A stretch of 64,000 nt of DNA from contig NZ_JAERVJ010000001.1 in assembly GCF_016745395.1 (NCBI RefSeq), forward strand, positions 868,001-932,000, read 5' to 3'. Of this stretch, positions 1 through 64,000 are shown piece by piece (the first letter of the stretch is position 1; each line of letters begins with the position of its first letter). Made by a program: the position numbers and the translations under genes. The stretch comes from Methylocystis sp. Sn-Cys. Lineage in GTDB: Bacteria; Pseudomonadota; Alphaproteobacteria; Rhizobiales; Beijerinckiaceae. The notes beneath the pieces were generated by a model that saw nothing but the letters and a program-made list of their open reading frames with translations, did no database searches and had not been told where the DNA came from.

Positions 1-1
1 C

Positions 2-37
2 GAGCGGAGCCGCGGCCTGGCCGGGCTCGACGCCTAA
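2..37 (+). CDS. possible C-terminal tail of a gene cut by the window edge
   Basis: One frame reads through the first bases and ends at TAA (35-37), giving a short tail ending in GLAGLDA. Nothing in it identifies a family, and it is too short to prove coding. It is listed only because an upstream gene could end here, just before a repeat-filled gap. Confidence 0.25.
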   Translation, partial: ERSRGLAGLDA

Positions 38-105
38 TCCCTAGGCGGCTTCTACACTATGCGGAAGGCGCAAGGAAGGGGCGACGTTTATGTGACGGTT
101 GGCTT

Positions 106-258
106 GCCCTCATCCGACCCTCGCTGACGCGAGGGCCACCTTCTCCCGCTGGCGGGAGAAGGGAGAGCCCGCTGATTTTGGATCACAAATGCGGGAGCCA
201 GTCTCCTTCTCCCGCGCGCGGGAGAAGGTGGCCCCGCGAAGCGGGGTCGGATGAGGGC
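106..258. repeat. long palindromic intergenic repeat, family A
   Basis: The unit opens with GCCCTCATCCGACC and closes with its inverted partner GGTCGGATGAGGGC. Inside are two CTTCTCCCG...CGGGAGAAG hairpins and a shared core TTTTGGATCACAAAT. A second copy with the same architecture lies at 8426-8580. It is a dispersed non-coding repeat able to fold into a long stem. No gene is seen between about 38 and 320. Confidence 0.8.
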
Positions 259-320
259 TTACGGCCCAACAAAAAAGCGGGCCGCTCGGGCCCGCTTCTC
301 GATTTCTCCGGCGTTCCAGC

Positions 321-788
321 TCAGTAGAGATTGCCGTCCTGGCCTTTCCACTGGCCGCCGCTCTGGTCGAAACGCGTCTCGTCCTTGAACTCGACGACCT
401 TGCCGGGCTCGATATACTGCTTTTCCTTGATCATCTGGTTCTGGACGGTGGTCGAATAATAGGTGCTCGCCGAGCAGCCTTGCTTCACCTGGCCGGGGCT
501 GTCGGGCTTGCATTCCAGATTGGCGCCCTTGGGGAAGCGCACACTTGCGGTAAAGTAGAATTCATAGCCCTTGTGACCCGCGCCCTCGACGTCGAGCGGC
601 CAATAACGGGTGACGTCGAACTTCTCGATGGTCGCGTCCGGGTCGAACCTCTTCTTGATCAGATTTTCGAAAACCTTGCGCGCGTCCTCGGGCTTGGGCT
701 CGCAGTTGAACAGGCAGAAAGCCTTGGCGGGCAGCGCCCCGGCAAAGGCGGCGAACGCCGCCAGCGCGACAATCTTCATAAGCTTCAT
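321..788 (-). CDS. secreted hypothetical protein, 155 aa
   Basis: The product starts [12 protein letters not shown] and has a clear Sec signal peptide ending near PAKA. The mature part begins with [16 protein letters not shown] and is rich in charged residues; four Cys (CLFNC, LECKP, GCSAS) may form disulfides. The upstream GGGAG fits the start at 788 as a ribosome site. The same frame runs on upstream to 1082, but that extension is Arg-rich and not credible. I do not recognise the family. It lies divergent to leuB and probably acts in the periplasm. Confidence 0.7.
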
Positions 789-1080
789 GAGTAGCGTCTC
801 CCTCGTTCCGCCCTCGGCGTTGCGAACGATCGACGCTCGTTTAGCGCGCTTTCGGCTCGGGCGGAATTGCCCAGCAAAAATCGCGCATTGGAAATGGCGT
901 CGACTTCGAACTGCAACGCTTTTGACATTTTTCAAGCTGCACGGCTTCGCCCTTTCCGGCAAGAGCGGCGCGGCCGCGCGAATTGTCGCATGGAATGCCC
1001 GGCGCGTCGCCATGTTGCGCCGCTCGCCCCGCCGCTCTATTGAGCGGCGCAGGCTTCTCGAACGCAAAGAAGAGGGTTTC

Positions 1081-2190
1081 ATGTCCGCCTATAAGCTCCT
1101 GCTCCTGCCCGGCGACGGGATCGGCCCCGAAATCTCCGCCGAGGCCGAGAAGGTGATCGACTTCCTGGGGCAGGCGGGCGTGGCGAAATTCGAGGTGGAG
1201 CGCGGCCTCGTCGGCGGCTCCGCCTATGACGCGCATGGCGTCGCGATCAGCGAGGGCGACATGGCGCTGGCCCAGGCCGCCGACGCCGTGCTGCTGGCCG
1301 CCGTCGGCGGGCCGAAATGGGATGGCGTGCCTTATGACGTGCGCCCGGAGGCGGGCCTCCTGCGCCTGCGCAAGGATCTCGCCCTCTTCGCCAATCTGCG
1401 TCCCGCCATCTGCTATCCGGCGCTCGCCGACGCCTCGTCGCTAAAGCGCGAGCTGGTCGACGGCCTCGACATCATGATCGTGCGCGAGCTCACCGGCGGC
1501 GTCTATTTCGGCGAACCGAAGGAGGTCGTCACCCTCGAGAACGGCGAGAAGCGCGCCGTCGACACGCAGGTCTACACGACTCACGAGATCGAGCGCATTG
1601 GCCGCGTCGCCTTCGAGCTCGCGCGCAAGCGCAACAACAAGGTCACCTCGTCCGAAAAGGCGAATGTGATGAAGTCGGGCCATTTGTGGCGCGAAGTCAT
1701 CACCGCGCTGCACAAGCGCGAATATCCGGACGTGAAGCTCGAGCACATGCTCGCCGACGCGCTCGGCATGCAGCTCGTGCGCTGGCCCAAGCAGTTCGAC
1801 GTCATCTGCACCGACAATCTCTTCGGCGACATGCTGTCGGACGTCGCCTCCATGCTCACCGGCTCGCTCGGCATGCTGCCCTCGGCCTCGCTCGGCGCCG
1901 CCGACGCCAACGGCAAGCGCCACGCCATGTATGAGCCCTGCCACGGCTCGGCGCCGGACATCGCGGGCAAGGGCATCGCCAATCCGATCGCCATGATCGG
2001 CTCGCTCGGCATGGCGCTGCGTTATTCCTTCGACAACGCCAAGGCGGCCGACGCCATCGACAACGCCATCGCCGGCGTGCTCGCCAAGGGCCTGCGCACC
2101 ATCGACATCAAGGGCGAGGCGCCGACCTCCATCTCGACCGCCCAGATGGGCGACGCCATCGTGGCCGAGCTGAAGACGATCCTGGCGTAA
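1081..2190 (+). CDS. leuB: 3-isopropylmalate dehydrogenase
   Basis: It oxidises and decarboxylates (2R,3S)-3-isopropylmalate to 2-oxoisocaproate with NAD+, the third step of leucine synthesis in the cytosol. The 369 aa product has the family length. It begins [12 protein letters not shown] (nucleotide-site start) and carries the signature around [18 protein letters not shown]. The ATG at 1081 follows a GAAGAGGG ribosome site. The open frame continues upstream to 610 but antisense to the secreted protein gene, so the long version is rejected. leuA lies about 22 kb away, so the pathway is split. Confidence 0.96.
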
Positions 2191-2207
2191 GAGCCTCGTG
2201 TCGATAA

Positions 2208-2615
2208 TCAGGCGCTCGCCGCGAGATCGGCGAGCGCCTGTTCGATTTTCGGGCCGAGGGTTTTCTCGCGGCTGCCCAATAGGTTTCGAATTTTATCGGC
2301 GAATGTGTTCCGGCCGGCGATCATGCAATCGACAAAGGTTTGCCCGCCCTCTGGATGCAGTCCTACCGTCGCGACGCTTTCCGTCCTCCCTAAGTCGAGC
2401 CGCAGGACGACAAGCGCGTCGGGGCGGCTTTCGATCACCGCGGCGGCGCCGAGCGCAGACCAGCGCGCGGGATCGCTCGCGAGGTTGAACAGCTTGTGCG
2501 TCCCCGCGTCGATCGCGATCGAGCGCCGCACCATATAGCGGTCGGATTGCAGGATGATCGCGGCGGCCAGTAGGGCCAGCGCGAAATAAAGCAGAACGAG
2601 CCCGACGCCCAGCAT
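2208..2615 (-). CDS. membrane-anchored SRPBCC-like hypothetical protein
   Basis: The 135 aa product has one N-terminal hydrophobic helix (about residues 3-22). A soluble part follows that reads like a START/polyketide-cyclase fold (RSIAIDAG..LFNLASDPARWSAL, then alternating hydrophobic strands). Such proteins bind hydrophobic ligands, but no ligand can be named. It is convergent to leuB and shares its 3' end with the hairpin there. The family call rests on pattern only. Confidence 0.6.
   Translation of the reverse strand: MLGVGLVLLYFALALLAAAIILQSDRYMVRRSIAIDAGTHKLFNLASDPARWSALGAAAVIESRPDALVVLRLDLGRTESVATVGLHPEGGQTFVDCMIAGRNTFADKIRNLLGSREKTLGPKIEQALADLAASA
2209..2251 (+). terminator. candidate terminator after leuB
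   Basis: AGGCGCTCGCC (2210-2220) pairs perfectly with GGCGAGCGCCT (2229-2239), followed by TTCGATTTT. It overlaps the 3' end of the convergent gene at 2208-2615, so the coding end there doubles as the stem. Confidence 0.5.
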
Positions 2616-2728
2616 GATCGCCTCCCTGGCGCGCGCATGGAGGTCAAACTAGCGCTCCTCGGCGAAGCGGCGACTCCACCCATGCGCGGCGCTGTCCTGT
2701 TGCGGGCCAGCGCGCTAAGATCGTCGCG

Positions 2729-3505
2729 ATGCCGACGACGCCCCAGCAAATCGATCTCAATGCCGATCTCGGCGAAGGTTTCGGCCCTTGGCGCATGGGC
2801 GACGACGCCGCCATGCTCGATGTCGTGACCAGCGCCAATGTCGCCTGCGGCTTTCACGCGGGCGACCCCGACATCATGGCCAGAACCTTTGCGCTCGCCC
2901 GGGAGAAGGGCGTCGCGATCGGCGCCCATGTGGGTTTTCCTGATCTCGCCGGCTTCGGGCGCCGCCCGATGGCGATGACGCCTAAGGAGATCGAGCATGC
3001 GGTCGCCTATCAGATCGGCGCCGCGCAGGCGCTCGCCGCCTATGCGGGCCATCGCATCGCTTATGTGAAGGCGCATGGCGCGCTGGCGAATATTGCGGAG
3101 AAGGATGCTGATGTCGCCGACGCTCTGGCGCGGGCGACGCGCGCGGTCGATCCTTCGCTGACTCTTCTGGCCATTGCGCTTTCCGAACAGACGCGGGCGG
3201 GCGAGCGGGCGGGCTTGCAGATCGCCCATGAGATATTCGCCGACCGCGCCTATCTCGACGACGCAAGGCTGCAACCGCGCGCCGAGCCCGGCGCGGTGAT
3301 CTCAGATTGCGACGCGGCGATTGCGCGCCTGCGCGAGATGCTGAAAGAGGGCGCCCTCGTCACGGTCAGCGGCAAACGCCTGCTCACGCAGATCGACTCC
3401 GTCTGCGTGCATGGCGATACGCCCCATGCGGTGGAGATGGCGCGACGCCTGCGCGCGGCGCTGGCGCAAGACGGGTTCCGGCTGCGGCCCTTCGTCGAGG
3501 GCTGA
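2729..3505 (+). CDS. pxpA: 5-oxoprolinase subunit A (LamB/YcsF family)
   Basis: PxpA works with PxpB and PxpC in ATP-dependent opening of 5-oxoproline to glutamate, which clears a damage product of glutamine and glutathione metabolism. The 258 aa protein has the family hallmarks LNADLGEGFG (residues 10-19), ACGFHAGDP (39-47) and YVKAHGALAN. It is first of three genes in the order A-B-C. The next gene starts one base after its stop, so translation is probably coupled. Confidence 0.93.
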   Translation: MPTTPQQIDLNADLGEGFGPWRMGDDAAMLDVVTSANVACGFHAGDPDIMARTFALAREKGVAIGAHVGFPDLAGFGRRPMAMTPKEIEHAVAYQIGAAQALAAYAGHRIAYVKAHGALANIAEKDADVADALARATRAVDPSLTLLAIALSEQTRAGERAGLQIAHEIFADRAYLDDARLQPRAEPGAVISDCDAAIARLREMLKEGALVTVSGKRLLTQIDSVCVHGDTPHAVEMARRLRAALAQDGFRLRPFVEG

Positions 3506-3506
3506 G

Positions 3507-4292
3507 ATGCGCTACGACCCTCCGCGCTTTCTCGACCAGGGCGAAGCGGCGTTGACAGTGGAGTTCGGCGACGCCGTCGACGCCGAGCTCAATGCGCTGG
3601 TCCTTGCCCTCGACGGCGCTTTTCTCCAAGAGGGTTTGCAGGGCGTGCGGGAAACCACGCCCACTTACCGTTCCCTGCTCGTGCATTACGAGCCGTTGGA
3701 GATTTCACGGCAGGCGCTCATCGGCTGGATCGAGCAGCGCCTTCCCGTCATTGCGAGCGAAGCGAAGCAATCCAGAACCGCCTCGACAGCGCTGGATTGC
3801 TTCGTCGCAGGCGCTCCTCGCAATGACGGGGGGGCATGGGTCATCCCGTGTTGCTACGATCCTGCCATTGCCGAGGACATTGAAGATGCGGGGTCGATTC
3901 TCGGTCTCTCCCCGTCGTCGCTCGCCGAAAAACACGCGGCGGCGGACTACCGCGCCTTTATGTATGGCTTCGCGCCGGGCTGGTGCTATCTCGGTGGCCT
4001 GCCAGAGGCGCTCGCCATCCCGCGCCGCTTAGCGCCGCGTGGCTCCACGCCCGAGGGCGCCGTGCTGATCGGGGGCGGATTGTCCCTCATCGCGACCAAC
4101 CCGATGCCGACCGGCTGGTATGTCATCGGCCGCACGCCGGAACGGCTGTTTTCGCTCACCCGCGACCCGCCTTTCCTCATCGCGCCGGGGGAAACGCTGC
4201 GTTTCGAACCCATCGACGCCGCGACTTTCGCGGTGCTCGACGCCCGCGCGGCGCAGGGTGAAATCCTCGCGCGGCGCGAGGGGAGGGCGTGA
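3507..4292 (+). CDS. pxpB: 5-oxoprolinase subunit B with in-frame repeat insertion
   Basis: KipI-like subunit of the PxpABC 5-oxoprolinase. The 261 aa product has the conserved C-terminal half (YRAFMYGFAPGWCYLGGLP, PRGSTPEGAVLIGGG). Residues about 80-108 are not part of the family: they are a translated copy of an intergenic palindromic repeat (VIASEAKQS..DCFVAGAPRNDGG) that keeps the frame. Without it the protein would be about the usual 230 aa. The insert lies between the N-terminal domain and the cyclophilin-like domain, so function may survive. Its end overlaps the GTG start of pxpC. Confidence 0.9.
   Translation: MRYDPPRFLDQGEAALTVEFGDAVDAELNALVLALDGAFLQEGLQGVRETTPTYRSLLVHYEPLEISRQALIGWIEQRLPVIASEAKQSRTASTALDCFVAGAPRNDGGAWVIPCCYDPAIAEDIEDAGSILGLSPSSLAEKHAAADYRAFMYGFAPGWCYLGGLPEALAIPRRLAPRGSTPEGAVLIGGGLSLIATNPMPTGWYVIGRTPERLFSLTRDPPFLIAPGETLRFEPIDAATFAVLDARAAQGEILARREGRA
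3746..3830. repeat. palindromic repeat, family B, inside pxpB
   Basis: CGTCATTGCGAGCGAAGCGA at the left pairs with the inverted CTCCTCGCAATGACGG at the right, with GCAATCC...GGATTGC nested inside. A near-identical intergenic copy sits at 5307-5388. Here the element lies within an open reading frame and is translated. Confidence 0.9.
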
Positions 4293-5287
4293 GCGCGCGG
4301 CTGCGGATACGCGCCGCCGGGCCGGGCGTCACCGTGCAGGACGCGGGTCGTTTCGGCTATTCGCGCTTTGGCGTCACGCCCGCAGGCCCGATGGACGAAG
4401 CCGCTTTCCTCATGGCAACCCGCGCCGTCGGCGCCGCTGCGGCAATCGAAGTCTCGCTCGGCGGCGTCACCCTGGAGAGTGAAGGCGCGTCGCTGGCGGT
4501 CGCCATTGCTGGCGGCGCCTTCGACATCCGACTCGATGCGGACAAGCTCCCGCCCGCCTGCCTCATTGCGCTGGCGCCCGGCGCGCGACTGGCGATACGC
4601 GCGGGCGGCTCTGGCGCCTGGTGCTATGTGGCCGTCGGCGCGCGCTTCGATCTGCCCTTGGCGCTTGGGTCGCTGTCGACCCACGCCCGCTCGGGCATCG
4701 GCCCCAAGCCGCTCGCAGCCGGGGACGCCCTAAGGCTTCTCGACGTTGCGCCTGCGCCGCAGGGCGCGCAAGCGATCGACGCGCCCTGGCTCGCGCGCGA
4801 CGACGCGCCGATCCGCGTGATGTTCGGCCCGCAGGATGATTATTTCACGCCCGAGGCGATCGAGGCTCTTCTTTCGTGTGAGTGGCGGGTCGGCGCGCGC
4901 AGCGACCGCATGGCCTATGCGCTGGAGGGGCCGAAACTTTCCCATTCGCGCGGCCACGACATCGTATCCGACGGCGCGGCCATTGGCGCCATTCAAATTC
5001 CCGGCTCCGGCGCGCCATTTGTCTTGATGGCCGACCGCCAACCGACCGGCGGCTACCCCAAGATCGCGACGGTCATCGGCGCCGACCTCGGGCGGCTGGC
5101 GCAATTGCGCCCCGGGGAGACCCTGCGGTTCACGAAGGTGGGGTGGGCGGAAGCCGTCGCTGCGCGGGCGGCGCTTAAAAATAAATTGGCGGCGGGAGCG
5201 GTTTTGACGCCCCTCGCCGCCGAGGTCTCGACGGAGAAGCTGCTTGCCGTGAATTTGATTGGCGGGGTCGTGAGCGGGCGGGAGTGA
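4289..5287 (+). CDS. pxpC: 5-oxoprolinase subunit C
   Basis: Biotin-dependent-carboxyltransferase-like (AHS2/KipA) subunit that completes PxpABC. The 332 aa product has the family N-terminus GPGVTVQDAGRFGYSRFG (residues 11-28) and the late motif MADRQPTGGYPKIATVIGAD. It uses a GTG start that overlaps the pxpB stop (GTGA), typical of coupled translation. A family B repeat follows 20 bp after the stop. Confidence 0.93.
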   Translation: MSARLRIRAAGPGVTVQDAGRFGYSRFGVTPAGPMDEAAFLMATRAVGAAAAIEVSLGGVTLESEGASLAVAIAGGAFDIRLDADKLPPACLIALAPGARLAIRAGGSGAWCYVAVGARFDLPLALGSLSTHARSGIGPKPLAAGDALRLLDVAPAPQGAQAIDAPWLARDDAPIRVMFGPQDDYFTPEAIEALLSCEWRVGARSDRMAYALEGPKLSHSRGHDIVSDGAAIGAIQIPGSGAPFVLMADRQPTGGYPKIATVIGADLGRLAQLRPGETLRFTKVGWAEAVAARAALKNKLAAGAVLTPLAAEVSTEKLLAVNLIGGVVSGRE

Positions 5288-5306
5288 AACGGGGGCCGCC
5301 CAGCGC

Positions 5307-5388
5307 CGTCATTGCGAGCGAAGCGAAGCAATCCAGGGCCGTGATGTGGCTCTGGATTGCTTCGTCGCTTCGCTCCTCGCAATGACGG
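5307..5388. repeat. palindromic repeat, family B, intergenic
   Basis: Same ends as the copy inside pxpB (CGTCATTGCGAGCG...CGCAATGACGG) with a different loop centre. It fills the gap between pxpC and the convergent membrane gene and may act as a bidirectional transcription stop. Confidence 0.85.
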
Positions 5389-5405
5389 TGGGCTTCATCG
5401 GGCTG

Positions 5406-6221
5406 TTACTCCGCCGGCTCCTTGACCAGCGTGGCATTCTCCTCCGCCGCCACGACGGGCGTCTGCGCGGCCTTGCGCGCCTTCCGCCATTTCCACAGCA
5501 TCATCCACCAGGGATCGCCGACATGCAGATGGTAGCGCAGCGGCGTCTTGATGATGGCGAGCACCAGGCCGATCGAGAACAGGCACCAGACCGCCGGCCA
5601 TTCATTGATGTTGCTCGTCGTGAGCCCGGCCAGGAACGGGCCCGCCACCCAGGAGAACAGGATGAAGCGCCAGCTTCCGTAGAGCGAGGGAATGAAGAAG
5701 GCCATCATCGGATAGCCGATAAAGCCGCGACCAAGCCACGCGTCGCCGGCCATGGAATTGCCGATGCCGTTCGTCGGCAGCAGCCAGGCGATGTGCCATT
5801 CGCCCTTCACCGTGCAGAGCACATCGCCGCAAAGCGGACGGCCGACGGCGCAATGGCCGGCCCAGGCGAAGGGATAAAGCTGGATCAGCATGAGGATCGC
5901 CGCGACGAAACAGCCGAAATAGGCCCAGGGCGCGATGATCCGGGCGCTGTCCTTCGGCATGAAATACAGCGCCACGGCGTTGATGAAGAAGGGCTGGAAG
6001 GTGATGTGCAGATAACCGAACAGGGTCATCACCTGATTTAGTGGCGAGTCGCATTGGTTGAGCACCGAATAGGCGACCGCCTGCAGCGACTCCATGCTCG
6101 CGAAGTAGAGAAGGCATACCCATAGCGCGAGCGGCTCGGGGTTCTTTTTGAGCGCGGAATAGGCCGCGCCGGCGATGCCAGTCGCCGCCAAGACAGTAGA
6201 AGCTTCCCCACTCCAGCACAT
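5406..6221 (-). CDS. polytopic membrane protein, DUF5765-like
   Basis: The 271 aa product starts MCWSGEAS and has several hydrophobic helices spread from residue 8 to about 225, then a charged cytosolic tail. Conserved-looking features include QCDSPLNQ, a Cys-rich loop (GHCAVGRPLCGDVLC) and a late HVGDPWWMMLWK stretch. The start and layout resemble the DUF5765 family, whose role is unknown. It stands alone, convergent with pxpC. Confidence 0.65.
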   Translation of the reverse strand: MCWSGEASTVLAATGIAGAAYSALKKNPEPLALWVCLLYFASMESLQAVAYSVLNQCDSPLNQVMTLFGYLHITFQPFFINAVALYFMPKDSARIIAPWAYFGCFVAAILMLIQLYPFAWAGHCAVGRPLCGDVLCTVKGEWHIAWLLPTNGIGNSMAGDAWLGRGFIGYPMMAFFIPSLYGSWRFILFSWVAGPFLAGLTTSNINEWPAVWCLFSIGLVLAIIKTPLRYHLHVGDPWWMMLWKWRKARKAAQTPVVAAEENATLVKEPAE

Positions 6222-6305
6222 GGGCGCGGTTTCCTCGTGAAATGTTGTTATGCGCCCCGATACACTATCCCGCGGCCTGCAAAAAGCCCCGCTCTCGGAC
6301 TCGCC

Positions 6306-6743
6306 TCAAGCGAGCGGGATCTGGCCCGGCTCGGCGATCTCGAAATGGGCGAATTCGAAGCCCGGCGCGACCGTGCAGCCGACAAGCGTCCAGGCGCCGA
6401 GGCTCTCGGCCGATTGCCAGACCCCCGCCGGCACAATACCCTGCGGGCGCTCGCCGCCCAGGAGATCAGCGCCGAGCCGTATGGCGGTGCGGGCGCCGTT
6501 TTCGAACAGCGAGAGCGCCAAGGGCGCGCCGGCGTGCCAATGCCAGATTTCGGCGGCGTCGACCCGGTGCCAGGCCGAGATTTGCCCGGCCGGCAGCAGA
6601 TAGTAAATTGCGGTCGAGGCCGACCGGCCGTCGATGATGCGTGGATCGCGGAAGGTCTCGCGGTAGAAGCCGCCTTCCGGATGCGGGGCGAGATCGAGCA
6701 GCCGCGCGACCTCTTCCGCCGAGAGGCGATCGTGCCCGCTCAT
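6306..6743 (-). CDS. cupin protein, DUF985 family
   Basis: 145 aa single-domain cupin. It has the DUF985 start (LAPHPEGGFYRETFR), a YYLLPAGQISAWHRVDAAEIWH core holding the likely metal/ligand residues, and a final GCTVAPGFEFAHFE strand. Family members bind small ligands, but the reaction is not established. Its start overlaps the stop of gloB by 4 bp on the same strand, so the two are co-transcribed and translationally coupled. Confidence 0.85.
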   Translation of the reverse strand: MSGHDRLSAEEVARLLDLAPHPEGGFYRETFRDPRIIDGRSASTAIYYLLPAGQISAWHRVDAAEIWHWHAGAPLALSLFENGARTAIRLGADLLGGERPQGIVPAGVWQSAESLGAWTLVGCTVAPGFEFAHFEIAEPGQIPLA

Positions 6744-7516
6744 CCGGCGAAACTGTTTTTGCGTTCGCGCATCGTGGCGAAAACGGCAAAGGGATCGGCG
6801 CCGGCCATGCCCATCGCCGCCTTCACCTTCGGGTCTTCGGCGCGCAGGAAGGGATTGGTCGCGTTTTCGAGAGCCACCGTCGAGGGCAGGGTGAACTTGC
6901 CGGCCGCGCGCAATTGCGCGACTTCCTCGATCCGGTCCCGCAAGGCGGGGTTTTCAGGATCGACCGTGACGGCAAAGCGGCCATTCGCCTGGGTGTATTC
7001 GTGGCCACAATAAACGCGGGTCTCGCTTGGCAGATTGGCGATCCTTTCGAGGGAGTGGCGCATTTGCGCCATCGTGCCGTCGAAAACGCGCCCGCAGCCC
7101 AATGAAAACAGCGTGTCGCCGACGAAAACCGCCGCATCGTCGGGGAAATAATAGCAGACATGCCCCGATGTATGGCCGGGCGTGGCGATGATCTGCGCGC
7201 GGGAGGCGCCGAGTTGCACGCTGTCGCCGTCCGAGACAGCCTGGTCGAGCGGCGGCAGGCGATGCGCGTCCTTGGCGGAGCCGACGATCTTCATGCCGGG
7301 AAAACGCTTTTTCAGCACGTCCCAGCCCTCGATATGGTCGAGATGGTGATGGGTGATGAGAAGATGGGTGAGCGGCCAGCCGCGCCGCTCGGCCTCAGCA
7401 GCAATGGCCTCGCCTTCGGGCGCGTCGATGCTGGCGGTCGCGCCGGTCTCGCGATCATGGACCAGCAGGCCGAAATTGTCGGTGAGGCAAATGAATTGGT
7501 CGACCTCTATAGACAT
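6740..7516 (-). CDS. gloB: hydroxyacylglutathione hydrolase (glyoxalase II)
   Basis: Hydrolyses S-lactoylglutathione to glutathione and D-lactate, the second step of methylglyoxal detoxification in the cytosol. The 258 aa length is normal. The metallo-beta-lactamase motif THHHLDH (residues 55-61) supplies H56, H58, D60 and H61 for the binuclear metal site; TPGHTSGHVCYY, a later VGDTLF and CGHEYT add further ligands. It leads a two-gene operon with the cupin and is divergent from the methyltransferase gene. Confidence 0.95.
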   Translation of the reverse strand: MSIEVDQFICLTDNFGLLVHDRETGATASIDAPEGEAIAAEAERRGWPLTHLLITHHHLDHIEGWDVLKKRFPGMKIVGSAKDAHRLPPLDQAVSDGDSVQLGASRAQIIATPGHTSGHVCYYFPDDAAVFVGDTLFSLGCGRVFDGTMAQMRHSLERIANLPSETRVYCGHEYTQANGRFAVTVDPENPALRDRIEEVAQLRAAGKFTLPSTVALENATNPFLRAEDPKVKAAMGMAGADPFAVFATMRERKNSFAG

Positions 7517-7671
7517 CGTTTTCCCCCGCGAGCGAACCTTGCCGAAACAGCCGGCAGGAAGTCGCTCCGCTATGTTGGATAGCGCTGGTCGCGGCCATCA
7601 TACCGCTTGCAAGCAAAAATGCGACCGGCGGCTCCCTTGCGCCTTCGCGCGAATAAGGGGATGATCCGGCC

Positions 7672-8418
7672 ATGGCGCTGGACGTGGTCGAGCTGCGGGC
7701 CTTTTACGAAACCGCTTTGGGCGAGGTCGCCCGCCGCGTCGTCGGGCGTCTGCTGCGCGCGCGCTGGGACGACCATGTCGGCCTGCGCGTGCTCGGCATG
7801 GGCTATGCGCCGCCCTATCTCGACAATTTCCGCGAGAAAGCCCAGCGCGTGCTGGCCTTCATGCCGGCGACCCAGGGCGTGATGCATTGGCCGCTCGACG
7901 GCCGCTCGGCGACGGCGCTGGTCGAGGCTTCCATGACGCCGCTGCCCGACGCCAGCATGGATCGTATCCTGCTGGTGCATGCGCTGGAGGTCGAGGAGCA
8001 TCCGCAGGATTTGCTCGACGAGGTCTGGCGCATTCTGGCGCCCGGCGGGCGGGTGGTGATCGTCGCGCCGAGCCGCACCGGCCTCTGGGCGCGGCTCGAC
8101 ACCACGCCCTTCGGCCATGGCCATCCCTATTCGCGCGGCCAGTTGCAGACTTTGCTGCAAGAGGCGCAATTCCTGCCGGTTTTCTGGGGCGAGGCGCTCT
8201 ACGTGCCACCCTTCCAGCGCGTGACGCTGCTGCGCTCGGCCCCCGCCTTCGAGCGCATCGCCGGGCGTTTTTCGCTGCCCGGCGGCGGCGTGCATGTGGT
8301 GGAGGCGACGAAGCAGCTCTACCGCCCGATCGTCCGCCGCGCGGTGCGGCGGATTCCGCGATTCGCGGAGCCGGTGCTGGAACCGGCGCTGGAGCCGGAT
8401 GGGGCAGAGCCGGCGTGA
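7672..8418 (+). CDS. class I SAM-dependent methyltransferase
   Basis: 248 aa protein of the methyltransferase type 11 kind. VLGMGYAPPYL resembles the SAM-binding glycine motif, MDRILLVHALEVEEHP is the post-II acidic region, and EVWRILAPGGRVVIVAPSR is the classic motif III. The substrate is unknown. It is divergent from gloB, a pairing common in alphaproteobacteria. Confidence 0.85.
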   Translation: MALDVVELRAFYETALGEVARRVVGRLLRARWDDHVGLRVLGMGYAPPYLDNFREKAQRVLAFMPATQGVMHWPLDGRSATALVEASMTPLPDASMDRILLVHALEVEEHPQDLLDEVWRILAPGGRVVIVAPSRTGLWARLDTTPFGHGHPYSRGQLQTLLQEAQFLPVFWGEALYVPPFQRVTLLRSAPAFERIAGRFSLPGGGVHVVEATKQLYRPIVRRAVRRIPRFAEPVLEPALEPDGAEPA

Positions 8419-8425
8419 CGCGTAG

Positions 8426-8580
8426 GCCCTCATCCGACCCCTGCTAACGCAGGGGCCACCTTCTCCCGCGTGCGGGAGAAGGGGAAGAACCTCTCGGTTT
8501 TGGATCACAAATATTGGGACGCGATTCCTTCTCCCGTTTACGGGAGAAGGTGGCCCCGCGAAGCGGGGTCGGATGAGGGC
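8426..8580. repeat. long palindromic intergenic repeat, family A
   Basis: Same layout as 106-258: outer GCCCTCATCCGACC/GGTCGGATGAGGGC, inner CTTCTCCCG hairpins and the TTTTGGATCACAAAT core. It sits between convergent genes. Confidence 0.85.
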
Positions 8581-8589
8581 GCGCCCCGC

Positions 8590-9276
8590 CTACCGCCGCC
8601 CGTATTCCACCTTCACCCCAAAAGCCTGCGCCAGAAACAGCGCCCCATGGATCAGCCCGGCGTTGTCGATGCCGTGGCCCAGGCCGGCGGACATATGCCA
8701 TTGCGCCGGCACGCTCATGTCGGCGAGCGAATTGGCCGATAGCATCATGGCGTCCACGGGGATGAGGTCATCCTCTTCGCCATGCACGAGCAGCACGGAA
8801 GGCGGCGGGTTCTGCGGCGGCCGTTCGGCCCCCGGCTGGTTGGGGCCGAGCACCAGAATGCCGGAATAGCCGAGAATGGCGCGCGGCGCCTTGGGGCGGC
8901 GCAGGCCGGTATGCAGGGCCATCATCGTGCCCTGGCTGAACCCGACCAGCGCCAGCGAGCGCTCGTCGAAGCCGCGCTTTTCGAGCTCCGAGTCGAGAAA
9001 GGCGTCGAGCGTCGGACGGGCGGAGATCACGCCGCGCCAGCGCTCGTCGGGGTCGCGCATGGTGAGCGGAAACCATTGCCGCCCCATGGGCGACATGGCG
9101 CAGCGCTCGGGCGCATGGGGGGCGATGAAATCCGCGTCGGGCAGGAAGGAGCGCCATTGGCGCCCGATCTCGATGAGATCGGCGCCATCCGCTCCAAAGC
9201 CATGCAGGAAGACGACAAGCTGGCGGGCCTTGCCCGACTTCGCCCCAACTCTCGGACCGTCGATCGCTGCTGCCAT
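8590..9276 (-). CDS. alpha/beta hydrolase, carboxylesterase/phospholipase family (YpfH-like)
   Basis: 228 aa esterase of the Abhydrolase_2 family. It has the oxyanion region VVFLHGFGADG (21-31), nucleophile S114 in GFSQG, an acid at D169 or D170 in HGEEDD and H201 in GLGHG. No signal peptide is visible, so it is cytosolic. The natural ester is unknown. The gene is preceded on its strand by a 500 bp gap. Confidence 0.9.
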   Translation of the reverse strand: MAAAIDGPRVGAKSGKARQLVVFLHGFGADGADLIEIGRQWRSFLPDADFIAPHAPERCAMSPMGRQWFPLTMRDPDERWRGVISARPTLDAFLDSELEKRGFDERSLALVGFSQGTMMALHTGLRRPKAPRAILGYSGILVLGPNQPGAERPPQNPPPSVLLVHGEEDDLIPVDAMMLSANSLADMSVPAQWHMSAGLGHGIDNAGLIHGALFLAQAFGVKVEYGRR

Positions 9277-9381
9277 ATGTCGCGCTCCCCCTTTTTGACA
9301 GATTAGCTGTCACGGGTTCGCGCGCCGAGGTCAAGAGGCGGCGACGCCCAAGAAATCGGCGCCGACGCGGGAGCGCGAGCG

Positions 9382-9492
9382 TCAGTGGGCCAAAGCGAAG
9401 CGCAGAATCTTGAACGCGAAGATGCACGCGCCGGCGAGCGTGCCGTGCTTCACCATTGTCATAGCGATAAAGAGATGGTCCGGCCTCATCAT
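9382..9492 (-). CDS. possible small membrane peptide, 36 aa
   Basis: Two tandem ATG codons open a frame MMRPDHLFIAM.. that ends in KILRFALAH. It has one hydrophobic stretch (LAGACIFAFKILRFALA) and an AAAGGT element just upstream. It is too short for confident calling, but it is the best coding candidate in the 9277-9794 gap; a plus-strand frame there (9410-9802) is Arg/Ala-rich and unconvincing. Confidence 0.35.
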   Translation of the reverse strand: MMRPDHLFIAMTMVKHGTLAGACIFAFKILRFALAH

Positions 9493-9794
9493 GTTACTTT
9501 TACCTTTTCGATCGAGCGCGTACGGCGCCCGCGCCTTCGCTGAGAGTGAAGAAGAGACGTTTTGTTATTCGGGTTCAGGGCGTCTGCGTCTCGACAGGCC
9601 CTTGCGAAAGACGCGCCATGGCGCCTTCATTCGGCTGAGCGATTTCGTCGCACTCTGGCGCGATCCGTCGCTGCTCGAAACCCGACAGCGAGGTATCGGC
9701 GCGCCCGCTTTTTTGCAAGCGAGGGGGCTCGCGATTTGGCCTTTCGCGACAATATGTCGCCTCGTGCGGGGGATGCGCGGCGGAGAGGCGATCA

Positions 9795-9995
9795 ATGCCT
9801 AGATTATTGATTTTGGTGGGGATCGTGCTTATTGCGCTCGGCCTGTTCTGGCTCGCGGCGGAACGCCTGGGCTTCGGGCGCCTGCCCGGCGACATCGTCT
9901 TCGAGCGCGGCAATCTGCGCGTCTATATTCCGCTCGCCACGTCGCTGCTGCTGAGCGTCATATTGAGTCTGATCTTTTGGCTCCTCAACCGATAG
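9795..9995 (+). CDS. DUF2905 small membrane protein
   Basis: 66 aa with two hydrophobic helices (residues 4-21 and 45-64) joined by a loop containing the DUF2905 signature GRLPGDIVFERGN. A GGAGAGG ribosome site precedes the ATG. Function unknown. Confidence 0.85.
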   Translation: MPRLLILVGIVLIALGLFWLAAERLGFGRLPGDIVFERGNLRVYIPLATSLLLSVILSLIFWLLNR

Positions 9996-10003
9996 AGCGG
10001 GTT

Positions 10004-10033
10004 TTGACAAAGCCTTGCTTCCATCGCCAAAAT
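10004..10033 (+). promoter_or_regulatory. candidate sigma-70 promoter for the DUF4239 gene
   Basis: TTGACA (10004-10009) is followed after 18 bp by CAAAAT (10028-10033), 20 bp before the ATG at 10054. The perfect -35 is the main support; the -10 is weak and the leader would be very short. Confidence 0.35.
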
Positions 10034-10053
10034 GATGGCGCGGGGAGTAGGCG

Positions 10054-10875
10054 ATGCATGATTTGTTAAAAGGTTTTTCGACGATGGAGCTGGCCCTCAT
10101 TTACTGCGTCGGCTTCGCGGCGCTCACCGTGGCCTGTATCTTCCTGTGTCGGCCATATTCGCGGCGATGGATTCACGGCCGACGCAACGCCAATGACATG
10201 ATCGGCTTTTCGCTGCAGAGCTTCGCGGCGCTCTATGGCATTCTGCTCGGCCTGCTCGCCGTCGAGGCCTATCAAGACTTCTCGAGCGTCAAGGACGCCG
10301 TCTCGAAGAAGGCGCTCACTTTCGCGACGCTGCGCCACAATCTCGATGGCTTGCCGGCGCCTGTGAGCGGGGCGCTGCAGGAGGATTTGCGCGATTACGC
10401 CGTGGAGGCGCTCGAGACCCACTGGCCCAAGGATGTGACGACGCCGCCGCCGACCGGCGCGTCGCCGATCTTGCGCCGCATGCTCGGCAGACTCCTCGCA
10501 TTCCAGCCCGCGACCAAGAGCGAGGAGCTCGTTTACGGCGAGGTTTTCCGCCAGGTCAATCTGCTCATCGAGCAGCGCCGCCTCCTGCTGTCGAGCGAAG
10601 GCAATGGCATTCCGGGCGCGATGTGGGCCGTCGTTTATATCGGCGCCTTTCTCTTCATTCTGCTCATGTGCCTCTTCGATATGGAGGCGCATGTGCATGT
10701 TTTGCTGGGGGCGACCACCGCGCTCTTTCTCGGCGCGGTCGTCTTTCTGATTGCCGCGCTGGATAATCCGTTCCGGGGCGGGGTCACTGTCGACCCCGCG
10801 CCCATCGTCGAAATGCGCGACGCGCTGGCGCATGAGAATCCCCCCGCCGCGGCGGGCCAGCGGCGAGAACTCTGA
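10054..10875 (+). CDS. DUF4239 membrane protein
   Basis: 273 aa. Two N-terminal helices (about 10-32 and 50-68), a long soluble middle and two C-terminal helices (about 190-210 and 217-238) match the bestrophin-like DUF4239 layout, including FAALYGILLGLLAVEAYQDF. The family role is not settled; an ion-channel-like role has been suggested by fold. The stop codon lies inside the terminator stem. Confidence 0.8.
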   Translation: MHDLLKGFSTMELALIYCVGFAALTVACIFLCRPYSRRWIHGRRNANDMIGFSLQSFAALYGILLGLLAVEAYQDFSSVKDAVSKKALTFATLRHNLDGLPAPVSGALQEDLRDYAVEALETHWPKDVTTPPPTGASPILRRMLGRLLAFQPATKSEELVYGEVFRQVNLLIEQRRLLLSSEGNGIPGAMWAVVYIGAFLFILLMCLFDMEAHVHVLLGATTALFLGAVVFLIAALDNPFRGGVTVDPAPIVEMRDALAHENPPAAAGQRREL

Positions 10876-10897
10876 AAGTCGGTTCTCGGCTTTTTTT
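10863..10897 (+). terminator. rho-independent terminator overlapping the DUF4239 stop
   Basis: CGAGAAC (10864-10870) pairs with GTTCTCG (10882-10888) and is followed by GC and seven Ts. The TGA stop (10873-10875) is in the loop. Confidence 0.75.
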
Positions 10898-10993
10898 AAA
10901 GAGGCGGACCGCTGAGAGGCGGCGGATGCGCTTCAAGCTGCTCCGTATTTCCCGTAACGTAAGCTCGAGCTTTTATTCAAGGGGAGAGCGATC

Positions 10994-11728
10994 GTGACAC
11001 CCGATAGGAATATCTTGCGCGGGCTTGTGTTTTTTGCCGGCCTTCTCATCTCTGGCGCCGTCTCCGCCGAGGAACTCAAATCGCAATACACCTCTCTCCA
11101 GGATTGCGAGACGCTCGAACGCCTGAAGCTGCCCGGGCGCGCGCTCGAGAAAGGGGCCGGGACGGGCATTTTCCGTTGCAAGGGGATCGACAATTATTCC
11201 GTCTATGTGATCGAGGACGATCCGCGCAGCTTTCTGGTTTTGGGCCGGGACGGAAAGCTTTTCTCCTTGGAAAAGACGCTGGTCTCGAATTTCAAGCTCG
11301 GGGAGTTTCCCAATGTCTCGGGCGCCAAGAAAGCGGAGTGGCGGATCGACGCCGACGGCAAGGCGGCGGGGCTGATCGTGCGCGTCTCCTATCAGCGTGC
11401 GGATAAGGCCGGCGCCTCCGCGTCGGCGCTCTTCGTGTTCGATCTGCGCGGGGAGCCTGCCTTCATTGGCTCCGCGGCGACAAATGAGGAAGCGCGCGGG
11501 CTTATCGACGGCGCGCTTGGCGCGGGCGCTGCGGCCGAGGACAAGCGGTCGCGCGACTGCAATGCGATCTATGCCGGACTCTGCAAGGGATTCGAGCCCG
11601 GGCCGGAAATGCTCGGGCGCTGCTTCGATAAACGGCCGGCCATCGCCGATAAAATTCCGCCCAAATGCATCGCCGATTTCCAAACGAACATCGAAAACTA
11701 TCACGAGGCCACCGCCGGCGGGAAATAA
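10994..11728 (+). CDS. secreted hypothetical protein, 244 aa
   Basis: GTG start after GGGGAGAG, then a Sec signal peptide ending GAVSAEE. The mature part reads SQYTSLQDCETLERL, then alternating strands, and ends with several Cys (RDCNAIYAGLCKGF, GRCFDK, PPKCIAD) likely forming disulfides. I do not recognise a family. It stands alone between a terminator and a repeat region. Confidence 0.7.
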   Translation: MTPDRNILRGLVFFAGLLISGAVSAEELKSQYTSLQDCETLERLKLPGRALEKGAGTGIFRCKGIDNYSVYVIEDDPRSFLVLGRDGKLFSLEKTLVSNFKLGEFPNVSGAKKAEWRIDADGKAAGLIVRVSYQRADKAGASASALFVFDLRGEPAFIGSAATNEEARGLIDGALGAGAAAEDKRSRDCNAIYAGLCKGFEPGPEMLGRCFDKRPAIADKIPPKCIADFQTNIENYHEATAGGK

Positions 11729-11775
11729 AGGACGTCCCTCATCTCCCTTTCATATGAGATCCGCTTGGACCGGCG

Positions 11776-11866
11776 CCATCCCGACGCTCGCGCAGCGAGC
11801 GATCGGGAACAAAAGCGCTAGTCTTACTCAGAGCCCGTCATTGCTTCGCTTCGCTCGCAATGACGG
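11776..11866. repeat. fragments of repeat families C and B
   Basis: TCCCGACGCTCGCGCAGCGAGCGATCGGGA is a family C half (compare 22891-22992), followed at 11836-11866 by a family B half (CGTCATTGCTTCGCTTCGCTCGCAATGACGG, read as short blocks). The rest of 11867-12267 is gene-free; AT content rises just before 12268, which suggests promoter DNA. Confidence 0.65.
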
Positions 11867-12267
11867 CGGTGATTTCCTGTGTGTCCAAACGGCGCAAGTG
11901 TCGGAAATGGCGCCGAACCAATCGAGCGGATTTCGTATGACATCTCCCGATGCGAGCTGTTCAAACAGAAATAGCATCATCGTCTCATTTCCATCTGCTT
12001 CCAAAATTTTTCATCCGGGTCGTTTTTAAAGCCGCTGTTCCTACGACCAGCGCATCGCTCGCAGCGAAGCCTTGCCGTGTGAAACGCCGGCAAGCGAAAG
12101 CGTGTGGGCCGCCTCCAAAGGCGTCCAATGAGGCGCTCTTTCAGCATACAAATAAAAGCGCTGGCTTAGCGTTTGATGTAGGTCAAAAATTTTAGGTCGC
12201 TGGCAATTTTGTAACAGGGGATTAAGAAAATTACCGCAGCTTATTCGAGTAAATACTTGCATAAACT

Positions 12268-13587
12268 ATGCAGTTTCCGCGAGTTTTGGATGAGCGTGGC
12301 AATATGCCTGGAAGATATGCTTCAGCTTTGCAACAATATCTCCGCAATGACATTGCTTTGGCGTTCGGCGCATTCGCCGGGGACACTGCTGGGTCTTATG
12401 TCGTCCTCGCCGCTCTCTCGATGCCTGTCATCATCGGCAGCGTCAGTCTCGGGGCGGAAGTTGGGCTCTGGTATTACAAGCACCAGCTCATGCAGAGCGC
12501 CGCCGACTCCGCCGCGCTCAGCGCTGCGGCGGCGGCCGCTCTCGGCGAGAGCAATCTCACGACGCAAGCCGCGGCCATTGCGTCCTCCTATGGCGTTGCG
12601 CCGGGAACGAACGGGGTCACGCTCGCCCTCAACACGCCGCCGCTCTCCGGCCCCAATCGGGCGACCGCGGGCGCTTTAGAGATCGTCCTGCAAGGGCCCC
12701 AGCCGCGTTTCTTTTCGCAGTTTTTCAGTTCGCAGCCTCTCGCCGTTGCAGCGCGCGCCGTCGCGGTGAGCGGCCATCCCGGTTGCGTCCTATCCTTGAA
12801 CGCGAGCGCGAGCAGCGCGATCAATCTTCAAGGGACAAACACGGTCGCTCTGAACAACTGTAGCCTCTATGGCGATTCCAGCAGCGCCACGGCGCTCAAC
12901 GTCGGCGGCTCCGCTACGCTTTCGGCGATGTACGCCGCGGTCGTCGGCGGGATATCCGGAGCGTCGAATATCACGACCACGCTGGGCATGAAGTCTGGCG
13001 CCTCCGCAGCCGCAGACCCTTACGCTGCTGCGGCCTATCCGCCGTTCTCAGGTTGCGACTACACCAATTTCACGACCAGCAGCACGCAAACCATGACCCC
13101 GGGCGTCTACTGCGGCGGCATGACCTTCAAAGCCGGCGCGAATGTCACGCTGTCTCCGGGCGTCTATTATCTGGATCAGGGAAGCTTTCAGGCGGCCGGC
13201 CAGTCGACCATTCAGGGCACGGGCGTCACGCTGGTTTTCACGTCCAGCACGGGAAAGAACTACGCCACCGCGACATCGACGGGCGGGGCGACGATCAATC
13301 TCACCGCGCCGACGACGGGTCCGCTGGCGGGCGTCGTCATTTTCGGCGATCGCGGCATGCCGGCGTCGACGAGCTTCAAATTCGCGGGAAATGGCGACCA
13401 GGTCTTTGGCGGCGCCGTCTATCTGCCGAAAGGCGCGCTCTCCTTTTCCGGCGGCACGGGCGGCGCGAATAATTGCACGCAGCTCATCGCCGACACCATC
13501 AATTTCGTCGGCGTCTCGAATCTCGCCATCAACTGCGGCGCCTATGGGACGAAGCAAATGTCCAATCTCGCGTCGCTTGTGGAGTGA
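12268..13587 (+). CDS. TadG-like pilus-assembly protein
   Basis: 439 aa. An N-terminal helix (SYVVLAALSMPVIIGSVSLG) follows the phrase FAGDTAG, as in TadE/TadG proteins, and HQLMQSAADSAALSAAAA is the classic following helix. The C-terminal half is Gly/Ser/Thr-rich (TMTPGVYCGGMTFKAG, LSPGVYYLDQG), as in large TadG homologues. It is expected at the inner membrane or periplasm as a minor pseudopilin-like part of a Tad/Flp system. No ATPase or prepilin gene is in the window. The ATG at 12268 lacks a ribosome site; 12304, behind GGATGAG, is an equally good start. Confidence 0.82.
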   Translation: MQFPRVLDERGNMPGRYASALQQYLRNDIALAFGAFAGDTAGSYVVLAALSMPVIIGSVSLGAEVGLWYYKHQLMQSAADSAALSAAAAAALGESNLTTQAAAIASSYGVAPGTNGVTLALNTPPLSGPNRATAGALEIVLQGPQPRFFSQFFSSQPLAVAARAVAVSGHPGCVLSLNASASSAINLQGTNTVALNNCSLYGDSSSATALNVGGSATLSAMYAAVVGGISGASNITTTLGMKSGASAAADPYAAAAYPPFSGCDYTNFTTSSTQTMTPGVYCGGMTFKAGANVTLSPGVYYLDQGSFQAAGQSTIQGTGVTLVFTSSTGKNYATATSTGGATINLTAPTTGPLAGVVIFGDRGMPASTSFKFAGNGDQVFGGAVYLPKGALSFSGGTGGANNCTQLIADTINFVGVSNLAINCGAYGTKQMSNLASLVE

Positions 13588-13589
13588 AG

Positions 13590-14087
13590 ATGATGCGTCT
13601 TAACGCGCAAACGGCGAGCGGCGCCCTATTCGCTCTTCGGACTTTGTTCGACCACAGCGGGCGGTCGATCGCGGGGGTAATGAGCATAGAGCTCGCGCTC
13701 ATCCTCCCGGCGCTTGCCCTTTGCACCATCTGCGTCGCGGATTTGGGTCTCGGGATCTACCGAAAGATGCAGGTGCAATCAGCCGCGCAAGCCGGCGCCG
13801 AATATGCCGCCGTGCATGGCTATGATCAGAACGGAACGACCAACGCCATTCTCGCCGCCACGAGCTATTCGGGGGTCAGCGCCGCTCCGCAGCCGCAGCT
13901 CTATTGCGGTTGCGCCTCGGCGACCGGCGTTGTGGCGGCCGCCTGCGGCTCGATTTGCGCCTCCGGTTCGGCAGCCGGTCAGTTCGTCCAGGCGTCGGCG
14001 AGCGCGACCTACCAGACCGTCCTTGCCTATCCGCTGCTTCCCAAAAGCTTCGCCCTCACGGCTCAATCGACGGTGCGCATCAAATGA
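13590..14087 (+). CDS. TadE-like pseudopilin
   Basis: 165 aa. The motif GRSIAGVMSIELALILPAL (Glu at position +5 of the helix) is the TadE prepilin-like segment, followed by RKMQVQSAAQAGAEYAA. The C-terminal part has a Cys cluster (YCGCASAT..AACGSICASGS). It starts 3 bp after the TadG stop and overlaps the next gene by ATGA, so the three form an operon. Confidence 0.85.
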   Translation: MMRLNAQTASGALFALRTLFDHSGRSIAGVMSIELALILPALALCTICVADLGLGIYRKMQVQSAAQAGAEYAAVHGYDQNGTTNAILAATSYSGVSAAPQPQLYCGCASATGVVAAACGSICASGSAAGQFVQASASATYQTVLAYPLLPKSFALTAQSTVRIK

Positions 14088-14464
14088 TTTCCAAAAAATT
14101 CCTCGATAATGTCTCTGGCGTCGCCGCCGTTGAATTCGCTTTCACGGCGCCGCTGTTTCTGCTCGGTCTGTTGGCGACCTTTCAGCTCGGCATGTGGATG
14201 TGGACGCAAGTCGGATTGCAGCACGGGGCCGAAATGGCCGCGCGATGCGCGACCATTAATCCGGCGGTCTGCGGCTCGCCCGCCGCGATCCAGCAGTTCG
14301 CAGTCGGTCAGGCTTTCGGTCTGAACCTTCCCGCTACGACCTTCTCCTTCAGCCAGTCATCCTGCGGCAATCTCGTTTCGGCGAGCTACGCCTTCCCGAA
14401 TTTCGCGCCCTATTTGAACCTGCCGAGTTTCGACATCCGCGCGTCGTCCTGCTTCCCCGTGTGA
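14084..14464 (+). CDS. TadE-like pseudopilin, second copy
   Basis: 126 aa with the TadE motif SGVAAVEFAFTAPLFLLGLL near the N-terminus and GLQHGAEMAARCA after the helix. Several Cys sit in the C-terminal part. The ATG overlaps the previous stop, showing coupling. With the two upstream genes it makes a compact pseudopilin set; the rest of a Tad machine must be elsewhere. Confidence 0.85.
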   Translation: MISKKFLDNVSGVAAVEFAFTAPLFLLGLLATFQLGMWMWTQVGLQHGAEMAARCATINPAVCGSPAAIQQFAVGQAFGLNLPATTFSFSQSSCGNLVSASYAFPNFAPYLNLPSFDIRASSCFPV

Positions 14465-14468
14465 GGAC

Positions 14469-14942
14469 TCAAAGACCGAGCTCGGTGAGGCCGGGGAAAT
14501 CGTCGGGACGACGCCCTTGCGGGAAGGTCAGCTTGCGCTCTTTTTCGTCGATCGGCAGATCATTGATGCTGGCGATGCGCCGGCGCATGAGCCCGTTTTC
14601 GGCGAACTCCCAATTCTCGTTGCCATAGGCGCGAAACCAGTTGCCGGACGCGTCGTGATATTCATAGGCGAAGCGCACGGCGATGCGATTGCCCTGATGC
14701 GCCCAGATCTCCTTGATTAGCCGATAGTCTTGTTCGGCTGCCCATTTGGCTTCGAGAAACGCGATGATTTCGGCGCGGCCGGAAATGAATCGCGACCGAT
14801 TCCGCCACTGGCTGTCGAAGGTATAGGCCAAGGCCACGCGCGCCGGGTCCCTGCTGTTCCAGGCGTCTTCGGCAAGCCTTACTTTCTGCCGCGCCGTTTC
14901 ATCGGTGAAGGGCGGCAGCGGCGGGCGGGCTTCATCGGCCAT
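14469..14942 (-). CDS. DUF1348 / SnoaL-like protein
   Basis: 157 aa with the NTF2-like core and the DUF1348 signature: [54 protein letters not shown] and [11 protein letters not shown]. Function is unknown; the fold often binds small ligands. It is convergent with the pseudopilin operon, only 4 bp away. Confidence 0.85.
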
Positions 14943-15000
14943 GGATCAGGCTCCGGAATAATCGGTTGTCGAGCCGGCGGGCGCGTCTCCGACGCCAGTT

Positions 15001-15402
15001 TCAGAAAGGAAGATGCAGGCTGAGGCCGCCGCCGTAATTCGAGGTAACCGAGTTTCCGTTCGATTGGTAGGTGTTTTCCGATTGATAGGCGCCGCCGCCG
15101 GGGCCGGTCGGGCGCGGGTTGAGCTTCGCTGTCGGCTTGATCTCGATGCCGTCGGCGGTCCGCTCATGTTGGATCGAGGCAGCCGATGGAACCGGCAAAG
15201 CGTCTCGGTCTCCTTCTCCGAAGCAGACGGGATCGTCCTTCCATGTGGCGCGAGGGCAGGGCGCCGGCTCGCTCACGGGCGGCGCCGGTCGCTTTTCCGC
15301 GCTGGATTTCCTTGCGTGGGACGGTCGATCTTGCGCATTGGCCCACCCCGCGGCGAGCATGATGATCACAGCGGCAAGGAAAGCTGTTGGGCGGCGGCGC
15401 AT
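15001..15402 (-). CDS. secreted hypothetical protein, 133 aa
   Basis: Starting at MRRRPTAFLAA gives a Sec signal peptide ending ANAQ. The mature part is polar and Pro/Ser-rich with two Cys (APCPRATWKDDPVCFGEGD) and ends in Asn/Gly-rich strands (YGGGLSLHLPF). An in-frame ATG at 15450 and a long upstream extension exist but spoil the signal peptide. Unrecognised family; periplasmic or outer-membrane associated is likely. Confidence 0.6.
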   Translation of the reverse strand: MRRRPTAFLAAVIIMLAAGWANAQDRPSHARKSSAEKRPAPPVSEPAPCPRATWKDDPVCFGEGDRDALPVPSAASIQHERTADGIEIKPTAKLNPRPTGPGGGAYQSENTYQSNGNSVTSNYGGGLSLHLPF

Positions 15403-15803
15403 ATCCGAAAATCCATCAAAAAGGAAGGGCGCGAGAGCGTACCGCGGCATCGACGCCACAGCGCATCTTTTGGCGGAAGCGTCCGTGTGAAAAGAGGCGC
15501 GAAGATGGCTCAGATGCGACGTCATGGAACCGGGCGCTTCCTCGCATGGACGCCGCACAGCGACCCTCATTGGCGCACGGCAAAGCATGTCCTCCTGTAC
15601 GTAGCTACACGTAAGCAGATATAAGTAAGTATAACTACTACACATGCCTATGACTTAACTTTATTATTGGCAATATCTGTTGCACATTTGGCACATGCGA
15701 TAATAAAGAACGACTTTGCCGTAATATCCATCTTCTCATAAAACTATACGTGCGATCTATTCCCCGCGATCACTAGAGGCGTGATTCAAGGAGGATGATC
15801 GTT
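15403..15803. other. gene-free AT-rich upstream region of the porin gene
   Basis: No convincing gene. From about 15600 to 15740 the DNA is strikingly AT-rich against its surroundings and probably carries the porin promoter. TTGGCACATGCGATAA near 15690 half-resembles a sigma-54 site but lacks the GC at -12. Confidence 0.4.
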
Positions 15804-16733
15804 ATGAAAAAATTCTGTCTTTCGGTTGCTGCTTCGGCGTTGATGGCGGGCTCCGCCTTTGCGGCGGACCTTCCGTCCCTTAAGGCTCCGCCCGCCGTGG
15901 CGCCGGCGGCTGCGCCCTTGCCGACCTGGACAGGTTTCTATGCTGGCGTGAACGCCGGCGGGACATGGGCCTCCGACACAACGGCAACGCTCACGCAGTT
16001 CGACGGCGTCCTCGTGACGTCTGCGCCCACCAAGCGCTGGGGCGGCCCCCAGCCTGCGCCTGGGCCCGGCCAATGGGCCTGGTTCAGCGGCGGCCAGGGA
16101 TTTGCGGGGATCGGCAACCGTTCCGGCTTCATCGGCGGCGGCCAGGTGGGCTATAATTACCAGTTCTACCAGAACTTCCTCGTGGGCCTGGAGGCGGACA
16201 TCCAGGGCGTCGCCAGCGGCGGCGGCGACACCACCCTTTTTGGCGTGCTGCCGCTCCCCTCGGGCTTCAGCGTGAGCCAGTTCACGCGGCTTTCAGGCAG
16301 CCTCGACTATCTCGGCACGGTGCGTGGTCGCTTGGGCTGGCTCGTCATGCCGACCCTCTTGCTCTATGGCACGGGCGGCTTCGCCTATGGCGGCGTGACC
16401 TTGAACGCGAGCACGCTTCAAATCCTCAACCCGACCAGCCAGTTCGGCGCCGGCTTCTCGAGCTTCTCCGACACGGCGACGGGCTGGACGGCGGGCGGCG
16501 GCCTCGAATGGATGTTCATGCCGAACTGGTCCGCAAAGGTCGAATATCTCTATTACGACTTGGGCGCGATCCACACCTTCGGCGGCGCGGGCATCGCTTT
16601 CACGCCGGTTCCCACTTGGACCTTCGCGGCGACAACGCCTGTGGTCTCCGCGCCCATCCGCGGCAATATCGTGCGCGCGGGCGTGAACTACCATTTCAAC
16701 TGGGGCTCGGCGCCGGTCCTCGCGAGTTTTTGA
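15804..16733 (+). CDS. outer-membrane beta-barrel protein, Omp25/Omp31 family
   Basis: 309 aa with a Sec signal peptide ending AFAAD, a Pro/Ala-rich linker, then WTGFYAGVNAGG and barrel strands ending in GVNYHFNWG..ASF with a terminal Phe. Such proteins are abundant structural porin-like proteins in Rhizobiales. AAGGAGG ends 9 bp before the ATG at 15804, so that start is chosen over the in-frame ATG at 15795, which abuts the ribosome site. A terminator follows. Confidence 0.88.
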   Translation: MKKFCLSVAASALMAGSAFAADLPSLKAPPAVAPAAAPLPTWTGFYAGVNAGGTWASDTTATLTQFDGVLVTSAPTKRWGGPQPAPGPGQWAWFSGGQGFAGIGNRSGFIGGGQVGYNYQFYQNFLVGLEADIQGVASGGGDTTLFGVLPLPSGFSVSQFTRLSGSLDYLGTVRGRLGWLVMPTLLLYGTGGFAYGGVTLNASTLQILNPTSQFGAGFSSFSDTATGWTAGGGLEWMFMPNWSAKVEYLYYDLGAIHTFGGAGIAFTPVPTWTFAATTPVVSAPIRGNIVRAGVNYHFNWGSAPVLASF

Positions 16734-16765
16734 CCGAGCGAAATCCAGCCTTTCGTTTTCAAGGG

Positions 16766-16800
16766 AGGCCCGGTTCACGCCGGGCCTTTTCTTTTTGTTT
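16766..16800 (+). terminator. rho-independent terminator after the porin gene
   Basis: GGCCCGG (16767-16773) pairs with CCGGGCC (16780-16786), followed by TTTTCTTTTTG. Confidence 0.9.
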
Positions 16801-16847
16801 ATGCCCGTCGAAGAGTATTGCCGAGCGCAGATTTTCTTTGAAGCTTA

Positions 16848-16924
16848 TGGCGGTCCCGACAGGATTCGAACCTGTGACCTTCGGTTTAGGAAACCGCTGC
16901 TCTATCCTGCTGAGCTACGGGACC
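16848..16924 (-). tRNA. tRNA-Arg (anticodon CCT)
   Basis: On the minus strand the 7-bp acceptor stem GGTCCCG/CGGGACC, the D-arm AGCTCAGCAGGATAGAGCA, the anticodon loop TTCCTAA and the T-arm GGTTCGAATCC are all present. The 3' CCA is encoded (16848-16850). Anticodon CCT reads AGG. Confidence 0.96.
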
Positions 16925-16988
16925 CGCTTGCCGCTACATCTACCACAGCTTGCCCGTTTGAAAAGTTGCCTTTGCCGGAAAGAGACCC

Positions 16989-18470
16989 ATGTTCGAATCC
17001 GCCAACCTGCCGCATGTCATGACCAAGGATGAGTTCGAGGCCGCCGAGACGCGGTTGCGCGAGCTTTTGCTCGACGCGCAGTTCGAGGTGGCGGAGCAGA
17101 GGCGCGCCGCGATCATGGTGCTCGTCAACGGCTCGGACGGGGCCGGCAAGGGCGAGGTGGTCAACCGGCTCTACGACTGGCTCGACGACCATCTCGTCGA
17201 GACCCTCTCTTACCGCAAACCGACGGACGAAGAGCGGGCGCGCCCCGGCTCCTGGCGCTATTGGCGGGATATGCCGCCCAAGGGACGCATCGCGCTCGTG
17301 CTCGGCTCCTGGCACCATCGGCTGCTGCGCAACCGCGCCTTGGGGCGGCTGGATAAAAACGCTTACGACAACGCGCTCGAGGATATGATCCGCTCCGAGG
17401 AAATGCTGCGCCGCGAGGGCGTGCATCTCCTCAAGATCTGGCTCCATATGGACGATCGCGAGGCGCAGAAGCGGCTCGAGAAGCTGCGCGAGGCCAATGG
17501 CGCGCTGCGCCGCCCCGCCGTCATCGAATGGGACGAGATCGACGGCGGCAAGGCTCGGGCCCGCCTGACCGACGCGGCGTTGGAGATGATCGAAAAGACC
17601 TCCACCGGCAATGCGCCCTGGGCCGTGGTGCCGGCGTCCGACCCGCATTACCGCGACGCCGCCGTCGGCGATCTCTTATTGCAGACCCTGACAAGCGCCG
17701 CCGAGGGGACGCCGGCAGCGCCGAGCACGCAGGCCGTCGCGACGCCGGAGAGCGCTTTGCCGCGGCCGAGCCTCGTTTCCGCGCTGGATCTGGCGAAAAC
17801 CGCCGATCGGGAGACCTACAGTCAGGAGCTGCGGGACTTGCAGCAGCGCCTGACCGAGGCCACGACGGCCAAGAGCTTTCGCAACAGAGGGCTTGTCCTG
17901 GTCTTCGAGGGCAATGACGCTGCGGGGAAGGGCGGGGCGATCCGGCGCGTGCGCGAGGCGCTCGATCCGCGCCGCTTCCGGGTCCATGGCGTCGCCGCGC
18001 CCAGCGACGAAGAGCTGGCGCGGCCCTATCTCTGGCGCTTCTGGCGCAATCTCCCGCGCCGCGGCGACGTCGCCATCTTCGACCGTAGCTGGTACGGACG
18101 CGTGCTCGTCGAGCGCGTGGAGGGCTTCGCGCCGCCGGAGGATTGGATGCGCGCCTATCCGGAGATCAATGATTTCGAACGCCAGCTCGGCGAGTGCGGC
18201 TATCTCGTCGTCAAATTCTGGCTCGCGATCTCGCAGGACGAGCAGTTGCGCCGCTTCCAGGATCGGGAAGCCAAGCCGTTCAAGCGCTACAAGTTGACCC
18301 CCGACGATTGGCGCAACCGCGAGAAATGGGCCCTTTACGAACAGGCGATGACCGACATGGTCGACCGCACCAGCTCGCGGCTCGCGCCCTGGACGCTGGT
18401 CGAGGCCAATGACAAGAAGTTCGCCCGTCTCAAGGTGCTGCGAACAATTGTCGAGCGGCTGGAGGCGTGA
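16989..18470 (+). CDS. pap: polyphosphate:AMP phosphotransferase (tandem PPK2 domains)
   Basis: Moves phosphate from polyphosphate to AMP, giving ADP, in the cytosol. The 493 aa product has two PPK2 domains, the class II arrangement. Domain 1 has Walker A GSDGAGKG (48-55) but a degraded second motif (VLGSWHHR instead of FDRSWYGR). Domain 2 has Walker A GNDAAGKGG (about 307-315) and the intact FDRSWYGR (about 364-370). Only the C-terminal domain is therefore expected to catalyse. The linker (about 235-265) is Ala/Pro-rich. It stands alone, divergent from tRNA-Arg. Confidence 0.93.
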   Translation: MFESANLPHVMTKDEFEAAETRLRELLLDAQFEVAEQRRAAIMVLVNGSDGAGKGEVVNRLYDWLDDHLVETLSYRKPTDEERARPGSWRYWRDMPPKGRIALVLGSWHHRLLRNRALGRLDKNAYDNALEDMIRSEEMLRREGVHLLKIWLHMDDREAQKRLEKLREANGALRRPAVIEWDEIDGGKARARLTDAALEMIEKTSTGNAPWAVVPASDPHYRDAAVGDLLLQTLTSAAEGTPAAPSTQAVATPESALPRPSLVSALDLAKTADRETYSQELRDLQQRLTEATTAKSFRNRGLVLVFEGNDAAGKGGAIRRVREALDPRRFRVHGVAAPSDEELARPYLWRFWRNLPRRGDVAIFDRSWYGRVLVERVEGFAPPEDWMRAYPEINDFERQLGECGYLVVKFWLAISQDEQLRRFQDREAKPFKRYKLTPDDWRNREKWALYEQAMTDMVDRTSSRLAPWTLVEANDKKFARLKVLRTIVERLEA

Positions 18471-18526
18471 TTGGAGAGCCTCTTCAACTTCACTTCTGCG
18501 CCTTCAACCTGCGCAGATGTCTCCAG

Positions 18527-18667
18527 CGTCATGGCCGCGCTTGTCGCGGCCATCCACGCCGCGCCGAAGCGGAAAGCTGAGAACATGAGCGGACCAACGC
18601 CGCTTCTTCTCCCAGCGTGTCGTCATGTCTCGGCGTGGATGCCCGCGACAGGCGCGGGCATGACGCG
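18527..18667. repeat. palindromic intergenic repeat, family D
   Basis: GCGTCATGGCCGCGCTTGTC at the left is answered by GACAGGCGCGGGCATGACGC at the right, with CGGCCATCCACGCC and GGCGTGGATGCCCG nested inside. A partial relative occurs near 43735-43770 (GTCATGGCCGGGCTTTTCCC). It fills the gap between pap and galE. Confidence 0.75.
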
Positions 18668-18767
18668 GCTGCACAGGGTTTATTAACCTGGATTCGGAGC
18701 CCTGAGCTTTTTCGGCAGTAGGCCGCCGCGCACTACGGGCCCGCGGCGACCATACTGCAGGACCGGC

Positions 18768-19763
18768 CTACCCCGGATGACCCGAGCGCTCGCCGAGCTT
18801 CCTCTCCCAATCGAGCGCCTGCCGCACGATCTCGTCCAGATTATCGTGCTCCGGCGTCCAGCCGAGCACATTGCGGGCGCGATCATTGGCGGCGACGATG
18901 GCCGCCGGATCGCCTGGCCGGCGCGGGGCGTAGTCGACCGGGAAATCGACGCCGGAGATGCGCTTGACCGCCTCGATGACCTCCAGCACCGAGAAACCAT
19001 GCGCATAACCGCAATTGGCGACGAGGCTTTTTCCACCGTCGCGCAGATAGCGCAAAGCGTCGAGATGGGCGCGGGCGAGGTCCGTGACCTGGATATAGTC
19101 GCGCACGCAGGTGCCGTCCGGGGTGGGATAATCCGTGCCGAAGACCTGCATCTTCGGCCGCTTGCCGAGCGCCGCCTGCGCCGCGACCTTGATGAGATGG
19201 GTGGCGTTCGGCGTGGATTGGCCGGAGCGGCCCTTGGGGTCGGCTCCCGCGACGTTGAAATAACGCAGCGCTACATAGGCGAAATCATGCGCCCGCGCCG
19301 TATCCTCAAGCATCCATTCGACCATGAGCTTGGAGCGGCCATAGGGGGAGACGGGCTTCAAGGGCTCGTCCTCGGTCACGGGCAGATGCTCGGGATCGCC
19401 ATAGACGGCGGCGGTCGAGGAGAAGATGAAATGCTTCACGCCGCAGCCGACCGCGGTCGCGATCAGCGAGCGCGCTTTCGCCGTATTGTTGAGATAGTAG
19501 CCCAAAGGATCGGCGACGGAGTCGGGGACGACGATCTTGGCGGCGAAATGGATGATGGCGTCGACTTTATGGTCGCGGATCAGCTCCGCGACGAGCTTTT
19601 CGTCGCCGTCGTCGCCGACGATCAGTTGCGCCCCCTCGGGGACCGCCCAACGAAAGCCGGTCGACAGATCGTCCAGCACGACCGGTCTTTCGCCGGCGTC
19701 GAGGAGCTCCAGAACTGTATGGCTGCCGATGTAGCCGGCGCCGCCCGTGACCAAAACCGTCAT
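18768..19763 (-). CDS. galE: UDP-glucose 4-epimerase
   Basis: Interconverts UDP-glucose and UDP-galactose with bound NAD+. The 331 aa product starts MTVLVTGGAGYIGSH (Rossmann GxxGxxG) and carries the catalytic SSTAAVYGDP and YGRSK (Tyr-x-x-x-Lys), then the family stretch YFNVAGADP. The frame runs on upstream to 19961 but lacks homology there, so the start is at the Rossmann motif. It is divergent from galU; together they supply nucleotide sugars for surface polysaccharide. Confidence 0.94.
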   Translation of the reverse strand: MTVLVTGGAGYIGSHTVLELLDAGERPVVLDDLSTGFRWAVPEGAQLIVGDDGDEKLVAELIRDHKVDAIIHFAAKIVVPDSVADPLGYYLNNTAKARSLIATAVGCGVKHFIFSSTAAVYGDPEHLPVTEDEPLKPVSPYGRSKLMVEWMLEDTARAHDFAYVALRYFNVAGADPKGRSGQSTPNATHLIKVAAQAALGKRPKMQVFGTDYPTPDGTCVRDYIQVTDLARAHLDALRYLRDGGKSLVANCGYAHGFSVLEVIEAVKRISGVDFPVDYAPRRPGDPAAIVAANDRARNVLGWTPEHDNLDEIVRQALDWERKLGERSGHPG

Positions 19764-19891
19764 CTTGCCCCTCCGGTGTTCCTCACCCCAAATTAACGCC
19801 GCATCGTTAAAACTCAGGCTGGCTGCGTAGAATTTGAGTCTTTTACGCGAGATTCGGCGCTTCCGTAACCTAACCACTCGAAGTCGGACCA

Positions 19892-20776
19892 ATGACCAAA
19901 CGCATACGTAAGGCTGTTTTTCCTGTCGCCGGCCTCGGCACGCGCTTCCTGCCGGCCACAAAGGCGGTGCCGAAGGAAATGCTGACGGTCGTCGACCGTC
20001 CTGTGGTCCAGCATGTGGTCGACGAGGCGCGCGAGGCCGGAATCGAGCACTTCGTTTTTGTCACCGGACGCGGCAAGGCCGCGATCGAGGACCACTTCGA
20101 CATGTCCTATGAACTCGAGGACACCCTCAAGCGCCGCAACAAGACAAAAGAATACGAAAGCCTGATGGCCGATCTGCCGAAGGCGGGCGCCACGAGCTTT
20201 ACGCGCCAGCAAGCGCCGCTGGGCCTCGGCCACGCCGTCTGGTGCGCGCGCGAGATCATCGGCGACGAGCCCTTCGCGGTGCTGCTTCCCGACATGATCA
20301 CCCTCCCGGCCGCCGGCAAAACCTCGCGCTGCATGGCGCAGGCCGTCGAGGCCTATGAGAAGCACGGCGGCAACATCATCGCCGTCGAGGAGGTGAGGCC
20401 CGAGGAGACGCATCAATATGGGATCGTCGCCAAGGGCAAGGATTTCGGCGAGACGTTCGAGATCACCGGCATGGTGGAGAAGCCGCCGCAGGGCACCGCG
20501 CCCAGCAACTTCATTATCTCGGGACGCTATATTCTCGAGCCGGAGATTTTCGCGCTGCTCGAAAAGGGCGAGAAGGGCGCGGGCGGCGAGATCCAGCTCA
20601 CCGACGCCATGATCCATCTTGCCAAGGAGCGGCCCTTCCACGGCGTGCGCTTCGACGGCCGCACCTATGACACGGGCTCGAAGCTCGGCTTCCTCGCGGC
20701 GAATGTCGCCTTCGGCCTGGCGCGGCCGGATGTGGCCGACGGCCTGCGGGCGGAGCTGAAAAAGCTTCTGGGCTGA
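19892..20776 (+). CDS. galU: UTP-glucose-1-phosphate uridylyltransferase
   Basis: Makes UDP-glucose from UTP and glucose-1-phosphate. The 294 aa product starts [19 protein letters not shown], the nucleotide-binding signature, with [21 protein letters not shown] and [13 protein letters not shown] further on. Length and motifs are normal. Divergent from galE across 128 bp. Confidence 0.95.
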
Positions 20777-20786
20777 AGATAATCAG

Positions 20787-21031
20787 GCGCGCCTAAAGGC
20801 GCGCTCGGACTGCTGATAAAGTGGCGACGACGCCCCTCGCGCTTCGAGACGCCTGCTGCGCAGGCTCCTCAGCATGAGGGGCTTCTGCATCAAACACTTA
20901 GGCCTCATCCTGAGGAGCGAGCGAAGCTCGCGTCTCGAAGGACGAGGCCGCCTTGGAGGTTTGCTGATAAACTGAGCGCGCCTGAAGGCGCGCGGTCCAA
21001 TGGTGGCGCTGGACCGCGCGCCTTCAGGCGC
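20787..21031. repeat. family E repeat and short GCGCGCCT-AAGGCGCGC palindromes
   Basis: The centre (about 20833-20948) has GCTTCGAGACGC..GGCTCCTCAGCATGAGG facing CCTCATCCTGAGGAG..GCGTCTCGAAGGAC, a long imperfect palindrome. It is flanked by small palindromes GCGCGCCTAAAGGCGCGC (about 20789) and GCGCGCCTGAAGGCGCGC (about 20977), plus an inverted copy near 21014. The whole fills the gap between convergent galU and irr and may stop transcription from both sides. Confidence 0.75.
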
Positions 21032-21039
21032 ATCGCCGC

Positions 21040-21513
21040 TCAGCCCTTCTTGGGGCGGATGCGGATGATCACGTCGCAGCCGACGATCTCCATGCCCTCC
21101 GGCGGCGCCGGCAGGCGGGAGAACTCTACCGAGCGATCGGCCGCGTCGAACATGCGGCCTGTGGCTTCATCCATGAAATGGTGGTGAGGCGAGGTGCGGG
21201 TGTGGAAATAGGTGCGCGGGCCCTGGACCGCGATCTCGCGCAGAAGCCCAGCTTGCGCGAATTGGTTCAGCGTGTTGTAGACCGTCGAGAGCGACATGGT
21301 GAGGCCGGCTTCGCGCGCCTCCGCATGGAGCGCCTCGGCGCTGACGTGACGATCGCCTTTGCCGAAGAGAAGCTTACTGAGCGCCAGACGTTGCACGGTG
21401 GGGCGCAGGCCGGCGTTGCGGAGCTTGGTCTTGGGGTCCAGCGGAACGCCGGCGGGCTGCTCCCGCAAGCGGCGGGAGTCGTTGAAGCTTCTAGGCACAG
21501 CTTGATGTGTCAT
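21040..21513 (-). CDS. irr: iron response regulator Irr (Fur family)
   Basis: 157 aa Fur-family protein of the alphaproteobacterial Irr type. The winged helix (GLRPTVQRLALSKLLF, then STVYNTLNQFAQAGLL) and the HHH of the haem/metal region (residues 110-112, in TSPHHHFMDEATG) fit Irr. There is no CP haem-regulatory motif near the N-terminus, as in the non-Bradyrhizobium Irr types. Irr controls iron uptake and haem synthesis in iron limitation. The TonB genes at 52-58 kb are possible but unproven targets. Confidence 0.9.
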   Translation of the reverse strand: MTHQAVPRSFNDSRRLREQPAGVPLDPKTKLRNAGLRPTVQRLALSKLLFGKGDRHVSAEALHAEAREAGLTMSLSTVYNTLNQFAQAGLLREIAVQGPRTYFHTRTSPHHHFMDEATGRMFDAADRSVEFSRLPAPPEGMEIVGCDVIIRIRPKKG

Positions 21514-21640
21514 TGTAAGGACCGACAGCGAGCAATCTCGCCCCTCAAAACTCTGTTGTCTTCAGTAGACGGCAGCGCGGCTGGCCTGTCAAATGCTGCA
21601 ATATGAAAGATTTCCAAACAAGCAGGGCCAAGGGAAGCCA

Positions 21641-22849
21641 ATGAGCCGCAGGGAAAGAGCCGTGAGCCTTTTCGATCGTCGCCGCGCCTTGTTGCAGGGC
21701 CTGGCTCTGAGCCTGACCGCGCTCGCTTTTCCGGCGCAGGCTGAAGATTTCGCGCAATTTCTGCAAAACATCTGGCCGCAAGCCCAGGCGGCGGGCGTCT
21801 CCCGCGCCACCTTCGAGGCGGCGGTCTTTGGCCTCGCGCCGGAGCCGGGCGTTCTCGCCAAGCCCAAGGCCCAGGCGGAATTCACCATTTCCATCCCCGC
21901 CTATCTCGCTGGAGCGGTGACGAGCAGCCGCGTCGCGCGCGGCCAATCCGTCGCGGCGGAGCTCGCCGGCCCTTTGCGCCGGGCGACGGCGCGGCATGGC
22001 GTTCCTGGCGAGATCATCGTCGCCATTCTCGGCGTCGAGAGCAATTTCGGGACGGCGACCGGGGGCGCCGATGTGCTGAAGGTGCTGGCGACGCTCGCCT
22101 GGAAAGGCCACCGCGCCGAGACGTTTATCGAGGAATTCGTCGCCGCTCTGGTGATGCTGGAAAAGGGCTATGCGACGCGCGCCCAATTGCGCGGCTCCTG
22201 GGCCGGCGCCATGGGCCAGCCGCAGTTCATGCCTTCCGCCTATCTTAAATATGCGGAAAGCGACGACGGCGCCGGCGCGCCGGACATTTGGCGTTCGCAT
22301 GCGGACGCTGTCGCCTCGATCGGGAGTTTCCTTGCGAAATCCGGTTGGGTCGCTGGCCTTCCTGCGGTCGTCGAGGTCCGCCTGCCGGATGGCTTCGATT
22401 TCGCCGCCTTCGATCTCGACTTCGGCCGCTGGCGGTCGCTGGGCGTTCAGCGGGCGGACGGAGAGGCGCTGCCCTCAAGTGGCGCAGCAAGCCTTTACTT
22501 GCCGGCTGGCGCGAATGGGCCGGCGTTTCTCATCTCGGACAACTTCGAGGTGATCCGCCAATATAATACTTCGGACGCCTATGCGATGTCGGTCGCGATA
22601 CTTGCGGATCGCATCGCAGGCCGCGACACGCCCGTGACGCCCTGGCCGCGCGTCACGCCGCTTTCCACGGGCGACGTCAAGGCGATGCAGCAGTTGCTGA
22701 CCGAGAAGGGCTATTACCGGGGCTCAATCGACGGGAAGTTGGGCCGCACCAGCCGTAACGCCGTCCATGCCTTCCAGATCGCGGAAGGGATACAGCCCGC
22801 TGACGGCTTCGCGACGAAGGAAATCCTCGCGAGGCTGAAAGGGCGCTGA
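21641..22849 (+). CDS. lytic murein transglycosylase, MltB/SLT_2 family
   Basis: Cleaves peptidoglycan to 1,6-anhydro-muropeptides in the periplasm. A start at 21641, after AAGGGA, gives 402 aa with an Arg-containing signal peptide (FDRRRALLQGLALSLTALAFPAQA). The catalytic Glu is about E133 in ILGVESNFGTATGG, and GAMGQPQFMPSAYLKYA is the family motif. The last 60 residues form a PG_binding_1 domain (MQQLLTEKGYYRGSIDGKLG). An upstream in-frame ATG (21593) adds an unlikely tail. Confidence 0.92.
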   Translation: MSRRERAVSLFDRRRALLQGLALSLTALAFPAQAEDFAQFLQNIWPQAQAAGVSRATFEAAVFGLAPEPGVLAKPKAQAEFTISIPAYLAGAVTSSRVARGQSVAAELAGPLRRATARHGVPGEIIVAILGVESNFGTATGGADVLKVLATLAWKGHRAETFIEEFVAALVMLEKGYATRAQLRGSWAGAMGQPQFMPSAYLKYAESDDGAGAPDIWRSHADAVASIGSFLAKSGWVAGLPAVVEVRLPDGFDFAAFDLDFGRWRSLGVQRADGEALPSSGAASLYLPAGANGPAFLISDNFEVIRQYNTSDAYAMSVAILADRIAGRDTPVTPWPRVTPLSTGDVKAMQQLLTEKGYYRGSIDGKLGRTSRNAVHAFQIAEGIQPADGFATKEILARLKGR

Positions 22850-22890
22850 GCGTCATGCCATTTCCGTTTGAACAGCTCGCATTGGGGATT

Positions 22891-22992
22891 GTCATTCCCG
22901 ACGGGCTGAAAGCGACTGGGAATCCAGAGCCAAAATAGCGCTGATTTTGCTCTGGATCCCCGATCACTCGCTGCGCGAGCGTCGGGAATGAC
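22891..22992. repeat. palindromic intergenic repeat, family C
   Basis: GTCATTCCCGACGGGCTGAA at the left and GCGCGAGCGTCGGGAATGAC at the right are inverted, with GGGAATCCAGAGC/GCTCTGGATCCC nested. Another copy is at 58534-58632, and a fragment is at about 11776. A motif around AACAGCTCGCA adjoins the copies here and at 11949. Confidence 0.8.
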
Positions 22993-23027
22993 ACCGAACC
23001 AGCCCAAGCCGATCTCGTATCAGTCGA

Positions 23028-23067
23028 TCACTGCGAGGAGATTGCTTCGCTACGCTCGCAATGACGG
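23028..23067. repeat. family B half-repeat
   Basis: CACTGCGAGGAGATTGCTTC..GCTCGCAATGACGG is a short derivative of the family B palindrome (compare 3746-3830). Confidence 0.6.
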
Positions 23068-23072
23068 CGTGA

Positions 23073-23594
23073 TCAGCGCACGGGCGCGGAGACGAAGCCG
23101 AAGGCGACGCGCGTCAGCATATCCGAGCCGAAGCGCTCTTCCGCGCGCCGGACGGTCTGGCCGCCGAGGCCGCGGTAGAAAGACAGCGCCTTCTCATTAT
23201 CGGCGAGCGCCCAGACGATCGTCGAGAGATAGCCGTGCTCGGCGAGCTCGCGCCGCGCTGCGTTGAACAGGCGCCGGCCCAAGCCCAGGCCCTGATGCTG
23301 CGGCGCCAAATACAGTTCGAAGATCTCGCCCGAATAGGGCATCGACGGCACGCGGTTGCGGCCATAGGTCGAATAGCCGGCGATCTGCTTGTCGAAATCC
23401 AGCACGAGCAGGCCCGTGCCGCGCACGATCGCGGAATGCCACCAAGCCGGGCCGCGCCGCGCAATCATGCGTTCGAGCTCGACTCCAGGAATGACGCCGC
23501 GATAGGCGTCGCGCCAGGAAGCGTCGTGAACCCGTGCAATTTCCTCGGCGTCGCCGGGGCGTGCGTGGCGGATCGAGAAGGCGGTTTTGACCAT
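23073..23594 (-). CDS. GNAT family N-acetyltransferase
   Basis: 173 aa with the GNAT fold. FSIRHARPGDAEEIARVHDASW is the N-terminal strand-helix; LYLAPQHQGLGLGRRLFNAA holds the acetyl-CoA loop (Q/R-x-x-G-x-G/A), followed by IVWALADNEKALSFYRGLGG. Substrate unknown. Convergent with the transglycosylase gene across repeats. Confidence 0.9.
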   Translation of the reverse strand: MVKTAFSIRHARPGDAEEIARVHDASWRDAYRGVIPGVELERMIARRGPAWWHSAIVRGTGLLVLDFDKQIAGYSTYGRNRVPSMPYSGEIFELYLAPQHQGLGLGRRLFNAARRELAEHGYLSTIVWALADNEKALSFYRGLGGQTVRRAEERFGSDMLTRVAFGFVSAPVR

Positions 23595-23799
23595 GGAGAG
23601 ATGTTAGGGCTCATATCGGCCTTTGGGCAAGAGGCACGAATGGCGGAAAGCGCAAAAAAACAAATGCGCTTCGAATAGACTTTTGATAGCCTCGACTTAC
23701 GCCGGACGCGCAGGCGGTCGCTTGCCTGCCGCCGCGTATTTGCTTATCCTTGGGCGGATTTCGGCCTGGAGAAGGCCGTCGAAGCGAGGACGTCGGAAG

Positions 23800-23904
23800 G
23801 TGGCTGCCGATACCGCCACATTTGAAGCTAAAAAGGCGTGCGGGCTTGCCGGCTCTTGCGCGGCTTTTGCGCGCGCCGGCCTGCTGCTCCTTCGTCGCCC
23901 CTGA
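23800..23904 (+). CDS. candidate leucine-rich leader peptide of leuA
   Basis: GTG start 9 bp after GAGGA (23786-23790), 34 codons, ending with four consecutive Leu codons (CTG CTG CTC CTT), Arg-Arg-Pro and TGA. It lies 91 bp before leuA on the same strand. A run of the codon for the pathway product just before a hairpin is the hallmark of ribosome-mediated attenuation. The start codon is uncertain; the Leu run and stop are seen directly. Confidence 0.65.
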   Translation: MAADTATFEAKKACGLAGSCAAFARAGLLLLRRP

Positions 23905-23972
23905 CGCCCGCAGGGCTTTTGCCCAGGCGGTCAGGGGCTCGACGTAACCCGAATATGCCCTGACATCGGGCG
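23897..23972 (+). promoter_or_regulatory. candidate leucine attenuator structures
   Basis: GCCCCTGAC (23897-23905), which includes the leader stop, pairs perfectly with GTCAGGGGC (23930-23938), enclosing GGGC-TTTT-GCCC. A third stem, GCCC..GGGC, forms at about 23958-23972. The CTGCTGCT Leu codons could instead pair with the AGCAGC near 23974. No T-run follows, so control may act on translation or need Rho. Confidence 0.5.
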
Positions 23973-23995
23973 CAGCAGCTTCAGAAAGTTTCATC

Positions 23996-25564
23996 ATGAC
24001 CCATACCGCACATGGCTCCCAGGACGGCGAGCGCGTCGTCATTTTCGACACGACCCTGCGTGACGGCGAGCAATCGCCGGGCGCCTCCATGACGCTGGAG
24101 GAAAAGCTGGAAGTCGCCGAACTGCTCGACCAATTGGGCGTCGACATCATCGAGGCGGGCTTTCCAATTGCGAGCCCCGGCGATTTCGAAAGCGTCTGCG
24201 AGGTCGCGCGGCGCGTGAAGAATGCGACGGTCGCGGGCCTGGCGCGCGCGTCCGAAAAAGACATCGACCGCTGCGCCGAGGCGCTGCGCGAGGCAAAGCG
24301 GGCGCGCATCCACACTTTCATCTCCACCTCGCCCGTTCACATGAAATACAAGCTCCAGATGGAGCCCGCGCGTGTGCTGGAGCTGGTCGCCTCTTCGGTC
24401 GGTCGCGCGCGCAATCAGGTGGCCGACGTCGAATGGTCGGCGGAGGATGGCACGCGCACGGAAATCGATTTCCTGTGCCGCTGCGTCGAAACGGCGATCA
24501 AAGCCGGCGCGACGACGATCAATATTCCCGACACGGTCGGCTATACGACGCCGCAGGAATATGAGCAGCTCTTTCGCACCGTGCGCGAGCGCGTGCCCAA
24601 TTCCGACAAGGCGATTTTCTCCGTCCATTGCCACGACGATCTGGGGCTCGCGGTCGCCAATTCGCTCGCTGGCGTGCGCGGCGGCGCGCGGCAGGTCGAA
24701 TGCACGATCAATGGTCTGGGCGAGCGCGCGGGCAATGCCGCGATGGAGGAAATCGTGATGGCGCTGAAAACGCGTCACGACATTCTGCCCTATCGCACCA
24801 ATATCGACGCGGCGCTGCTGACGCGCGCCTCCAAGCTCGTCTCGGCGGTGACGTCCTTCCCGGTGCAATACAACAAGGCCATCGTCGGCCGTAACGCCTT
24901 CGCGCATGAGAGCGGCATCCATCAGGACGGCATGCTCAAAAATGCGCATACTTACGAGATCATGACGCCCGAGAGCGTCGGCGTCACCAAGACCTCGCTC
25001 GTCATGGGCAAGCACTCCGGCCGCCACGCCTTCCGCGAAAAGCTGAAGGAGCTGGGGTACGATCTCGGCGAGAATGCGTTGCAGGACGCCTTCAACCGCT
25101 TCAAGGATCTCGCCGACCGCAAGAAGTTCGTCTACGACGAAGATCTGGTTGCGCTCGTCGACGACGAGATCGTTTCGGCGCATGATCACATCAAGGTGCT
25201 CGCTTTGATGGTCATGGCCGGCACACATGGTCCGCAGTCCGCGGCGCTGACGCTCGACATCGACGGCGACAAGGTGACCCACCAGGCGACCGGCAATGGC
25301 CCGGTGGACGCCATCTTCAACGCCATCAAGGCGCTCGCCCCGCATGAGGCGACGCTGGAGCTCTATCAGGTCCACGCCGTCACCGAGGGCATCGACGCGC
25401 AGGCGGAAGTCTCCGTGCGCCTGACCGAAGACGGCAAATCCGTCACGGGCCGGGGCGCCGATCCGGACACGCTCGTCGCCTCGGCGCGCGCCTATGTCTC
25501 GGCGCTCAATAAGTTGATGGTGAAGCGCGGCCGCTCCAAGCCGGAGGCGATGCAGGCGGTCTGA
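23996..25564 (+). CDS. leuA: 2-isopropylmalate synthase
   Basis: Condenses acetyl-CoA with 2-oxoisovalerate, the committed and leucine-inhibited step. The 522 aa product has [16 protein letters not shown] (residues 17-32) at the N-terminus, [15 protein letters not shown] with the metal-binding His pair, and a C-terminal LeuA dimer/allosteric domain (from about 390). No strong ribosome site precedes the ATG, which fits control by the leader structures upstream. Confidence 0.96.
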
Positions 25565-25577
25565 TTGTCGAAAATGA

Positions 25578-25611
25578 GCGTCCCTCAACCTCTCTGGCGA
25601 GGGACGCCCTT
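25578..25611 (+). terminator. candidate terminator after leuA
   Basis: GCGTCCCTC (25578-25586) pairs perfectly with GAGGGACGC (25599-25607), followed by CCTTTA. The T-run is short. Confidence 0.55.
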
Positions 25612-25745
25612 TATCTCGTGACGGAACGACTATCGCCGGCATTTGCCTTCGCGTCAGCGTCGCGAGCCGAGGGCGCCGGTCTCGCGTGCGTGGCGCGCCG
25701 AAGCGTCGTTCCGCTCATTCCCGATGTGCCCGACTGGATAATCCC

Positions 25746-26201
25746 ATGCCCGACGAAGAGAGGAGTTTTCCGGATACGATCGTTCAGGAAAACTATGTGA
25801 CCTTTCAGCATGAGTTCATCGAGTTTCTGGTCGCCCAGCTCATCGATTTTCGTAAGGTATTCAACGGTGATCTCGACGAGCTGCTGATCTTTATTTTCGT
25901 TTCCCGTTACTATCTGCGCGAGGAGCGCGGCCGCCTGCAGGAGCAGGAGCAGGACGTTCTGTGGGCGGTTCCGCCCACCCTCTCCCGAATATCGGAGCTC
26001 ACCGGAATCCCGCGGGAGACGGTGCGCAGAAAGCTGCTCGCTTTGCAGAAGCGCGGCCTTCTGGAAAAGGTCGAGCCGGACAAATGGCAGGTGGCGGTGC
26101 GTAACGACCAGCCGATCATCCGGGCGGATTACGAACAGTTCTGGCAGCGAGAAATGCGCCGCCTCGTGAAACTGGTGCGCGCGCTCGCCCCTTATATCTG
26201 A
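25746..26201 (+). CDS. winged-helix transcriptional regulator
   Basis: 151 aa. The C-terminal part has a winged HTH (SRISELTGIPRETVRRKLLA, residues 80-99) like Crp/IclR-type DNA-binding domains. The N-terminal part (ENYVTFQHEFIEFLVAQLID) is helical and lacks a cyclic-nucleotide fold, so the effector or partner is unknown. The start at MPDEERSFPD follows GAAGAGAGG poorly; an in-frame start at 25686 is possible. Next to general-stress-type genes. Confidence 0.8.
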   Translation: MPDEERSFPDTIVQENYVTFQHEFIEFLVAQLIDFRKVFNGDLDELLIFIFVSRYYLREERGRLQEQEQDVLWAVPPTLSRISELTGIPRETVRRKLLALQKRGLLEKVEPDKWQVAVRNDQPIIRADYEQFWQREMRRLVKLVRALAPYI

Positions 26202-26205
26202 TCTC

Positions 26206-26239
26206 GAAAGAAAAATGGGCTGCCGTCGCCAGCAGCCCA
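26206..26239 (-). terminator. minus-strand terminator with no obvious gene
   Basis: Read on the minus strand, TGGGCTGC pairs with GCAGCCCA and is followed directly by TTTTTCTTT. No protein gene on that strand ends here, so it either serves the plus-strand regulator poorly or ends an unseen small RNA starting in 26240-26400. Confidence 0.55.
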
Positions 26240-26414
26240 AGTCGGGGGGAGAACGCCCAAAAGGGCAAGATCAGCAGGAAGGTAAGCTGACTGATCGTGA
26301 ATCTATTGGGCGCTTCCGTTTGCTTCAACGAGGCCGCGCCCATTTTGGGCGGAGAACGCAAGAATGGACAAAATGCCGCAACGCAGCGCGTCGCGCAAAA
26401 GCGGCAAGCGCCTC

Positions 26415-26439
26415 GGAACGCTCGGCATTTACGCGCGTT
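26415..26439 (+). promoter_or_regulatory. EcfG-type general stress promoter
   Basis: GGAAC (26415-26419), 16 bp, then CGTT (26436-26439) matches the alphaproteobacterial EcfG consensus exactly. The first gene downstream, at 26551, encodes a PhyR-like receiver domain, which fits the general stress response regulon. The remainder of 26202-26550 holds no gene. Confidence 0.7.
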
Positions 26440-26550
26440 AACGATCCATTGCTTGAGCCGCGCGTGAGCGCTTGCCGTTAATCGACGCGCTTCTTCTCGG
26501 GAGATTGGCGTCCGAAACCGCAGGATTGCTGCGAGGAGAGAGGCTCCGCC

Positions 26551-27042
26551 GTGAATTTGCCCCTGGATGAAGCGCAGGCGCCCGAAACAGCGCCGCACCC
26601 CCGGATGAAACGTCGCCAGCGCGCCCTCGACGTGCTGGTCGTCGAAGACGAGTCCATCATCGCCAAAGACATAGAGTTCATCATCACCGACCTCGGGCAC
26701 CGGGTGATCGGTCCGGCCCGCACCCAGGAAGAGGCGTTGTCGCTCGCCCTCAAATCGCGGCCGGCGGTGGTGGTCGCCGATGTGCGGCTGGCCGACGGCA
26801 GCTCGGGAATCGTCGCGGTCGACGAGATGCTCAAGCAGATCGACGCGGCGGTGGTGTTCGTGACCGCCGTTCCGCAATGGCTTCAAACCGGCGACCTCGA
26901 GCCCGTGTTGGTGATACCCAAGCCTTACACGGTCGAGGAGGTGAAAGCCGCCGTGGCGCAGGCCGCCTCCAAGCGCGCGCAGTCGCTCGAGACCATCATG
27001 GCGACGAAAGCGGCGGTCGGCCGCCTGACGCGCAAGCAATAA
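26551..27042 (+). CDS. single-domain response regulator
   Basis: 163 aa; GTG start behind GGAGAGAGG. After about 25 polar residues comes a receiver domain: acidic pair E32-D33 in VVEDESIIAKDIE, phospho-acceptor D77 in VVVADVRLADG, and K124 in VIPKPYTVEE. The phrase GHRVIGPARTQEEAL is like the receiver of PhyR. There is no output domain, so it probably acts by protein contact or as a phosphate sink. The C-terminal tail is basic. The EcfG promoter upstream suggests a stress role. Confidence 0.85.
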   Translation: MNLPLDEAQAPETAPHPRMKRRQRALDVLVVEDESIIAKDIEFIITDLGHRVIGPARTQEEALSLALKSRPAVVVADVRLADGSSGIVAVDEMLKQIDAAVVFVTAVPQWLQTGDLEPVLVIPKPYTVEEVKAAVAQAASKRAQSLETIMATKAAVGRLTRKQ

Positions 27043-27147
27043 GGATTTTCTAGCCATGCGGCGACCCGCCCGCTCGCGCGGGGATGGCCGAGCGCCTATA
27101 TTATGGCCGGACGATTTGAACGAAAACCATAGAGGGAGGCGGCGTCG

Positions 27148-27576
27148 ATGTACAAGAAGATTCTCGTGCCCGTGGATTTGGGCGAGGCCGACATGACCAG
27201 GATCGGGCTCGACGCCGCCTTGTCTCTGGCGAAGGCCGCCCCCGAGGCGCAGTTGCGCCTCGTGAGCGTCCAGCCGCTCGTGCCGGTGGCTTTTGTCGAT
27301 TACATCCCGCCGAATTTCGACGAGGAAATGCGCCTTGCGGCGGAGAGGGATCTGGCGGATGTCGCCGGCAAGGTCGATCTGCCGGCCGGGCGGGTTTCTT
27401 CCACGGTGCGTTTCGGCGCCGTCTATCCCGAGGTCCTCGCCGAGGCTGAAGACTGGGGCGCCGATCTCATCGTCGTCGGCTCGCATCGCCCGACCATGGC
27501 GACCTATCTCCTGGGCTCCAACGCCAAGACGATCGTGCGCCACGCGAAATGCTCGGTGCTGGTGGTGCGGCAATAG
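27148..27576 (+). CDS. universal stress protein, UspA family
   Basis: 142 aa single Usp domain. It starts YKKILVPVDLGEAD and has the ATP-type motif GSHRPTMATYLLGSNAKTIV, ending in CSVLVVRQ. Cytosolic. GGGAGG precedes the ATG. It follows the receiver gene in the same direction, separated by 105 bp. Confidence 0.92.
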   Translation: MYKKILVPVDLGEADMTRIGLDAALSLAKAAPEAQLRLVSVQPLVPVAFVDYIPPNFDEEMRLAAERDLADVAGKVDLPAGRVSSTVRFGAVYPEVLAEAEDWGADLIVVGSHRPTMATYLLGSNAKTIVRHAKCSVLVVRQ

Positions 27577-27618
27577 GCGCGGATGGCGGGCGCCGGGGCG
27601 GCGGCTAGATTGACGAAC

Positions 27619-27954
27619 ATGCTTCGCTTCGCGCTCTCCGCCGCCCTCGTTGTTCTTGCCGCCACGCTCGGCTCGGCGCCTGCCGCGGCGGACAGGGGGC
27701 GTCCGGCTCTCGGCGCCAGCATCGCAAAAGCCAATTGCAGCCGCTGCCACGCCATCGGCCGAACAGGCGCGAGCGCCAACCCCAAAGCGCCGCCCTTCCG
27801 TTACCTCGCCCGCAGATATCCCCTTTCCAATCTGGAGGAGGCGCTGGGCGAGGGCATTGTCGTCGGCCATGAGGGGCCGGAGATGCCGCAGTTCCGGTTC
27901 GACGCCAAGCAGGTCGAGGCGCTGCTCGCTTATCTGGCGTCCATCCAGCGATAG
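27619..27954 (+). CDS. small periplasmic class I cytochrome c
   Basis: 111 aa with a signal peptide (MLRFALSAALVVLAATLGSA), one haem site C40-S-R-C43-H44 and a likely axial Met at M89 in GPEMPQFRF. That makes it a cytochrome c552-like carrier. An upstream in-frame ATG (27583) would add residues before the signal peptide and is less likely. Its electron partner is unknown; it lies just upstream of the mutase gene without obvious link. Confidence 0.88.
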   Translation: MLRFALSAALVVLAATLGSAPAAADRGRPALGASIAKANCSRCHAIGRTGASANPKAPPFRYLARRYPLSNLEEALGEGIVVGHEGPEMPQFRFDAKQVEALLAYLASIQR

Positions 27955-28045
27955 GCCTGCAACGCCCCGCGCCGAGCGTTTCTAGGCGGACTTTGCGCTT
28001 CCCCTTGGGCTGGTCTAAAACGCCCCGAAAGCAGCCGAGGAAACG

Positions 28046-30205
<2,160 letters not shown>

Positions 30206-30218
30206 TCGGGACGCGCCC

Positions 30219-30262
30219 GACTCCTCTCCCCGCTCGCGGGGAGAGGTTGGGTGAGGGGCCGG
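30219..30262. repeat. short CTCTCCCCGC palindromic repeat
   Basis: CTCTCCCCGCTCGCGGGGAG palindrome followed by AGGTTGGGTGAGGGGC. Related short copies occur at 33491-33516 and inside 35951-36104. It may fold as a hairpin after scpA. Confidence 0.6.
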
Positions 30263-30454
30263 GGGATTATTGAGCGCCTTTCCCATGCGCGACCTGCGCT
30301 TCATCGAACTCCGGCGCGCCGTGAATTGCGCCGAAACGCGACTTCTGCCGGAAAAACTTTATCGGCGCGATTGAACCGGCGACAAAAACCAACTCGACAC
30401 CCTGACCCAATCGAGATACAGAATTGCGGTTCTGATATTTCAGGACGGTTATCG

Positions 30455-31036
30455 ATGGCTAGAACCCGAGAATTTGATCCTGCGGCGGCGCTCGATGCTG
30501 CGATGAAAGTGTTTTGGCGATACGGCTATCACGCGACCTCTATTGAGGACCTCGTAACTGGCACGGGCGTCAGCCGCTATGGCCTTTATGGGGTGTATGA
30601 GAGCAAGCATGGTCTCTTTCTTGCGGCGCTTGACCACTACCTAACCACTGTGGTTCGGGAACTAGCGGGCGTCCTGCACCACGACGATGCCTCGCTCGAT
30701 ACAATCAAAGACTTTATACATCGCCTCGGAGAAATCGCGGCTAAGCCGTCGGGCCGGATAGGATGTTTGCTGTGGAATACAGCTACTGAGGTTGGCCCCG
30801 ATGACAAAGCGGTGGCGCGAAAAGTCGCCGACTTTCGAACTTTCCTGTCAACAGGCTTCGAAAGCGCCCTTCGCAATGCAGTGGCTAACGGCGAGTTGAG
30901 GCCTGAGTTCGACACCAAAGGGGAGGCAGATTTCCTTGCGGGTGTTGTTCAAAATCTCGCCGCTCTCGCGCGGTCGAGCGCGAGTCCTCGCTCCATCGCC
31001 AATTTTGTAAATATCAGCCTTGGGACCCTGAGCTAA
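30455..31036 (+). CDS. TetR family transcriptional regulator
   Basis: 193 aa. The N-terminal HTH spans FDPAAALDAAMKVFWRYGYH and TSIEDLVTGTGVSRYGLYGV. The C-terminal effector domain has two Cys-adjacent hydrophobic stretches (RIGCLLWNTATEVGP) typical of the AcrR/YxaF-like group. It is followed by a perfect inverted repeat (31056-31066 and 31104-31114) that it may bind to control the next three genes. Base composition falls here, suggesting acquired DNA. Confidence 0.9.
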   Translation: MARTREFDPAAALDAAMKVFWRYGYHATSIEDLVTGTGVSRYGLYGVYESKHGLFLAALDHYLTTVVRELAGVLHHDDASLDTIKDFIHRLGEIAAKPSGRIGCLLWNTATEVGPDDKAVARKVADFRTFLSTGFESALRNAVANGELRPEFDTKGEADFLAGVVQNLAALARSSASPRSIANFVNISLGTLS

Positions 31037-31055
31037 GCGCGCAGCGTCGCTAAAA

Positions 31056-31114
31056 ATAACAGAACAGTTGTTCTTGTTCCCTATTGACTCTTTTCAGAAT
31101 GCATGTTCTGTTAT
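31056..31114 (+). promoter_or_regulatory. inverted-repeat operator around a promoter
   Basis: ATAACAGAACA (31056-31066) is repeated inverted as TGTTCTGTTAT (31104-31114), 11 of 11 matches. Between them lies TTGACT (about 31084), and a smaller palindrome GAACAGTTGTTC sits at 31062-31073. The layout fits repression of the 31187-32796 genes by the adjacent TetR protein. Confidence 0.65.
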
Positions 31115-31186
31115 CTGTCGAGATTAAAGCGAACAATCACAAGGCGGCTCGTTCGCGGATGTTGATGTTGCAAAAGGAGCGGATGC

Positions 31187-31732
31187 ATGAATGTATTTGC
31201 GGTCGGGAATGAAGCCGTGTGTGCGGAAGCCGCCAGCAAAATTCGAGCTCCCTTGCGCTTCGAAGGTGTCGGCTACTATGACGCGGCCCCCGAAAAAATG
31301 TTTGCGGCCATTTCCGAGCCGGAGTTGATGAGCAAATGGCTCCCGATGCTCAAATCATTGCATTTGAGCCATGCGGCGTCTGACAACGGTCCCGCCTCAT
31401 GCGGAATCGGTTCGGAGCGCAGCTGTTCATTCAGCATGATGGGCGACGTTTTCGAGCGGGTGATCTGGTGGGACCCGCCGCGTGGTTATGCTTTCAGCTT
31501 TCAGCCCAAAAACCGGCTCATGATGCCGACTCGCGATCACTCGGTCGTTTTCCTCGTGCGTCCTCATGGGAATGGCGGCAGTGAATTCGTTTTCCGAACC
31601 TACTTCAACTGGCAGCCGGGACCAATGCGTTTTGTGGCGGCGCACATGATGCCGATGATCCTGAACATGTCCCTTGCAAACCTTAAGAGGCTGCTCGGCG
31701 GCAAGGGCGGCAAAGCGCGGCGGGTGGCTTAA
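31187..31732 (+). CDS. SRPBCC family protein
   Basis: 181 aa. The central part reads LRFEGVGYYDAAPEKMFAAI, SEPELMSKWLPMLKSL, then alternating strands and a long C-terminal helix (GPMRFVAAHMMPMILNMSLA). This is the Bet v1/polyketide-cyclase2 pattern, a hydrophobic-ligand pocket. The ligand is unknown. AAAGGAG precedes the ATG. First gene of the operator-controlled set. Confidence 0.8.
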   Translation: MNVFAVGNEAVCAEAASKIRAPLRFEGVGYYDAAPEKMFAAISEPELMSKWLPMLKSLHLSHAASDNGPASCGIGSERSCSFSMMGDVFERVIWWDPPRGYAFSFQPKNRLMMPTRDHSVVFLVRPHGNGGSEFVFRTYFNWQPGPMRFVAAHMMPMILNMSLANLKRLLGGKGGKARRVA

Positions 31733-31736
31733 GATC

Positions 31737-32453
31737 ATGAGCAAGCAGCAAGCCAACAGCATCGACCCGGAAATCCTCGCGCACGAGTCCCTTACACAGC
31801 AGATCGCTGCATTCACCGCAGCGGCGGAGCAGCGTCTTCCGTCTGGCTACATCGACTCTTTCGGAGCCTTGGTGGCCCGTCTCAAGAATGAAGGTGTCGG
31901 ATATTGCACGCCAGTGGTTGGCGCGGAATTTCCAGACTTCGAGTTGCACGATGACGGCGGGAACAATGTGCGCGCCAGTGACTATTGGGGCCGTCGCACC
32001 CTGATTATCAAATTTTATCGCGGCGGATGGTGTCCCTACTGCAATCTGGAGCTTAAAGCTCTGCAAAAGCATCAGCCAGACTTTGAGCTGTTAAACGCCG
32101 AGGTTTTTGCGATCGCGCCGGAAAAATCTACGGCGCTCATCGAGACCAAAGCGAAGGCTGCGGCGAATTTCAGATTCCTGTGGGACAACGATAATAAGCT
32201 CGCTCGTCGACTCGGTATTTCGTTCGCTGTTGGCAACGAGGTTAAGGACATTTACGGAAAGCTCGGGCTTGATCTTCTGGAAATCAATGGCGCTTGGGAG
32301 CTTCCAGTGCCCGCGACATTCGTGGTCAGGGACGGTCGGCTAAAATATCGGTTTCTCGACGCGAACTATCTGGAGCGACAGGATCCGGCCGAACTAATCG
32401 CGTGGCTAAAAACGGACGCGGCAATCAATCGAGCGGGGGCACTTAATGGCTAA
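31737..32453 (+). CDS. peroxiredoxin-like (AhpC/TSA) protein
   Basis: 238 aa thioredoxin-fold protein. GAEFPDFELHDDGGN precedes the active site RGGWCPYCNLEL, with C99 and C102. It has an about 60-residue helical N-terminal extension found in this alkyl-hydroperoxide-reductase-like group. No signal peptide, so cytosolic. Likely a thiol peroxidase or disulfide oxidoreductase. It begins 4 bp after the SRPBCC stop and overlaps the next gene by 8 bp. Confidence 0.88.
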   Translation: MSKQQANSIDPEILAHESLTQQIAAFTAAAEQRLPSGYIDSFGALVARLKNEGVGYCTPVVGAEFPDFELHDDGGNNVRASDYWGRRTLIIKFYRGGWCPYCNLELKALQKHQPDFELLNAEVFAIAPEKSTALIETKAKAAANFRFLWDNDNKLARRLGISFAVGNEVKDIYGKLGLDLLEINGAWELPVPATFVVRDGRLKYRFLDANYLERQDPAELIAWLKTDAAINRAGALNG

Positions 32454-32796
32454 GAACTCGTCTAAGAAAAAGCCGCAGCAACGTGACACACGGTGGGAAG
32501 GTTCCCGCCTGTTCGAAGTCGTCGCCGAAGCAATGCACGCGACTGAGTCTCACGTAGAGCGGGTGAAATTATTCGGGTTCGACTGCCTGCGGCTCAAGGG
32601 GAAGGTGTTTGCAAAAGCCAGCAAGGGGCGGCTTGTCGTGAAGCTCCCCGCGACGCGCGTCGCTAGCCTCATGATGGCAGGCTGCGTTGAGCCCTATGCG
32701 GGAGCGCGGGGCAATATGAAAGAGTGGGCGGTCGTCACGACCGACGATTTAACGGCCCTTGGCCTCTCGCAGGAGGCGCTTTCCTTCGTCAGGTGA
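32446..32796 (+). CDS. TfoX-N/YjbR-like small protein
   Basis: 116 aa. The central part VKLFGFDCLRLKGKVFAKAS, LVVKLPATRVASLM and a final EWAVV..ALSFVR resemble the TfoX N-terminal/MmcQ-YjbR fold. Function unknown. It overlaps the peroxiredoxin-like gene by 8 bp, so the two are coupled; a strong terminator follows. Confidence 0.7.
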   Translation: MAKNSSKKKPQQRDTRWEGSRLFEVVAEAMHATESHVERVKLFGFDCLRLKGKVFAKASKGRLVVKLPATRVASLMMAGCVEPYAGARGNMKEWAVVTTDDLTALGLSQEALSFVR

Positions 32797-32812
32797 TACC
32801 AGCTCAAATTAC

Positions 32813-32843
32813 GCAAAAGTCCGCCCTTCCGGCGGGCTTTTGC
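32813..32843 (+). terminator. rho-independent terminator after the TetR-linked operon
   Basis: GCAAAAGTCCGCC (32813-32825) pairs with GGCGGGCTTTTGC (32831-32843) with one G-T. A/T-flanked stem, so it can work in both directions. Confidence 0.85.
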
Positions 32844-33050
32844 ACTTTACCGCGTCCTTTTCTTAGCGCTGCGCCCATATGCATAATTCTTGATATTTTG
32901 CACGACTCTATAGACCTTATGAGATGCCGAAGACCGGCCCGATGATCATCATGGGCTAATCCAAGTGGAGGCAGGTAGCTTAGGTCGTCAAAAGCGCTAA
33001 AAAAATCCAGACTGTATCCGCGCTGAAGGCTGCCCCAAAAAGGTGTTGTT

Positions 33051-33458
33051 ATGTGGGAATTTCTTCTTGTCGCCGCGATTGTGATCGTCGTTTTTGGATT
33101 TTCGATTCGCCGACAGCTGCGCTTTTTTCTGGGCGCGAGACGGGAAGTCGCGGGAAGGATTTCGGACGTCGAGCCCTTCCTCGAGCAGGACGATAACGGT
33201 TCGCGGTGGGTCACTCGATGCAGGGTAGAATATGAAGTGGACGGCAAGCTCTACCAACGGCGAATCATGCGCCGTGTGCAGCCCGCACTGGGCGAAGCCA
33301 TTATACTGACCTATCCGGCGCGCAGACCAGACGAGGCGGTTGAAGGTCATCAGCGGGCAGCGACCAAACAGCAAATTTTTGCTGTTATGGCGACTCTGCT
33401 TGCTTTACTGTTCGTCATCTTGTTCCGAGGTTATCAGGCGGGCCTCCTACAGGAGTGA
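33051..33458 (+). CDS. DUF3592-like membrane protein
   Basis: 135 aa with an N-terminal helix (about 3-18) and a C-terminal helix (about 108-127). Between them is a soluble part with the DUF3592-like phrases CRVEYEVDGKLYQRRI and LGEAIILTYPARRPDEA. Function unknown. Confidence 0.65.
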   Translation: MWEFLLVAAIVIVVFGFSIRRQLRFFLGARREVAGRISDVEPFLEQDDNGSRWVTRCRVEYEVDGKLYQRRIMRRVQPALGEAIILTYPARRPDEAVEGHQRAATKQQIFAVMATLLALLFVILFRGYQAGLLQE

Positions 33459-33490
33459 GCCGAGATCATAATTGGGGCGCGAGGGCCCAG

Positions 33491-33516
33491 CCTCTCCCCG
33501 CGCGCGGGGAGAGGGG
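33491..33516. repeat. short CTCTCCCCGC palindrome
   Basis: CCTCTCCCCG-CGCG-CGGGGAGAGG, a near-perfect palindrome of the same type as 30219-30262. Confidence 0.6.
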
Positions 33517-33618
33517 TAGTCCGGGTTTCGCAACAGACTTCTGCACGTTGGAAGGGCTTGAAAAGTAAGGGGTCCGCCTGTTGTAAAAAGCTGGAGTTTT
33601 GCACAACGCGCGAGCGGC

Positions 33619-34314
33619 TTAGTAGAGTTTTTCCTTCCACAACACGGAAATCGCTTCGAACGGAGCCGCAAACTCTGCCTTTATAGCTTCGATAGCCTTT
33701 TCCGTCTCAACTTGGCGAATTCCCCATTCATTGATGTTGAGGTAGACAATGAGCCAGCAAGGACTCGCATAGTTCTTTTTGCTTTTGGCTTCTATCACTT
33801 CACGAAGATTGGACGGGATCGACTCGGCGCGTGCGACCCAGCTCTCCACAGGGTCCATTTTTGTCGTCCACCGGCCTCGATATTCCTTTCCGAGCTTCCG
33901 CCCTCCATGCGTGCTGGTAATTTCGATATTGTGGGTCTTGCCTGCTAGCGTCACGTAGCCATCTGGCCACTGCTCCGCAACGCCGGCGAGACGGACGTTC
34001 TCCACCGCCGTCAGCTCCACGAATTTGGCAAGGACGTGAGCATCATGTAGAAATTTCAGATATGGGCGATTGAAGAAATCCTCCGCGTTGCAGCGGCCGC
34101 ACAAGGTATTTGTGTTCGCGATAAACTCGGCCGGCATCTGGGACATCGCGAGGCACAGATGCCCATCACGGCGCTCGTCGGGCGATAGGGGCGGTCCACG
34201 CGGCGGCTCAAGCTCTTCGTCATAGTGCGGCAGGGGATCGGCCTCGCAAGCTCGATCGATCAATTCATCGAGTTCGTCGCGGACTGCCGCGCCCATATCT
34301 TTGGATCGAATCAT
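33619..34314 (-). CDS. hypothetical protein, possible nuclease-like core
   Basis: 231 aa, no signal peptide. A CxxC (TLCGRCNAEDF) sits near residue 72. The centre has EQWPDGYVTLAGKTHNIEIT, loosely like a PD-(D/E)xK core with Thr in place of the last Lys. The C-terminal part (CWLIVYLNINEWG) is strand-rich. The low GC compared with neighbours suggests acquired DNA. I do not recognise the family; the nuclease idea is weak. Confidence 0.6.
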   Translation of the reverse strand: MIRSKDMGAAVRDELDELIDRACEADPLPHYDEELEPPRGPPLSPDERRDGHLCLAMSQMPAEFIANTNTLCGRCNAEDFFNRPYLKFLHDAHVLAKFVELTAVENVRLAGVAEQWPDGYVTLAGKTHNIEITSTHGGRKLGKEYRGRWTTKMDPVESWVARAESIPSNLREVIEAKSKKNYASPCWLIVYLNINEWGIRQVETEKAIEAIKAEFAAPFEAISVLWKEKLY

Positions 34315-35241
34315 ACGTGCAGCTTACTTCAAGAATTAGGCCCACTTAGAGGCAGGCGATCCGTTGCGGGCTGCCGAAATCGCGTTTCCATACTTGAACG
34401 TTATCTGAACCCAGCGCGTCACAGTTCGAATAAAACCCTCCATTATGGAATCTTCACGAACGCCGCCATCACACCCTCCACTCTGGGGACGACGGGCCGG
34501 GCCTCCTTCTGCGTCAAATAAATCTATCCCCATCCCCCAGACTCGCCCTTACGTTCCCCCCGCCTCGCCACCTAAGGGGCGTCGTCAAGGTCGGCGGCGC
34601 GGCGGGGTCGGTCAAGCGTCCGCCGGGCCTTTCGGCGGATGTGGGCGGGTCGTCGGTCGGGCTTCCCCTTGGCGGGGGGCGCGTGAACGCTCACGCGCAA
34701 AAGGCTGGGCCTCAATATTCCTTCGGGCTGCGCCGCGGTCACTCCTGAAAAGGGAGCCCGCGCCCCAAGGAAGACGGCATTGGAAAACTGCGGGAATGAC
34801 ATTGCCCGCGGCGTTCGAGCGCGCGCCCGTCTGGCGTTTTGCGTCAGGCGGGAAAGAAGCGGTCCTGTCAGGGGCCGTGTCCGGGAGCGAGGTCACTCCG
34901 TCGGGAAAAGGTGCGCGTGTATAAAGACCGTGTCCGGGACGCTTTAGCTCCGGTGCGCATAAACAAAATACATCTCGGCCGAACGGGGCCGGGGCGTTCC
35001 GGACTTCCCTTACAGCTCGCGTCGAGAGACGGCGGGGCTTTTCGTGTCGGTGAATTTGCTGGAGAGAGGTCGCCTTGGCTGCATCGCCCCCTGGCCCATC
35101 CAATGAAACGCTGGATGCAAGCCCCCTTGCGTCCGTGCCGTTCTATCGCCATTTGCTGGGCGGTCGCCGCGCGGGCGGCTGCCGGAGCGCGCAACGATCG
35201 CCGGTTTTCATCAAAGGCGCGCTTCCAAGAAGAGGCCATGC
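34315..35241. other. 927 bp region without a convincing gene
   Basis: Open frames exist on both strands (for example 34445-34924 on plus) but are Arg/Pro/Gly-rich with no family features. Short G/C palindromes such as GCGTGAACGCTCACGC are present. It may be decayed DNA or an unrecognised RNA; nothing definite is seen. Confidence 0.4.
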
Positions 35242-35934
35242 ATGACTTTCATGTTCGACGCCGCCCTCGCCTCCCTGCGCGAGATCGTCTCGCCGCCGTT
35301 CCGCAATGTGTTGTTCAAGAGCTTAGGGATGACCTTCCTGCTGCTGGCGCTGGCATGGGTCGGGCTCGATAAGCTTGCTCTGTCCTATATCTCCGTCGAC
35401 CATTCCTGGCTGCAGCTCGCGCTCACTTATGCGACGGGCGTCGGGCTGTTTGTCTTTCTCGCCTTTCTCATCGGCCCGATATCGGCGCTGGTCACGGGGC
35501 TTTTTCTTGATGATCTCGCCGATGTCGTCGAAGCCGATCTTTATCCGCCCGGCGAAAGGGGCACGGCCATACCGGTCTCTCAGGCGGTCATGATGGGCGT
35601 GAAATTCGCGGCCGTGTCGGCGGGCGTGAATTTTCTCGCTTTGCTGCTGCTGCTTCTGCCCGGCATAAACGCCGTGGCCTTTCTGCTCGCCAACGCCTAT
35701 CTGCTCGGGCGCGAATATTTCCTCTTCGCCGCGACGCGCTTCCGCTCGCTCGAGGAGGCGACGGAGCTGCGCCGGCGCTATGCGCCGCAGCTCTTCCTCG
35801 CCGGCCTGTTCATGGCCGCCTTCGTCGTGACGCCGGGCCTCAATGTGCTGACGCCGCTCTTCGGCGTCGCCTTCATGGCGCGGATTCACAAAATGCTGTC
35901 GGCGGAGCGGCAGGCGCGTTGGGCGGGGCGGTAA
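35242..35934 (+). CDS. EI24 / CysZ-like membrane protein
   Basis: 230 aa with about five hydrophobic helices. It starts MTFMFDAALASLREIVSPPFR and contains YLLGREYFLFAATRFRS, typical of the EI24/CysZ family. CysZ is a sulfate-uptake membrane protein, but this branch is often annotated only as EI24, so sulfate transport is an inference. AAGAGG precedes the start. Confidence 0.8.
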   Translation: MTFMFDAALASLREIVSPPFRNVLFKSLGMTFLLLALAWVGLDKLALSYISVDHSWLQLALTYATGVGLFVFLAFLIGPISALVTGLFLDDLADVVEADLYPPGERGTAIPVSQAVMMGVKFAAVSAGVNFLALLLLLLPGINAVAFLLANAYLLGREYFLFAATRFRSLEEATELRRRYAPQLFLAGLFMAAFVVTPGLNVLTPLFGVAFMARIHKMLSAERQARWAGR

Positions 35935-35950
35935 TCCAAGCGTCTGGAAG

Positions 35951-36104
35951 CCCCCTCCCCAACCCTCCCCCGCTTCGCGGGAGAGGGAGCAGATTGTCGC
36001 TTTCATCAAGAATGCTGATCGGGAGCGTCCCCTCTCCCGCCATAGCCCGTCGAAAGACGGGCGTCCTTCAGACGCCCTATGGCGGGGGAGGGACAGGGAG
36101 GGGG
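35951..36104. repeat. composite palindromic repeat
   Basis: CTCCCCAACCCTCCCCCGC..GCGGGAGAGGG at the left and CCCTCTCCCGCCATAG..CTATGGCGGGGGAGGG at the right enclose a CCGTCGAAAGACGGGCGTCC hairpin. It separates convergent genes. Confidence 0.65.
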
Positions 36105-36130
36105 CGTCGCGAGCGCATCCCGCCTTCCTC

Positions 36131-37138
36131 TCACGCCTCCAGGCGCTGCGCCTGATACTGCCCGGTCTTGCGGTAGCGATAGAGATAGGTCGGCGCGATG
36201 GCCTCGAAGGATTGCGGCTCGACGCCGAGCCCCTGCAGCGTGCGGCCTTCCTTGATCGCCGCAGCGCTCACGACATTGTCGTGCTGCAGCAGCTCCACCT
36301 GATCGGCCGTCATGCGCAGCAGTGTCGGGAACAGCCCGAGCGACAGCTTGGTGAAGAGGCTGGTGATGGAGGCGACGAGCTTGCCGGTCGCGAAGGAGAG
36401 CTTGGCGACATGCCGCTCGCGCTCGGTGACCTTCAGGACGAAGTCGATCAGCGCCGCGAAGCTGCGCACCTCCGGGCCGCCGAGCTCATAGACTGCGCCC
36501 GCCTTGGCGCGGCCGGCGACAGCGGCGGCGACCGCCTCAGCGACGTCGCCGACATAGACCGGCTGGAACTTCGTCTCCGCGCCGACGACCGGAATTGCCG
36601 GGAAATAGCGGGCCATGGTGGCGAAGCGGTTGAAGAACTGGTCCTCGATGCCGAAGATCACCGAGGGGCGCAAAATGACGGCGGTGGGAACCGCGGCGAG
36701 CACAGCGGCCTCGCCCGCGGCCTTGCTGCGGGCGTATTGCGAGGCCGAATTGGGGTCCGCCCCGATCGCCGAAATATGCACGAGAGTGTCGATGCCGGCG
36801 GCCTTGGCGGCCTCGGCGATGGTCTTGGCGCCCTCGGCCTGCACCTTGGAGAATTTCTGCGCGCCGCTCTCGGCCAGGATGCCGACGAGATTCACCACGG
36901 CCGAAGCGCCGCGTAGCGCGGCGGCGACCGATTCGGGATGGCGGACATTGGCCTGCACCGCCATCACCTGGCCGACGCGGCCCTGCGGCTGCAGGTGAAA
37001 GGCGAGGTCAGGGCGGCGGCAGGCGATGCGCACGCGCCAGCCGTCGCGCGCCAGCGCCCGCACGACATAGCGCCCGACGAAGCCCGAACCGCCAAATACC
37101 GTCACAACGCGCCCCGCGCCACCGTTCACGCCGTTCAT
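36131..37138 (-). CDS. NDUFA9-like NAD(P)-binding protein
   Basis: 335 aa atypical short-chain dehydrogenase. VVTVFGGSGFVGRYVVRALA is the Rossmann start, and the protein continues LVHISAIGADPNSASQYARSKAAGE and VILRPSVIFG as in the NDUFA9/complex I-associated group. The Tyr-x-x-x-Lys triad is recognisable (YARSK). In alphaproteobacteria it is proposed to associate with respiratory complex I; an enzymatic role is unproven. Confidence 0.88.
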   Translation of the reverse strand: MNGVNGGAGRVVTVFGGSGFVGRYVVRALARDGWRVRIACRRPDLAFHLQPQGRVGQVMAVQANVRHPESVAAALRGASAVVNLVGILAESGAQKFSKVQAEGAKTIAEAAKAAGIDTLVHISAIGADPNSASQYARSKAAGEAAVLAAVPTAVILRPSVIFGIEDQFFNRFATMARYFPAIPVVGAETKFQPVYVGDVAEAVAAAVAGRAKAGAVYELGGPEVRSFAALIDFVLKVTERERHVAKLSFATGKLVASITSLFTKLSLGLFPTLLRMTADQVELLQHDNVVSAAAIKEGRTLQGLGVEPQSFEAIAPTYLYRYRKTGQYQAQRLEA

Positions 37139-37339
37139 CGTTCTCTTGCTCCGTTCGCCGCGCCGGCCGGGCCGGCTGGAAAATTCGTCGCCCGTGCTCT
37201 AGCGAAATTCGGTGGGGAAGGAAATGCGCCGCGAGGCTTTGGCCGCCCCGCCGACGCTCTTTTTCCGTTCGAAGGCGCATTTTCCCACAGAGCCACATTG
37301 ACAGACGCCATGCGGCGCCCCTAAGAGAGCGTCCCACGT

Positions 37340-37424
37340 GCCCAGGTGGCGGAATTGGTAGACGCGCTGGTTTCAGGTACCAGTGGTGAAAGCCGTGGAG
37401 GTTCGAGTCCTCTCCTGGGCACCA
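37340..37424 (+). tRNA. tRNA-Leu (anticodon CAG)
   Basis: 85 nt class II tRNA with acceptor GCCCAGG/CCTGGGC, D-loop GGCGGAATTGGTAGACGC, anticodon loop TTCAGGT, a variable arm GTGGTGAAAGCCGT, T-loop GGTTCGAGTCC and an encoded CCA. Its 3' end is the attachment site of the island that follows. Confidence 0.96.
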
Positions 37425-37428
37425 TCCT
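37415..37428 (+). repeat. left attachment repeat (tRNA-Leu 3' end)
   Basis: CTGGGCACCATCCT at the tRNA end is repeated exactly at 40795-40808. Extending to 17 bp (CTCCTGGGC.. versus CTTCTGGGC..) gives a single mismatch. Confidence 0.8.
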
Positions 37429-37512
37429 AACGCGATAAATCCGTCAACATTTCAGCAGGTTAGCCAAGTCACCGCCTTGCTTGCAAGGTGGGCAACTTTC
37501 TGGGCAACCTCC

Positions 37513-37752
37513 ATGAAACTTATCCGCAGATTGTCTTCCGGTATCTTCCTAGTGGCAAAGCACCTTACCCTCGTTGGCGGGGGGCTATACTACTACTACA
37601 ACCGCAAATACCCCCGGGGAGCTACGTTCAAGGTTCGGCGGGAGGGTGCGGAAGAAAGTCAGCCTCCGGATTACTGACGAAAGCGTTGCGGCTCTCAAGG
37701 CTGCTAAGATAGCCGCAGATAATGATGCGCTGTGGAAGGCCATGCGCGGCGA
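37513..37752 (+). pseudogene. frameshifted N-terminal fragment of a tyrosine recombinase
   Basis: One frame reads LTLVGGGLYYYYNRKYP and the next frame continues PGELRSRFGGRVRKKVSLR, then ALKAAKIAADNDALWKAM. Joined, this resembles the N-terminal arm-binding/DUF6538-like segment of phage integrases (YYFRRRVP-x-dLR..fG...rrSL.T). A run of Cs near 37611 marks the likely frameshift. The catalytic half is absent. Its place just inside the tRNA site is where an integrase is expected. Confidence 0.55.
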
Positions 37753-37971
37753 CCCGGACCTCCCAGTCCCTGAAGTTCGTAAAGCCGCAACGCCGTGCTT
37801 GGCGACACAAGCTCGGGCGCAGTGTTCTTCTGCCGAACGCGCGCCATGCGGGCTGCTGACTTCGTGGGAACGAGAGGAGGATTCGTTCAAAGACGGGCTC
37901 AGCCTGAAGCTCGCTAGAATCTCTTAAATCCATACTTCTAAGCGCTTTGTTAACAGGCCACTAGATCGCCT

Positions 37972-39396
37972 ATGATGAAGTTTGACAGGGCAGGGTATCT
38001 GCAGACAATAAGCCACATGCGACTCGATTCTGGCAACACTCTTCGCGACCTTCGGGACTCTCTTGGTCTTTCCCAAGCCAAGCTGGCGGAAGCATCCGGC
38101 ATTCCGCAATACATTTTGTCTGGGTTTGAATTAGGCAAGAACGAGTTGGCTGACGCTCACCAGCAAGCTCTTCTCGCCGTCCTTAGAAACTCTGAAGGGC
38201 TGCGAGCGATAGTAGCTCGAAAGAAGCGCTACCGTGAGCATACTTATGTTGAGGTTAAGCACGATTCCAAGCGTGTGGCTCGGCATGCGCCTTCCAACGG
38301 TAATGAAGCATATCTTTCTGCGTTGAAAATGCTTGAGACCAAACCAAAGCGCTATAGCCACCGGGCTATTAGCCTCTTCTCTGGTTGTGGTGGCTTTACT
38401 CTCGGGTTCGCTTCGGCAGGGTTTGAGATACGGGGGTTCTTGGAAAAGGAGAAAGACCTACAGGTTATTTACCAGAAAAACTTTCCTGAAGCTGTTAAAA
38501 TCGGCGGCGATATTGCGGCTGTTCCGACGTCTGACATCGAGGATATAAAGCGATCGACTGGAGAAGTCGAAGTAATAATTGGAGGGCCGCCCTGTCAGGG
38601 ATTTAGCCTCGCGGGCAAAAGAGATGTGAACGATCCACGCAATGCATTATTTCGGCATTATCTTCGTTTTGTTGATGTCTACAGGCCGAAAGTTGCGATT
38701 TTGGAAAATGTTCGTCTATTAACTTCGATGAGATCACCAGACGGTAATTATGTTAAGAATCAGATTAGGTCGGAGTTTGGAGATCATGGATACAGCGCGC
38801 GCATGTTCGAAATCAATGCAAAAAACTTCGGGGTTCCGCAACATCGGGAGCGCGTGTTTTTCATAGCTGTGCGAGAAGACATCAATAAAGCTCCTTCCTT
38901 TCCGACGGCGTCGCATGGCGAGGAAGTGGGCCTGTTTTCAGAGAAGCTTCCCTGTCTCACTTTTGCTGATGCTTGTTCTGATCTGGCATACATTGAGTCG
39001 GGGGAGGGGTCGGGCGACCCATTGCATGTCTCCGTGTCCCACCCCAAGCACGTCATAGATTGGCTCTGGGATGTAAAGGAGGGCTTTAGCGCTCACGACA
39101 ATGCTGACCCAGCGAAGCGCCCTCCGTCGGGCTACAATACAACTTACAAACGGCAGATCTGGCGAGAACCTGCTTCGACGGTCCAGACAACATTCGGTAT
39201 GATTTCTGGTTGCCGAAACGTGCATCCGATCGCGACTCGGTCTTTGACAATTCGGGAGGCCGCTCGGATACAATCCTTTCCCGACTCGTTCCGCTTCGAA
39301 GGTTCCGCCGGAACAATTCGCACGGGAATAGGGAACGCCGTTCCTCCCTTATTGGCCCGAGTTGTAGCTCAACACCTAATCGCTGAGTTTCTCTAG
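37972..39396 (+). CDS. DNA (cytosine-5) methyltransferase with N-terminal HTH
   Basis: 474 aa. Residues about 22-60 form an XRE-type HTH (LRDLRDSLGLSQAKLAEASG). The methyltransferase follows with motif I SLFSGCGGFTLGFASAG (from 134), motif IV GGPPCQG (C208 is the nucleophile), ENV (245-247), QHRERVFF (290-297) and the closing GNAVPPLLARVV. The target-recognition region is about 310-430; its specificity is not readable here. The HTH suggests it represses its own gene. Its 3' end overlaps the convergent endonuclease gene by 21 bp. Confidence 0.95.
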   Translation: MMKFDRAGYLQTISHMRLDSGNTLRDLRDSLGLSQAKLAEASGIPQYILSGFELGKNELADAHQQALLAVLRNSEGLRAIVARKKRYREHTYVEVKHDSKRVARHAPSNGNEAYLSALKMLETKPKRYSHRAISLFSGCGGFTLGFASAGFEIRGFLEKEKDLQVIYQKNFPEAVKIGGDIAAVPTSDIEDIKRSTGEVEVIIGGPPCQGFSLAGKRDVNDPRNALFRHYLRFVDVYRPKVAILENVRLLTSMRSPDGNYVKNQIRSEFGDHGYSARMFEINAKNFGVPQHRERVFFIAVREDINKAPSFPTASHGEEVGLFSEKLPCLTFADACSDLAYIESGEGSGDPLHVSVSHPKHVIDWLWDVKEGFSAHDNADPAKRPPSGYNTTYKRQIWREPASTVQTTFGMISGCRNVHPIATRSLTIREAARIQSFPDSFRFEGSAGTIRTGIGNAVPPLLARVVAQHLIAEFL

Positions 39397-40368
39397 GCCA
39401 TAGAAATAACCGGCTTCAAGGTTGAATTGCAACTGTTCAGGATGCTGCGCTTGTCCGCCCCTTTGCATTTGAACAATTCCGAAACGCGGAGCCAAATGCT
39501 GCACCCCTTGGGGGTCGCGGTAGCTACCCTTGTTGACTCGGTATGGGCGCCTAACGAAACCTTGGTATTTACAAGAGAGCTTAACTAGCTCATCAATCGA
39601 ATATAAAGCCACTTCCGAAGTGTGCCAATCGTTGGCCAGTTTGGTCTTATGCGTTATAAAATCGGGGATGAATGGGTCATCGATGTAGGCCTTTTGCAAG
39701 AGTAGGCGCGTTATTTTTTCCTGATGCCGCGCAAGCGTTACCTCCCATTCGTCCCTGGCATCGGCGTCTATTTCTTCCCAGAAAAACCTTCGAGGGTCCA
39801 CGATTCGCGTGGCAAGTATTTCGGCGTTGTCGAGCGGCCTAAAACCGGCGTCGCCGCAGAATTCCCTCAACCCACTCAACGCAGCATCTGAAACGGCTAT
39901 ACCATTATCCCGTAGAAGCTTCACAAACCCCCTAGCGGTTGTAAAGAAGAGCTGGGCGTTAGTCGGGGTCTTTTTGCTGCATTGCTTCGTTGAAATCCCC
40001 ACTGTTTGACTGGCGTGGGAGTCGGAGATCGTAATGACTATGTCGCTTTTACACCGCCTTACGTTTGCGCCGTTTATCGAAAGCCACTTTTGCCCAGCTT
40101 CAGAGGTTGCTAGCGCGCCGGTTGAAATAGCAACAGCTCGGGAAATGACTTTAAATCCCAAGCTTGAGCCAATGTAATTAAGCAGGGTCATGGCAGGATC
40201 TCCCACTATAACGTGCTTCGCGCCGTTCGGGCGGCTCGTTGGCAGCGGGTATTCCATCGAATTTATGCGTAGGGTGATTTCATCCTCGAAGGCGTGGCCT
40301 GCTTTTCTTCCTATGGTTCCTGCCTGAATCTGAAGCGCATGCGTTTCGTCAATCGGTGCCAGTGCCAC
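39376..40368 (-). CDS. type II restriction endonuclease (putative)
   Basis: 330 aa, unrecognised by name but paired with the methyltransferase. A PD-(D/E)xK-like core is visible: KSDIVITISDS (D109) and VGISTKQCS (S126-x-K128), with E28 in GHAFEDEITLRI as a possible helix acid. The endonuclease gene is downstream of, and overlaps by 20 bp, a small HTH gene, as in controller-regulated systems. Assignment is by context and core pattern. No toxin-like or other function fits as well. Confidence 0.75.
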   Translation of the reverse strand: MALAPIDETHALQIQAGTIGRKAGHAFEDEITLRINSMEYPLPTSRPNGAKHVIVGDPAMTLLNYIGSSLGFKVISRAVAISTGALATSEAGQKWLSINGANVRRCKSDIVITISDSHASQTVGISTKQCSKKTPTNAQLFFTTARGFVKLLRDNGIAVSDAALSGLREFCGDAGFRPLDNAEILATRIVDPRRFFWEEIDADARDEWEVTLARHQEKITRLLLQKAYIDDPFIPDFITHKTKLANDWHTSEVALYSIDELVKLSCKYQGFVRRPYRVNKGSYRDPQGVQHLAPRFGIVQMQRGGQAQHPEQLQFNLEAGYFYGLEKLSD

Positions 40369-40624
40369 GGCTATACACCTCGGTTAATTTAGAAACCGAG
40401 GTCTCGAGCCCTTCTGCCAGCTTCAGAAGATTGAGAAACGCGGGGTTTCGTTTGCCGCGCTCGATCATGCTGATGTAGGTCCGATCAAAACCGCATCTAT
40501 CGGCTAATTCTTCTTGTGAAAAACCGAGAGCTTCCCTGCGCTTTCGAACGCTTTCTCCCAGAGGAATCAGTGACTTCGGCATCGCCGAATGGAATACGGG
40601 TGATGCCTTTGCGTCCACGGACAA
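40349..40624 (-). CDS. XRE-family regulator, controller (C) protein-like
   Basis: 91 aa; HTH in VRKRREALGFSQEELADRCG and FDRTYISMIERGKRNP, as in C proteins that time endonuclease expression. Start could be 40624 or the ATG at 40582 (MPKSLIPLGESV). It overlaps the endonuclease gene start, so the two are co-transcribed. No clear C-box was found upstream. Confidence 0.85.
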   Translation of the reverse strand: MSVDAKASPVFHSAMPKSLIPLGESVRKRREALGFSQEELADRCGFDRTYISMIERGKRNPAFLNLLKLAEGLETSVSKLTEVYSRGTGTD

Positions 40625-40794
40625 TGCGTCACATGGGGTGGCTTATTCAGTCTCATGCCTTGTCCGAGGGTGAGAAGCCTTGACCGCCTTCCGAGAATGG
40701 GTAATTTTACTGGGCAATCCCGCTATCCTATTCTGGCACAGATTCTTATTTGTCAGATAGTTAGTGATGGCCTCATGGTAGGGCTCGGCTGCTT

Positions 40795-40808
40795 CTGGGC
40801 ACCATCCT
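40795..40808 (+). repeat. right attachment repeat
   Basis: Exact copy of the 14 bp tRNA-Leu 3' end repeat at 37415-37428. It marks the far edge of the island, 47 bp before the DUF3280-like gene end. Confidence 0.8.
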
Positions 40809-40854
40809 CTCAAGGATCGTTCCGTAAGACTCAGGCGTTCGCCACCGATGCTGG

Positions 40855-41412
40855 TCAGCGCTCGTTCTTCCCATTGGCGAGTTCCGGCTCCACCAGACTG
40901 TAGCGGATCAGAAATTTCAGCGCCCGGCTCCAGGATTCGTCGGTTTCGTTGCGCAGGTCGGTTTGCGAGACATTGACGAGCGCGCCGGTTTTGGCGTCGC
41001 GGATACGAAACTCCAGATTTTGCTCCATGACGCTGATCTTGCGGAAGAAGCCCATGAAGGACATGTCGGCTCCGAGTTCGCGGGCCGCGTCGGCTTCGCA
41101 TCCGTTGCATTTTCGCAGCCAGTGATCCTTGGCCATCGGGTGACTGGAGTTGCTTGCGTCGATGATCTCGAACAGGCCGGAGCGGGCCAATAAGTCGCGC
41201 ACCAGGAGATTCATGCGCTGGAGCCGCTCGGTCTCAGCAGGGCTCTCGCCCGCGAGCGGGCCGCCGGCGCTGAAATCGTCCAGCTCCATATCGAAGACGG
41301 CAAGCTTGATCGGGCGCGGGGTTTCGGCACGTCCCGCCAAGGGCTGAAATAAAAACAGCCCGAAGGCGAGCAGGCAGGCGGGTGCGGCCAGTTTGAAGGC
41401 GCGGATGCGCAT
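40855..41412 (-). CDS. secreted DUF3280/DUF2380-like protein
   Basis: 185 aa with a Sec signal peptide (ACLLAFGLFLFQPLAGRA). The mature part has KLAVFDMELDDFSAGGPLAG, CNGCEADAARELGAD and DLRNETDESWSRALKFLIR. This resembles the DUF3280 family, found near quinoprotein alcohol-dehydrogenase genes in methylotrophs. A periplasmic accessory role is inferred. It is adjacent to the island's right edge and upstream of an orphan response regulator. Confidence 0.7.
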   Translation of the reverse strand: MRIRAFKLAAPACLLAFGLFLFQPLAGRAETPRPIKLAVFDMELDDFSAGGPLAGESPAETERLQRMNLLVRDLLARSGLFEIIDASNSSHPMAKDHWLRKCNGCEADAARELGADMSFMGFFRKISVMEQNLEFRIRDAKTGALVNVSQTDLRNETDESWSRALKFLIRYSLVEPELANGKNER

Positions 41413-41528
41413 AGGCGTCTCCTGAAATCGTCTCGCAGACTTTGCGTCTGCGCGGCTATTCTAGGAGAGGGCCCGGAATGCCGGCCTCGGCGCTTTTCCC
41501 GCCGCCTGCCGGGCAAAATTCCCGGAGA

Positions 41529-42179
41529 TCACGTCACGTCGGCGTCGCCGACGAGTCCTGCGCCGATGGCGAGCCAAACCAGATGGGCGTCCGTCTTCGC
41601 GCCGATCTTGGATTTGATTTGGTAGTGATAATTCTGAACCGTCTTGCAACTGAGGTTGAGCAGCGCGGCGATCTCGTCGCTCGTTCGCCCCGACGCCACA
41701 AGACGCAATATTTCCGTCTCGCGCGGGCCGAGCTCGTCGGCGAGCGAACGGCCCTCGCCGAGGCGTTCGGCGGCGATTTCCCGCGCAATGTCGTCGCTGA
41801 GGGCGCGCCCGCCATGGGCCACGGTCGACACGGCCCGCAGCAGCTCCGCGGCGTCGCTGCTCTTGGTGATATAGCCAGCGGCGCCCGCTTCAAATGCCTT
41901 GAGCGCGAAGGCCGCGGCGCTATGCATGGTGAAAACGAGAATGCGCGCCTGCTTGTCCCATTGCCGGATATGGCGCACCGCCTCTATGCCCCCGGCGCCC
42001 GGGAGCGACAGATCCATGATGACGACATCAGGCGAGGTCTCGCGATATAGGCGATAGGCCGCAACGGCGTCTTCGGCCTCCGCGACCACCGAGAAGCCTG
42101 CGTGGCGCTCCAGGAGACGGCGATAGCCCTCCCGAACAACAGGGTGGTCGTCGACGAGAAGGATTCTCACATCGCTCAT
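41529..42179 (-). CDS. NarL/FixJ-type response regulator
   Basis: 216 aa: receiver domain with D10-D11, phospho-acceptor D56 in VVIMDLSLPG and the later Lys in GYITKSSD, then a LuxR-type HTH (LGPRETEILRLVASGRTSDE, IAALLNLSCKTVQNYHYQIK). No sensor kinase lies nearby. In methylotrophs similar regulators (MxaB type) act on methanol-oxidation genes; that link is only suggestive. Confidence 0.92.
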   Translation of the reverse strand: MSDVRILLVDDHPVVREGYRRLLERHAGFSVVAEAEDAVAAYRLYRETSPDVVIMDLSLPGAGGIEAVRHIRQWDKQARILVFTMHSAAAFALKAFEAGAAGYITKSSDAAELLRAVSTVAHGGRALSDDIAREIAAERLGEGRSLADELGPRETEILRLVASGRTSDEIAALLNLSCKTVQNYHYQIKSKIGAKTDAHLVWLAIGAGLVGDADVT

Positions 42180-42338
42180 GTTCGATTGTGTGATCGGGGC
42201 CCAAGGGAGCGGCCATTAGATCAGCAATCAGGATGAGTGCAATATGAGCGGCGCGCTTTTGGCCGGCACGGTATGACGTCGGGCAAATTGCCTATGGAGG
42301 CCGCGCCCATTCGCGGCCTCTCTCTTCTCGCAGACGTT

Positions 42339-42842
42339 TTACTTGAGCTGATCCGCTACCTTGTCGATCGCCGCCTTCGCGCAGGCTTCGTCCTTCTCTC
42401 CGCCGGGCGCGCCGGAGACGCCGACGGCGCCGATCACTGTGTCGCCGGTCTTGATCGGCAGGGCTCCCTGGGCGGCGACAATATTGGCGAGATGCACTTG
42501 CCCCGAGGTCGGATTGTCCTTCACGCGCTGCGCAAATTCGCCGGAGGGGATGCGGAAGGTGCGCGAGGTATAGGCCTTCCGGAGGCTATTCTCGATCGTG
42601 TGAGGCGAGGTGCTGTCTCCGCGAAGCGAGATCAGCGGCTGGCCTTCGAGACCAACGACAGTCACCGACACATGATAGCCCTGCTGCAGGCAGGCGTCAT
42701 AGGCGGTTTGAGCAATGCTCAAGGCGATGGGCGCCGACAGCGCCTTGAGCGAGAGAAGCTCGGCGCGCGCCGGCAAAGCGAAGGGCGCGCCGAGAGAAGC
42801 GCCAAGCGTCGCGACGGCGGCGAAAGTGGCAAGAAACCTCAT
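42339..42842 (-). CDS. secreted GlcG/HbpS family protein
   Basis: 167 aa with a Sec signal peptide ending ARAE. The GlcG/HbpS fold is shown by ALSIAQTAYDACLQQGYHVSV, AYTSRTFRIPSGEF, VAAQGALPIKTGDTVIGAVG and SGAPGGEKDEACAKAAID. HbpS binds haem or small cofactors in sensory and redox settings. It is divergent from an XRE-cupin regulator across a perfect palindrome. Confidence 0.9.
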   Translation of the reverse strand: MRFLATFAAVATLGASLGAPFALPARAELLSLKALSAPIALSIAQTAYDACLQQGYHVSVTVVGLEGQPLISLRGDSTSPHTIENSLRKAYTSRTFRIPSGEFAQRVKDNPTSGQVHLANIVAAQGALPIKTGDTVIGAVGVSGAPGGEKDEACAKAAIDKVADQLK

Positions 42843-42949
42843 AAATTCAGCTCCAAACTGAGGCCGCCGGGTCGGCAGGCATATTCATACTAGGATTATG
42901 CATTTTACTCAGTCAAGACAGCGGCGCAGATCGCACCCATATCGCGCCA

Positions 42950-42969
42950 GATGGGTAGGCATACCCATC
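42950..42969. promoter_or_regulatory. palindromic operator candidate
   Basis: GATGGGTA-GGCA-TACCCATC, 8 of 8 inverted, in the 188 bp divergent gap between the GlcG/HbpS gene and the XRE-cupin regulator. The regulator is the obvious candidate to bind it. Confidence 0.6.
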
Positions 42970-43030
42970 CCTTTCTGCCTAACCAACAAAACTCCTTGAC
43001 CACGGCTGAGTTGGAGACATAAATGGTTAG

Positions 43031-43666
43031 ATGATAGGGTCTATAGACATGAACAAGCATGGTCAGAAGCGCGAGGCCGCAGCGGAAAGCGCCCTTGCCG
43101 CGCTTGTCGCCGATCGATTGAAGCAACTCGTCACGCTCGAGGGCCGTTCCTTCAAGAGGCTTGCGCAACTGACCGGCATAGATCCTTCCGAGCTTTTGCG
43201 GATCGAGGCGGGGGCGGTGGCGCCGACGATCAACCATCTCTGGCGCATCGCCAATGCGCTGGGGGTTCCCTTCGGTCGTCTCGTCGCCTCGGCGGGACGC
43301 CGCGGCGTCCTGGTTTTGCGCAGCGACTCGCGTCAGAGCGTCACGTCGCAGGACGGAAATTTCAGCACGCGTCCTCTCTTTCCCTATGACGGGCTCCGTA
43401 GCGCGGAGTTCTACGAGATCACGCTCGCGCCCCACCATAGCCAGCATGTCGAGGCGCATGCGCCCGGCACCAAAGAGAATCTGGTCGTCGCCAAGGGGGC
43501 GATCGAAATCGTCGTCGGCCGTGAGAGCCCGCAAATTCTGCAGGAGGGCGACGCCATCGATTTCCTGGCCGATGTGCCGCACCTGTATCGGAACCTCGGC
43601 GACGCGCCTGCGACGCTTTATCTAGTCATGTCCTATGAATTTTGCCCTCCAGACGGGGCGCTTTGA
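43031..43666 (+). CDS. XRE regulator with C-terminal cupin
   Basis: 211 aa. An HTH (FKRLAQLTGIDPSELLRIEA, NHLWRIANALGVPF) is followed by a cupin domain (YEITLAPHHSQHVEAHAPGT, LVVAKGAIEIVVG, DFLADVPHLYRNL), the layout of PuuR/SutR-like regulators. The ligand is unknown. Either 43031 or the in-frame ATG 43049 could start it; a GGAGAC element favours the former loosely. Confidence 0.88.
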   Translation: MIGSIDMNKHGQKREAAAESALAALVADRLKQLVTLEGRSFKRLAQLTGIDPSELLRIEAGAVAPTINHLWRIANALGVPFGRLVASAGRRGVLVLRSDSRQSVTSQDGNFSTRPLFPYDGLRSAEFYEITLAPHHSQHVEAHAPGTKENLVVAKGAIEIVVGRESPQILQEGDAIDFLADVPHLYRNLGDAPATLYLVMSYEFCPPDGAL

Positions 43667-44138
43667 GACAATTCGATCAGTTTGGGCCGGCCCCGCAAGG
43701 GCTGCTCGCATGCACATATCTTCATGTCGCCGCCCTCGTCATGGCCGGGCTTTTCCCGGCCGCTCACGCCACGCAAACAACGGCGAATGCCGGTCATAGG
43801 TCGGCGTGACCGCAAAGCCTGTACCGAGCTTTATCCATAGCGATAACGCGTCTCGTTGAGCTGCGCCCGGGGCGGGGGGCGCCGGGACAAGCTCGCCTAT
43901 GACGGTCCTCGAAATGTGCGACTCCCTTCGCCCTCGGGGCAGGGGGGCCTCTCAATTGCTATAGCGAAACCCGAAGGCTAGCCGTCAAAACCGCCAGGCC
44001 CGCCGCGCCAAAAAATCTGGATTTAAAACATACAATATAGGTAGACTTCATAGTTTAGGTAGGCTAGCTTTCGCTCATTCGGGACACGCCTATCCCAAAA
44101 GCGAATCCGCAGAGAGCCATTGGATCGAGGCAGAAGAA
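43667..44138. other. gene-free leader of the nine-gene operon
   Basis: Contains a family D repeat fragment (about 43735-43770) and then an AT-rich stretch from about 44015. In it TAGGTAG occurs twice (44038-44044 and 44056-44062), 18 bp apart on the same face. That could be a regulator site or promoter element for 44139. No gene seen. Confidence 0.45.
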
Positions 44139-46490
44139 ATGAAGAAAACTGCGAAGAAAGCCTACCTTGCGATGCTCATGAGCGTCTCCCTCGCCGCGCT
44201 TGCCGTGGCGGCGGAGGTGAAGCCCAATGATTCCGCCGCGGCGGCGCCCGAAGCTCCGAAGGCCGCAAGCCCCTCATCTAAGCCGCATTGGTCGTGGCTG
44301 CCCGTCCAGGCGCAATTCGTTCCTGTCGTGAAGCAGAAGGAGTGGGTGCGCTCGCCCCTCGACGCCTTTGTGCTCGCGAAGATCGAAGGCAAGAGCCTCG
44401 CGCCCTCCAAGGACGCCGACCGCGCCACCTTCATTCGGCGCGCCACGCTCGACGCCTGGGGCATTGTCCCGGCGCCGGAGGAGGTCGACGCCTTTGTGAA
44501 CGACACCGCGTCAGACGCCTATGAGAAGCTTGTCGACCGCCTTCTCGCCTCGCCGCGTTACGGCGAGCGTCAGGCGCGCCTGTGGCTCGATCTCGCGCGC
44601 TATGCGGATTCGACCGGCTTCCAGAACGACAATACGCGGCCCAATCTCTTCCGCTACCGCGACTATGTCATCAAGGCGTTCAATGAGGACAAGCCTTATT
44701 CGCGTTTCATTCAGGAGCAGATTGCCGGCGACGAGATTGCCCCGAACGATCAGGACGTCCTCGTCGCAACCGGCTTTCTCGCGGGATATCCCGACAACAG
44801 CAATTCGCGCGACCTCGTGCAGCGCAAGTATCAGATCACCACGGACATCGTCGATACGATCGGCCAGGCCGTTCTCGGCACGACGGTGAGCTGCGCCCGC
44901 TGCCATAATCACAAGAGCGACAAGTTCACCCAGAAAGATTATTTCTCGCTGCAGGCATTCTTCGCCAATACCGCCTTCCAGGAGAAGGCGCCCGCGAAGA
45001 AAGGCGAGCAGGAGCTCGCCTATGAAAAGGCGCAGGCGATTTACGACGAGGCCACGAAGGATATTCGGGCCAAGCAGAAAGCCATTATCGATGGCGTTTA
45101 CGAAGCCGCGCTCAAATATCACAAAGAGCGCTACCTCACCGACAGCCGCGAATCCATCTTCAAGCCGAAGGACCAGTGGAACGCGCTCGATCGCTGGGTC
45201 AATCATCGTCTCGACGCGGTGACAGACCGGCCGCAGCTCGCCGCCTATCTGCGTTACGCCGCCGAGGATAAATCGGCGCCCGAGCACAGCCCAGAGGCAG
45301 TGCAGAAATACGAGGAGTATCAGAAGCTCCAGCGTGAGCTGCAAAAATTCGCCGATAAAAAGCCCGCGCGCGGCGCCAACACCTTCACGACGGCGACGGA
45401 ACTCGGCCATCCGGATGCGCCGCCAACCTATGTCCTGTTCGGCGGCAATCACGAGAAGCCTCTGGAAGAAGTCCAGCCCGCTTTCCCCGAGGCGATCACC
45501 GGCGAGAAGCCCGACATCAAGCCGACGGCGACATCGTCGGGCCGTCGCACGGCTCTGGCGAGCTGGCTGGCGAGCGCGACGAATCCGCTCACCGCGCGCG
45601 TCTTCGTCAATCGCGTCTGGAACCAGTATTTCGGCAAGGGCATTGTCGGCACGGTCTCCGATTTCGGCAAGGCTGGCGACAAGCCGACCAATCCGGAGCT
45701 GCTGGATTACCTTGCCGATCATTTCGTGAAGGACGGTTGGAGCGTCAAAAAGCTCCATCGCGACATTCTGCTCTCGTCGACCTATCGCCAATCCTCCGAT
45801 TTCCGCGAGGATATCGCCAAGGCCGATCCGGAGAACAAGCTCCTCGCCGTCTTCCCGCGCAAGCGTCTCGAGGCCGAAGAGATTCGCGACTCTGTTCTCG
45901 TCGCGTCGGGTAAGCTCAATGAAGAAATCGGCGGCCCGAGCGTCTTTCCGCCGCTTCCCGCCAATGTGAGCGGCGGCAACAACTTCAACGCGGACCCGGC
46001 CTGGACGACGTCGAAAGACCCGAAGGACCATGCGCGCCGTAGCCTCTACATCTTCACGCGTCGCAGTCTGCCCTATCCGCTGCTCGAAACCTTCGACATG
46101 GCGAACGCGCAGCAGATTCACAGCAAGCGCGACGTGACGACGACGCCGCTGCAAGCGCTGACGCTCTACAACAGCGATCAGTTCTTCCAGTGGTCGCAGG
46201 CGCTCGCCGGCCGCGTGATCAATGAAGCCGGTCCGGACGAGACGGCGCGCATCGACCGCCTTTATCAAATCCTCTTCTCGCGCAAAGCGACCGACGCCGA
46301 GAAGGATGCGCTGCGCGCCTTCCTCGATCAGCACCAGAAGACGATCGCGCAAAAGGCCGAAGACGGAAAGCTCGCCATCGCTTTGCCGATCGGCGCCAAG
46401 GAAAAGCCTTCCGATCCGCTGCGCGCCTCGGCCTTCGTCGATCTCGTGCACACGGTCATGAACTCCAACGACTTCGTCTATCGCTTCTGA
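44139..46490 (+). CDS. exported DUF1549/DUF1553 (planctomycete-type) haem protein
   Basis: 783 aa with a Sec signal peptide (AYLAMLMSVSLAALAVAAE). DUF1549 occupies about residues 70-270 (SPLDAFVLAKIEGKSLAPS, YGERQARLWLDLARYADSTG) and includes one haem-type motif C252-A-R-C255-H256 followed by NHK. DUF1553 follows at about 465-740 (NPLTARVFVNRVWNQYFGKG, FPRKRLEAEEIRDSVL, SDQFFQWSQALAGRV). These domains are paired in hundreds of Planctomycete proteins and are rare in alphaproteobacteria. Biochemical role unknown; periplasmic. First gene of a tight operon whose second gene is DUF1501, its usual partner. Confidence 0.93.
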   Translation: MKKTAKKAYLAMLMSVSLAALAVAAEVKPNDSAAAAPEAPKAASPSSKPHWSWLPVQAQFVPVVKQKEWVRSPLDAFVLAKIEGKSLAPSKDADRATFIRRATLDAWGIVPAPEEVDAFVNDTASDAYEKLVDRLLASPRYGERQARLWLDLARYADSTGFQNDNTRPNLFRYRDYVIKAFNEDKPYSRFIQEQIAGDEIAPNDQDVLVATGFLAGYPDNSNSRDLVQRKYQITTDIVDTIGQAVLGTTVSCARCHNHKSDKFTQKDYFSLQAFFANTAFQEKAPAKKGEQELAYEKAQAIYDEATKDIRAKQKAIIDGVYEAALKYHKERYLTDSRESIFKPKDQWNALDRWVNHRLDAVTDRPQLAAYLRYAAEDKSAPEHSPEAVQKYEEYQKLQRELQKFADKKPARGANTFTTATELGHPDAPPTYVLFGGNHEKPLEEVQPAFPEAITGEKPDIKPTATSSGRRTALASWLASATNPLTARVFVNRVWNQYFGKGIVGTVSDFGKAGDKPTNPELLDYLADHFVKDGWSVKKLHRDILLSSTYRQSSDFREDIAKADPENKLLAVFPRKRLEAEEIRDSVLVASGKLNEEIGGPSVFPPLPANVSGGNNFNADPAWTTSKDPKDHARRSLYIFTRRSLPYPLLETFDMANAQQIHSKRDVTTTPLQALTLYNSDQFFQWSQALAGRVINEAGPDETARIDRLYQILFSRKATDAEKDALRAFLDQHQKTIAQKAEDGKLAIALPIGAKEKPSDPLRASAFVDLVHTVMNSNDFVYRF

Positions 46491-46512
46491 TCCTTCGAAA
46501 GGAACATTCGTC

Positions 46513-47967
46513 ATGTTGATCAAGACCTCTCGTCGCGACTGGTTGCGCGGCGCCACTTACGGTCTCGGCGGCTACGCCGTCAGCGGCATGATGCCGGGGG
46601 GCGGCTGGTTCGGCGCTCCAGCGGCCAACGCCGCCAGCTTCGTCGATCCGCTGGCCCCCAAGGCCCCGCATTTCGAGCCGAAAGTGAAGTCGGTGATCTG
46701 GCTTCACATGGATGGCGCGCCCTCGACGCTCGATCTCTTCGACTACAAGCCCGAGCTCGTGCGCCTCGCCGGGCAGGAGGTGCCGGAATCCTTCCTCAAG
46801 GGCATCAAGACTTCGACGCAGGGCGGCGTCGGCAAGCTCTTCGCCACCAACCGCACCTGGAAGCAATATGGCCAGAGCGGCGCCTGGTTCTCCGACTGGG
46901 TTCCAAACATCGCGCAGCACGCCGATAAGCTCACCTTCATCAAATCGAGCGTCACCGTCGGCGCCACGCATGATATTTCGATCCTGAAGCTCAACACCGG
47001 CGACCTCTCGCCGGGCCGCCCGTCGCTCGGCGCCTGGGTCACTTATGCGCTTGGCTCCGCCAATCCCGATCTTCCGCCCTATGTCGTGCTCTACAGCGGC
47101 AAGCGCGAACCGCGCGCGGGCTCGGTGAACTGGAGTTCCGGCTTCCTTCCGGCTGTCTATCAGGGCACGGCCTTCCGTCCCGGCGCGCAGCCGATCCTGC
47201 ATCAGGCGCCGCCGGATCTCATCGGCTTGCAGCAGCAGCGCGAGAGCCTCGACCTCTTGAAGCAGCTCAACGATCTGCGCGGCGCAGCGCATCCGGAGGA
47301 CACCGAGCTCGAAGCGCGCACGCGCTCTTATGATCTCGCCTATCGCATGGAGGCGACGGCGCCGGAGGCTGTCGATCTCTCCAAGGAAACCGAGGCCACC
47401 AAAGCGGCTTATGGCCTCAATGATGACGCCACGAAGGACTACGGCACGGTGCTGCTGCGCGCGCGTCGCCTCGTCGAGCGCGGCGTTCGCTTCATCCAGG
47501 TCGTTTCGGGCCCCATCGAAGGCTCTGGCGTCGGCGACGATTCGAACTGGGACGCGCATCGCCAGCTCGAAAAGAACCACAGCATGCATGTCAAAGCGGT
47601 GGACAAGCCGATCGGCGCTCTCCTCGCCGACCTCGAGGCGCGCGGCCTGCTGGATCAGACGCTCGTCATCTGGACCTCGGAATTCGGCCGCACCTCTTAC
47701 GGCCAGAGTGGCGACGGCCGCGACCATAATCCATGGGGCTATACGCAATGGCTCGCCGGCGGCGGTCTGAAGCACGGTCTCACCTATGGTCAGACCGACG
47801 AGATCGGCTTGAAGACCGTCGAAAATCCGGTGGACACCTACGATGTCCATGCGACGGTTCTTCAGCTTCTCGGCCTGGATCACCTGAAGACGATCTATCT
47901 GCGCGCTGGCCGCGCCGAACGTCCGACCGTCGTCTATGGCAAGGTCGTCAAAGACATCCTCGCCTAG
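46513..47967 (+). CDS. DUF1501 protein, Tat-exported
   Basis: 484 aa. The N-terminus SRRDWLRGATYGLGGYAVSG is a twin-arginine signal. The body has the DUF1501 pattern VIWLHMDGAPSTLDLFDYKP, VGATHDISILKLNTGD, and late LVIWTSEFGRTSYGQSGDGR and DHNPWG, a fold related to alkaline-phosphatase/sulfatase enzymes. Catalysis is unproven for the family. It follows the DUF1549/1553 gene after 22 bp. Tat export suggests it folds, with any cofactor, in the cytosol. Confidence 0.92.
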   Translation: MLIKTSRRDWLRGATYGLGGYAVSGMMPGGGWFGAPAANAASFVDPLAPKAPHFEPKVKSVIWLHMDGAPSTLDLFDYKPELVRLAGQEVPESFLKGIKTSTQGGVGKLFATNRTWKQYGQSGAWFSDWVPNIAQHADKLTFIKSSVTVGATHDISILKLNTGDLSPGRPSLGAWVTYALGSANPDLPPYVVLYSGKREPRAGSVNWSSGFLPAVYQGTAFRPGAQPILHQAPPDLIGLQQQRESLDLLKQLNDLRGAAHPEDTELEARTRSYDLAYRMEATAPEAVDLSKETEATKAAYGLNDDATKDYGTVLLRARRLVERGVRFIQVVSGPIEGSGVGDDSNWDAHRQLEKNHSMHVKAVDKPIGALLADLEARGLLDQTLVIWTSEFGRTSYGQSGDGRDHNPWGYTQWLAGGGLKHGLTYGQTDEIGLKTVENPVDTYDVHATVLQLLGLDHLKTIYLRAGRAERPTVVYGKVVKDILA

Positions 47968-47977
47968 GCGTCGCTGC

Positions 47978-48322
47978 ATGCAGCCTGGTCGCGGATCTTT
48001 CTTTCTCCTCCTTGGACTGGCGGTCTCCGCCAGTCCTTCCACAGCAGGGGCGCAAAGCGCGCCGGCAAAGATCGTCATCGAACACTATGCATTCGGTCCG
48101 CCGGCTCTTAGCGTGAAAGTCGGAGAGAGGATCGAATTCACTAACAACGACCAAATTCCCCATTCGATTGTCCTCGAAGGGCCGAATGGCGAGACCTTTC
48201 GCTCCAAGGAGCAGCTCGACGAGGGCGAGAGCTTCGGCGTCGTGCTCTCAGCGCCAGGCGAAGCGGTTTATTACTGCGGCGTGCACTCGGGGATGCAAGG
48301 GAAAATCACGGTGACCAAATGA
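47978..48322 (+). CDS. periplasmic type-1 copper protein (plastocyanin/amicyanin-like)
   Basis: 114 aa with a signal peptide ending AGAQ. Cu ligands are readable: H62 in QIPHSI, then C100, H103 and M106 in YYCGVHSGMQG. It is a small blue-copper electron carrier. It starts 10 bp after the DUF1501 stop and overlaps the next gene by ATGA. It would accept or pass electrons from the haem proteins of the operon; the actual partner is inferred. Confidence 0.93.
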   Translation: MQPGRGSFFLLLGLAVSASPSTAGAQSAPAKIVIEHYAFGPPALSVKVGERIEFTNNDQIPHSIVLEGPNGETFRSKEQLDEGESFGVVLSAPGEAVYYCGVHSGMQGKITVTK

Positions 48323-48732
48323 TCGAGTTTCTCAAGCTACTGCGTGTCGACTTCCTGATTGCATTCGCCGCGGTTCTCGTGAGCGCGCCCGTCATCGCAG
48401 CGATCGATCTGCGTGACTACGACAATGATCTCATGCGGGACCTCGATAAGACCGTCAAATATTTCGAGCCCGACATCACCGCGAAGAATGCCGATGCGGC
48501 GAAGGAAGATGCGCAGGTGCTGCTCGACGGCTTCAAATATACAGAAGACTATTTCGCCAAGAAGGGCGCCGACGACGCCGTCGAAATCTCGCGCAAGGGC
48601 GTGAAGCTCATCAGCGCCGTATTGGCGAGCGTCGACAGCAACGACTTCGATGCGGCGGCGTCGGCAGCGCGCGGCGCGCCCGACCTCTGCAAATCCTGCC
48701 ACGAGATCTACAAGCCGCGTCTCGCGCGCTAG
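48319..48732 (+). CDS. cytochrome c'-like mono-haem protein
   Basis: 137 aa with an N-terminal signal/anchor helix (VDFLIAFAAVLVSAPVIAA), an all-helical body and a C-terminal haem site C124-K-S-C127-H128 followed by EIYKPR, the position used by class II cytochromes c. Overlaps the copper protein gene by 4 bp, so the two are probably made together as an electron-transfer pair. Confidence 0.88.
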   Translation: MIEFLKLLRVDFLIAFAAVLVSAPVIAAIDLRDYDNDLMRDLDKTVKYFEPDITAKNADAAKEDAQVLLDGFKYTEDYFAKKGADDAVEISRKGVKLISAVLASVDSNDFDAAASAARGAPDLCKSCHEIYKPRLAR

Positions 48733-48761
48733 GCCTTCAATCCAACGCCAAAGGGAACAAC

Positions 48762-49652
48762 ATGACTCGCAAGACGGCTAAGGATTTCAGTCCCGCTGTG
48801 CTGAAGTCTTTCGATCTCTATGTCCATGGGGACATCGACCGGCGCGGCTTCCTCGATCGCGTCGGCAAGCTCGGCCTCGGAGCCGCTGGCGCGGCTGCGA
48901 TGCTCGACGCCCTGAATCCGCGCTTCGCCGAGGCCGAACAAGTCAAGAAAGACGATGCGCGTATTGTCGGGCGGATAGTCGAATATCCCTCGCCCGACGG
49001 CAATGGCGTGGTGAAGGGCTATCTCGTAAAGCCGGCGAATGTCAGCGGGAAGCTGCCTGTCGTTCTCGTCGTCCATGAGAACCGCGGCCTCAATCCGCAC
49101 ATCGAAGATATTGCGCGCCGCTTGGCGCTCGCCAATTTCATCGCTTTTGCGCCGGACGCGCTGGCGCCAGTCGGCGGCTATCCTGGCGATGAAGACAAAG
49201 CGCGCGAACTTTTCCAAAAGCTCGATCAGGAAAAAACACGCAAGGATTTCCTCGCTGCGGTTTCGGCGCTGAAGGCGCTGCCGGACGGCAATGGCAAGGT
49301 CGGCGTGGTCGGCTTCTGCTATGGCGGCGGCGTCTCCAACTTCCTGGCCACCAAAGTTCCGGATTTGGCGGCGTCCGTGCCGTTCTACGGCGGCCAGCCG
49401 AAGGCCGAGGACGTCAAGAACATCAAGGCGCCTCTGCTGCTCCATTACGCCGGCAATGACGATCGCATCAATGCAGGCTGGCCGGCCTATGAGGCGGCGC
49501 TCAAGGACGCGAAGATCTCCTACGAAGCGCACGTCTATCCTGGCGTGCAGCATGGCTTCAACAATGACACCACGCCTCGCTACGACGAGGCTGCGGCGAA
49601 GCTCGCATGGGGGCGCACCATCGATTTCTTCAACGCCCATCTGCGCGGCTGA
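48762..49652 (+). CDS. Tat-exported dienelactone-hydrolase family protein
   Basis: 296 aa. DRRGFLDRVGKLGLGAAGAA (residues 26-45) is a twin-arginine signal after an unusual 25-residue lead. The catalytic set fits DLH: E106 in VVHENRGLN, C186 in GFCYGGG, D233/D234 in AGNDDR and H264 in GVQHGF. It hydrolyses an unknown ester or lactone in the periplasm. The Cys nucleophile, not Ser, marks it as a true DLH relative. Confidence 0.9.
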   Translation: MTRKTAKDFSPAVLKSFDLYVHGDIDRRGFLDRVGKLGLGAAGAAAMLDALNPRFAEAEQVKKDDARIVGRIVEYPSPDGNGVVKGYLVKPANVSGKLPVVLVVHENRGLNPHIEDIARRLALANFIAFAPDALAPVGGYPGDEDKARELFQKLDQEKTRKDFLAAVSALKALPDGNGKVGVVGFCYGGGVSNFLATKVPDLAASVPFYGGQPKAEDVKNIKAPLLLHYAGNDDRINAGWPAYEAALKDAKISYEAHVYPGVQHGFNNDTTPRYDEAAAKLAWGRTIDFFNAHLRG

Positions 49653-49676
49653 CAGAGTTCCCAAAGGATACACGCC

Positions 49677-50213
49677 ATGAAGACACCGCTCTTGTTCCTC
49701 GTCTCTTTTCTCGCCGCCACGACGGCCTTCGCCGCCGACAATCCGGCTGCGCCCGCAGCGGCGGCGCCCGCGGCGACGAATCCGGCGCCTGTCACGCCGG
49801 CAAATGACCCGGCCTATACTTATAAGACGCTTCGCCTCAATCGCGCGGCTTTCGATGCGCTCGCGGCGCGTCCCGGTGAACTGCTCGTTCTCGATGTGCG
49901 GCGGCCCGACGAGCTTACGAAAGTTGGCGGCTTTCCTGTCTATCTCAGCATCCAGACCAAAGAGGTGCAGAATAGTCTCGCCTATATCCCGCGGGATCGG
50001 CTGATCGTCGTCGTTTCAAATCGCGCGCATCGCGCCGGCGCTGTCGGTGACCTGCTCTCGTCTTATGGATTCCGTGTCGTCGGCGCCATCGGCGTGCGCG
50101 ATTATGAAGACGAGGGCGGTTCCCTGTTGAAGATCGCGCCGCCTGCGCAGAGCGCCGCCGCGCCCGGGGCCGCGCAAACCGCTGCCGCGGCTCCTGCTCA
50201 ACAGGCGAAATAG
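49677..50213 (+). CDS. secreted rhodanese-fold protein without catalytic Cys
   Basis: 178 aa with a Sec signal peptide (LLFLVSFLAATTAFAAD) and a Pro/Ala linker. The rhodanese fold is seen in LLVLDVRRPDELTKVGGFP and LAYIPRDRLIVVVSNRAHRA, GFRVVGAIGVRDYEDEGG. At the active loop the Cys is replaced by Ser114 (VVSNRAHR), so sulfur transfer is not expected. It may be a binding or scaffold domain. The tail is Ala/Gln-rich. Similar rhodanese-like proteins accompany PQQ-dependent catabolism genes, though their CxxCW motif is absent here. Confidence 0.85.
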   Translation: MKTPLLFLVSFLAATTAFAADNPAAPAAAAPAATNPAPVTPANDPAYTYKTLRLNRAAFDALAARPGELLVLDVRRPDELTKVGGFPVYLSIQTKEVQNSLAYIPRDRLIVVVSNRAHRAGAVGDLLSSYGFRVVGAIGVRDYEDEGGSLLKIAPPAQSAAAPGAAQTAAAAPAQQAK

Positions 50214-50228
50214 AAAAGGTCCGTCGCG

Positions 50229-50783
50229 ATGAACATCACGCGCGTTATCATTTCGCTATTCCTCGCTTTGTCGGTCAGCGCGGCGCATGCCGCGTTGAAG
50301 CCCGGCGACGCAGCGCCGGACTTCGCCGCGCAAGCGGCGATCGGCGGAAAGGATTTCAACTTCTCCCTCACGGAGGCTTTGAAGAAGGGCCCCGTCGTCC
50401 TCTACTTCTATCCGAAGTCGTTTACGCGCGGCTGCACGATCGAGGCGCATGAATTCGCCGAGAGTTATGACAGTTTCGCTGCGGCGGGCGCGTCCCTCAT
50501 CGGCGTATCGAGCGACACGATCGAGACGCAGCGAGAATTCTCGACGAAAGAGTGCCGGGACAAATTTCCTGTTGCGGCGGACCCGGCCTTCAAGGTGATC
50601 AACGCCTATGACGCCAAGCGGCTCAAACCGAGCGCCTCGGGAGATACGGTCGCCGACCGCATCTCTTATGTGATCCTGCCGGACGGAAAAGTCGCTTTCT
50701 CACTGACCGACTCCAACCCGAGCCGGCATGTCGAGAGCACGCTCGAGTTCGTTCGCAAATGGCGTGAAGAGCACAAGCCGTAA
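50229..50783 (+). CDS. periplasmic peroxiredoxin (AhpC/TSA, Bcp-like)
   Basis: 184 aa with a Sec signal peptide (IISLFLALSVSAAHAA). KPGDAAPDF opens the thioredoxin fold; the peroxidatic Cys is C69 in SFTRGCT (T-x-x-C motif) and C109 in KECRDKF is a candidate resolving Cys. It would protect the haem and copper relay from peroxide in the periplasm. Starts 15 bp after the rhodanese-like gene. Confidence 0.9.
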   Translation: MNITRVIISLFLALSVSAAHAALKPGDAAPDFAAQAAIGGKDFNFSLTEALKKGPVVLYFYPKSFTRGCTIEAHEFAESYDSFAAAGASLIGVSSDTIETQREFSTKECRDKFPVAADPAFKVINAYDAKRLKPSASGDTVADRISYVILPDGKVAFSLTDSNPSRHVESTLEFVRKWREEHKP

Positions 50784-50832
50784 GCCGGCTGTTTCCACCA
50801 CTATTACTCATCGCAAATGGAGTTCGTTGCAT

Positions 50833-51330
50833 ATGTCTCGTCTATCACACCGCGCCGCGCCGCTCACGATCGCTGCCGGCGTCATTGCTCTCGTGAGCGT
50901 CGCCGTTGTGGCTGGCGCTCAGGCGCAGAACGCGCCCGCGCCTGGCAAGCAAGCCGTCGAGAACCGCAAGGCCGGTTTCCTGCTGATCGGCAATTACTTC
51001 CGCTATTTCGGCGCTGTTTCGAAGGGGACCGCCCCGTATGACGAAGCTGAGGCGACAAAGCGCGCGTCAAGAATCGCCTTTTTGTCGACGATTGTCGAAG
51101 ACGCCTTTCCCGAAGGCTCGAACCCCGGCGAGCCCGAATCCAAGGCCAAGGCCGACGTCTGGAGCAACCGCGCCGATTTCGACAAGAAGCTGAAAGATTT
51201 CCAGGCGCACGCCCAGGCGCTCGTCGAGGTCAACGCTAAAGAAAAGGGCGCGACCGACGCTTTCAAAGCGGCCGTCGCGGCTCTGGCGGGTGACTGCAAG
51301 GGCTGCCACGAGACCTACAAGGCGAAATAA
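50833..51330 (+). CDS. cytochrome c' (class II)
   Basis: 165 aa with a signal peptide ending AGAQAQ, four-helix pattern (AVENRKAGFLLIGNYFRYFG, KLKDFQAHAQALVEVN) and a C-terminal haem site C155-K-G-C158-H159 ending ETYKAK. This is the canonical cytochrome c' arrangement, binding NO/CO or acting in electron transfer. The start is at MSRLSHRA; an upstream frame is not supported. Confidence 0.92.
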   Translation: MSRLSHRAAPLTIAAGVIALVSVAVVAGAQAQNAPAPGKQAVENRKAGFLLIGNYFRYFGAVSKGTAPYDEAEATKRASRIAFLSTIVEDAFPEGSNPGEPESKAKADVWSNRADFDKKLKDFQAHAQALVEVNAKEKGATDAFKAAVAALAGDCKGCHETYKAK

Positions 51331-51368
51331 CCAAGGTGAAATAAGACTAAAACGGTGACGAGGCCGAT

Positions 51369-52115
51369 ATGACCACCATCGAGAATGACCGTCTCTCTTC
51401 TGCAACGTCGTACAGTGAGACGAGGACTTATCGCAAGGTTTGGGATTGGCCGACACGCTTCTTCCATTGGAGCCTCGTCGCCGCATTCGCCGGAGCCTAT
51501 GCGTCCAACAAGCTCGGCGCGGCCTATTTCTCGCTGCATTTGTTTTTCGGCTATGCGGTTATCGTCCTCGTGACTTTCCGCATCGTCTGGGGTTTTGTCG
51601 GGGCGCGGCATGCGCGTTTCGCCAGTTTTTTAAAAGGGCCGCGCAGCGTGCTGCATTATGTGAGCGCGGTTGGACGCGGTCGACATACACGCTATGTTGG
51701 GCACAACCCGCTCGGCGCATTGATGGTGATCGCGCTGCTGGCGGCGCTCGGCGCGCAGGCGGCTTTCGGGCTCTTCGGCGACGACGAGATATTCAATGCG
51801 GGGCCGCTTGCCCCCCTCGTCAGCAAGGACGCAAGCCTCCTTCTGACCTCACTTCATCGCAAGCTCTTCTACGTCATTCTCGCGGCGGTCTTCGTGCATG
51901 TCGCCGCAGTGCTCGCGCATGTCGTCGTTGCGCGGGAGCCGATCATCCGCGCCATGGTGACGGGAAGCAAACCCAGTGAATTCGTGCCGCCCGAGGAAAC
52001 GCTGCGATCTTCTCGCGGCGCGGTCGCCTTTCTCCTGTTCGTCGCGATCGTCGCCGCTTTCGCGTTCGGCCTGCGCTTTGTGCCCGGGGCGCAGGTCGAT
52101 ATCGCCGCTTTCTGA
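51369..52115 (+). CDS. cytochrome b561 family membrane protein
   Basis: 248 aa with about five hydrophobic helices. WDWPTRFFHWSLVAAFAGAY, SLHLFFGYAVIVLVTFRIVW and HRKLFYVILAAVFVHVAAVL carry the conserved His that hold b haems. Such proteins move electrons between the membrane quinol pool and periplasmic c cytochromes. It is the last gene of the nine-gene operon and is followed by a strong terminator, so it probably links the relay to the respiratory chain. Confidence 0.93.
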   Translation: MTTIENDRLSSATSYSETRTYRKVWDWPTRFFHWSLVAAFAGAYASNKLGAAYFSLHLFFGYAVIVLVTFRIVWGFVGARHARFASFLKGPRSVLHYVSAVGRGRHTRYVGHNPLGALMVIALLAALGAQAAFGLFGDDEIFNAGPLAPLVSKDASLLLTSLHRKLFYVILAAVFVHVAAVLAHVVVAREPIIRAMVTGSKPSEFVPPEETLRSSRGAVAFLLFVAIVAAFAFGLRFVPGAQVDIAAF

Positions 52116-52184
52116 ACCTTATCCATAGTCACGAACGATGGAATAGTCGCGTAGGTCCCCTCGCGTTCTCCTACGTGGCGACAA

Positions 52185-52224
52185 GGCCGCGATCTCTCAC
52201 GAGATCGCGGCCGATTTTGTTTTG
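52185..52224 (+). terminator. strong terminator of the nine-gene operon
   Basis: GGCCGCGATCTC (52185-52196), loop TCAC, GAGATCGCGGCC (52201-52212), then GATTTTGTTTT. Confidence 0.93.
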
Positions 52225-52320
52225 TGGTGCGTTTTGTTGCTGTTTTGCAACATCAGGCGATATTGGGCGCAGTCTGGCGGCGAGATCGGGCGCGAAAGCG
52301 ATTGCCAGCTTGACCGGCAG

Positions 52321-52350
52321 TTAGAAATATACATAGTTGGTGGATATAAT
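52321..52350 (+). promoter_or_regulatory. candidate promoter of the TonB receptor gene
   Basis: TTAGAA (52321-52326), 18 bp, then a perfect TATAAT (52345-52350), 22 bp before the ATG. It includes GAAATATAC (52324-52332), which recurs at 55758-55766 at the same distance from the tonB start. Confidence 0.55.
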
Positions 52351-52371
52351 AAGCAAACGGGTGGTGTTCCA

Positions 52372-54840
52372 ATGCGCCGTAACGGCTTCGCGTTTCGTAG
52401 AATGCTTCTTTCCAGCGCCGCACTCGCGCCGCTGTCTCTTGGCGCGCTTGCGACGCTGGTCGCCGACGCTGCCCGCGCCCAGGATGCGCAGGTGGAGGAG
52501 GTAAAGGTCACGGCGCGTCAGCGCGAGGAGAAAGCGCAGGATGTGCCGTTGCCGGTCAGCGTGGTCGGCGCCAAGACGCAGGAGAGAGAGCGTCTCGAGC
52601 GCTTGCAGGACTTCGCGCAGAAAGTCCCGAATTTCGTGCCGTCGATCAACAATCCGCGCACCTCGGCGATGTCGATTCGCGGTATTTCCGGCATCTCTGG
52701 CGGCGCAGACGGTTCCGAGTCGGCGGTGGGCCTCATCGTCGATAACGTCTTCTACACGCATGTCGGCTTCCAATGGGCCGACTTCGTCGATTTGCAATCG
52801 CTCGAGGTTGCGCGCGGCCCGCAAGGCACGCTGCTCGGCAAAAACACGACGGTGGGCGCCGTCGTGATCCGCACGCAATTGCCGTCCTTTGCCCGATCTG
52901 CGACGTCCGAGACGACCATCGGCGCCTACAACCGCGTCACGCAAAAGCTCAACGTCACCGGTCCGATCATCGACGACAAGCTCGCCTATCGTGTGACGCT
53001 CTATTACGATCGTGGCGACGGCTGGATCCATAACCAGTTCAACAGCCAGAAGCTCCTGGACAACAATCGCTGGGGCATTCGCGGGCAGTTGCTCTATGTC
53101 GGCGAGAACTTTACCGATCGCCTGATTTTCGACCGATTGCGTTCCGATGAGTACAACAACTACAGCGGCGTCGTCGGAAACTCCTTCCCGCTATGGGCAA
53201 ATGGCGCTCTGGCGAGGACCTATGCGCAAAATCTCTGGACGCGCCTGCGCACGCCGATCCTCACATTCGATCCCTACCAGCCTTATCTCACGCGACTGGG
53301 CAAGCTCGATCAGCGCACGACCGGCGTCTCGAACGAGTTCAATTACACTTTGGGAGAGAATACGCTGACCGGCGTCTCGGCCTGGCGTCAATTCATTCTG
53401 CATCCCAACAACACGACCGGCAATCAGCTCACCGACATCAGCGCGAACGCCTATGACGTGAAGGTCGATCAATTCTCGCACGAAACGCGCCTTGCTTCGC
53501 CGCAGGGCCAGGAATTCGAATGGACGATCGGCAACTACAATCTCTACGAACATGTCTGGTCGTATAACCACGTCGATTTCGGTTCACAGGCGAGCCAGTG
53601 GTTCGCCAACAACATCAACGCCAATCCCTATAATCTCTGGGGCCTCTCCTATCGCAACGACGGCGTCGCGCGCACTTTCAGCACGGCTGCTTTCGGCCAG
53701 GGAACTTGGCACATCGACGAAAAATGGGCGCTGACGGCGGGGTTGCGCGACACTTACGAGATACGCGAGGGCTCGGATTTCGGCTGGATTCAGGGGCTTT
53801 CCAGCCTCAGCCAGCTCGCGGCGGTCAGGCAGGCGACCGGCGGCACGACGTTCTTCGACACGGGCGGACAGCAGAAACGCGTCAATTCGATCTCGGGACT
53901 TTTCAATCCCTCCTATCGCATCAACGAAAACGTCATGACCTATGGCTCGGTGGCGCGCGGCGAAAAATCCGGCGCGGTCAACACCCAGGCCTTGCCGATC
54001 CTCAACAGCGCCGGCGTTTTCCAAGGGTGGCAGCCCGTCATCACCAAGCCGGAAGTCTCATGGGACTATGAAATCGGCGTCAAGACAAACTGGTTCGACA
54101 ACCGGCTCATCCTCAACGCCAACGCCTATTGGAATGATATCTACAATTTCCAGTCGGTGCTCGTGAACACGGATTATACCGACGTCTCCGGCGTGCCGAT
54201 TCGCAAGAACTATCTCGGCAACATCGGTCATGTGCGTCTGCGCGGTTTCGAAATCGACGGACGCTGGAGCCCGATCGATCGCCTGTGGCTGACCTTCTCG
54301 GGCGCTTATACCAACGCCCAATACGTCGATTTCCCCAAGGCCTCGCCATCGCCGGAATTCCTGTGGCCGGCCTCGAGCAATATCGGCGGCGTGGCGGCGC
54401 CGGCCTATATGAGCCTCTCGGGCCACAGCATCACCGGCGGCGTTTCGGGAAATAACCCCGTTGCGCCGTTCTCCTTCAATCTCGGCTTCAATCACGAATA
54501 TCCGCTTGGCGCGATCTTCCGCGACGTCGGCTATACGGGGCCGGTGACGCTCTTCAGCTATTCCAACGCCGCATGGCGGGCGCGCACGCAGCTTTCCAAT
54601 CCGCTGTCCATCTATCCGTTGTTCATGCCAGCCTACGCGATCTGGAACGCTGGCGTCGGTCTGAAGACTGACGACGATGTCTACAGTTTCAATCTCTGGG
54701 TCCGCAATCTTCTCGACGAGCGCATCATCGTCGCACAAACGATCGCGTCTACGGGCCTTTCACCCTCGCCGTCCACCGTCACCTTCGACGCATACAACCC
54801 ACGCACCTTCGGCGCGACGCTGCGCGTCAAGCTCTATTGA
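52372..54840 (+). CDS. TonB-dependent outer-membrane receptor
   Basis: 822 aa. A signal peptide ends near AARAQ; the TonB-box-like VEEVKVTA (41-48) leads into a plug (LPVSVVGAKTQ, AMSIRGISG, VARGPQGTLLGKNTTVGAV) and a 22-strand-type barrel closing TFGATLRVKLY. It imports a specific large or metal-bound ligand using TonB energy. No N-terminal signalling domain, so no sigma/anti-sigma control. The ligand is not readable. It precedes a porin-like gene and a full tonB-exbB-exbD set. Confidence 0.94.
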   Translation: MRRNGFAFRRMLLSSAALAPLSLGALATLVADAARAQDAQVEEVKVTARQREEKAQDVPLPVSVVGAKTQERERLERLQDFAQKVPNFVPSINNPRTSAMSIRGISGISGGADGSESAVGLIVDNVFYTHVGFQWADFVDLQSLEVARGPQGTLLGKNTTVGAVVIRTQLPSFARSATSETTIGAYNRVTQKLNVTGPIIDDKLAYRVTLYYDRGDGWIHNQFNSQKLLDNNRWGIRGQLLYVGENFTDRLIFDRLRSDEYNNYSGVVGNSFPLWANGALARTYAQNLWTRLRTPILTFDPYQPYLTRLGKLDQRTTGVSNEFNYTLGENTLTGVSAWRQFILHPNNTTGNQLTDISANAYDVKVDQFSHETRLASPQGQEFEWTIGNYNLYEHVWSYNHVDFGSQASQWFANNINANPYNLWGLSYRNDGVARTFSTAAFGQGTWHIDEKWALTAGLRDTYEIREGSDFGWIQGLSSLSQLAAVRQATGGTTFFDTGGQQKRVNSISGLFNPSYRINENVMTYGSVARGEKSGAVNTQALPILNSAGVFQGWQPVITKPEVSWDYEIGVKTNWFDNRLILNANAYWNDIYNFQSVLVNTDYTDVSGVPIRKNYLGNIGHVRLRGFEIDGRWSPIDRLWLTFSGAYTNAQYVDFPKASPSPEFLWPASSNIGGVAAPAYMSLSGHSITGGVSGNNPVAPFSFNLGFNHEYPLGAIFRDVGYTGPVTLFSYSNAAWRARTQLSNPLSIYPLFMPAYAIWNAGVGLKTDDDVYSFNLWVRNLLDERIIVAQTIASTGLSPSPSTVTFDAYNPRTFGATLRVKLY

Positions 54841-54877
54841 GCAACGTCCTTCCGCTACACGTTCAGGAGTTCGTACG

Positions 54878-55627
54878 ATGAAGAGAATTACCGTCTTCCA
54901 TCTGGCCGCTATGACGATCTCGCTGCTCGCAGGATCGGCGGCGGCGGCCGATCTGCCGAGCGCCAAAGCGCCTCCACCGCCCCCGCCGCCGCCGCCGGTG
55001 TTTAGCTGGCAGGGCGGCTATGTCGGCGTTTACGCGGGCGCAATTCTCGGCGAGGGCGCATTCACGCTCGTCAATCAAACGCCCCTGCGCGGCTCGGCTT
55101 TCGTTGGTGGTGGAACGATCGGCTATAATTGGCAATGGACCGATACGATCGTTCTCGGCGCAGAAGCCGATTTCGGCTACCGCGGCAGCATTCAGCCTGG
55201 TCGCACGGGTTGGAGCTATCCCGGCCGGACCGACTCGGGGGTGCTCGGGACCCTGCGTGGCAGAGTGGGCTACGCCTTCGCGCCGCGCTGGCTCGCTTAT
55301 GTCAGCGCCGGCTTGGCTTACGGAACGAATTTCATCTCGAATAATTTTTCGAGCCTTCCGCCTTTCACCTATGGGCAGTTGAGCTCGGGGCCGACGCTGC
55401 GTCCCGGTTGGACCGCCGGCGCCGGCTTCGAATATGCCTGGAACGACAAAATCTCGATCAAGGGCGAATATCTCTATGCCTGGCTTGCCGAGACAGGCGT
55501 CGCCTACAACACTAATCGCGGCGTCCTCAATGCGAATGTTTCGAGCGCCGGACATGTGGTGCGCGCTGGAATAAACTATCATTTCTCCGCTGGCCCGCTC
55601 GCGGCGCCGCCGGCGCTCGTCAAATAG
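54878..55627 (+). CDS. Omp25/31-like outer-membrane protein with polyproline linker
   Basis: 249 aa. Signal peptide ends AAAADLP, then a run of nine prolines before the barrel (WQGGYVGVYAGAILG, GTIGYNWQWTD, GTLRGRVGYAFAP, and GINYHFSAG near the end). It lies 37 bp after the receptor gene, so it is co-transcribed. It may be a passive channel or surface partner of the receptor; this is inferred. Confidence 0.88.
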   Translation: MKRITVFHLAAMTISLLAGSAAAADLPSAKAPPPPPPPPPVFSWQGGYVGVYAGAILGEGAFTLVNQTPLRGSAFVGGGTIGYNWQWTDTIVLGAEADFGYRGSIQPGRTGWSYPGRTDSGVLGTLRGRVGYAFAPRWLAYVSAGLAYGTNFISNNFSSLPPFTYGQLSSGPTLRPGWTAGAGFEYAWNDKISIKGEYLYAWLAETGVAYNTNRGVLNANVSSAGHVVRAGINYHFSAGPLAAPPALVK

Positions 55628-55651
55628 CTTGTGCCGATTTTGCAGCGCTTT

Positions 55652-55685
55652 GGGCTCGGGGCATTTGTTCCGAGCCCTTTTTTTG
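55652..55685 (+). terminator. rho-independent terminator after the receptor operon
   Basis: GGGCTCGG (55652-55659) pairs with CCGAGCCC (55670-55677), then seven Ts. Confidence 0.92.
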
Positions 55686-55810
55686 TTGCGCGGCTGTGGC
55701 TCGCGCGATGAAGTGAAAAGAATGTGCGATGCAGCTATAATCACATTGCGTCTATAGGAAATATACGCTAGTCATTGGGCGTCTGGTTTTCATGAGAAAG
55801 GGCGACATCG

Positions 55811-56581
55811 ATGGCGACAGCCGCCGCGCCGAATTTCGACTCCGCCGACGCCGCCGGCGATGATTTCCTCGTTGATCCGCAGGGTGTGCAGGGATTGCTG
55901 CAGCCGAGTGGGTTGCGGCCGAATTATCCCGCCCAATTGGGGGCGGCCGCCCTCTACGCTCTTCTGCTCGGCCTGATCGTCACCCTGTCTTTCAAAGCCG
56001 CGGAGGCGCCCGTCGAAGAGCAGCAAGTGATCGAACTTGCGCCCGTGCCGGCCGAGGAGCCGCCCCCGCCAGAGGACACGCCGCCGCCGCCCGAGGAGCT
56101 CGTGCTCCCTGACGAGCCGCCGCCGCCCCCGCCGGTCTTGGACCCGATTGCGCCGATCGAGCCGCCGAAGCCGATCGAGAAACCCGCCATCAAGCCCAAG
56201 CTCGAGAAGAAAATCGAAAAGCCGGTCGCCGCGAAGCCGGCGGCCGCCCGCGCGCCGACGGCCGCGAGAACGGATGCGCCTGCTGTTCGTGCGCCGGCGG
56301 CTCCCTCGGGTGCAACACCCTCGGCGATCGCCAACCAGTTCCATGCTTGCATGCAGCGCGCCGCCGCCAACGCCTATCCGGATTCGCAGGCGCCGCGCAC
56401 CGCGCATATCGGCTACCGCGCGACCTTCGGCGCCACGGGATCGATGACCTCTTTCTCGATCACGCCTTCGGGTAATGGCGCTTTCGATGCGGTCGCCAAC
56501 CGGCTCGGGGGCCGTTGCGGCTCCGTCGCCGCGCCCGGCAAGCCGGTCTCGCTTTCGGGCTCCTTCACCTTCAGCCCCTGA
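55811..56581 (+). CDS. tonB: TonB-like energy transducer
   Basis: 256 aa. One inner-membrane helix (about residues 44-61: GAAALYALLLGLIVTLSF), a long Pro/Glu then Lys/Pro region (residues 78-135) spanning the periplasm, and a C-terminal domain (IANQFHACMQRAAANAY to SGSFTFSP). The C-terminal domain has two Cys (CMQR, GRCGS), not usual in TonB, which could form a disulfide. It heads a tonB-exbB-exbD operon behind its own terminator, so it likely serves the adjacent receptor. Confidence 0.88.
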   Translation: MATAAAPNFDSADAAGDDFLVDPQGVQGLLQPSGLRPNYPAQLGAAALYALLLGLIVTLSFKAAEAPVEEQQVIELAPVPAEEPPPPEDTPPPPEELVLPDEPPPPPPVLDPIAPIEPPKPIEKPAIKPKLEKKIEKPVAAKPAAARAPTAARTDAPAVRAPAAPSGATPSAIANQFHACMQRAAANAYPDSQAPRTAHIGYRATFGATGSMTSFSITPSGNGAFDAVANRLGGRCGSVAAPGKPVSLSGSFTFSP

Positions 56582-56606
56582 TTCCCAGCAATTGAAAGGC
56601 AGATAA

Positions 56607-57330
<724 letters not shown>

Positions 57331-57350
<20 letters not shown>

Positions 57351-57786
57351 GCACGATTCGGAATTCGATTCGCAGCCTATCGCCGACATCAATGTCACGC
57401 CGCTCGTCGACGTCATGCTGGTGCTGCTCATCGTCTTCATGGTGGCGGCGCCCTTGATGACCTCGGGCGTGCCTGTCGATCTGCCCAAGACGGCGGCCAA
57501 GCAGCTCAACGACCAACAGCCGCCGATCGTCGTCAGCGTCGACGCCAACGGCTCCTATTTCGTCGACAAGAAAGAGGCGACCGGCGTCGAAGGCCTGCTC
57601 GCCGTGCTCAAGGAGAACAGCGAGAACAACAAGGACCGCCGCATCCATCTGCGCGCAGACAAGGCCGTCGCCTATGGCAAGGTCGCCGAAGCGATGGGCG
57701 TGATCAACGCCGCCGGCTATGTGAAGGTCGCTCTCGTCTCCGAGGGCGCTGGATCGGGCGCCAGGGCCGCTTCGGCGGCGCAATAG
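57331..57786 (+). CDS. exbD: ExbD proton-channel subunit
   Basis: 151 aa with one helix containing D27 in NVTPLVDVMLVLLIVFMVAA, the proton-bearing Asp of the family, then a periplasmic domain (PVDLPKTAAKQLN, RIHLRADKAVAYGKV). It ends at a strong terminator. Confidence 0.94.
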
Positions 57787-57796
57787 GCGCGCGAAA

Positions 57797-57875
57797 CGTC
57801 CCGGGCTCGTTTCCTCGAGGCGCTCCGCCGTCCTCGGAGCGCCCAGTTTCTCCCGGGCCCGGGACGTGTTTTTTG
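57797..57875 (+). terminator. nested-hairpin terminator after exbD
   Basis: Outer stem CGTCCCGGGC (57797-57806) with GCCCGGGACG (57857-57866), enclosing a second hairpin GGCGCTCCG/CGGAGCGCC, then TGTTTTTTG. Confidence 0.9.
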
Positions 57876-58062
57876 ATAATTTCAGGTTATAAAATCAGTT
57901 GCTTGCCCCAGCCGTCCAAGCGGCGGAGGCGCGATAGGCGGGCAGATTTGCGCTTCTGCTTTCGCCGGATGTTCCTATATGATAGCTAGCGTTGATCGGG
58001 GCGGGTCCGCATCGGAGGGCCTCCCAAGCGCGCGGGCAGGCCGATTTGGCCTCGAAAGAAGA

Positions 58063-58497
58063 ATGCTCTCGAATAAAGCGAAATACGGGCTGAAGGCGCT
58101 CATCCATCTCGCCAAGGCGGACGACAAATGTCTGGCCGGCGATATCGCGACCGCCAACAACATCCCCCGAAAATTCCTGGACGCTATCCTGGTCGAGCTG
58201 CGCAACGCCGGCATCCTCAACAGCCGGAAGGGCAAGGGCGGCGGCTATCACCTGGCCCGCCCGGCGGAGAAGATCACCGTCGGCCAGATCATCCGCATCC
58301 TCGACGGCCCGCTCGCGCCGATCGCCTGCGCGAGCCGCACGGCCTATCAGCGCTGCGCCGACTGCCCCGACGAAGACGCCTGCGCGATCCGCGACATCAT
58401 GCTGGACGTGCGCGATTCGATCGCGCTCATTCTGGACCGCACCAGCATTGCGTCGCTGCGCAATCGCGGCAATCGAGAGACGCAGATTTTGCGGTGA
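58063..58497 (+). CDS. Rrf2-family regulator with four cysteines
   Basis: 144 aa. The HTH is in LAGDIATANNIPRKFLDAIL with the wing RKGKGGGYHLARP. C89, C98, C101 and C107 (C-x8-C-x2-C-x5-C) could hold an iron-sulfur cluster, as in IscR, NsrR and RirA. It follows exbD across a terminator and may control the TonB cluster in response to iron or redox state; this is an inference. The start is at MLSNKAKYG; an upstream frame is spurious. Confidence 0.9.
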   Translation: MLSNKAKYGLKALIHLAKADDKCLAGDIATANNIPRKFLDAILVELRNAGILNSRKGKGGGYHLARPAEKITVGQIIRILDGPLAPIACASRTAYQRCADCPDEDACAIRDIMLDVRDSIALILDRTSIASLRNRGNRETQILR

Positions 58498-58533
58498 CGA
58501 GCGCCAACTCGTACGAAACGCGTTTGATCACGT

Positions 58534-58632
58534 GTCATTCCCGGCGCTCGCGCAGCGTGCGATCGGGAATCCAGAGCAAAACCAGCGCTTCTGCGGCTCT
58601 GGATTCCCGGTCGGGCTTTCAGCCCGCCGGCA
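58534..58632. repeat. palindromic intergenic repeat, family C
   Basis: GTCATTCCCGGCGCTCGCGC..CGATCGGGAATCCAGAGC facing GCTCTGGATTCCCGGTCGGG. Same kind as 22891-22992. Lies between convergent genes. Confidence 0.8.
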
Positions 58633-58702
58633 ATGGACAAAATCCCCAAGGGAGCTGTTCACGCGCAAACGGCGTCGAAGCCTTCTTTCGCTCCGCACGC
58701 GT

Positions 58703-59203
58703 TTACTTCGGTTTCGGCCAATTGCTGCTCTGCGGATCCGGCGCGCCGACTTGCGTCGTCGTTACCGGTCCGACCCCGATGATCTGCACGACAACCTCTT
58801 CCGCGCCGGCGCCGTCCCAATGCACGCCATTGGCCGGATGCAGCATGTAAGAGCCTTCCTTCAGCGGCGCGGCGGCGTTGAAGTCGATCTTCTCGCCCAC
58901 TCCAGTGTACCAGACGCCCTTGATGACGGTCGCGTGCCGGTCCTGGGAGTGGAAATGCGGGTTGGAATGCGCGCCGGGTGGGAAGCGGTTGCGCACGACA
59001 TAGAGGCCGGGCTTGGAAGGATCGCCATAGATGATCGCCTGGGACGGCCCTGCGCCAAGCGGCGATTTGAAGGGCGCCTGCTCGGGCAAAAGGCGGATGA
59101 ATCCGTTTTCCGTGTCCGCCCGGCTCGGGAGGGCGACTTGAAGCGCCCCCGCGAGGCTCAAAACAAGACCCGCGCCGAGCGACGCGTTCAGCAATTTACC
59201 CAT
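58703..59203 (-). CDS. secreted cupin protein
   Basis: 166 aa with a signal peptide (GAGLVLSLAGALQVALPSRA). A cupin of the ChrR/DUF4437-like kind: H79, H83, H85 and H90 in the GAHSNPHFHSQDRHATVIKG motif and a later GVHWDGAG form a probable metal site. Enzyme or binding role unknown; periplasmic. It ends the minus-strand block that faces the Rrf2 gene. Confidence 0.85.
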   Translation of the reverse strand: MGKLLNASLGAGLVLSLAGALQVALPSRADTENGFIRLLPEQAPFKSPLGAGPSQAIIYGDPSKPGLYVVRNRFPPGAHSNPHFHSQDRHATVIKGVWYTGVGEKIDFNAAAPLKEGSYMLHPANGVHWDGAGAEEVVVQIIGVGPVTTTQVGAPDPQSSNWPKPK

Positions 59204-59253
59204 GTCTTATCTCACTCCCGGATACGAGCGGCTCGAGCGGCCATGCACCGACC

Positions 59254-59430
59254 TCATTTGCTATCGGACAAGATGACCGCAGCGCTTCTCGCATCCTCCG
59301 CGCGGTCGAACACGAGGTCTTCGAGTTCTCGAAAAGAGTCTTCGATCGCGTAGAAGCGGTAGCCCTCGGGTCCGTCCGCGACGACGCCGACGGCGTCGAC
59401 GCCGATTTTGATCAAATAGACGTGAAACAT
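59254..59430 (-). CDS. small hypothetical protein, 58 aa
   Basis: ATG at 59428-59430, behind GAGG; stop at 59254. It reads MFHVYLIKIGVDAVGVV and ends AAVILSDSK, with a balanced mix of acidic and hydrophobic residues and no frame-shadow bias. It sits between the cupin and the arylsulfotransferase-like gene, all on the minus strand. Family not recognised. Confidence 0.6.
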   Translation of the reverse strand: MFHVYLIKIGVDAVGVVADGPEGYRFYAIEDSFRELEDLVFDRAEDARSAAVILSDSK

Positions 59431-59455
59431 CGCTGGCCTCGCTCGATCGCCGCGC

Positions 59456-60883
59456 TTACTTTGCCTTGGCCGAAATATGGAAGCTGGCGTTCTCTGGCGG
59501 CGTCACGCTTTCTTCGCTATGCGGCGTTCCCTCCGGCGCCCATTCGTAAGGAACCGGCTGCGCCCGATAGACCGCGTAACTCACGGTGGCGCGACCGGTC
59601 TCGGGATCTTTGCCGCGGCGCGGATAAGGATTGACATATTCCCAGACGATCTCGCCCGCCGGCGTCACCTGGAAGAAACGGCCGATCTGGCCTTCGTCGA
59701 TGAAGGTGTTGCCGTTGGGAAGCCGGCGCGCATTGCTGATATGCGTGCTTCGGAACGCCCATCCCTGCTGGCCCGAGCTGGCGCCCGTATATTGCCAGAC
59801 GATTTCCTTCGTCACCGGATTGATCTCGAGCACGCGCGAGCCGCCGGTGATGGAGACGGCGGCGTGCGGATAGCCGGCCTCGCCCTGGTTGTCGAAGACG
59901 AGGAGATTGCCCGCGCCCGGCAAGCCTTTTGGGATGATATGCGCGTCGTGCTGGCCGGAGATCTGATCGACCGGACGCGGCACCTTCCGCGAGGCGGGGC
60001 TCCCATCTTCCGAAATCCCCGGATAATGCGGCCCCAGGGTCCAGGCGATCTTGCGCGTTTTGCGGTCGATGATGGCGATGAAGTTCGCAGAGCGCGAATC
60101 GAAAATGAGATTGTCCGGCGCGAAACGCTGGTCGCCTTCGTCGAACCAATGGTTCGGGCCGACGGGCTTCAGATCATTGACGTGAAGATAGTCGGCGCTT
60201 TTCGAGTTCTTTACGAGTTTCAGCTCCTCGGCGGTAAAGCCGATCTCGTCGATATGGTCCGATGCAGCCCATGTCCAGACGATGTCGCCCTCCGGATTCA
60301 CTTCATAGGCGACGTCGTCGAGCACTTGCGGCGCGGCGAAGCCCGGCAGAGGATAGACGATATTCGAGAGCACGAGCGTATTGCCGTTTGGCAGCCGTGC
60401 AATGTCGTGATGTTGCTGCGCACGGCCGCCGGGCGCGTTGGCGCCGAATTCCCAAAGCTTGGCGCCGTTCCAGTCCACCTCGCCGACGCTTTTGCGGATT
60501 CGCGTGAAGGTGCGGCCCGGCACGAGATCCGTGCCTTTGCCTTCCTCCGTTTCCAGCGTGACGAAGACATGGCCGCGCGCGCCGCCGACAAGCGCCGGAT
60601 CGATAAAGGCGACGGGCTGCCCCGAATATTTCCATTCGTGCACGACCTTTCCGGTGAGGTCGATCAAGCGGGAAACGTCGTCGCCGCCCGGAAAGAGCAC
60701 GTAGGAATTATAGGCCTTGGCCGGATCGTAGATCGTCGTTCCGGTGGGGTAGACGCTCGGTTCGGCGTGGGCGGGCGGCGCCGCGCGCATCGCGAAGAAA
60801 AAGAAAGCGGCGCCCGTCAAAGCGAGGAGCCGCTGCTTGCGAGATTGGTTCTGAACGAGCGCGCAAGCCGTCGAATGAGCCAT
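59456..60883 (-). CDS. exported arylsulfotransferase (ASST)-like protein
   Basis: 475 aa with a long signal peptide (LLALTGAAFFFFAMRAAPPAHA). The propeller-type repeats carry RAQQHHDIARLPNGNTLVLS, SGQHDAHIIPKG, HISNARRLPNGNTFIDEGQ and GEIVWEYVNP, as in the ASST family, where a His is the sulfate carrier. Members of this group are often of unknown activity. Periplasmic. Divergent from the mono-haem protein gene at 61114 across an AT-rich gap. Confidence 0.85.
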   Translation of the reverse strand: MAHSTACALVQNQSRKQRLLALTGAAFFFFAMRAAPPAHAEPSVYPTGTTIYDPAKAYNSYVLFPGGDDVSRLIDLTGKVVHEWKYSGQPVAFIDPALVGGARGHVFVTLETEEGKGTDLVPGRTFTRIRKSVGEVDWNGAKLWEFGANAPGGRAQQHHDIARLPNGNTLVLSNIVYPLPGFAAPQVLDDVAYEVNPEGDIVWTWAASDHIDEIGFTAEELKLVKNSKSADYLHVNDLKPVGPNHWFDEGDQRFAPDNLIFDSRSANFIAIIDRKTRKIAWTLGPHYPGISEDGSPASRKVPRPVDQISGQHDAHIIPKGLPGAGNLLVFDNQGEAGYPHAAVSITGGSRVLEINPVTKEIVWQYTGASSGQQGWAFRSTHISNARRLPNGNTFIDEGQIGRFFQVTPAGEIVWEYVNPYPRRGKDPETGRATVSYAVYRAQPVPYEWAPEGTPHSEESVTPPENASFHISAKAK

Positions 60884-61047
60884 GAGTCTACCTCTCCGTC
60901 GCCTGGAACTGAGGCGATTATAACTATAGTGTTTTGGTATGCAATAGCCTGCGACCGGGACGAGGAGAATAGAGTGTTTGGTGTTTTTATATAAGGAAAA
61001 AGTTGTGCATGACGAGCGTGCGCTTGTCGCGGCAATATAAAATATCC

Positions 61048-61064
61048 TTCTTGTGGATAGGTAA
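61048..61064. promoter_or_regulatory. inverted repeat in the divergent ASST/haem-protein gap
   Basis: TATCC-TTCTTGT-GGATA lies about 50 bp before the ATG at 61114 within a 230 bp AT-rich divergent promoter region (60884-61113). It is a plausible operator for one or both genes. Confidence 0.35.
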
Positions 61065-61113
61065 GAACATGTTAGTTTGCCGCGCCGAAGACGTCGCCTC
61101 GAAGGAAGCGCCT

Positions 61114-63321
61114 ATGAAATCATCCGTCGTCCTTGCTTTGAGCCTCTCGCTGTCCGCCGCGGCCCAAGCCGGCGCCGAAACAGCGCTCACGCTCGACCCC
61201 GACGACATCGGCGGCGTCGTGACGAGCCGCGTCGGCGCCGAGGCGGGCGTATGGGTCATCGCCGAGACGACGGAACTCGGGACTCGTTTCGCGAAGATCG
61301 CGGTGACGGACGAGGCGGGGCGCTACGTCATCCCGGATCTGCCCAAAGCGCATTACCGGCTTTGGGTGCGCGGCTATGGGCTGGTCGATTCGCCAAAGGT
61401 CGCCGCGGAGCCGGGACAAAAGATCGATCTGCAGGCAGTCGTTGCGCCGAGCCTCTCGGCCGCGGCGCAATATTATCCGCCGATCTACTGGCTTTCCCTG
61501 CTCAAAGTTCCCGGCCGTGAGAAGTTTCCCGGCACGGGAGCGAGCGGCAATGGTGTGCCTGAGAATTTTACATCGCAAGAGCAATGGCTCGATCTTGTGA
61601 AGACTAATGGTTGCGGTCCTTGTCATCAGCTCGGCAATCTGGCCACGCGCGCCATTCCCGCTTCGCTGGGGCACTTCGATTCATCCATCGAGGCTTGGCG
61701 GCGGCGCCTGCAATCGGGTCAGGGCGGCACGGCAATGATCAACGGGATTGCCCGTCTCGATTCGCCGGATGGCGGACAGCTCGCGCTTTTTGCTGATTGG
61801 ACCGACCGTATCGCCGGCGGAGAGTTGCCGAATGAGACGCCGCCTCGCCCGTCCGGTGTCGAGCGCAACATCGTCGTCACCGTGCATGATTATGCGGACG
61901 CGAAGCATTATCTCCACGACCTGACTTTGACCGACAAGCGCAAGCCGACCGTCAATCCCTATGGCCTGATCTATGGCGCGACCGAACTCGGCAGCGACGA
62001 CATTCCGGTTCTCGATCCGGTCAGGAACACGAAATCGCTGCTGCCCGCGCAGTTGCGCGACGCGGATGCGCCAAGCTCGCTCCTCGCCAATCCGGTGATC
62101 GCGCCTTCGCCCTATTTCGGCAATGAGGCCTTGTGGAACAGCAAATTCAACGCCCATACGCCGACGATGGATTCGCAAGGCCGCGTCTATTTCGCGGCGC
62201 AAATCCGCTCGCCAAAGAACACGCCAGATTATTGCACGAAGGACTCCCCACTGCGTTCCGCGCAGCTTTATCCGTTGCCCGCTAAGCCCGAAGGCTTCGT
62301 CGGCAATGCGCGTCAGGTCTCGGTCTATGATCCGAAGACGAAGAAATGGGCCTTCATCGACACCTGCTTCGGCTCGCATCATTTGAATTTTGCCGAGGAT
62401 AAGAGCGACACGCTGTTCCTCAACAATGTGGGGCAGGGGGAGCTTGCCGTCCTCGGCTGGGTCAACACCAGGAAATTCTGGGAGACCGGCGACAGCGCGC
62501 AATCGCAGGGGTGGACGGCGCTCGTCGTCGACACCAATAGCGACGGCAAGCGCTCGGAGGACTACAACCAACCGGGCAAGCCGATCGACGCGACGAAAGA
62601 CACGCGCGTGCCTTACGGGCTCTACAGCGTCGCCTCCAGCCCGCTCGACGGTTCCGTGTGGGGCTCCAATCTCACTTTCCCCGGCTATGCGGTGCGCGTC
62701 GCGCTCGGCGCCAATCCGCCGGAGACGGCGCTCACCGAAATCTACAAAGTGCCGTCGCCGGGCTATGGCATTCGCGGCGCGGACGTAGATCGCAACGGCG
62801 TCTTTTGGGCGGCGCTCGGCAGCGGGCATCTGGCGAGCTTCGACCGCCGCAAATGCAAGGGGCCGCTCAACGGGGCCGGCGCCGAAAATGGCGAGAAATG
62901 CCCTGAGGGCTGGAGCTTCTATCCGCTGCCGGGCCCCGGTTTCGCCGGCGCGCCGGGCGCGGCGGAGACGCCCTATTACGCCTGGGTGGATCAGCACGAT
63001 ATTCTGGGCCTCGGGCCGAACACGCCCTTCGCCACCGGCAATCAATCGGACTCGCTGCACGCGCTGGTGAACGGACAGATTGTCGAGCTGCGCGTCCCCT
63101 ATCCGATGGGTTTCTATGCAAAGGGCGTCGACGGCCGCATCGACGATCCGTCCGCTGGCTGGAAAGGCCGCGGCCTTTGGACGACTTCCGGCAATCGCAC
63201 GCCTTTCCATATCGAAGCGATCGACGCCCCTGCGCCGGGCGCGCCGGGCAAGACGCCGGAAACCTACTCGGCGCCGCTTGTCGTGAACTTCCAGCTTCGC
63301 CCGTCGCCGCTTGCACATTGA
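61114..63321 (+). CDS. mono-haem protein with carboxypeptidase-regulatory-like domain and Vgb-like propeller
   Basis: 735 aa; GAAGGAAG precedes the ATG. A signal peptide ends AAAQAGAE. Residues about 30-112 form a carboxypeptidase-regulatory-like beta-sandwich (GAEAGVWVIAETTE, TDEAGRYVIPDLPKAHYRLW). C167-G-P-C170-H171 is a c-type haem site. The large C-terminal part (about 230-720) is strand-rich with VYFAAQIRSPKNTP, FGSHHLNFAEDKSD and YGLYSVASSPLDGSVWGSNL, like streptogramin-lyase/Vgb propellers. Substrate unknown; a periplasmic oxidoreductase or binding protein is likely. Confidence 0.85.
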   Translation: MKSSVVLALSLSLSAAAQAGAETALTLDPDDIGGVVTSRVGAEAGVWVIAETTELGTRFAKIAVTDEAGRYVIPDLPKAHYRLWVRGYGLVDSPKVAAEPGQKIDLQAVVAPSLSAAAQYYPPIYWLSLLKVPGREKFPGTGASGNGVPENFTSQEQWLDLVKTNGCGPCHQLGNLATRAIPASLGHFDSSIEAWRRRLQSGQGGTAMINGIARLDSPDGGQLALFADWTDRIAGGELPNETPPRPSGVERNIVVTVHDYADAKHYLHDLTLTDKRKPTVNPYGLIYGATELGSDDIPVLDPVRNTKSLLPAQLRDADAPSSLLANPVIAPSPYFGNEALWNSKFNAHTPTMDSQGRVYFAAQIRSPKNTPDYCTKDSPLRSAQLYPLPAKPEGFVGNARQVSVYDPKTKKWAFIDTCFGSHHLNFAEDKSDTLFLNNVGQGELAVLGWVNTRKFWETGDSAQSQGWTALVVDTNSDGKRSEDYNQPGKPIDATKDTRVPYGLYSVASSPLDGSVWGSNLTFPGYAVRVALGANPPETALTEIYKVPSPGYGIRGADVDRNGVFWAALGSGHLASFDRRKCKGPLNGAGAENGEKCPEGWSFYPLPGPGFAGAPGAAETPYYAWVDQHDILGLGPNTPFATGNQSDSLHALVNGQIVELRVPYPMGFYAKGVDGRIDDPSAGWKGRGLWTTSGNRTPFHIEAIDAPAPGAPGKTPETYSAPLVVNFQLRPSPLAH

Positions 63322-63340
63322 GAACCGAGGAGGAGGCCCC

Positions 63341-63763
63341 TTGTCGCGTTTTCTGCTTCTGACGCTGCTCCTGCTGTCGATGTCGGCGCCGCAATCAGTC
63401 ATTGCGGCCGGCAAGCTCCCGCCTTGCCCGGCGAGCCGAAAGGTCGTGTGGACCGATTGCGAAGGCGCTTACACTTATGACGATTGGTCGAAATATGTCG
63501 GCGCCTTCAAAGACGATAAAAGACATGGGCAGGGCGCGATCACTTATCCGGATGGGCAGCAATATACCGGCGGCTTCGTGAATGACCGCCGCGAAGGCGC
63601 AGGCGTCTATACGAGCCAGAACGGCAACAAATGGTCGGGCGAATTCAAAAATGATAGACCGAATGGGCGCGGCGTGCTCACTGATAAATCGGGAAAGATT
63701 TTGAAGGAAGGCGTCTGGGTCGACGGCGCCTTCGCGGGGCAGGGCGCGCAGACGCCGCGCTGA
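63341..63763 (+). CDS. secreted MORN-repeat protein
   Basis: 140 aa from a TTG start behind GAGGAGG; the alternative ATG (63311) overlaps the previous gene and disrupts the signal peptide (FLLLTLLLLSMSAPQSVIAA). Four MORN-type units are seen: YVGAFKDDKRHGQGAITYPDG, then YTGGFVNDRREGAGVY, WSGEFKNDRPNGRGVL and EGVWVDGAFAGQG. MORN repeats bind membranes or proteins. Two Cys (PPCPAS, TDCEG) precede them. Gap of 19 bp from the haem protein gene, so probably co-transcribed. Confidence 0.85.
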   Translation: MSRFLLLTLLLLSMSAPQSVIAAGKLPPCPASRKVVWTDCEGAYTYDDWSKYVGAFKDDKRHGQGAITYPDGQQYTGGFVNDRREGAGVYTSQNGNKWSGEFKNDRPNGRGVLTDKSGKILKEGVWVDGAFAGQGAQTPR

Positions 63764-63876
63764 TCGCTACGCATATGCCTGGCGCAAATTGGACCGGTCG
63801 AGGCAGTCAGCTTGCGGAAAGCTTGTCTTCATAGGCTTGCAGCCGGCGACTTCCTTTTTTCGGCTCACCTTTGCCT

Positions 63877-64000
63877 ATGGCCCGGTCTCGACATCAGACA
63901 GCACGACATGCGCCCAGCGCCTTCGCGCCGCCAGTAGGCGCGGCGTATTTTGTCGCGAAAGGCGCGGCCGAGCTTTTGGCGCGGCGCTATGCGCAGGCGC
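63877..64000 (+). CDS. possible start of a gene cut by the window edge
   Basis: ATG at 63877 opens a frame (MARSRHQTARHAP..) that runs to the end of the window without a stop. It is short, Ala/Arg-rich and lacks a good ribosome site, so it may be chance. Confidence 0.25.
   Translation, partial: MARSRHQTARHAPSAFAPPVGAAYFVAKGAAELLARRYAQA

Follow-up and report, generated by a model that had tools for sequence, protein, structure and literature searches.

Proteins that unite the PSCyt2 (DUF1549) and PSD1 (DUF1553) domains, and the DUF1501 proteins encoded beside them in most loci, are orphan families that abound in Planctomycetes and their relatives. Such a pair heads a gene block in the window (the whole 64 kb stretch of Methylocystis DNA analysed): PSCyt2 and PSD1 lie within one protein (hereafter PSD), a DUF1501 gene is adjacent, and domains, gene order and CxxCH motif are those of the pairs of Planctomycetes, Verrucomicrobia and Acidobacteria. 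The locus differs from those pairs in that homologs of its third to ninth genes (g3–g9) were found, among the 80 loci fetched (many of them short contigs), only at proteobacterial ones, while in other phyla the PSDs reach no more than 43% identity and show a normal content of methionine plus cysteine (Met+Cys). The other described systems that bear comparison are the loci induced by sulfate starvation: Sbp-CysTWA, the Ssu, Tau and Msu/Sfn systems and the sulfate-ester systems. The likenesses, drawn partly from PMC12581299 and PMC13352529, are Met/Cys-poor proteins, an antioxidant protein and a TonB receptor, together with sulfate/sulfonate-type transporters and sigma-54 sites near the copies in relatives. 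Unlike those loci, g1–g9 contain no recognised flavin monooxygenase or formylglycine sulfatase; they have a haem c protein and a protein of predicted alkaline phosphatase fold, both with export-type N-termini. Because the main proteins are poor in Met+Cys and the copies in relatives adjoin sulfur-uptake genes, a role in sulfur scavenging when sulfate is scarce is probable, and the locus is probably an outer-membrane and periplasmic organosulfur-scavenging system that sulfur starvation would induce.

The block consists of nine open reading frames between 44139 and 52115, all present in the ORF check of the window and, like every feature located below, on the plus strand. Pfam backs seven of the nine proteins, while g4 and g6 have no Pfam match and their names, given by the initial annotation, come from reading the sequence. 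In order, the genes encode the PSCyt2 and PSD1 protein with one haem c site, CARCH (g1, 44139–46490; 269.8 and 320.8 bits); DUF1501 with a Tat-like N-terminus (g2, 46513–47967); a plastocyanin-like cupredoxin (g3, 47978–48322; PF00127/PF13473); a cytochrome c'-like protein with a C-terminal CxxCH (g4, 48319–48732), kept in aligned rows either as such or as the variant CDxACH; a dienelactone-hydrolase-like (DLH) protein of the YghX type with a twin-arginine-type N-terminus (g5, 48762–49652; PF01738, 173.5 bits; 426 bits against NF041440, under that model's cut-off of 460); a rhodanese-like protein with no Cys and no Met beyond the start (g6, 49677–50213); an AhpC/TSA peroxiredoxin with a signal peptide (g7, 50229–50783; PF00578, 97 bits), its GCT/GCN cysteine seen in 29 aligned rows; cytochrome c' (g8, 50833–51330; PF01322, 105 bits); and cytochrome b561 (g9, 51369–52115; PF01292, 84 bits). 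Most are exported proteins. The intergenic distances from g1 to g9 are 22, 10, −4, 29, 24, 15, 49 and 38 nt, assuming 47978 and 50833 as the likely starts of g3 and g8; the operon-like arrangement initially described is thus real. Upstream lies g0 (43031–43666), an XRE-HTH plus cupin regulator (HTH_3, Cupin_2) whose homologs are close to the module in several methanotroph loci.

PSD1 is carried by 8 of the 37 genus genomes searched, and the nine-gene order is identical in all eight, the window and seven others; several of the 29 genomes that gave no PSD1 are incomplete. The block was therefore found again when its recurrence was sought. The source organism is a methanotroph, since its genome has a PmoA/AmoA-family gene. 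The redox set of haem c protein, c'-type cytochrome, b561 and peroxiredoxin recurs, which supports the redox part of the initial annotation. The copper theme of that annotation is unsupported: in the loci examined from Methylosinus, Methylocapsa, Methylococcaceae, Burkholderiales and gammaproteobacteria, the interval from DUF1501 to g4 yielded no cupredoxin; g3 is genus-specific among these loci and is not a core member of the module.

The planctomycete-type label given to the pair of this alphaproteobacterium agrees with its Pfam domains and with a tree of 58 PSD rows, in which the proteobacterial sequences form a well-supported clade adjoining Acidobacteria and Verrucomicrobia. A copy from a Saccharobesus plasmid nests within that clade. 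In g1, whose structure model has a pLDDT of 89.6, C252, C255, H256 and H258 are kept in 57 of 57 aligned rows, and the CxxCH is a putative c-type haem-binding site. For DUF1501 the predicted fold is that of alkaline phosphatases and sulfatases. The protein differs from described members of that superfamily (PafA, NPP, S1 sulfatases) in that the formylglycine motif C/S-x-P-x-R, searched for in g2 only, has no match there, and that the nucleophile-like T148, picked by eye, is present in just 30 of 52 rows. D347, H349, E390 and H405 are present in all 52 and H446 in 51; judged by alignment, E390 and H405 look like an unusual set for the superfamily.

The block does not end the locus. Downstream of it, and missed by the nine-gene description, are a TonB-dependent receptor (g10, 52372–54840; PF00593 and PF07715), an outer-membrane beta-barrel protein (g11, 54878–55627; PF13505), a TonB-like protein (55811–56581) recognised by position and Pro-rich sequence with no Pfam match, ExbB (56607–57350; PF01618) and ExbD (57331–57786; PF02472). 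The receptor travels with the block: it follows it in seven of the eight genus loci, that is, a g10 homolog is present in six of the seven others, and none was found in the stretch examined for the remaining one (L018). A receptor so placed could also serve the acquisition of metal, as an iron siderophore, haem or a copper chelate that a redox step of PSD-DUF1501 would release. The best NCBIfam model for g10 is indeed of siderophore type, with a score below cut-off, an Rrf2-family regulator (58063–58497; PF02082, 120 bits) and an HbpS-like gene lie near the locus, and this genus has the cupredoxin. Among 26 TonB receptors of the genome, moreover, the three linked to PSD rank fourth to sixth in Met+Cys poverty and the three lowest have no PSD linkage; judged by eye, one such unlinked, Met+Cys-poor receptor adjoins iron-type transport genes and another belongs to a His-rich type. 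Metal acquisition is nevertheless quite improbable: the cupredoxin is outside the core, the transporters of relatives are of sulfate/sulfonate type, PSD, DUF1501, DLH and rhodanese-like proteins are depleted in Met+Cys to an equal degree, and a hydrolase of alkaline phosphatase fold would be unexpected in siderophore release.

That depletion, which the initial annotation overlooked, carries much of the case for sulfur scavenging. Met+Cys amounts to 1.04% of g1–g9, or 0.93% once the starts are refined. The background of the genome, 314 genes from a home-made ORF caller that include some false ones, has 2.45%, and 32 putative exported genes defined by a crude hydropathy rule have 2.32%. The minimum over 176 overlapping nine-gene windows of the genome was 1.21%, and random sets of nine exported genes reached 1.04% or less at a frequency of 4e-5. 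Sulfur genes are not alone in being Met+Cys-poor: 34 of the 314 background genes lie under 1.04%. The genome's two Sbp-type sulfate-binding proteins served as a positive control: neither contains any Met or Cys in its matched 307-aa part (the second gene was read by coordinates, the ORF caller having picked the wrong strand there), and the remainder of one sulfate operon, its subunits named by eye, has 0.35, 1.35 and 0.73%. Group values for PSD are 0.6–0.7% in most Proteobacteria versus 2.5% in Acidobacteria/PVC, and for DUF1501 0.8–1.0% versus 4.0%; the "other gamma" group (0.99% and 1.45%, three rows each) includes the Saccharobesus copy, which is undepleted. Row by row, 34 proteobacterial PSDs have at most 1.16% versus at least 1.06% in 55 others (p 3e-15), and 31 proteobacterial DUF1501 proteins at most 1.46% versus at least 2.28% in 47 others (p 1e-13); the rows are related, and the proteobacterial ones include one duplicate (a contig fetched twice, as L018 and L025, which also enters the alpha-methanotroph counts), leave the window's own proteins outside, drop those under 350 aligned aa and omit Saccharobesus. 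Not every component is depleted: homologs of g4 and g3 average 3.38% and 3.68%, di-haem cytochromes of relatives have about 3–4%, and the window's ExbD has 2.65%.

Met and Cys might instead have been lost for resistance to oxidation, if the system makes peroxide. They are the most oxidisable residues, a peroxiredoxin is encoded within the block, and His is somewhat lower in the proteobacterial clade (ratios 0.81 and 0.76, here too without Saccharobesus). Trp and Tyr are not depleted, however (0.92 and 1.13 in PSD, 1.40 and 1.45 in DUF1501). In the Sapientia locus (L041) the 938-aa TonB receptor has 0.11% Met+Cys and Sbp, ExbB and the TonB-like protein 0%; depletion thus reaches some inner-membrane parts, this ExbB and one SsuC-like permease of another locus (L034) having none, while others are ordinary (CysT of L041, 2.46%; the second L034 permease has 1.74%). 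The genome's sulfate-binding proteins are equally poor, and Saccharobesus keeps the pair yet has normal Met+Cys. This explanation is accordingly very unlikely.

The gene neighbourhoods of relatives, absent from the original functional reading as was the fold of DUF1501, also point to sulfur. In six of eight Burkholderiales loci the module has Sbp and/or SsuABC-like genes no farther than about 10 kb away, the two other loci being contigs of 8 and 4 kb, and SsuABC-like genes occur at a paralog locus of the genus (L016). Queries with Sbp, SsuABC-like and CysT proteins gave no tblastn match (E<=1e-10) in the window; Sbp/Ssu homologs were absent from the stretches examined around the seven further genus loci with the whole operon and from 36 kb around the module of an independently drawn genome (G751), and no sulfur-compound transporter adjoined the module at the Methylococcaceae, other gammaproteobacterial and whole-operon alphaproteobacterial loci examined. 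In G751 the depletion, the core module and a sigma-54 site are all present again. Sigma-54 sites were found upstream of PSD in eight of eight Burkholderiales/Saccharophagus loci tested (Burkholderiales, 7/7), seven with at most one mismatch and L044 with two, versus 13 of 800 random 450-bp stretches of the same loci at one mismatch or fewer. The test covered 30 loci, with L045 outside the set; in the remaining 22, L018 gave two-mismatch matches only and 21 gave none. In the window no −24/−12 promoter indicative of SfnR-type sigma-54 control was found within 450 bp upstream of g1.

Closest to the initial idea of a periplasmic oxidation, and to the PSCyt role in Verrucomicrobia, is a reading in which a carbohydrate or humic-type compound is oxidised to supply carbon or energy. 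According to PMC5615132, PSCyt genes of freshwater Verrucomicrobia encode carbohydrate-binding modules and have sulfatases as neighbours. The island that holds the Saccharobesus copy is one for pectin degradation and includes a TonB receptor, beside which glycoside hydrolases/lyases were observed, and the family can therefore serve a non-sulfur context; an SMP-30/gluconolactonase-like protein in L034 (homologs in L035, L036, L039 and L176) and the DLH-like g5 fit as well. Yet this natural control, alone among the relatives in having a clear polysaccharide setting, is the undepleted one, and carbon oxidation leaves unexplained the depletion of most of the locus as well as the sigma-54 sites and sulfur transporters that relatives have. 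Sugar use is also rare among methanotrophs. I regard carbon oxidation as unlikely.

Under organosulfur scavenging, the compound taken up would most likely be a sulfate ester or a sulfonate. It would reach the periplasm through g10, energised by TonB-ExbB-ExbD, and there DUF1501 and its haem c partner would jointly cleave a C-O-S or C-S bond to yield sulfite or sulfate. Against this, no sulfatase is known to require a haem partner. The g5 protein could act on the carbon moiety, hydrolysing an ester or lactone, and electrons may pass to the c'-type cytochromes (and the cupredoxin in this genus), then through b561 to quinone, a route made plausible by the recurrence of the redox set. Freed sulfate would enter by Sbp-CysTWA, and the peroxiredoxin would remove peroxide; in Pseudomonas aeruginosa a peroxiredoxin is strongly induced under sulfur starvation, according to PMC12581299. 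More tentatively, PSD and DUF1501 might form a new class of periplasmic haem-dependent desulfurising enzyme, a pair that Proteobacteria would have acquired from a relative among the Acidobacteria/PVC bacteria and turned to sulfur scavenging, with the many pairs of Planctomycetes, Verrucomicrobia and Acidobacteria acting by a related chemistry on polymers that are sulfated or recalcitrant in other ways; this is possible, though doubtful. If true, organosulfur scavenging would give methanotrophs a route of sulfur acquisition; how they meet their sulfur needs in bogs and in waters poor in sulfate is little studied.

As to signals within the window, the plus strand of 44139–52115 gave no match to a sigma-70-like consensus promoter, and no 12-mer in common with the sulfate operon was seen. 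A promoter- or operator-like stretch, TAGGTAGACTTCAT, lies upstream of g1 at 44038–44051, and, with one mismatch or none allowed, the motif GGTAGACTT is present in 9 of the 19 methanotroph upstream regions versus 3.1% of mononucleotide-shuffled ones; across the genome this candidate motif shows no enrichment (four matches, four in the reversed control). The single strong terminator announced earlier corresponds to an intrinsic-terminator-like hairpin at 52185–52212 (12-pair stem, nine G-C, T tail), in a scan that was at chance overall (13 found, 12.0 expected) and placed three weaker sites inside the block, at 50647, 51599 and 52015. With a compact proteobacterial version, a strong sulfur signature and cultured strains, the question of what the pair does is open to direct testing. 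Cultured carriers include Methylosinus sporium, Methylocapsa acidiphila, Sapientia aquatica and a Saccharophagus isolate.

The nine plus-strand genes that the initial annotation had placed at 44139–52115 of the window are all present, spaced −4 to 49 nt apart, and the strong terminator proposed for the block corresponds to a strong hairpin terminator at 52185. They encode, in order, a haem c protein with PSCyt2/DUF1549 and PSD1/DUF1553 domains (PSD), a DUF1501 protein, a cupredoxin, and c'-like, DLH-like, rhodanese-like, peroxiredoxin, cytochrome c' and b561 proteins (g1–g9). Pfam upheld seven of these nine identities, while g4 and g6 had no Pfam match and owe their names to sequence features. 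Downstream of the TonB receptor gene that follows the block (g10) lie, in order, genes for an OMP, a TonB-like protein, ExbB, ExbD and an Rrf2 regulator. The genome also contains a PmoA/AmoA-family gene and, on another contig, a second PSD-DUF1501 pair. A conserved stretch, GGTAGACTT (44038–44051), situated ~100–240 nt upstream of g1 in Methylocystis-genus and Methylosinus loci and found in 9 of 19 methanotroph loci tested, is perhaps a promoter or operator. Near the XRE-HTH/cupin regulator gene 5' of the block, an HbpS-like protein (PF03928; 42339–42842, minus strand) is encoded; it turns up again alongside the module at several methanotroph loci.

A search of 61 genomes detected PF07587 in 8, each of which belongs to the 37 from the window's genus; of 397 genomes sampled across the order, only that of the window carried it. 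Recurrence of the gene order, which the initial annotation had put forward as a check, was found in all eight, and a g10-homologous receptor follows the block in the window and six of the seven other genus loci; none of this type was found in the stretch examined of the seventh (L018). A PSD-alignment scan of the genome collection gave 345 relatives, the best 80 of which were analyzed. Twenty-five, at 56–77% identity, belong to methanotrophs (Methylosinus, Methylocapsa, and Methylococcaceae, Methylocystaceae and Beijerinckiaceae MAGs), Burkholderiales, Saccharophagus and one gammaproteobacterial MAG; the other 55, at ≤43%, are mostly from Acidobacteria, Verrucomicrobia and Planctomycetes. Among these 80, homologs of g3–g9 were seen at proteobacterial loci only; many of the loci are short MAG contigs, on which a missing gene carries little weight. 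In a PSD tree of 58 rows the proteobacterial rows form one clade (support 100/100), adjoining three Acidobacteria/Verrucomicrobia rows.

A low sulfur content is typical of proteins that sulfur starvation induces. Met+Cys content over g1–g9 is 1.04% (27/2605 residues), or 0.93% (24/2589) with refined starts, against a background of 2.45% (314 genes, 400 kb of the genome) and a minimum of 1.21% in 176 overlapping nine-gene windows of that 400 kb. Adding the receptor, OMP, TonB-like protein, ExbB and ExbD gives 0.95% for 14 genes. Both sulfate-binding proteins of the genome lack Met and Cys throughout their matched parts (307 residues each). Against a sulfur signature, ExbD is not depleted, and the three poorest of the genome's 26 TonB receptors are unlinked to PSD, the three PSD-linked ones ranking fourth to sixth from the bottom.

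The depletion extends to the homologs: PSD contains 0.60–0.73% Met+Cys in the three main proteobacterial groups versus 2.51% in 55 others, and DUF1501 0.75–0.96% versus 3.97% in 47 others (Mann-Whitney p 3e-15 and 1e-13, both overstated owing to relatedness among the rows and one duplicate). The gap is far smaller for flanking genes (2.14 versus 2.77%). Homologs of g3 and g4, di-haem cytochromes of relatives and some permeases are undepleted, which speaks against the signature. That Met and Cys were lost to avoid oxidation is very improbable: His is mildly lower, as this explanation would have it, but Trp and Tyr show no depletion. The copy of Saccharobesus, nested with Saccharophagus in the tree on a long branch, has normal values (PSD 2.05%, DUF1501 2.28%, neighbours normal) and is a natural comparison; its order is PSD-DUF1501-hypothetical-cytochrome c-cytochrome b-TonB receptor. 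It lies inside a pectin-degradation island on a Saccharobesus litoralis plasmid (NZ_CP026605.1).

Composition links the locus to scarce sulfur, a link that the sulfur-transport neighbours in Burkholderiales support directly. By synteny, Sbp and/or SsuABC-like genes accompany six of eight Burkholderiales loci (L034, L036, L037, L038, L041, L043), and none was found in whole-operon alphaproteobacterial, Methylococcaceae or other gammaproteobacterial loci. In Aquabacterium (L034), Sbp scores 509 bits against a cut-off of 288, and a nearby SsuA/SsuC-like ABC set falls below the equivalog cut-offs and is therefore of sulfonate, taurine or nitrate type; a sigma-54 activator is also near. In Sapientia (L041), Sbp and CysT each exceed the cut-off of their best model. 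Sigma-54 sites precede PSD in all eight Burkholderiales and Saccharophagus loci tested, seven with at most one mismatch, compared with 13 of 800 random 450-bp stretches of the same loci; none was found within 450 bp upstream of PSD in the window.

An independent test used the DUF1501 profile (E≤1e-100) against 398 evenly drawn Pseudomonadota genomes, and matched only the window's genome and G751, whose sequence is separate from the loci compared above. In the G751 pair Met+Cys is 1.03 and 1.04%; values are 0.30 and 0.84% for the two TonB receptors there and 1.00, 0.30, 4.72 and 4.61% for the neighbouring peroxiredoxin, SMP-30-like, c'-like and di-haem c proteins; a cytochrome c' gene is present, and a sigma-54 site with one mismatch lies 91 nt upstream of PSD. 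Neither the Sbp nor the Ssu permease/binding queries had a homolog in the 36 kb examined, and g5, g6 and g9 also had none there. I consider it somewhat probable that the locus is a sulfur-starvation-induced periplasmic system taking sulfur from organic compounds; the compound used, its oxidation by the haem protein and the electron destination are all three what I infer. A role in carbon use is unlikely, and one in metal acquisition more unlikely still.

At L016:22–9317, in a related species of the window's genus, the paralogous pair lies with SsuABC-like genes, an NF006131-family flavoprotein (1052 bits, AprA/FrdA-like) that I take to be AsfA-like, an MBL-fold protein and an amidase (Met+Cys 0.23%). 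The MBL-fold family (~490–530 residues) recurs near the module in L016, L028, L036, L039 and L177; the members in L028 and L039, and the covered part of the L177 one, have 0% Met+Cys. The paralogous pair at G000:C15 (L011:1748–14066) is accompanied by two TonB receptors and by a 245-residue membrane-like protein and a 141-residue protein entirely devoid of Cys and, the start excepted, of Met; neither of these two has a Pfam match. At G000:C17:84001–120000 (L158, L159), an SsuA-family gene has three TonB receptors nearby, one with 0.41% Met+Cys, and a 178-residue FMN reductase-looking protein contains 0.56%.
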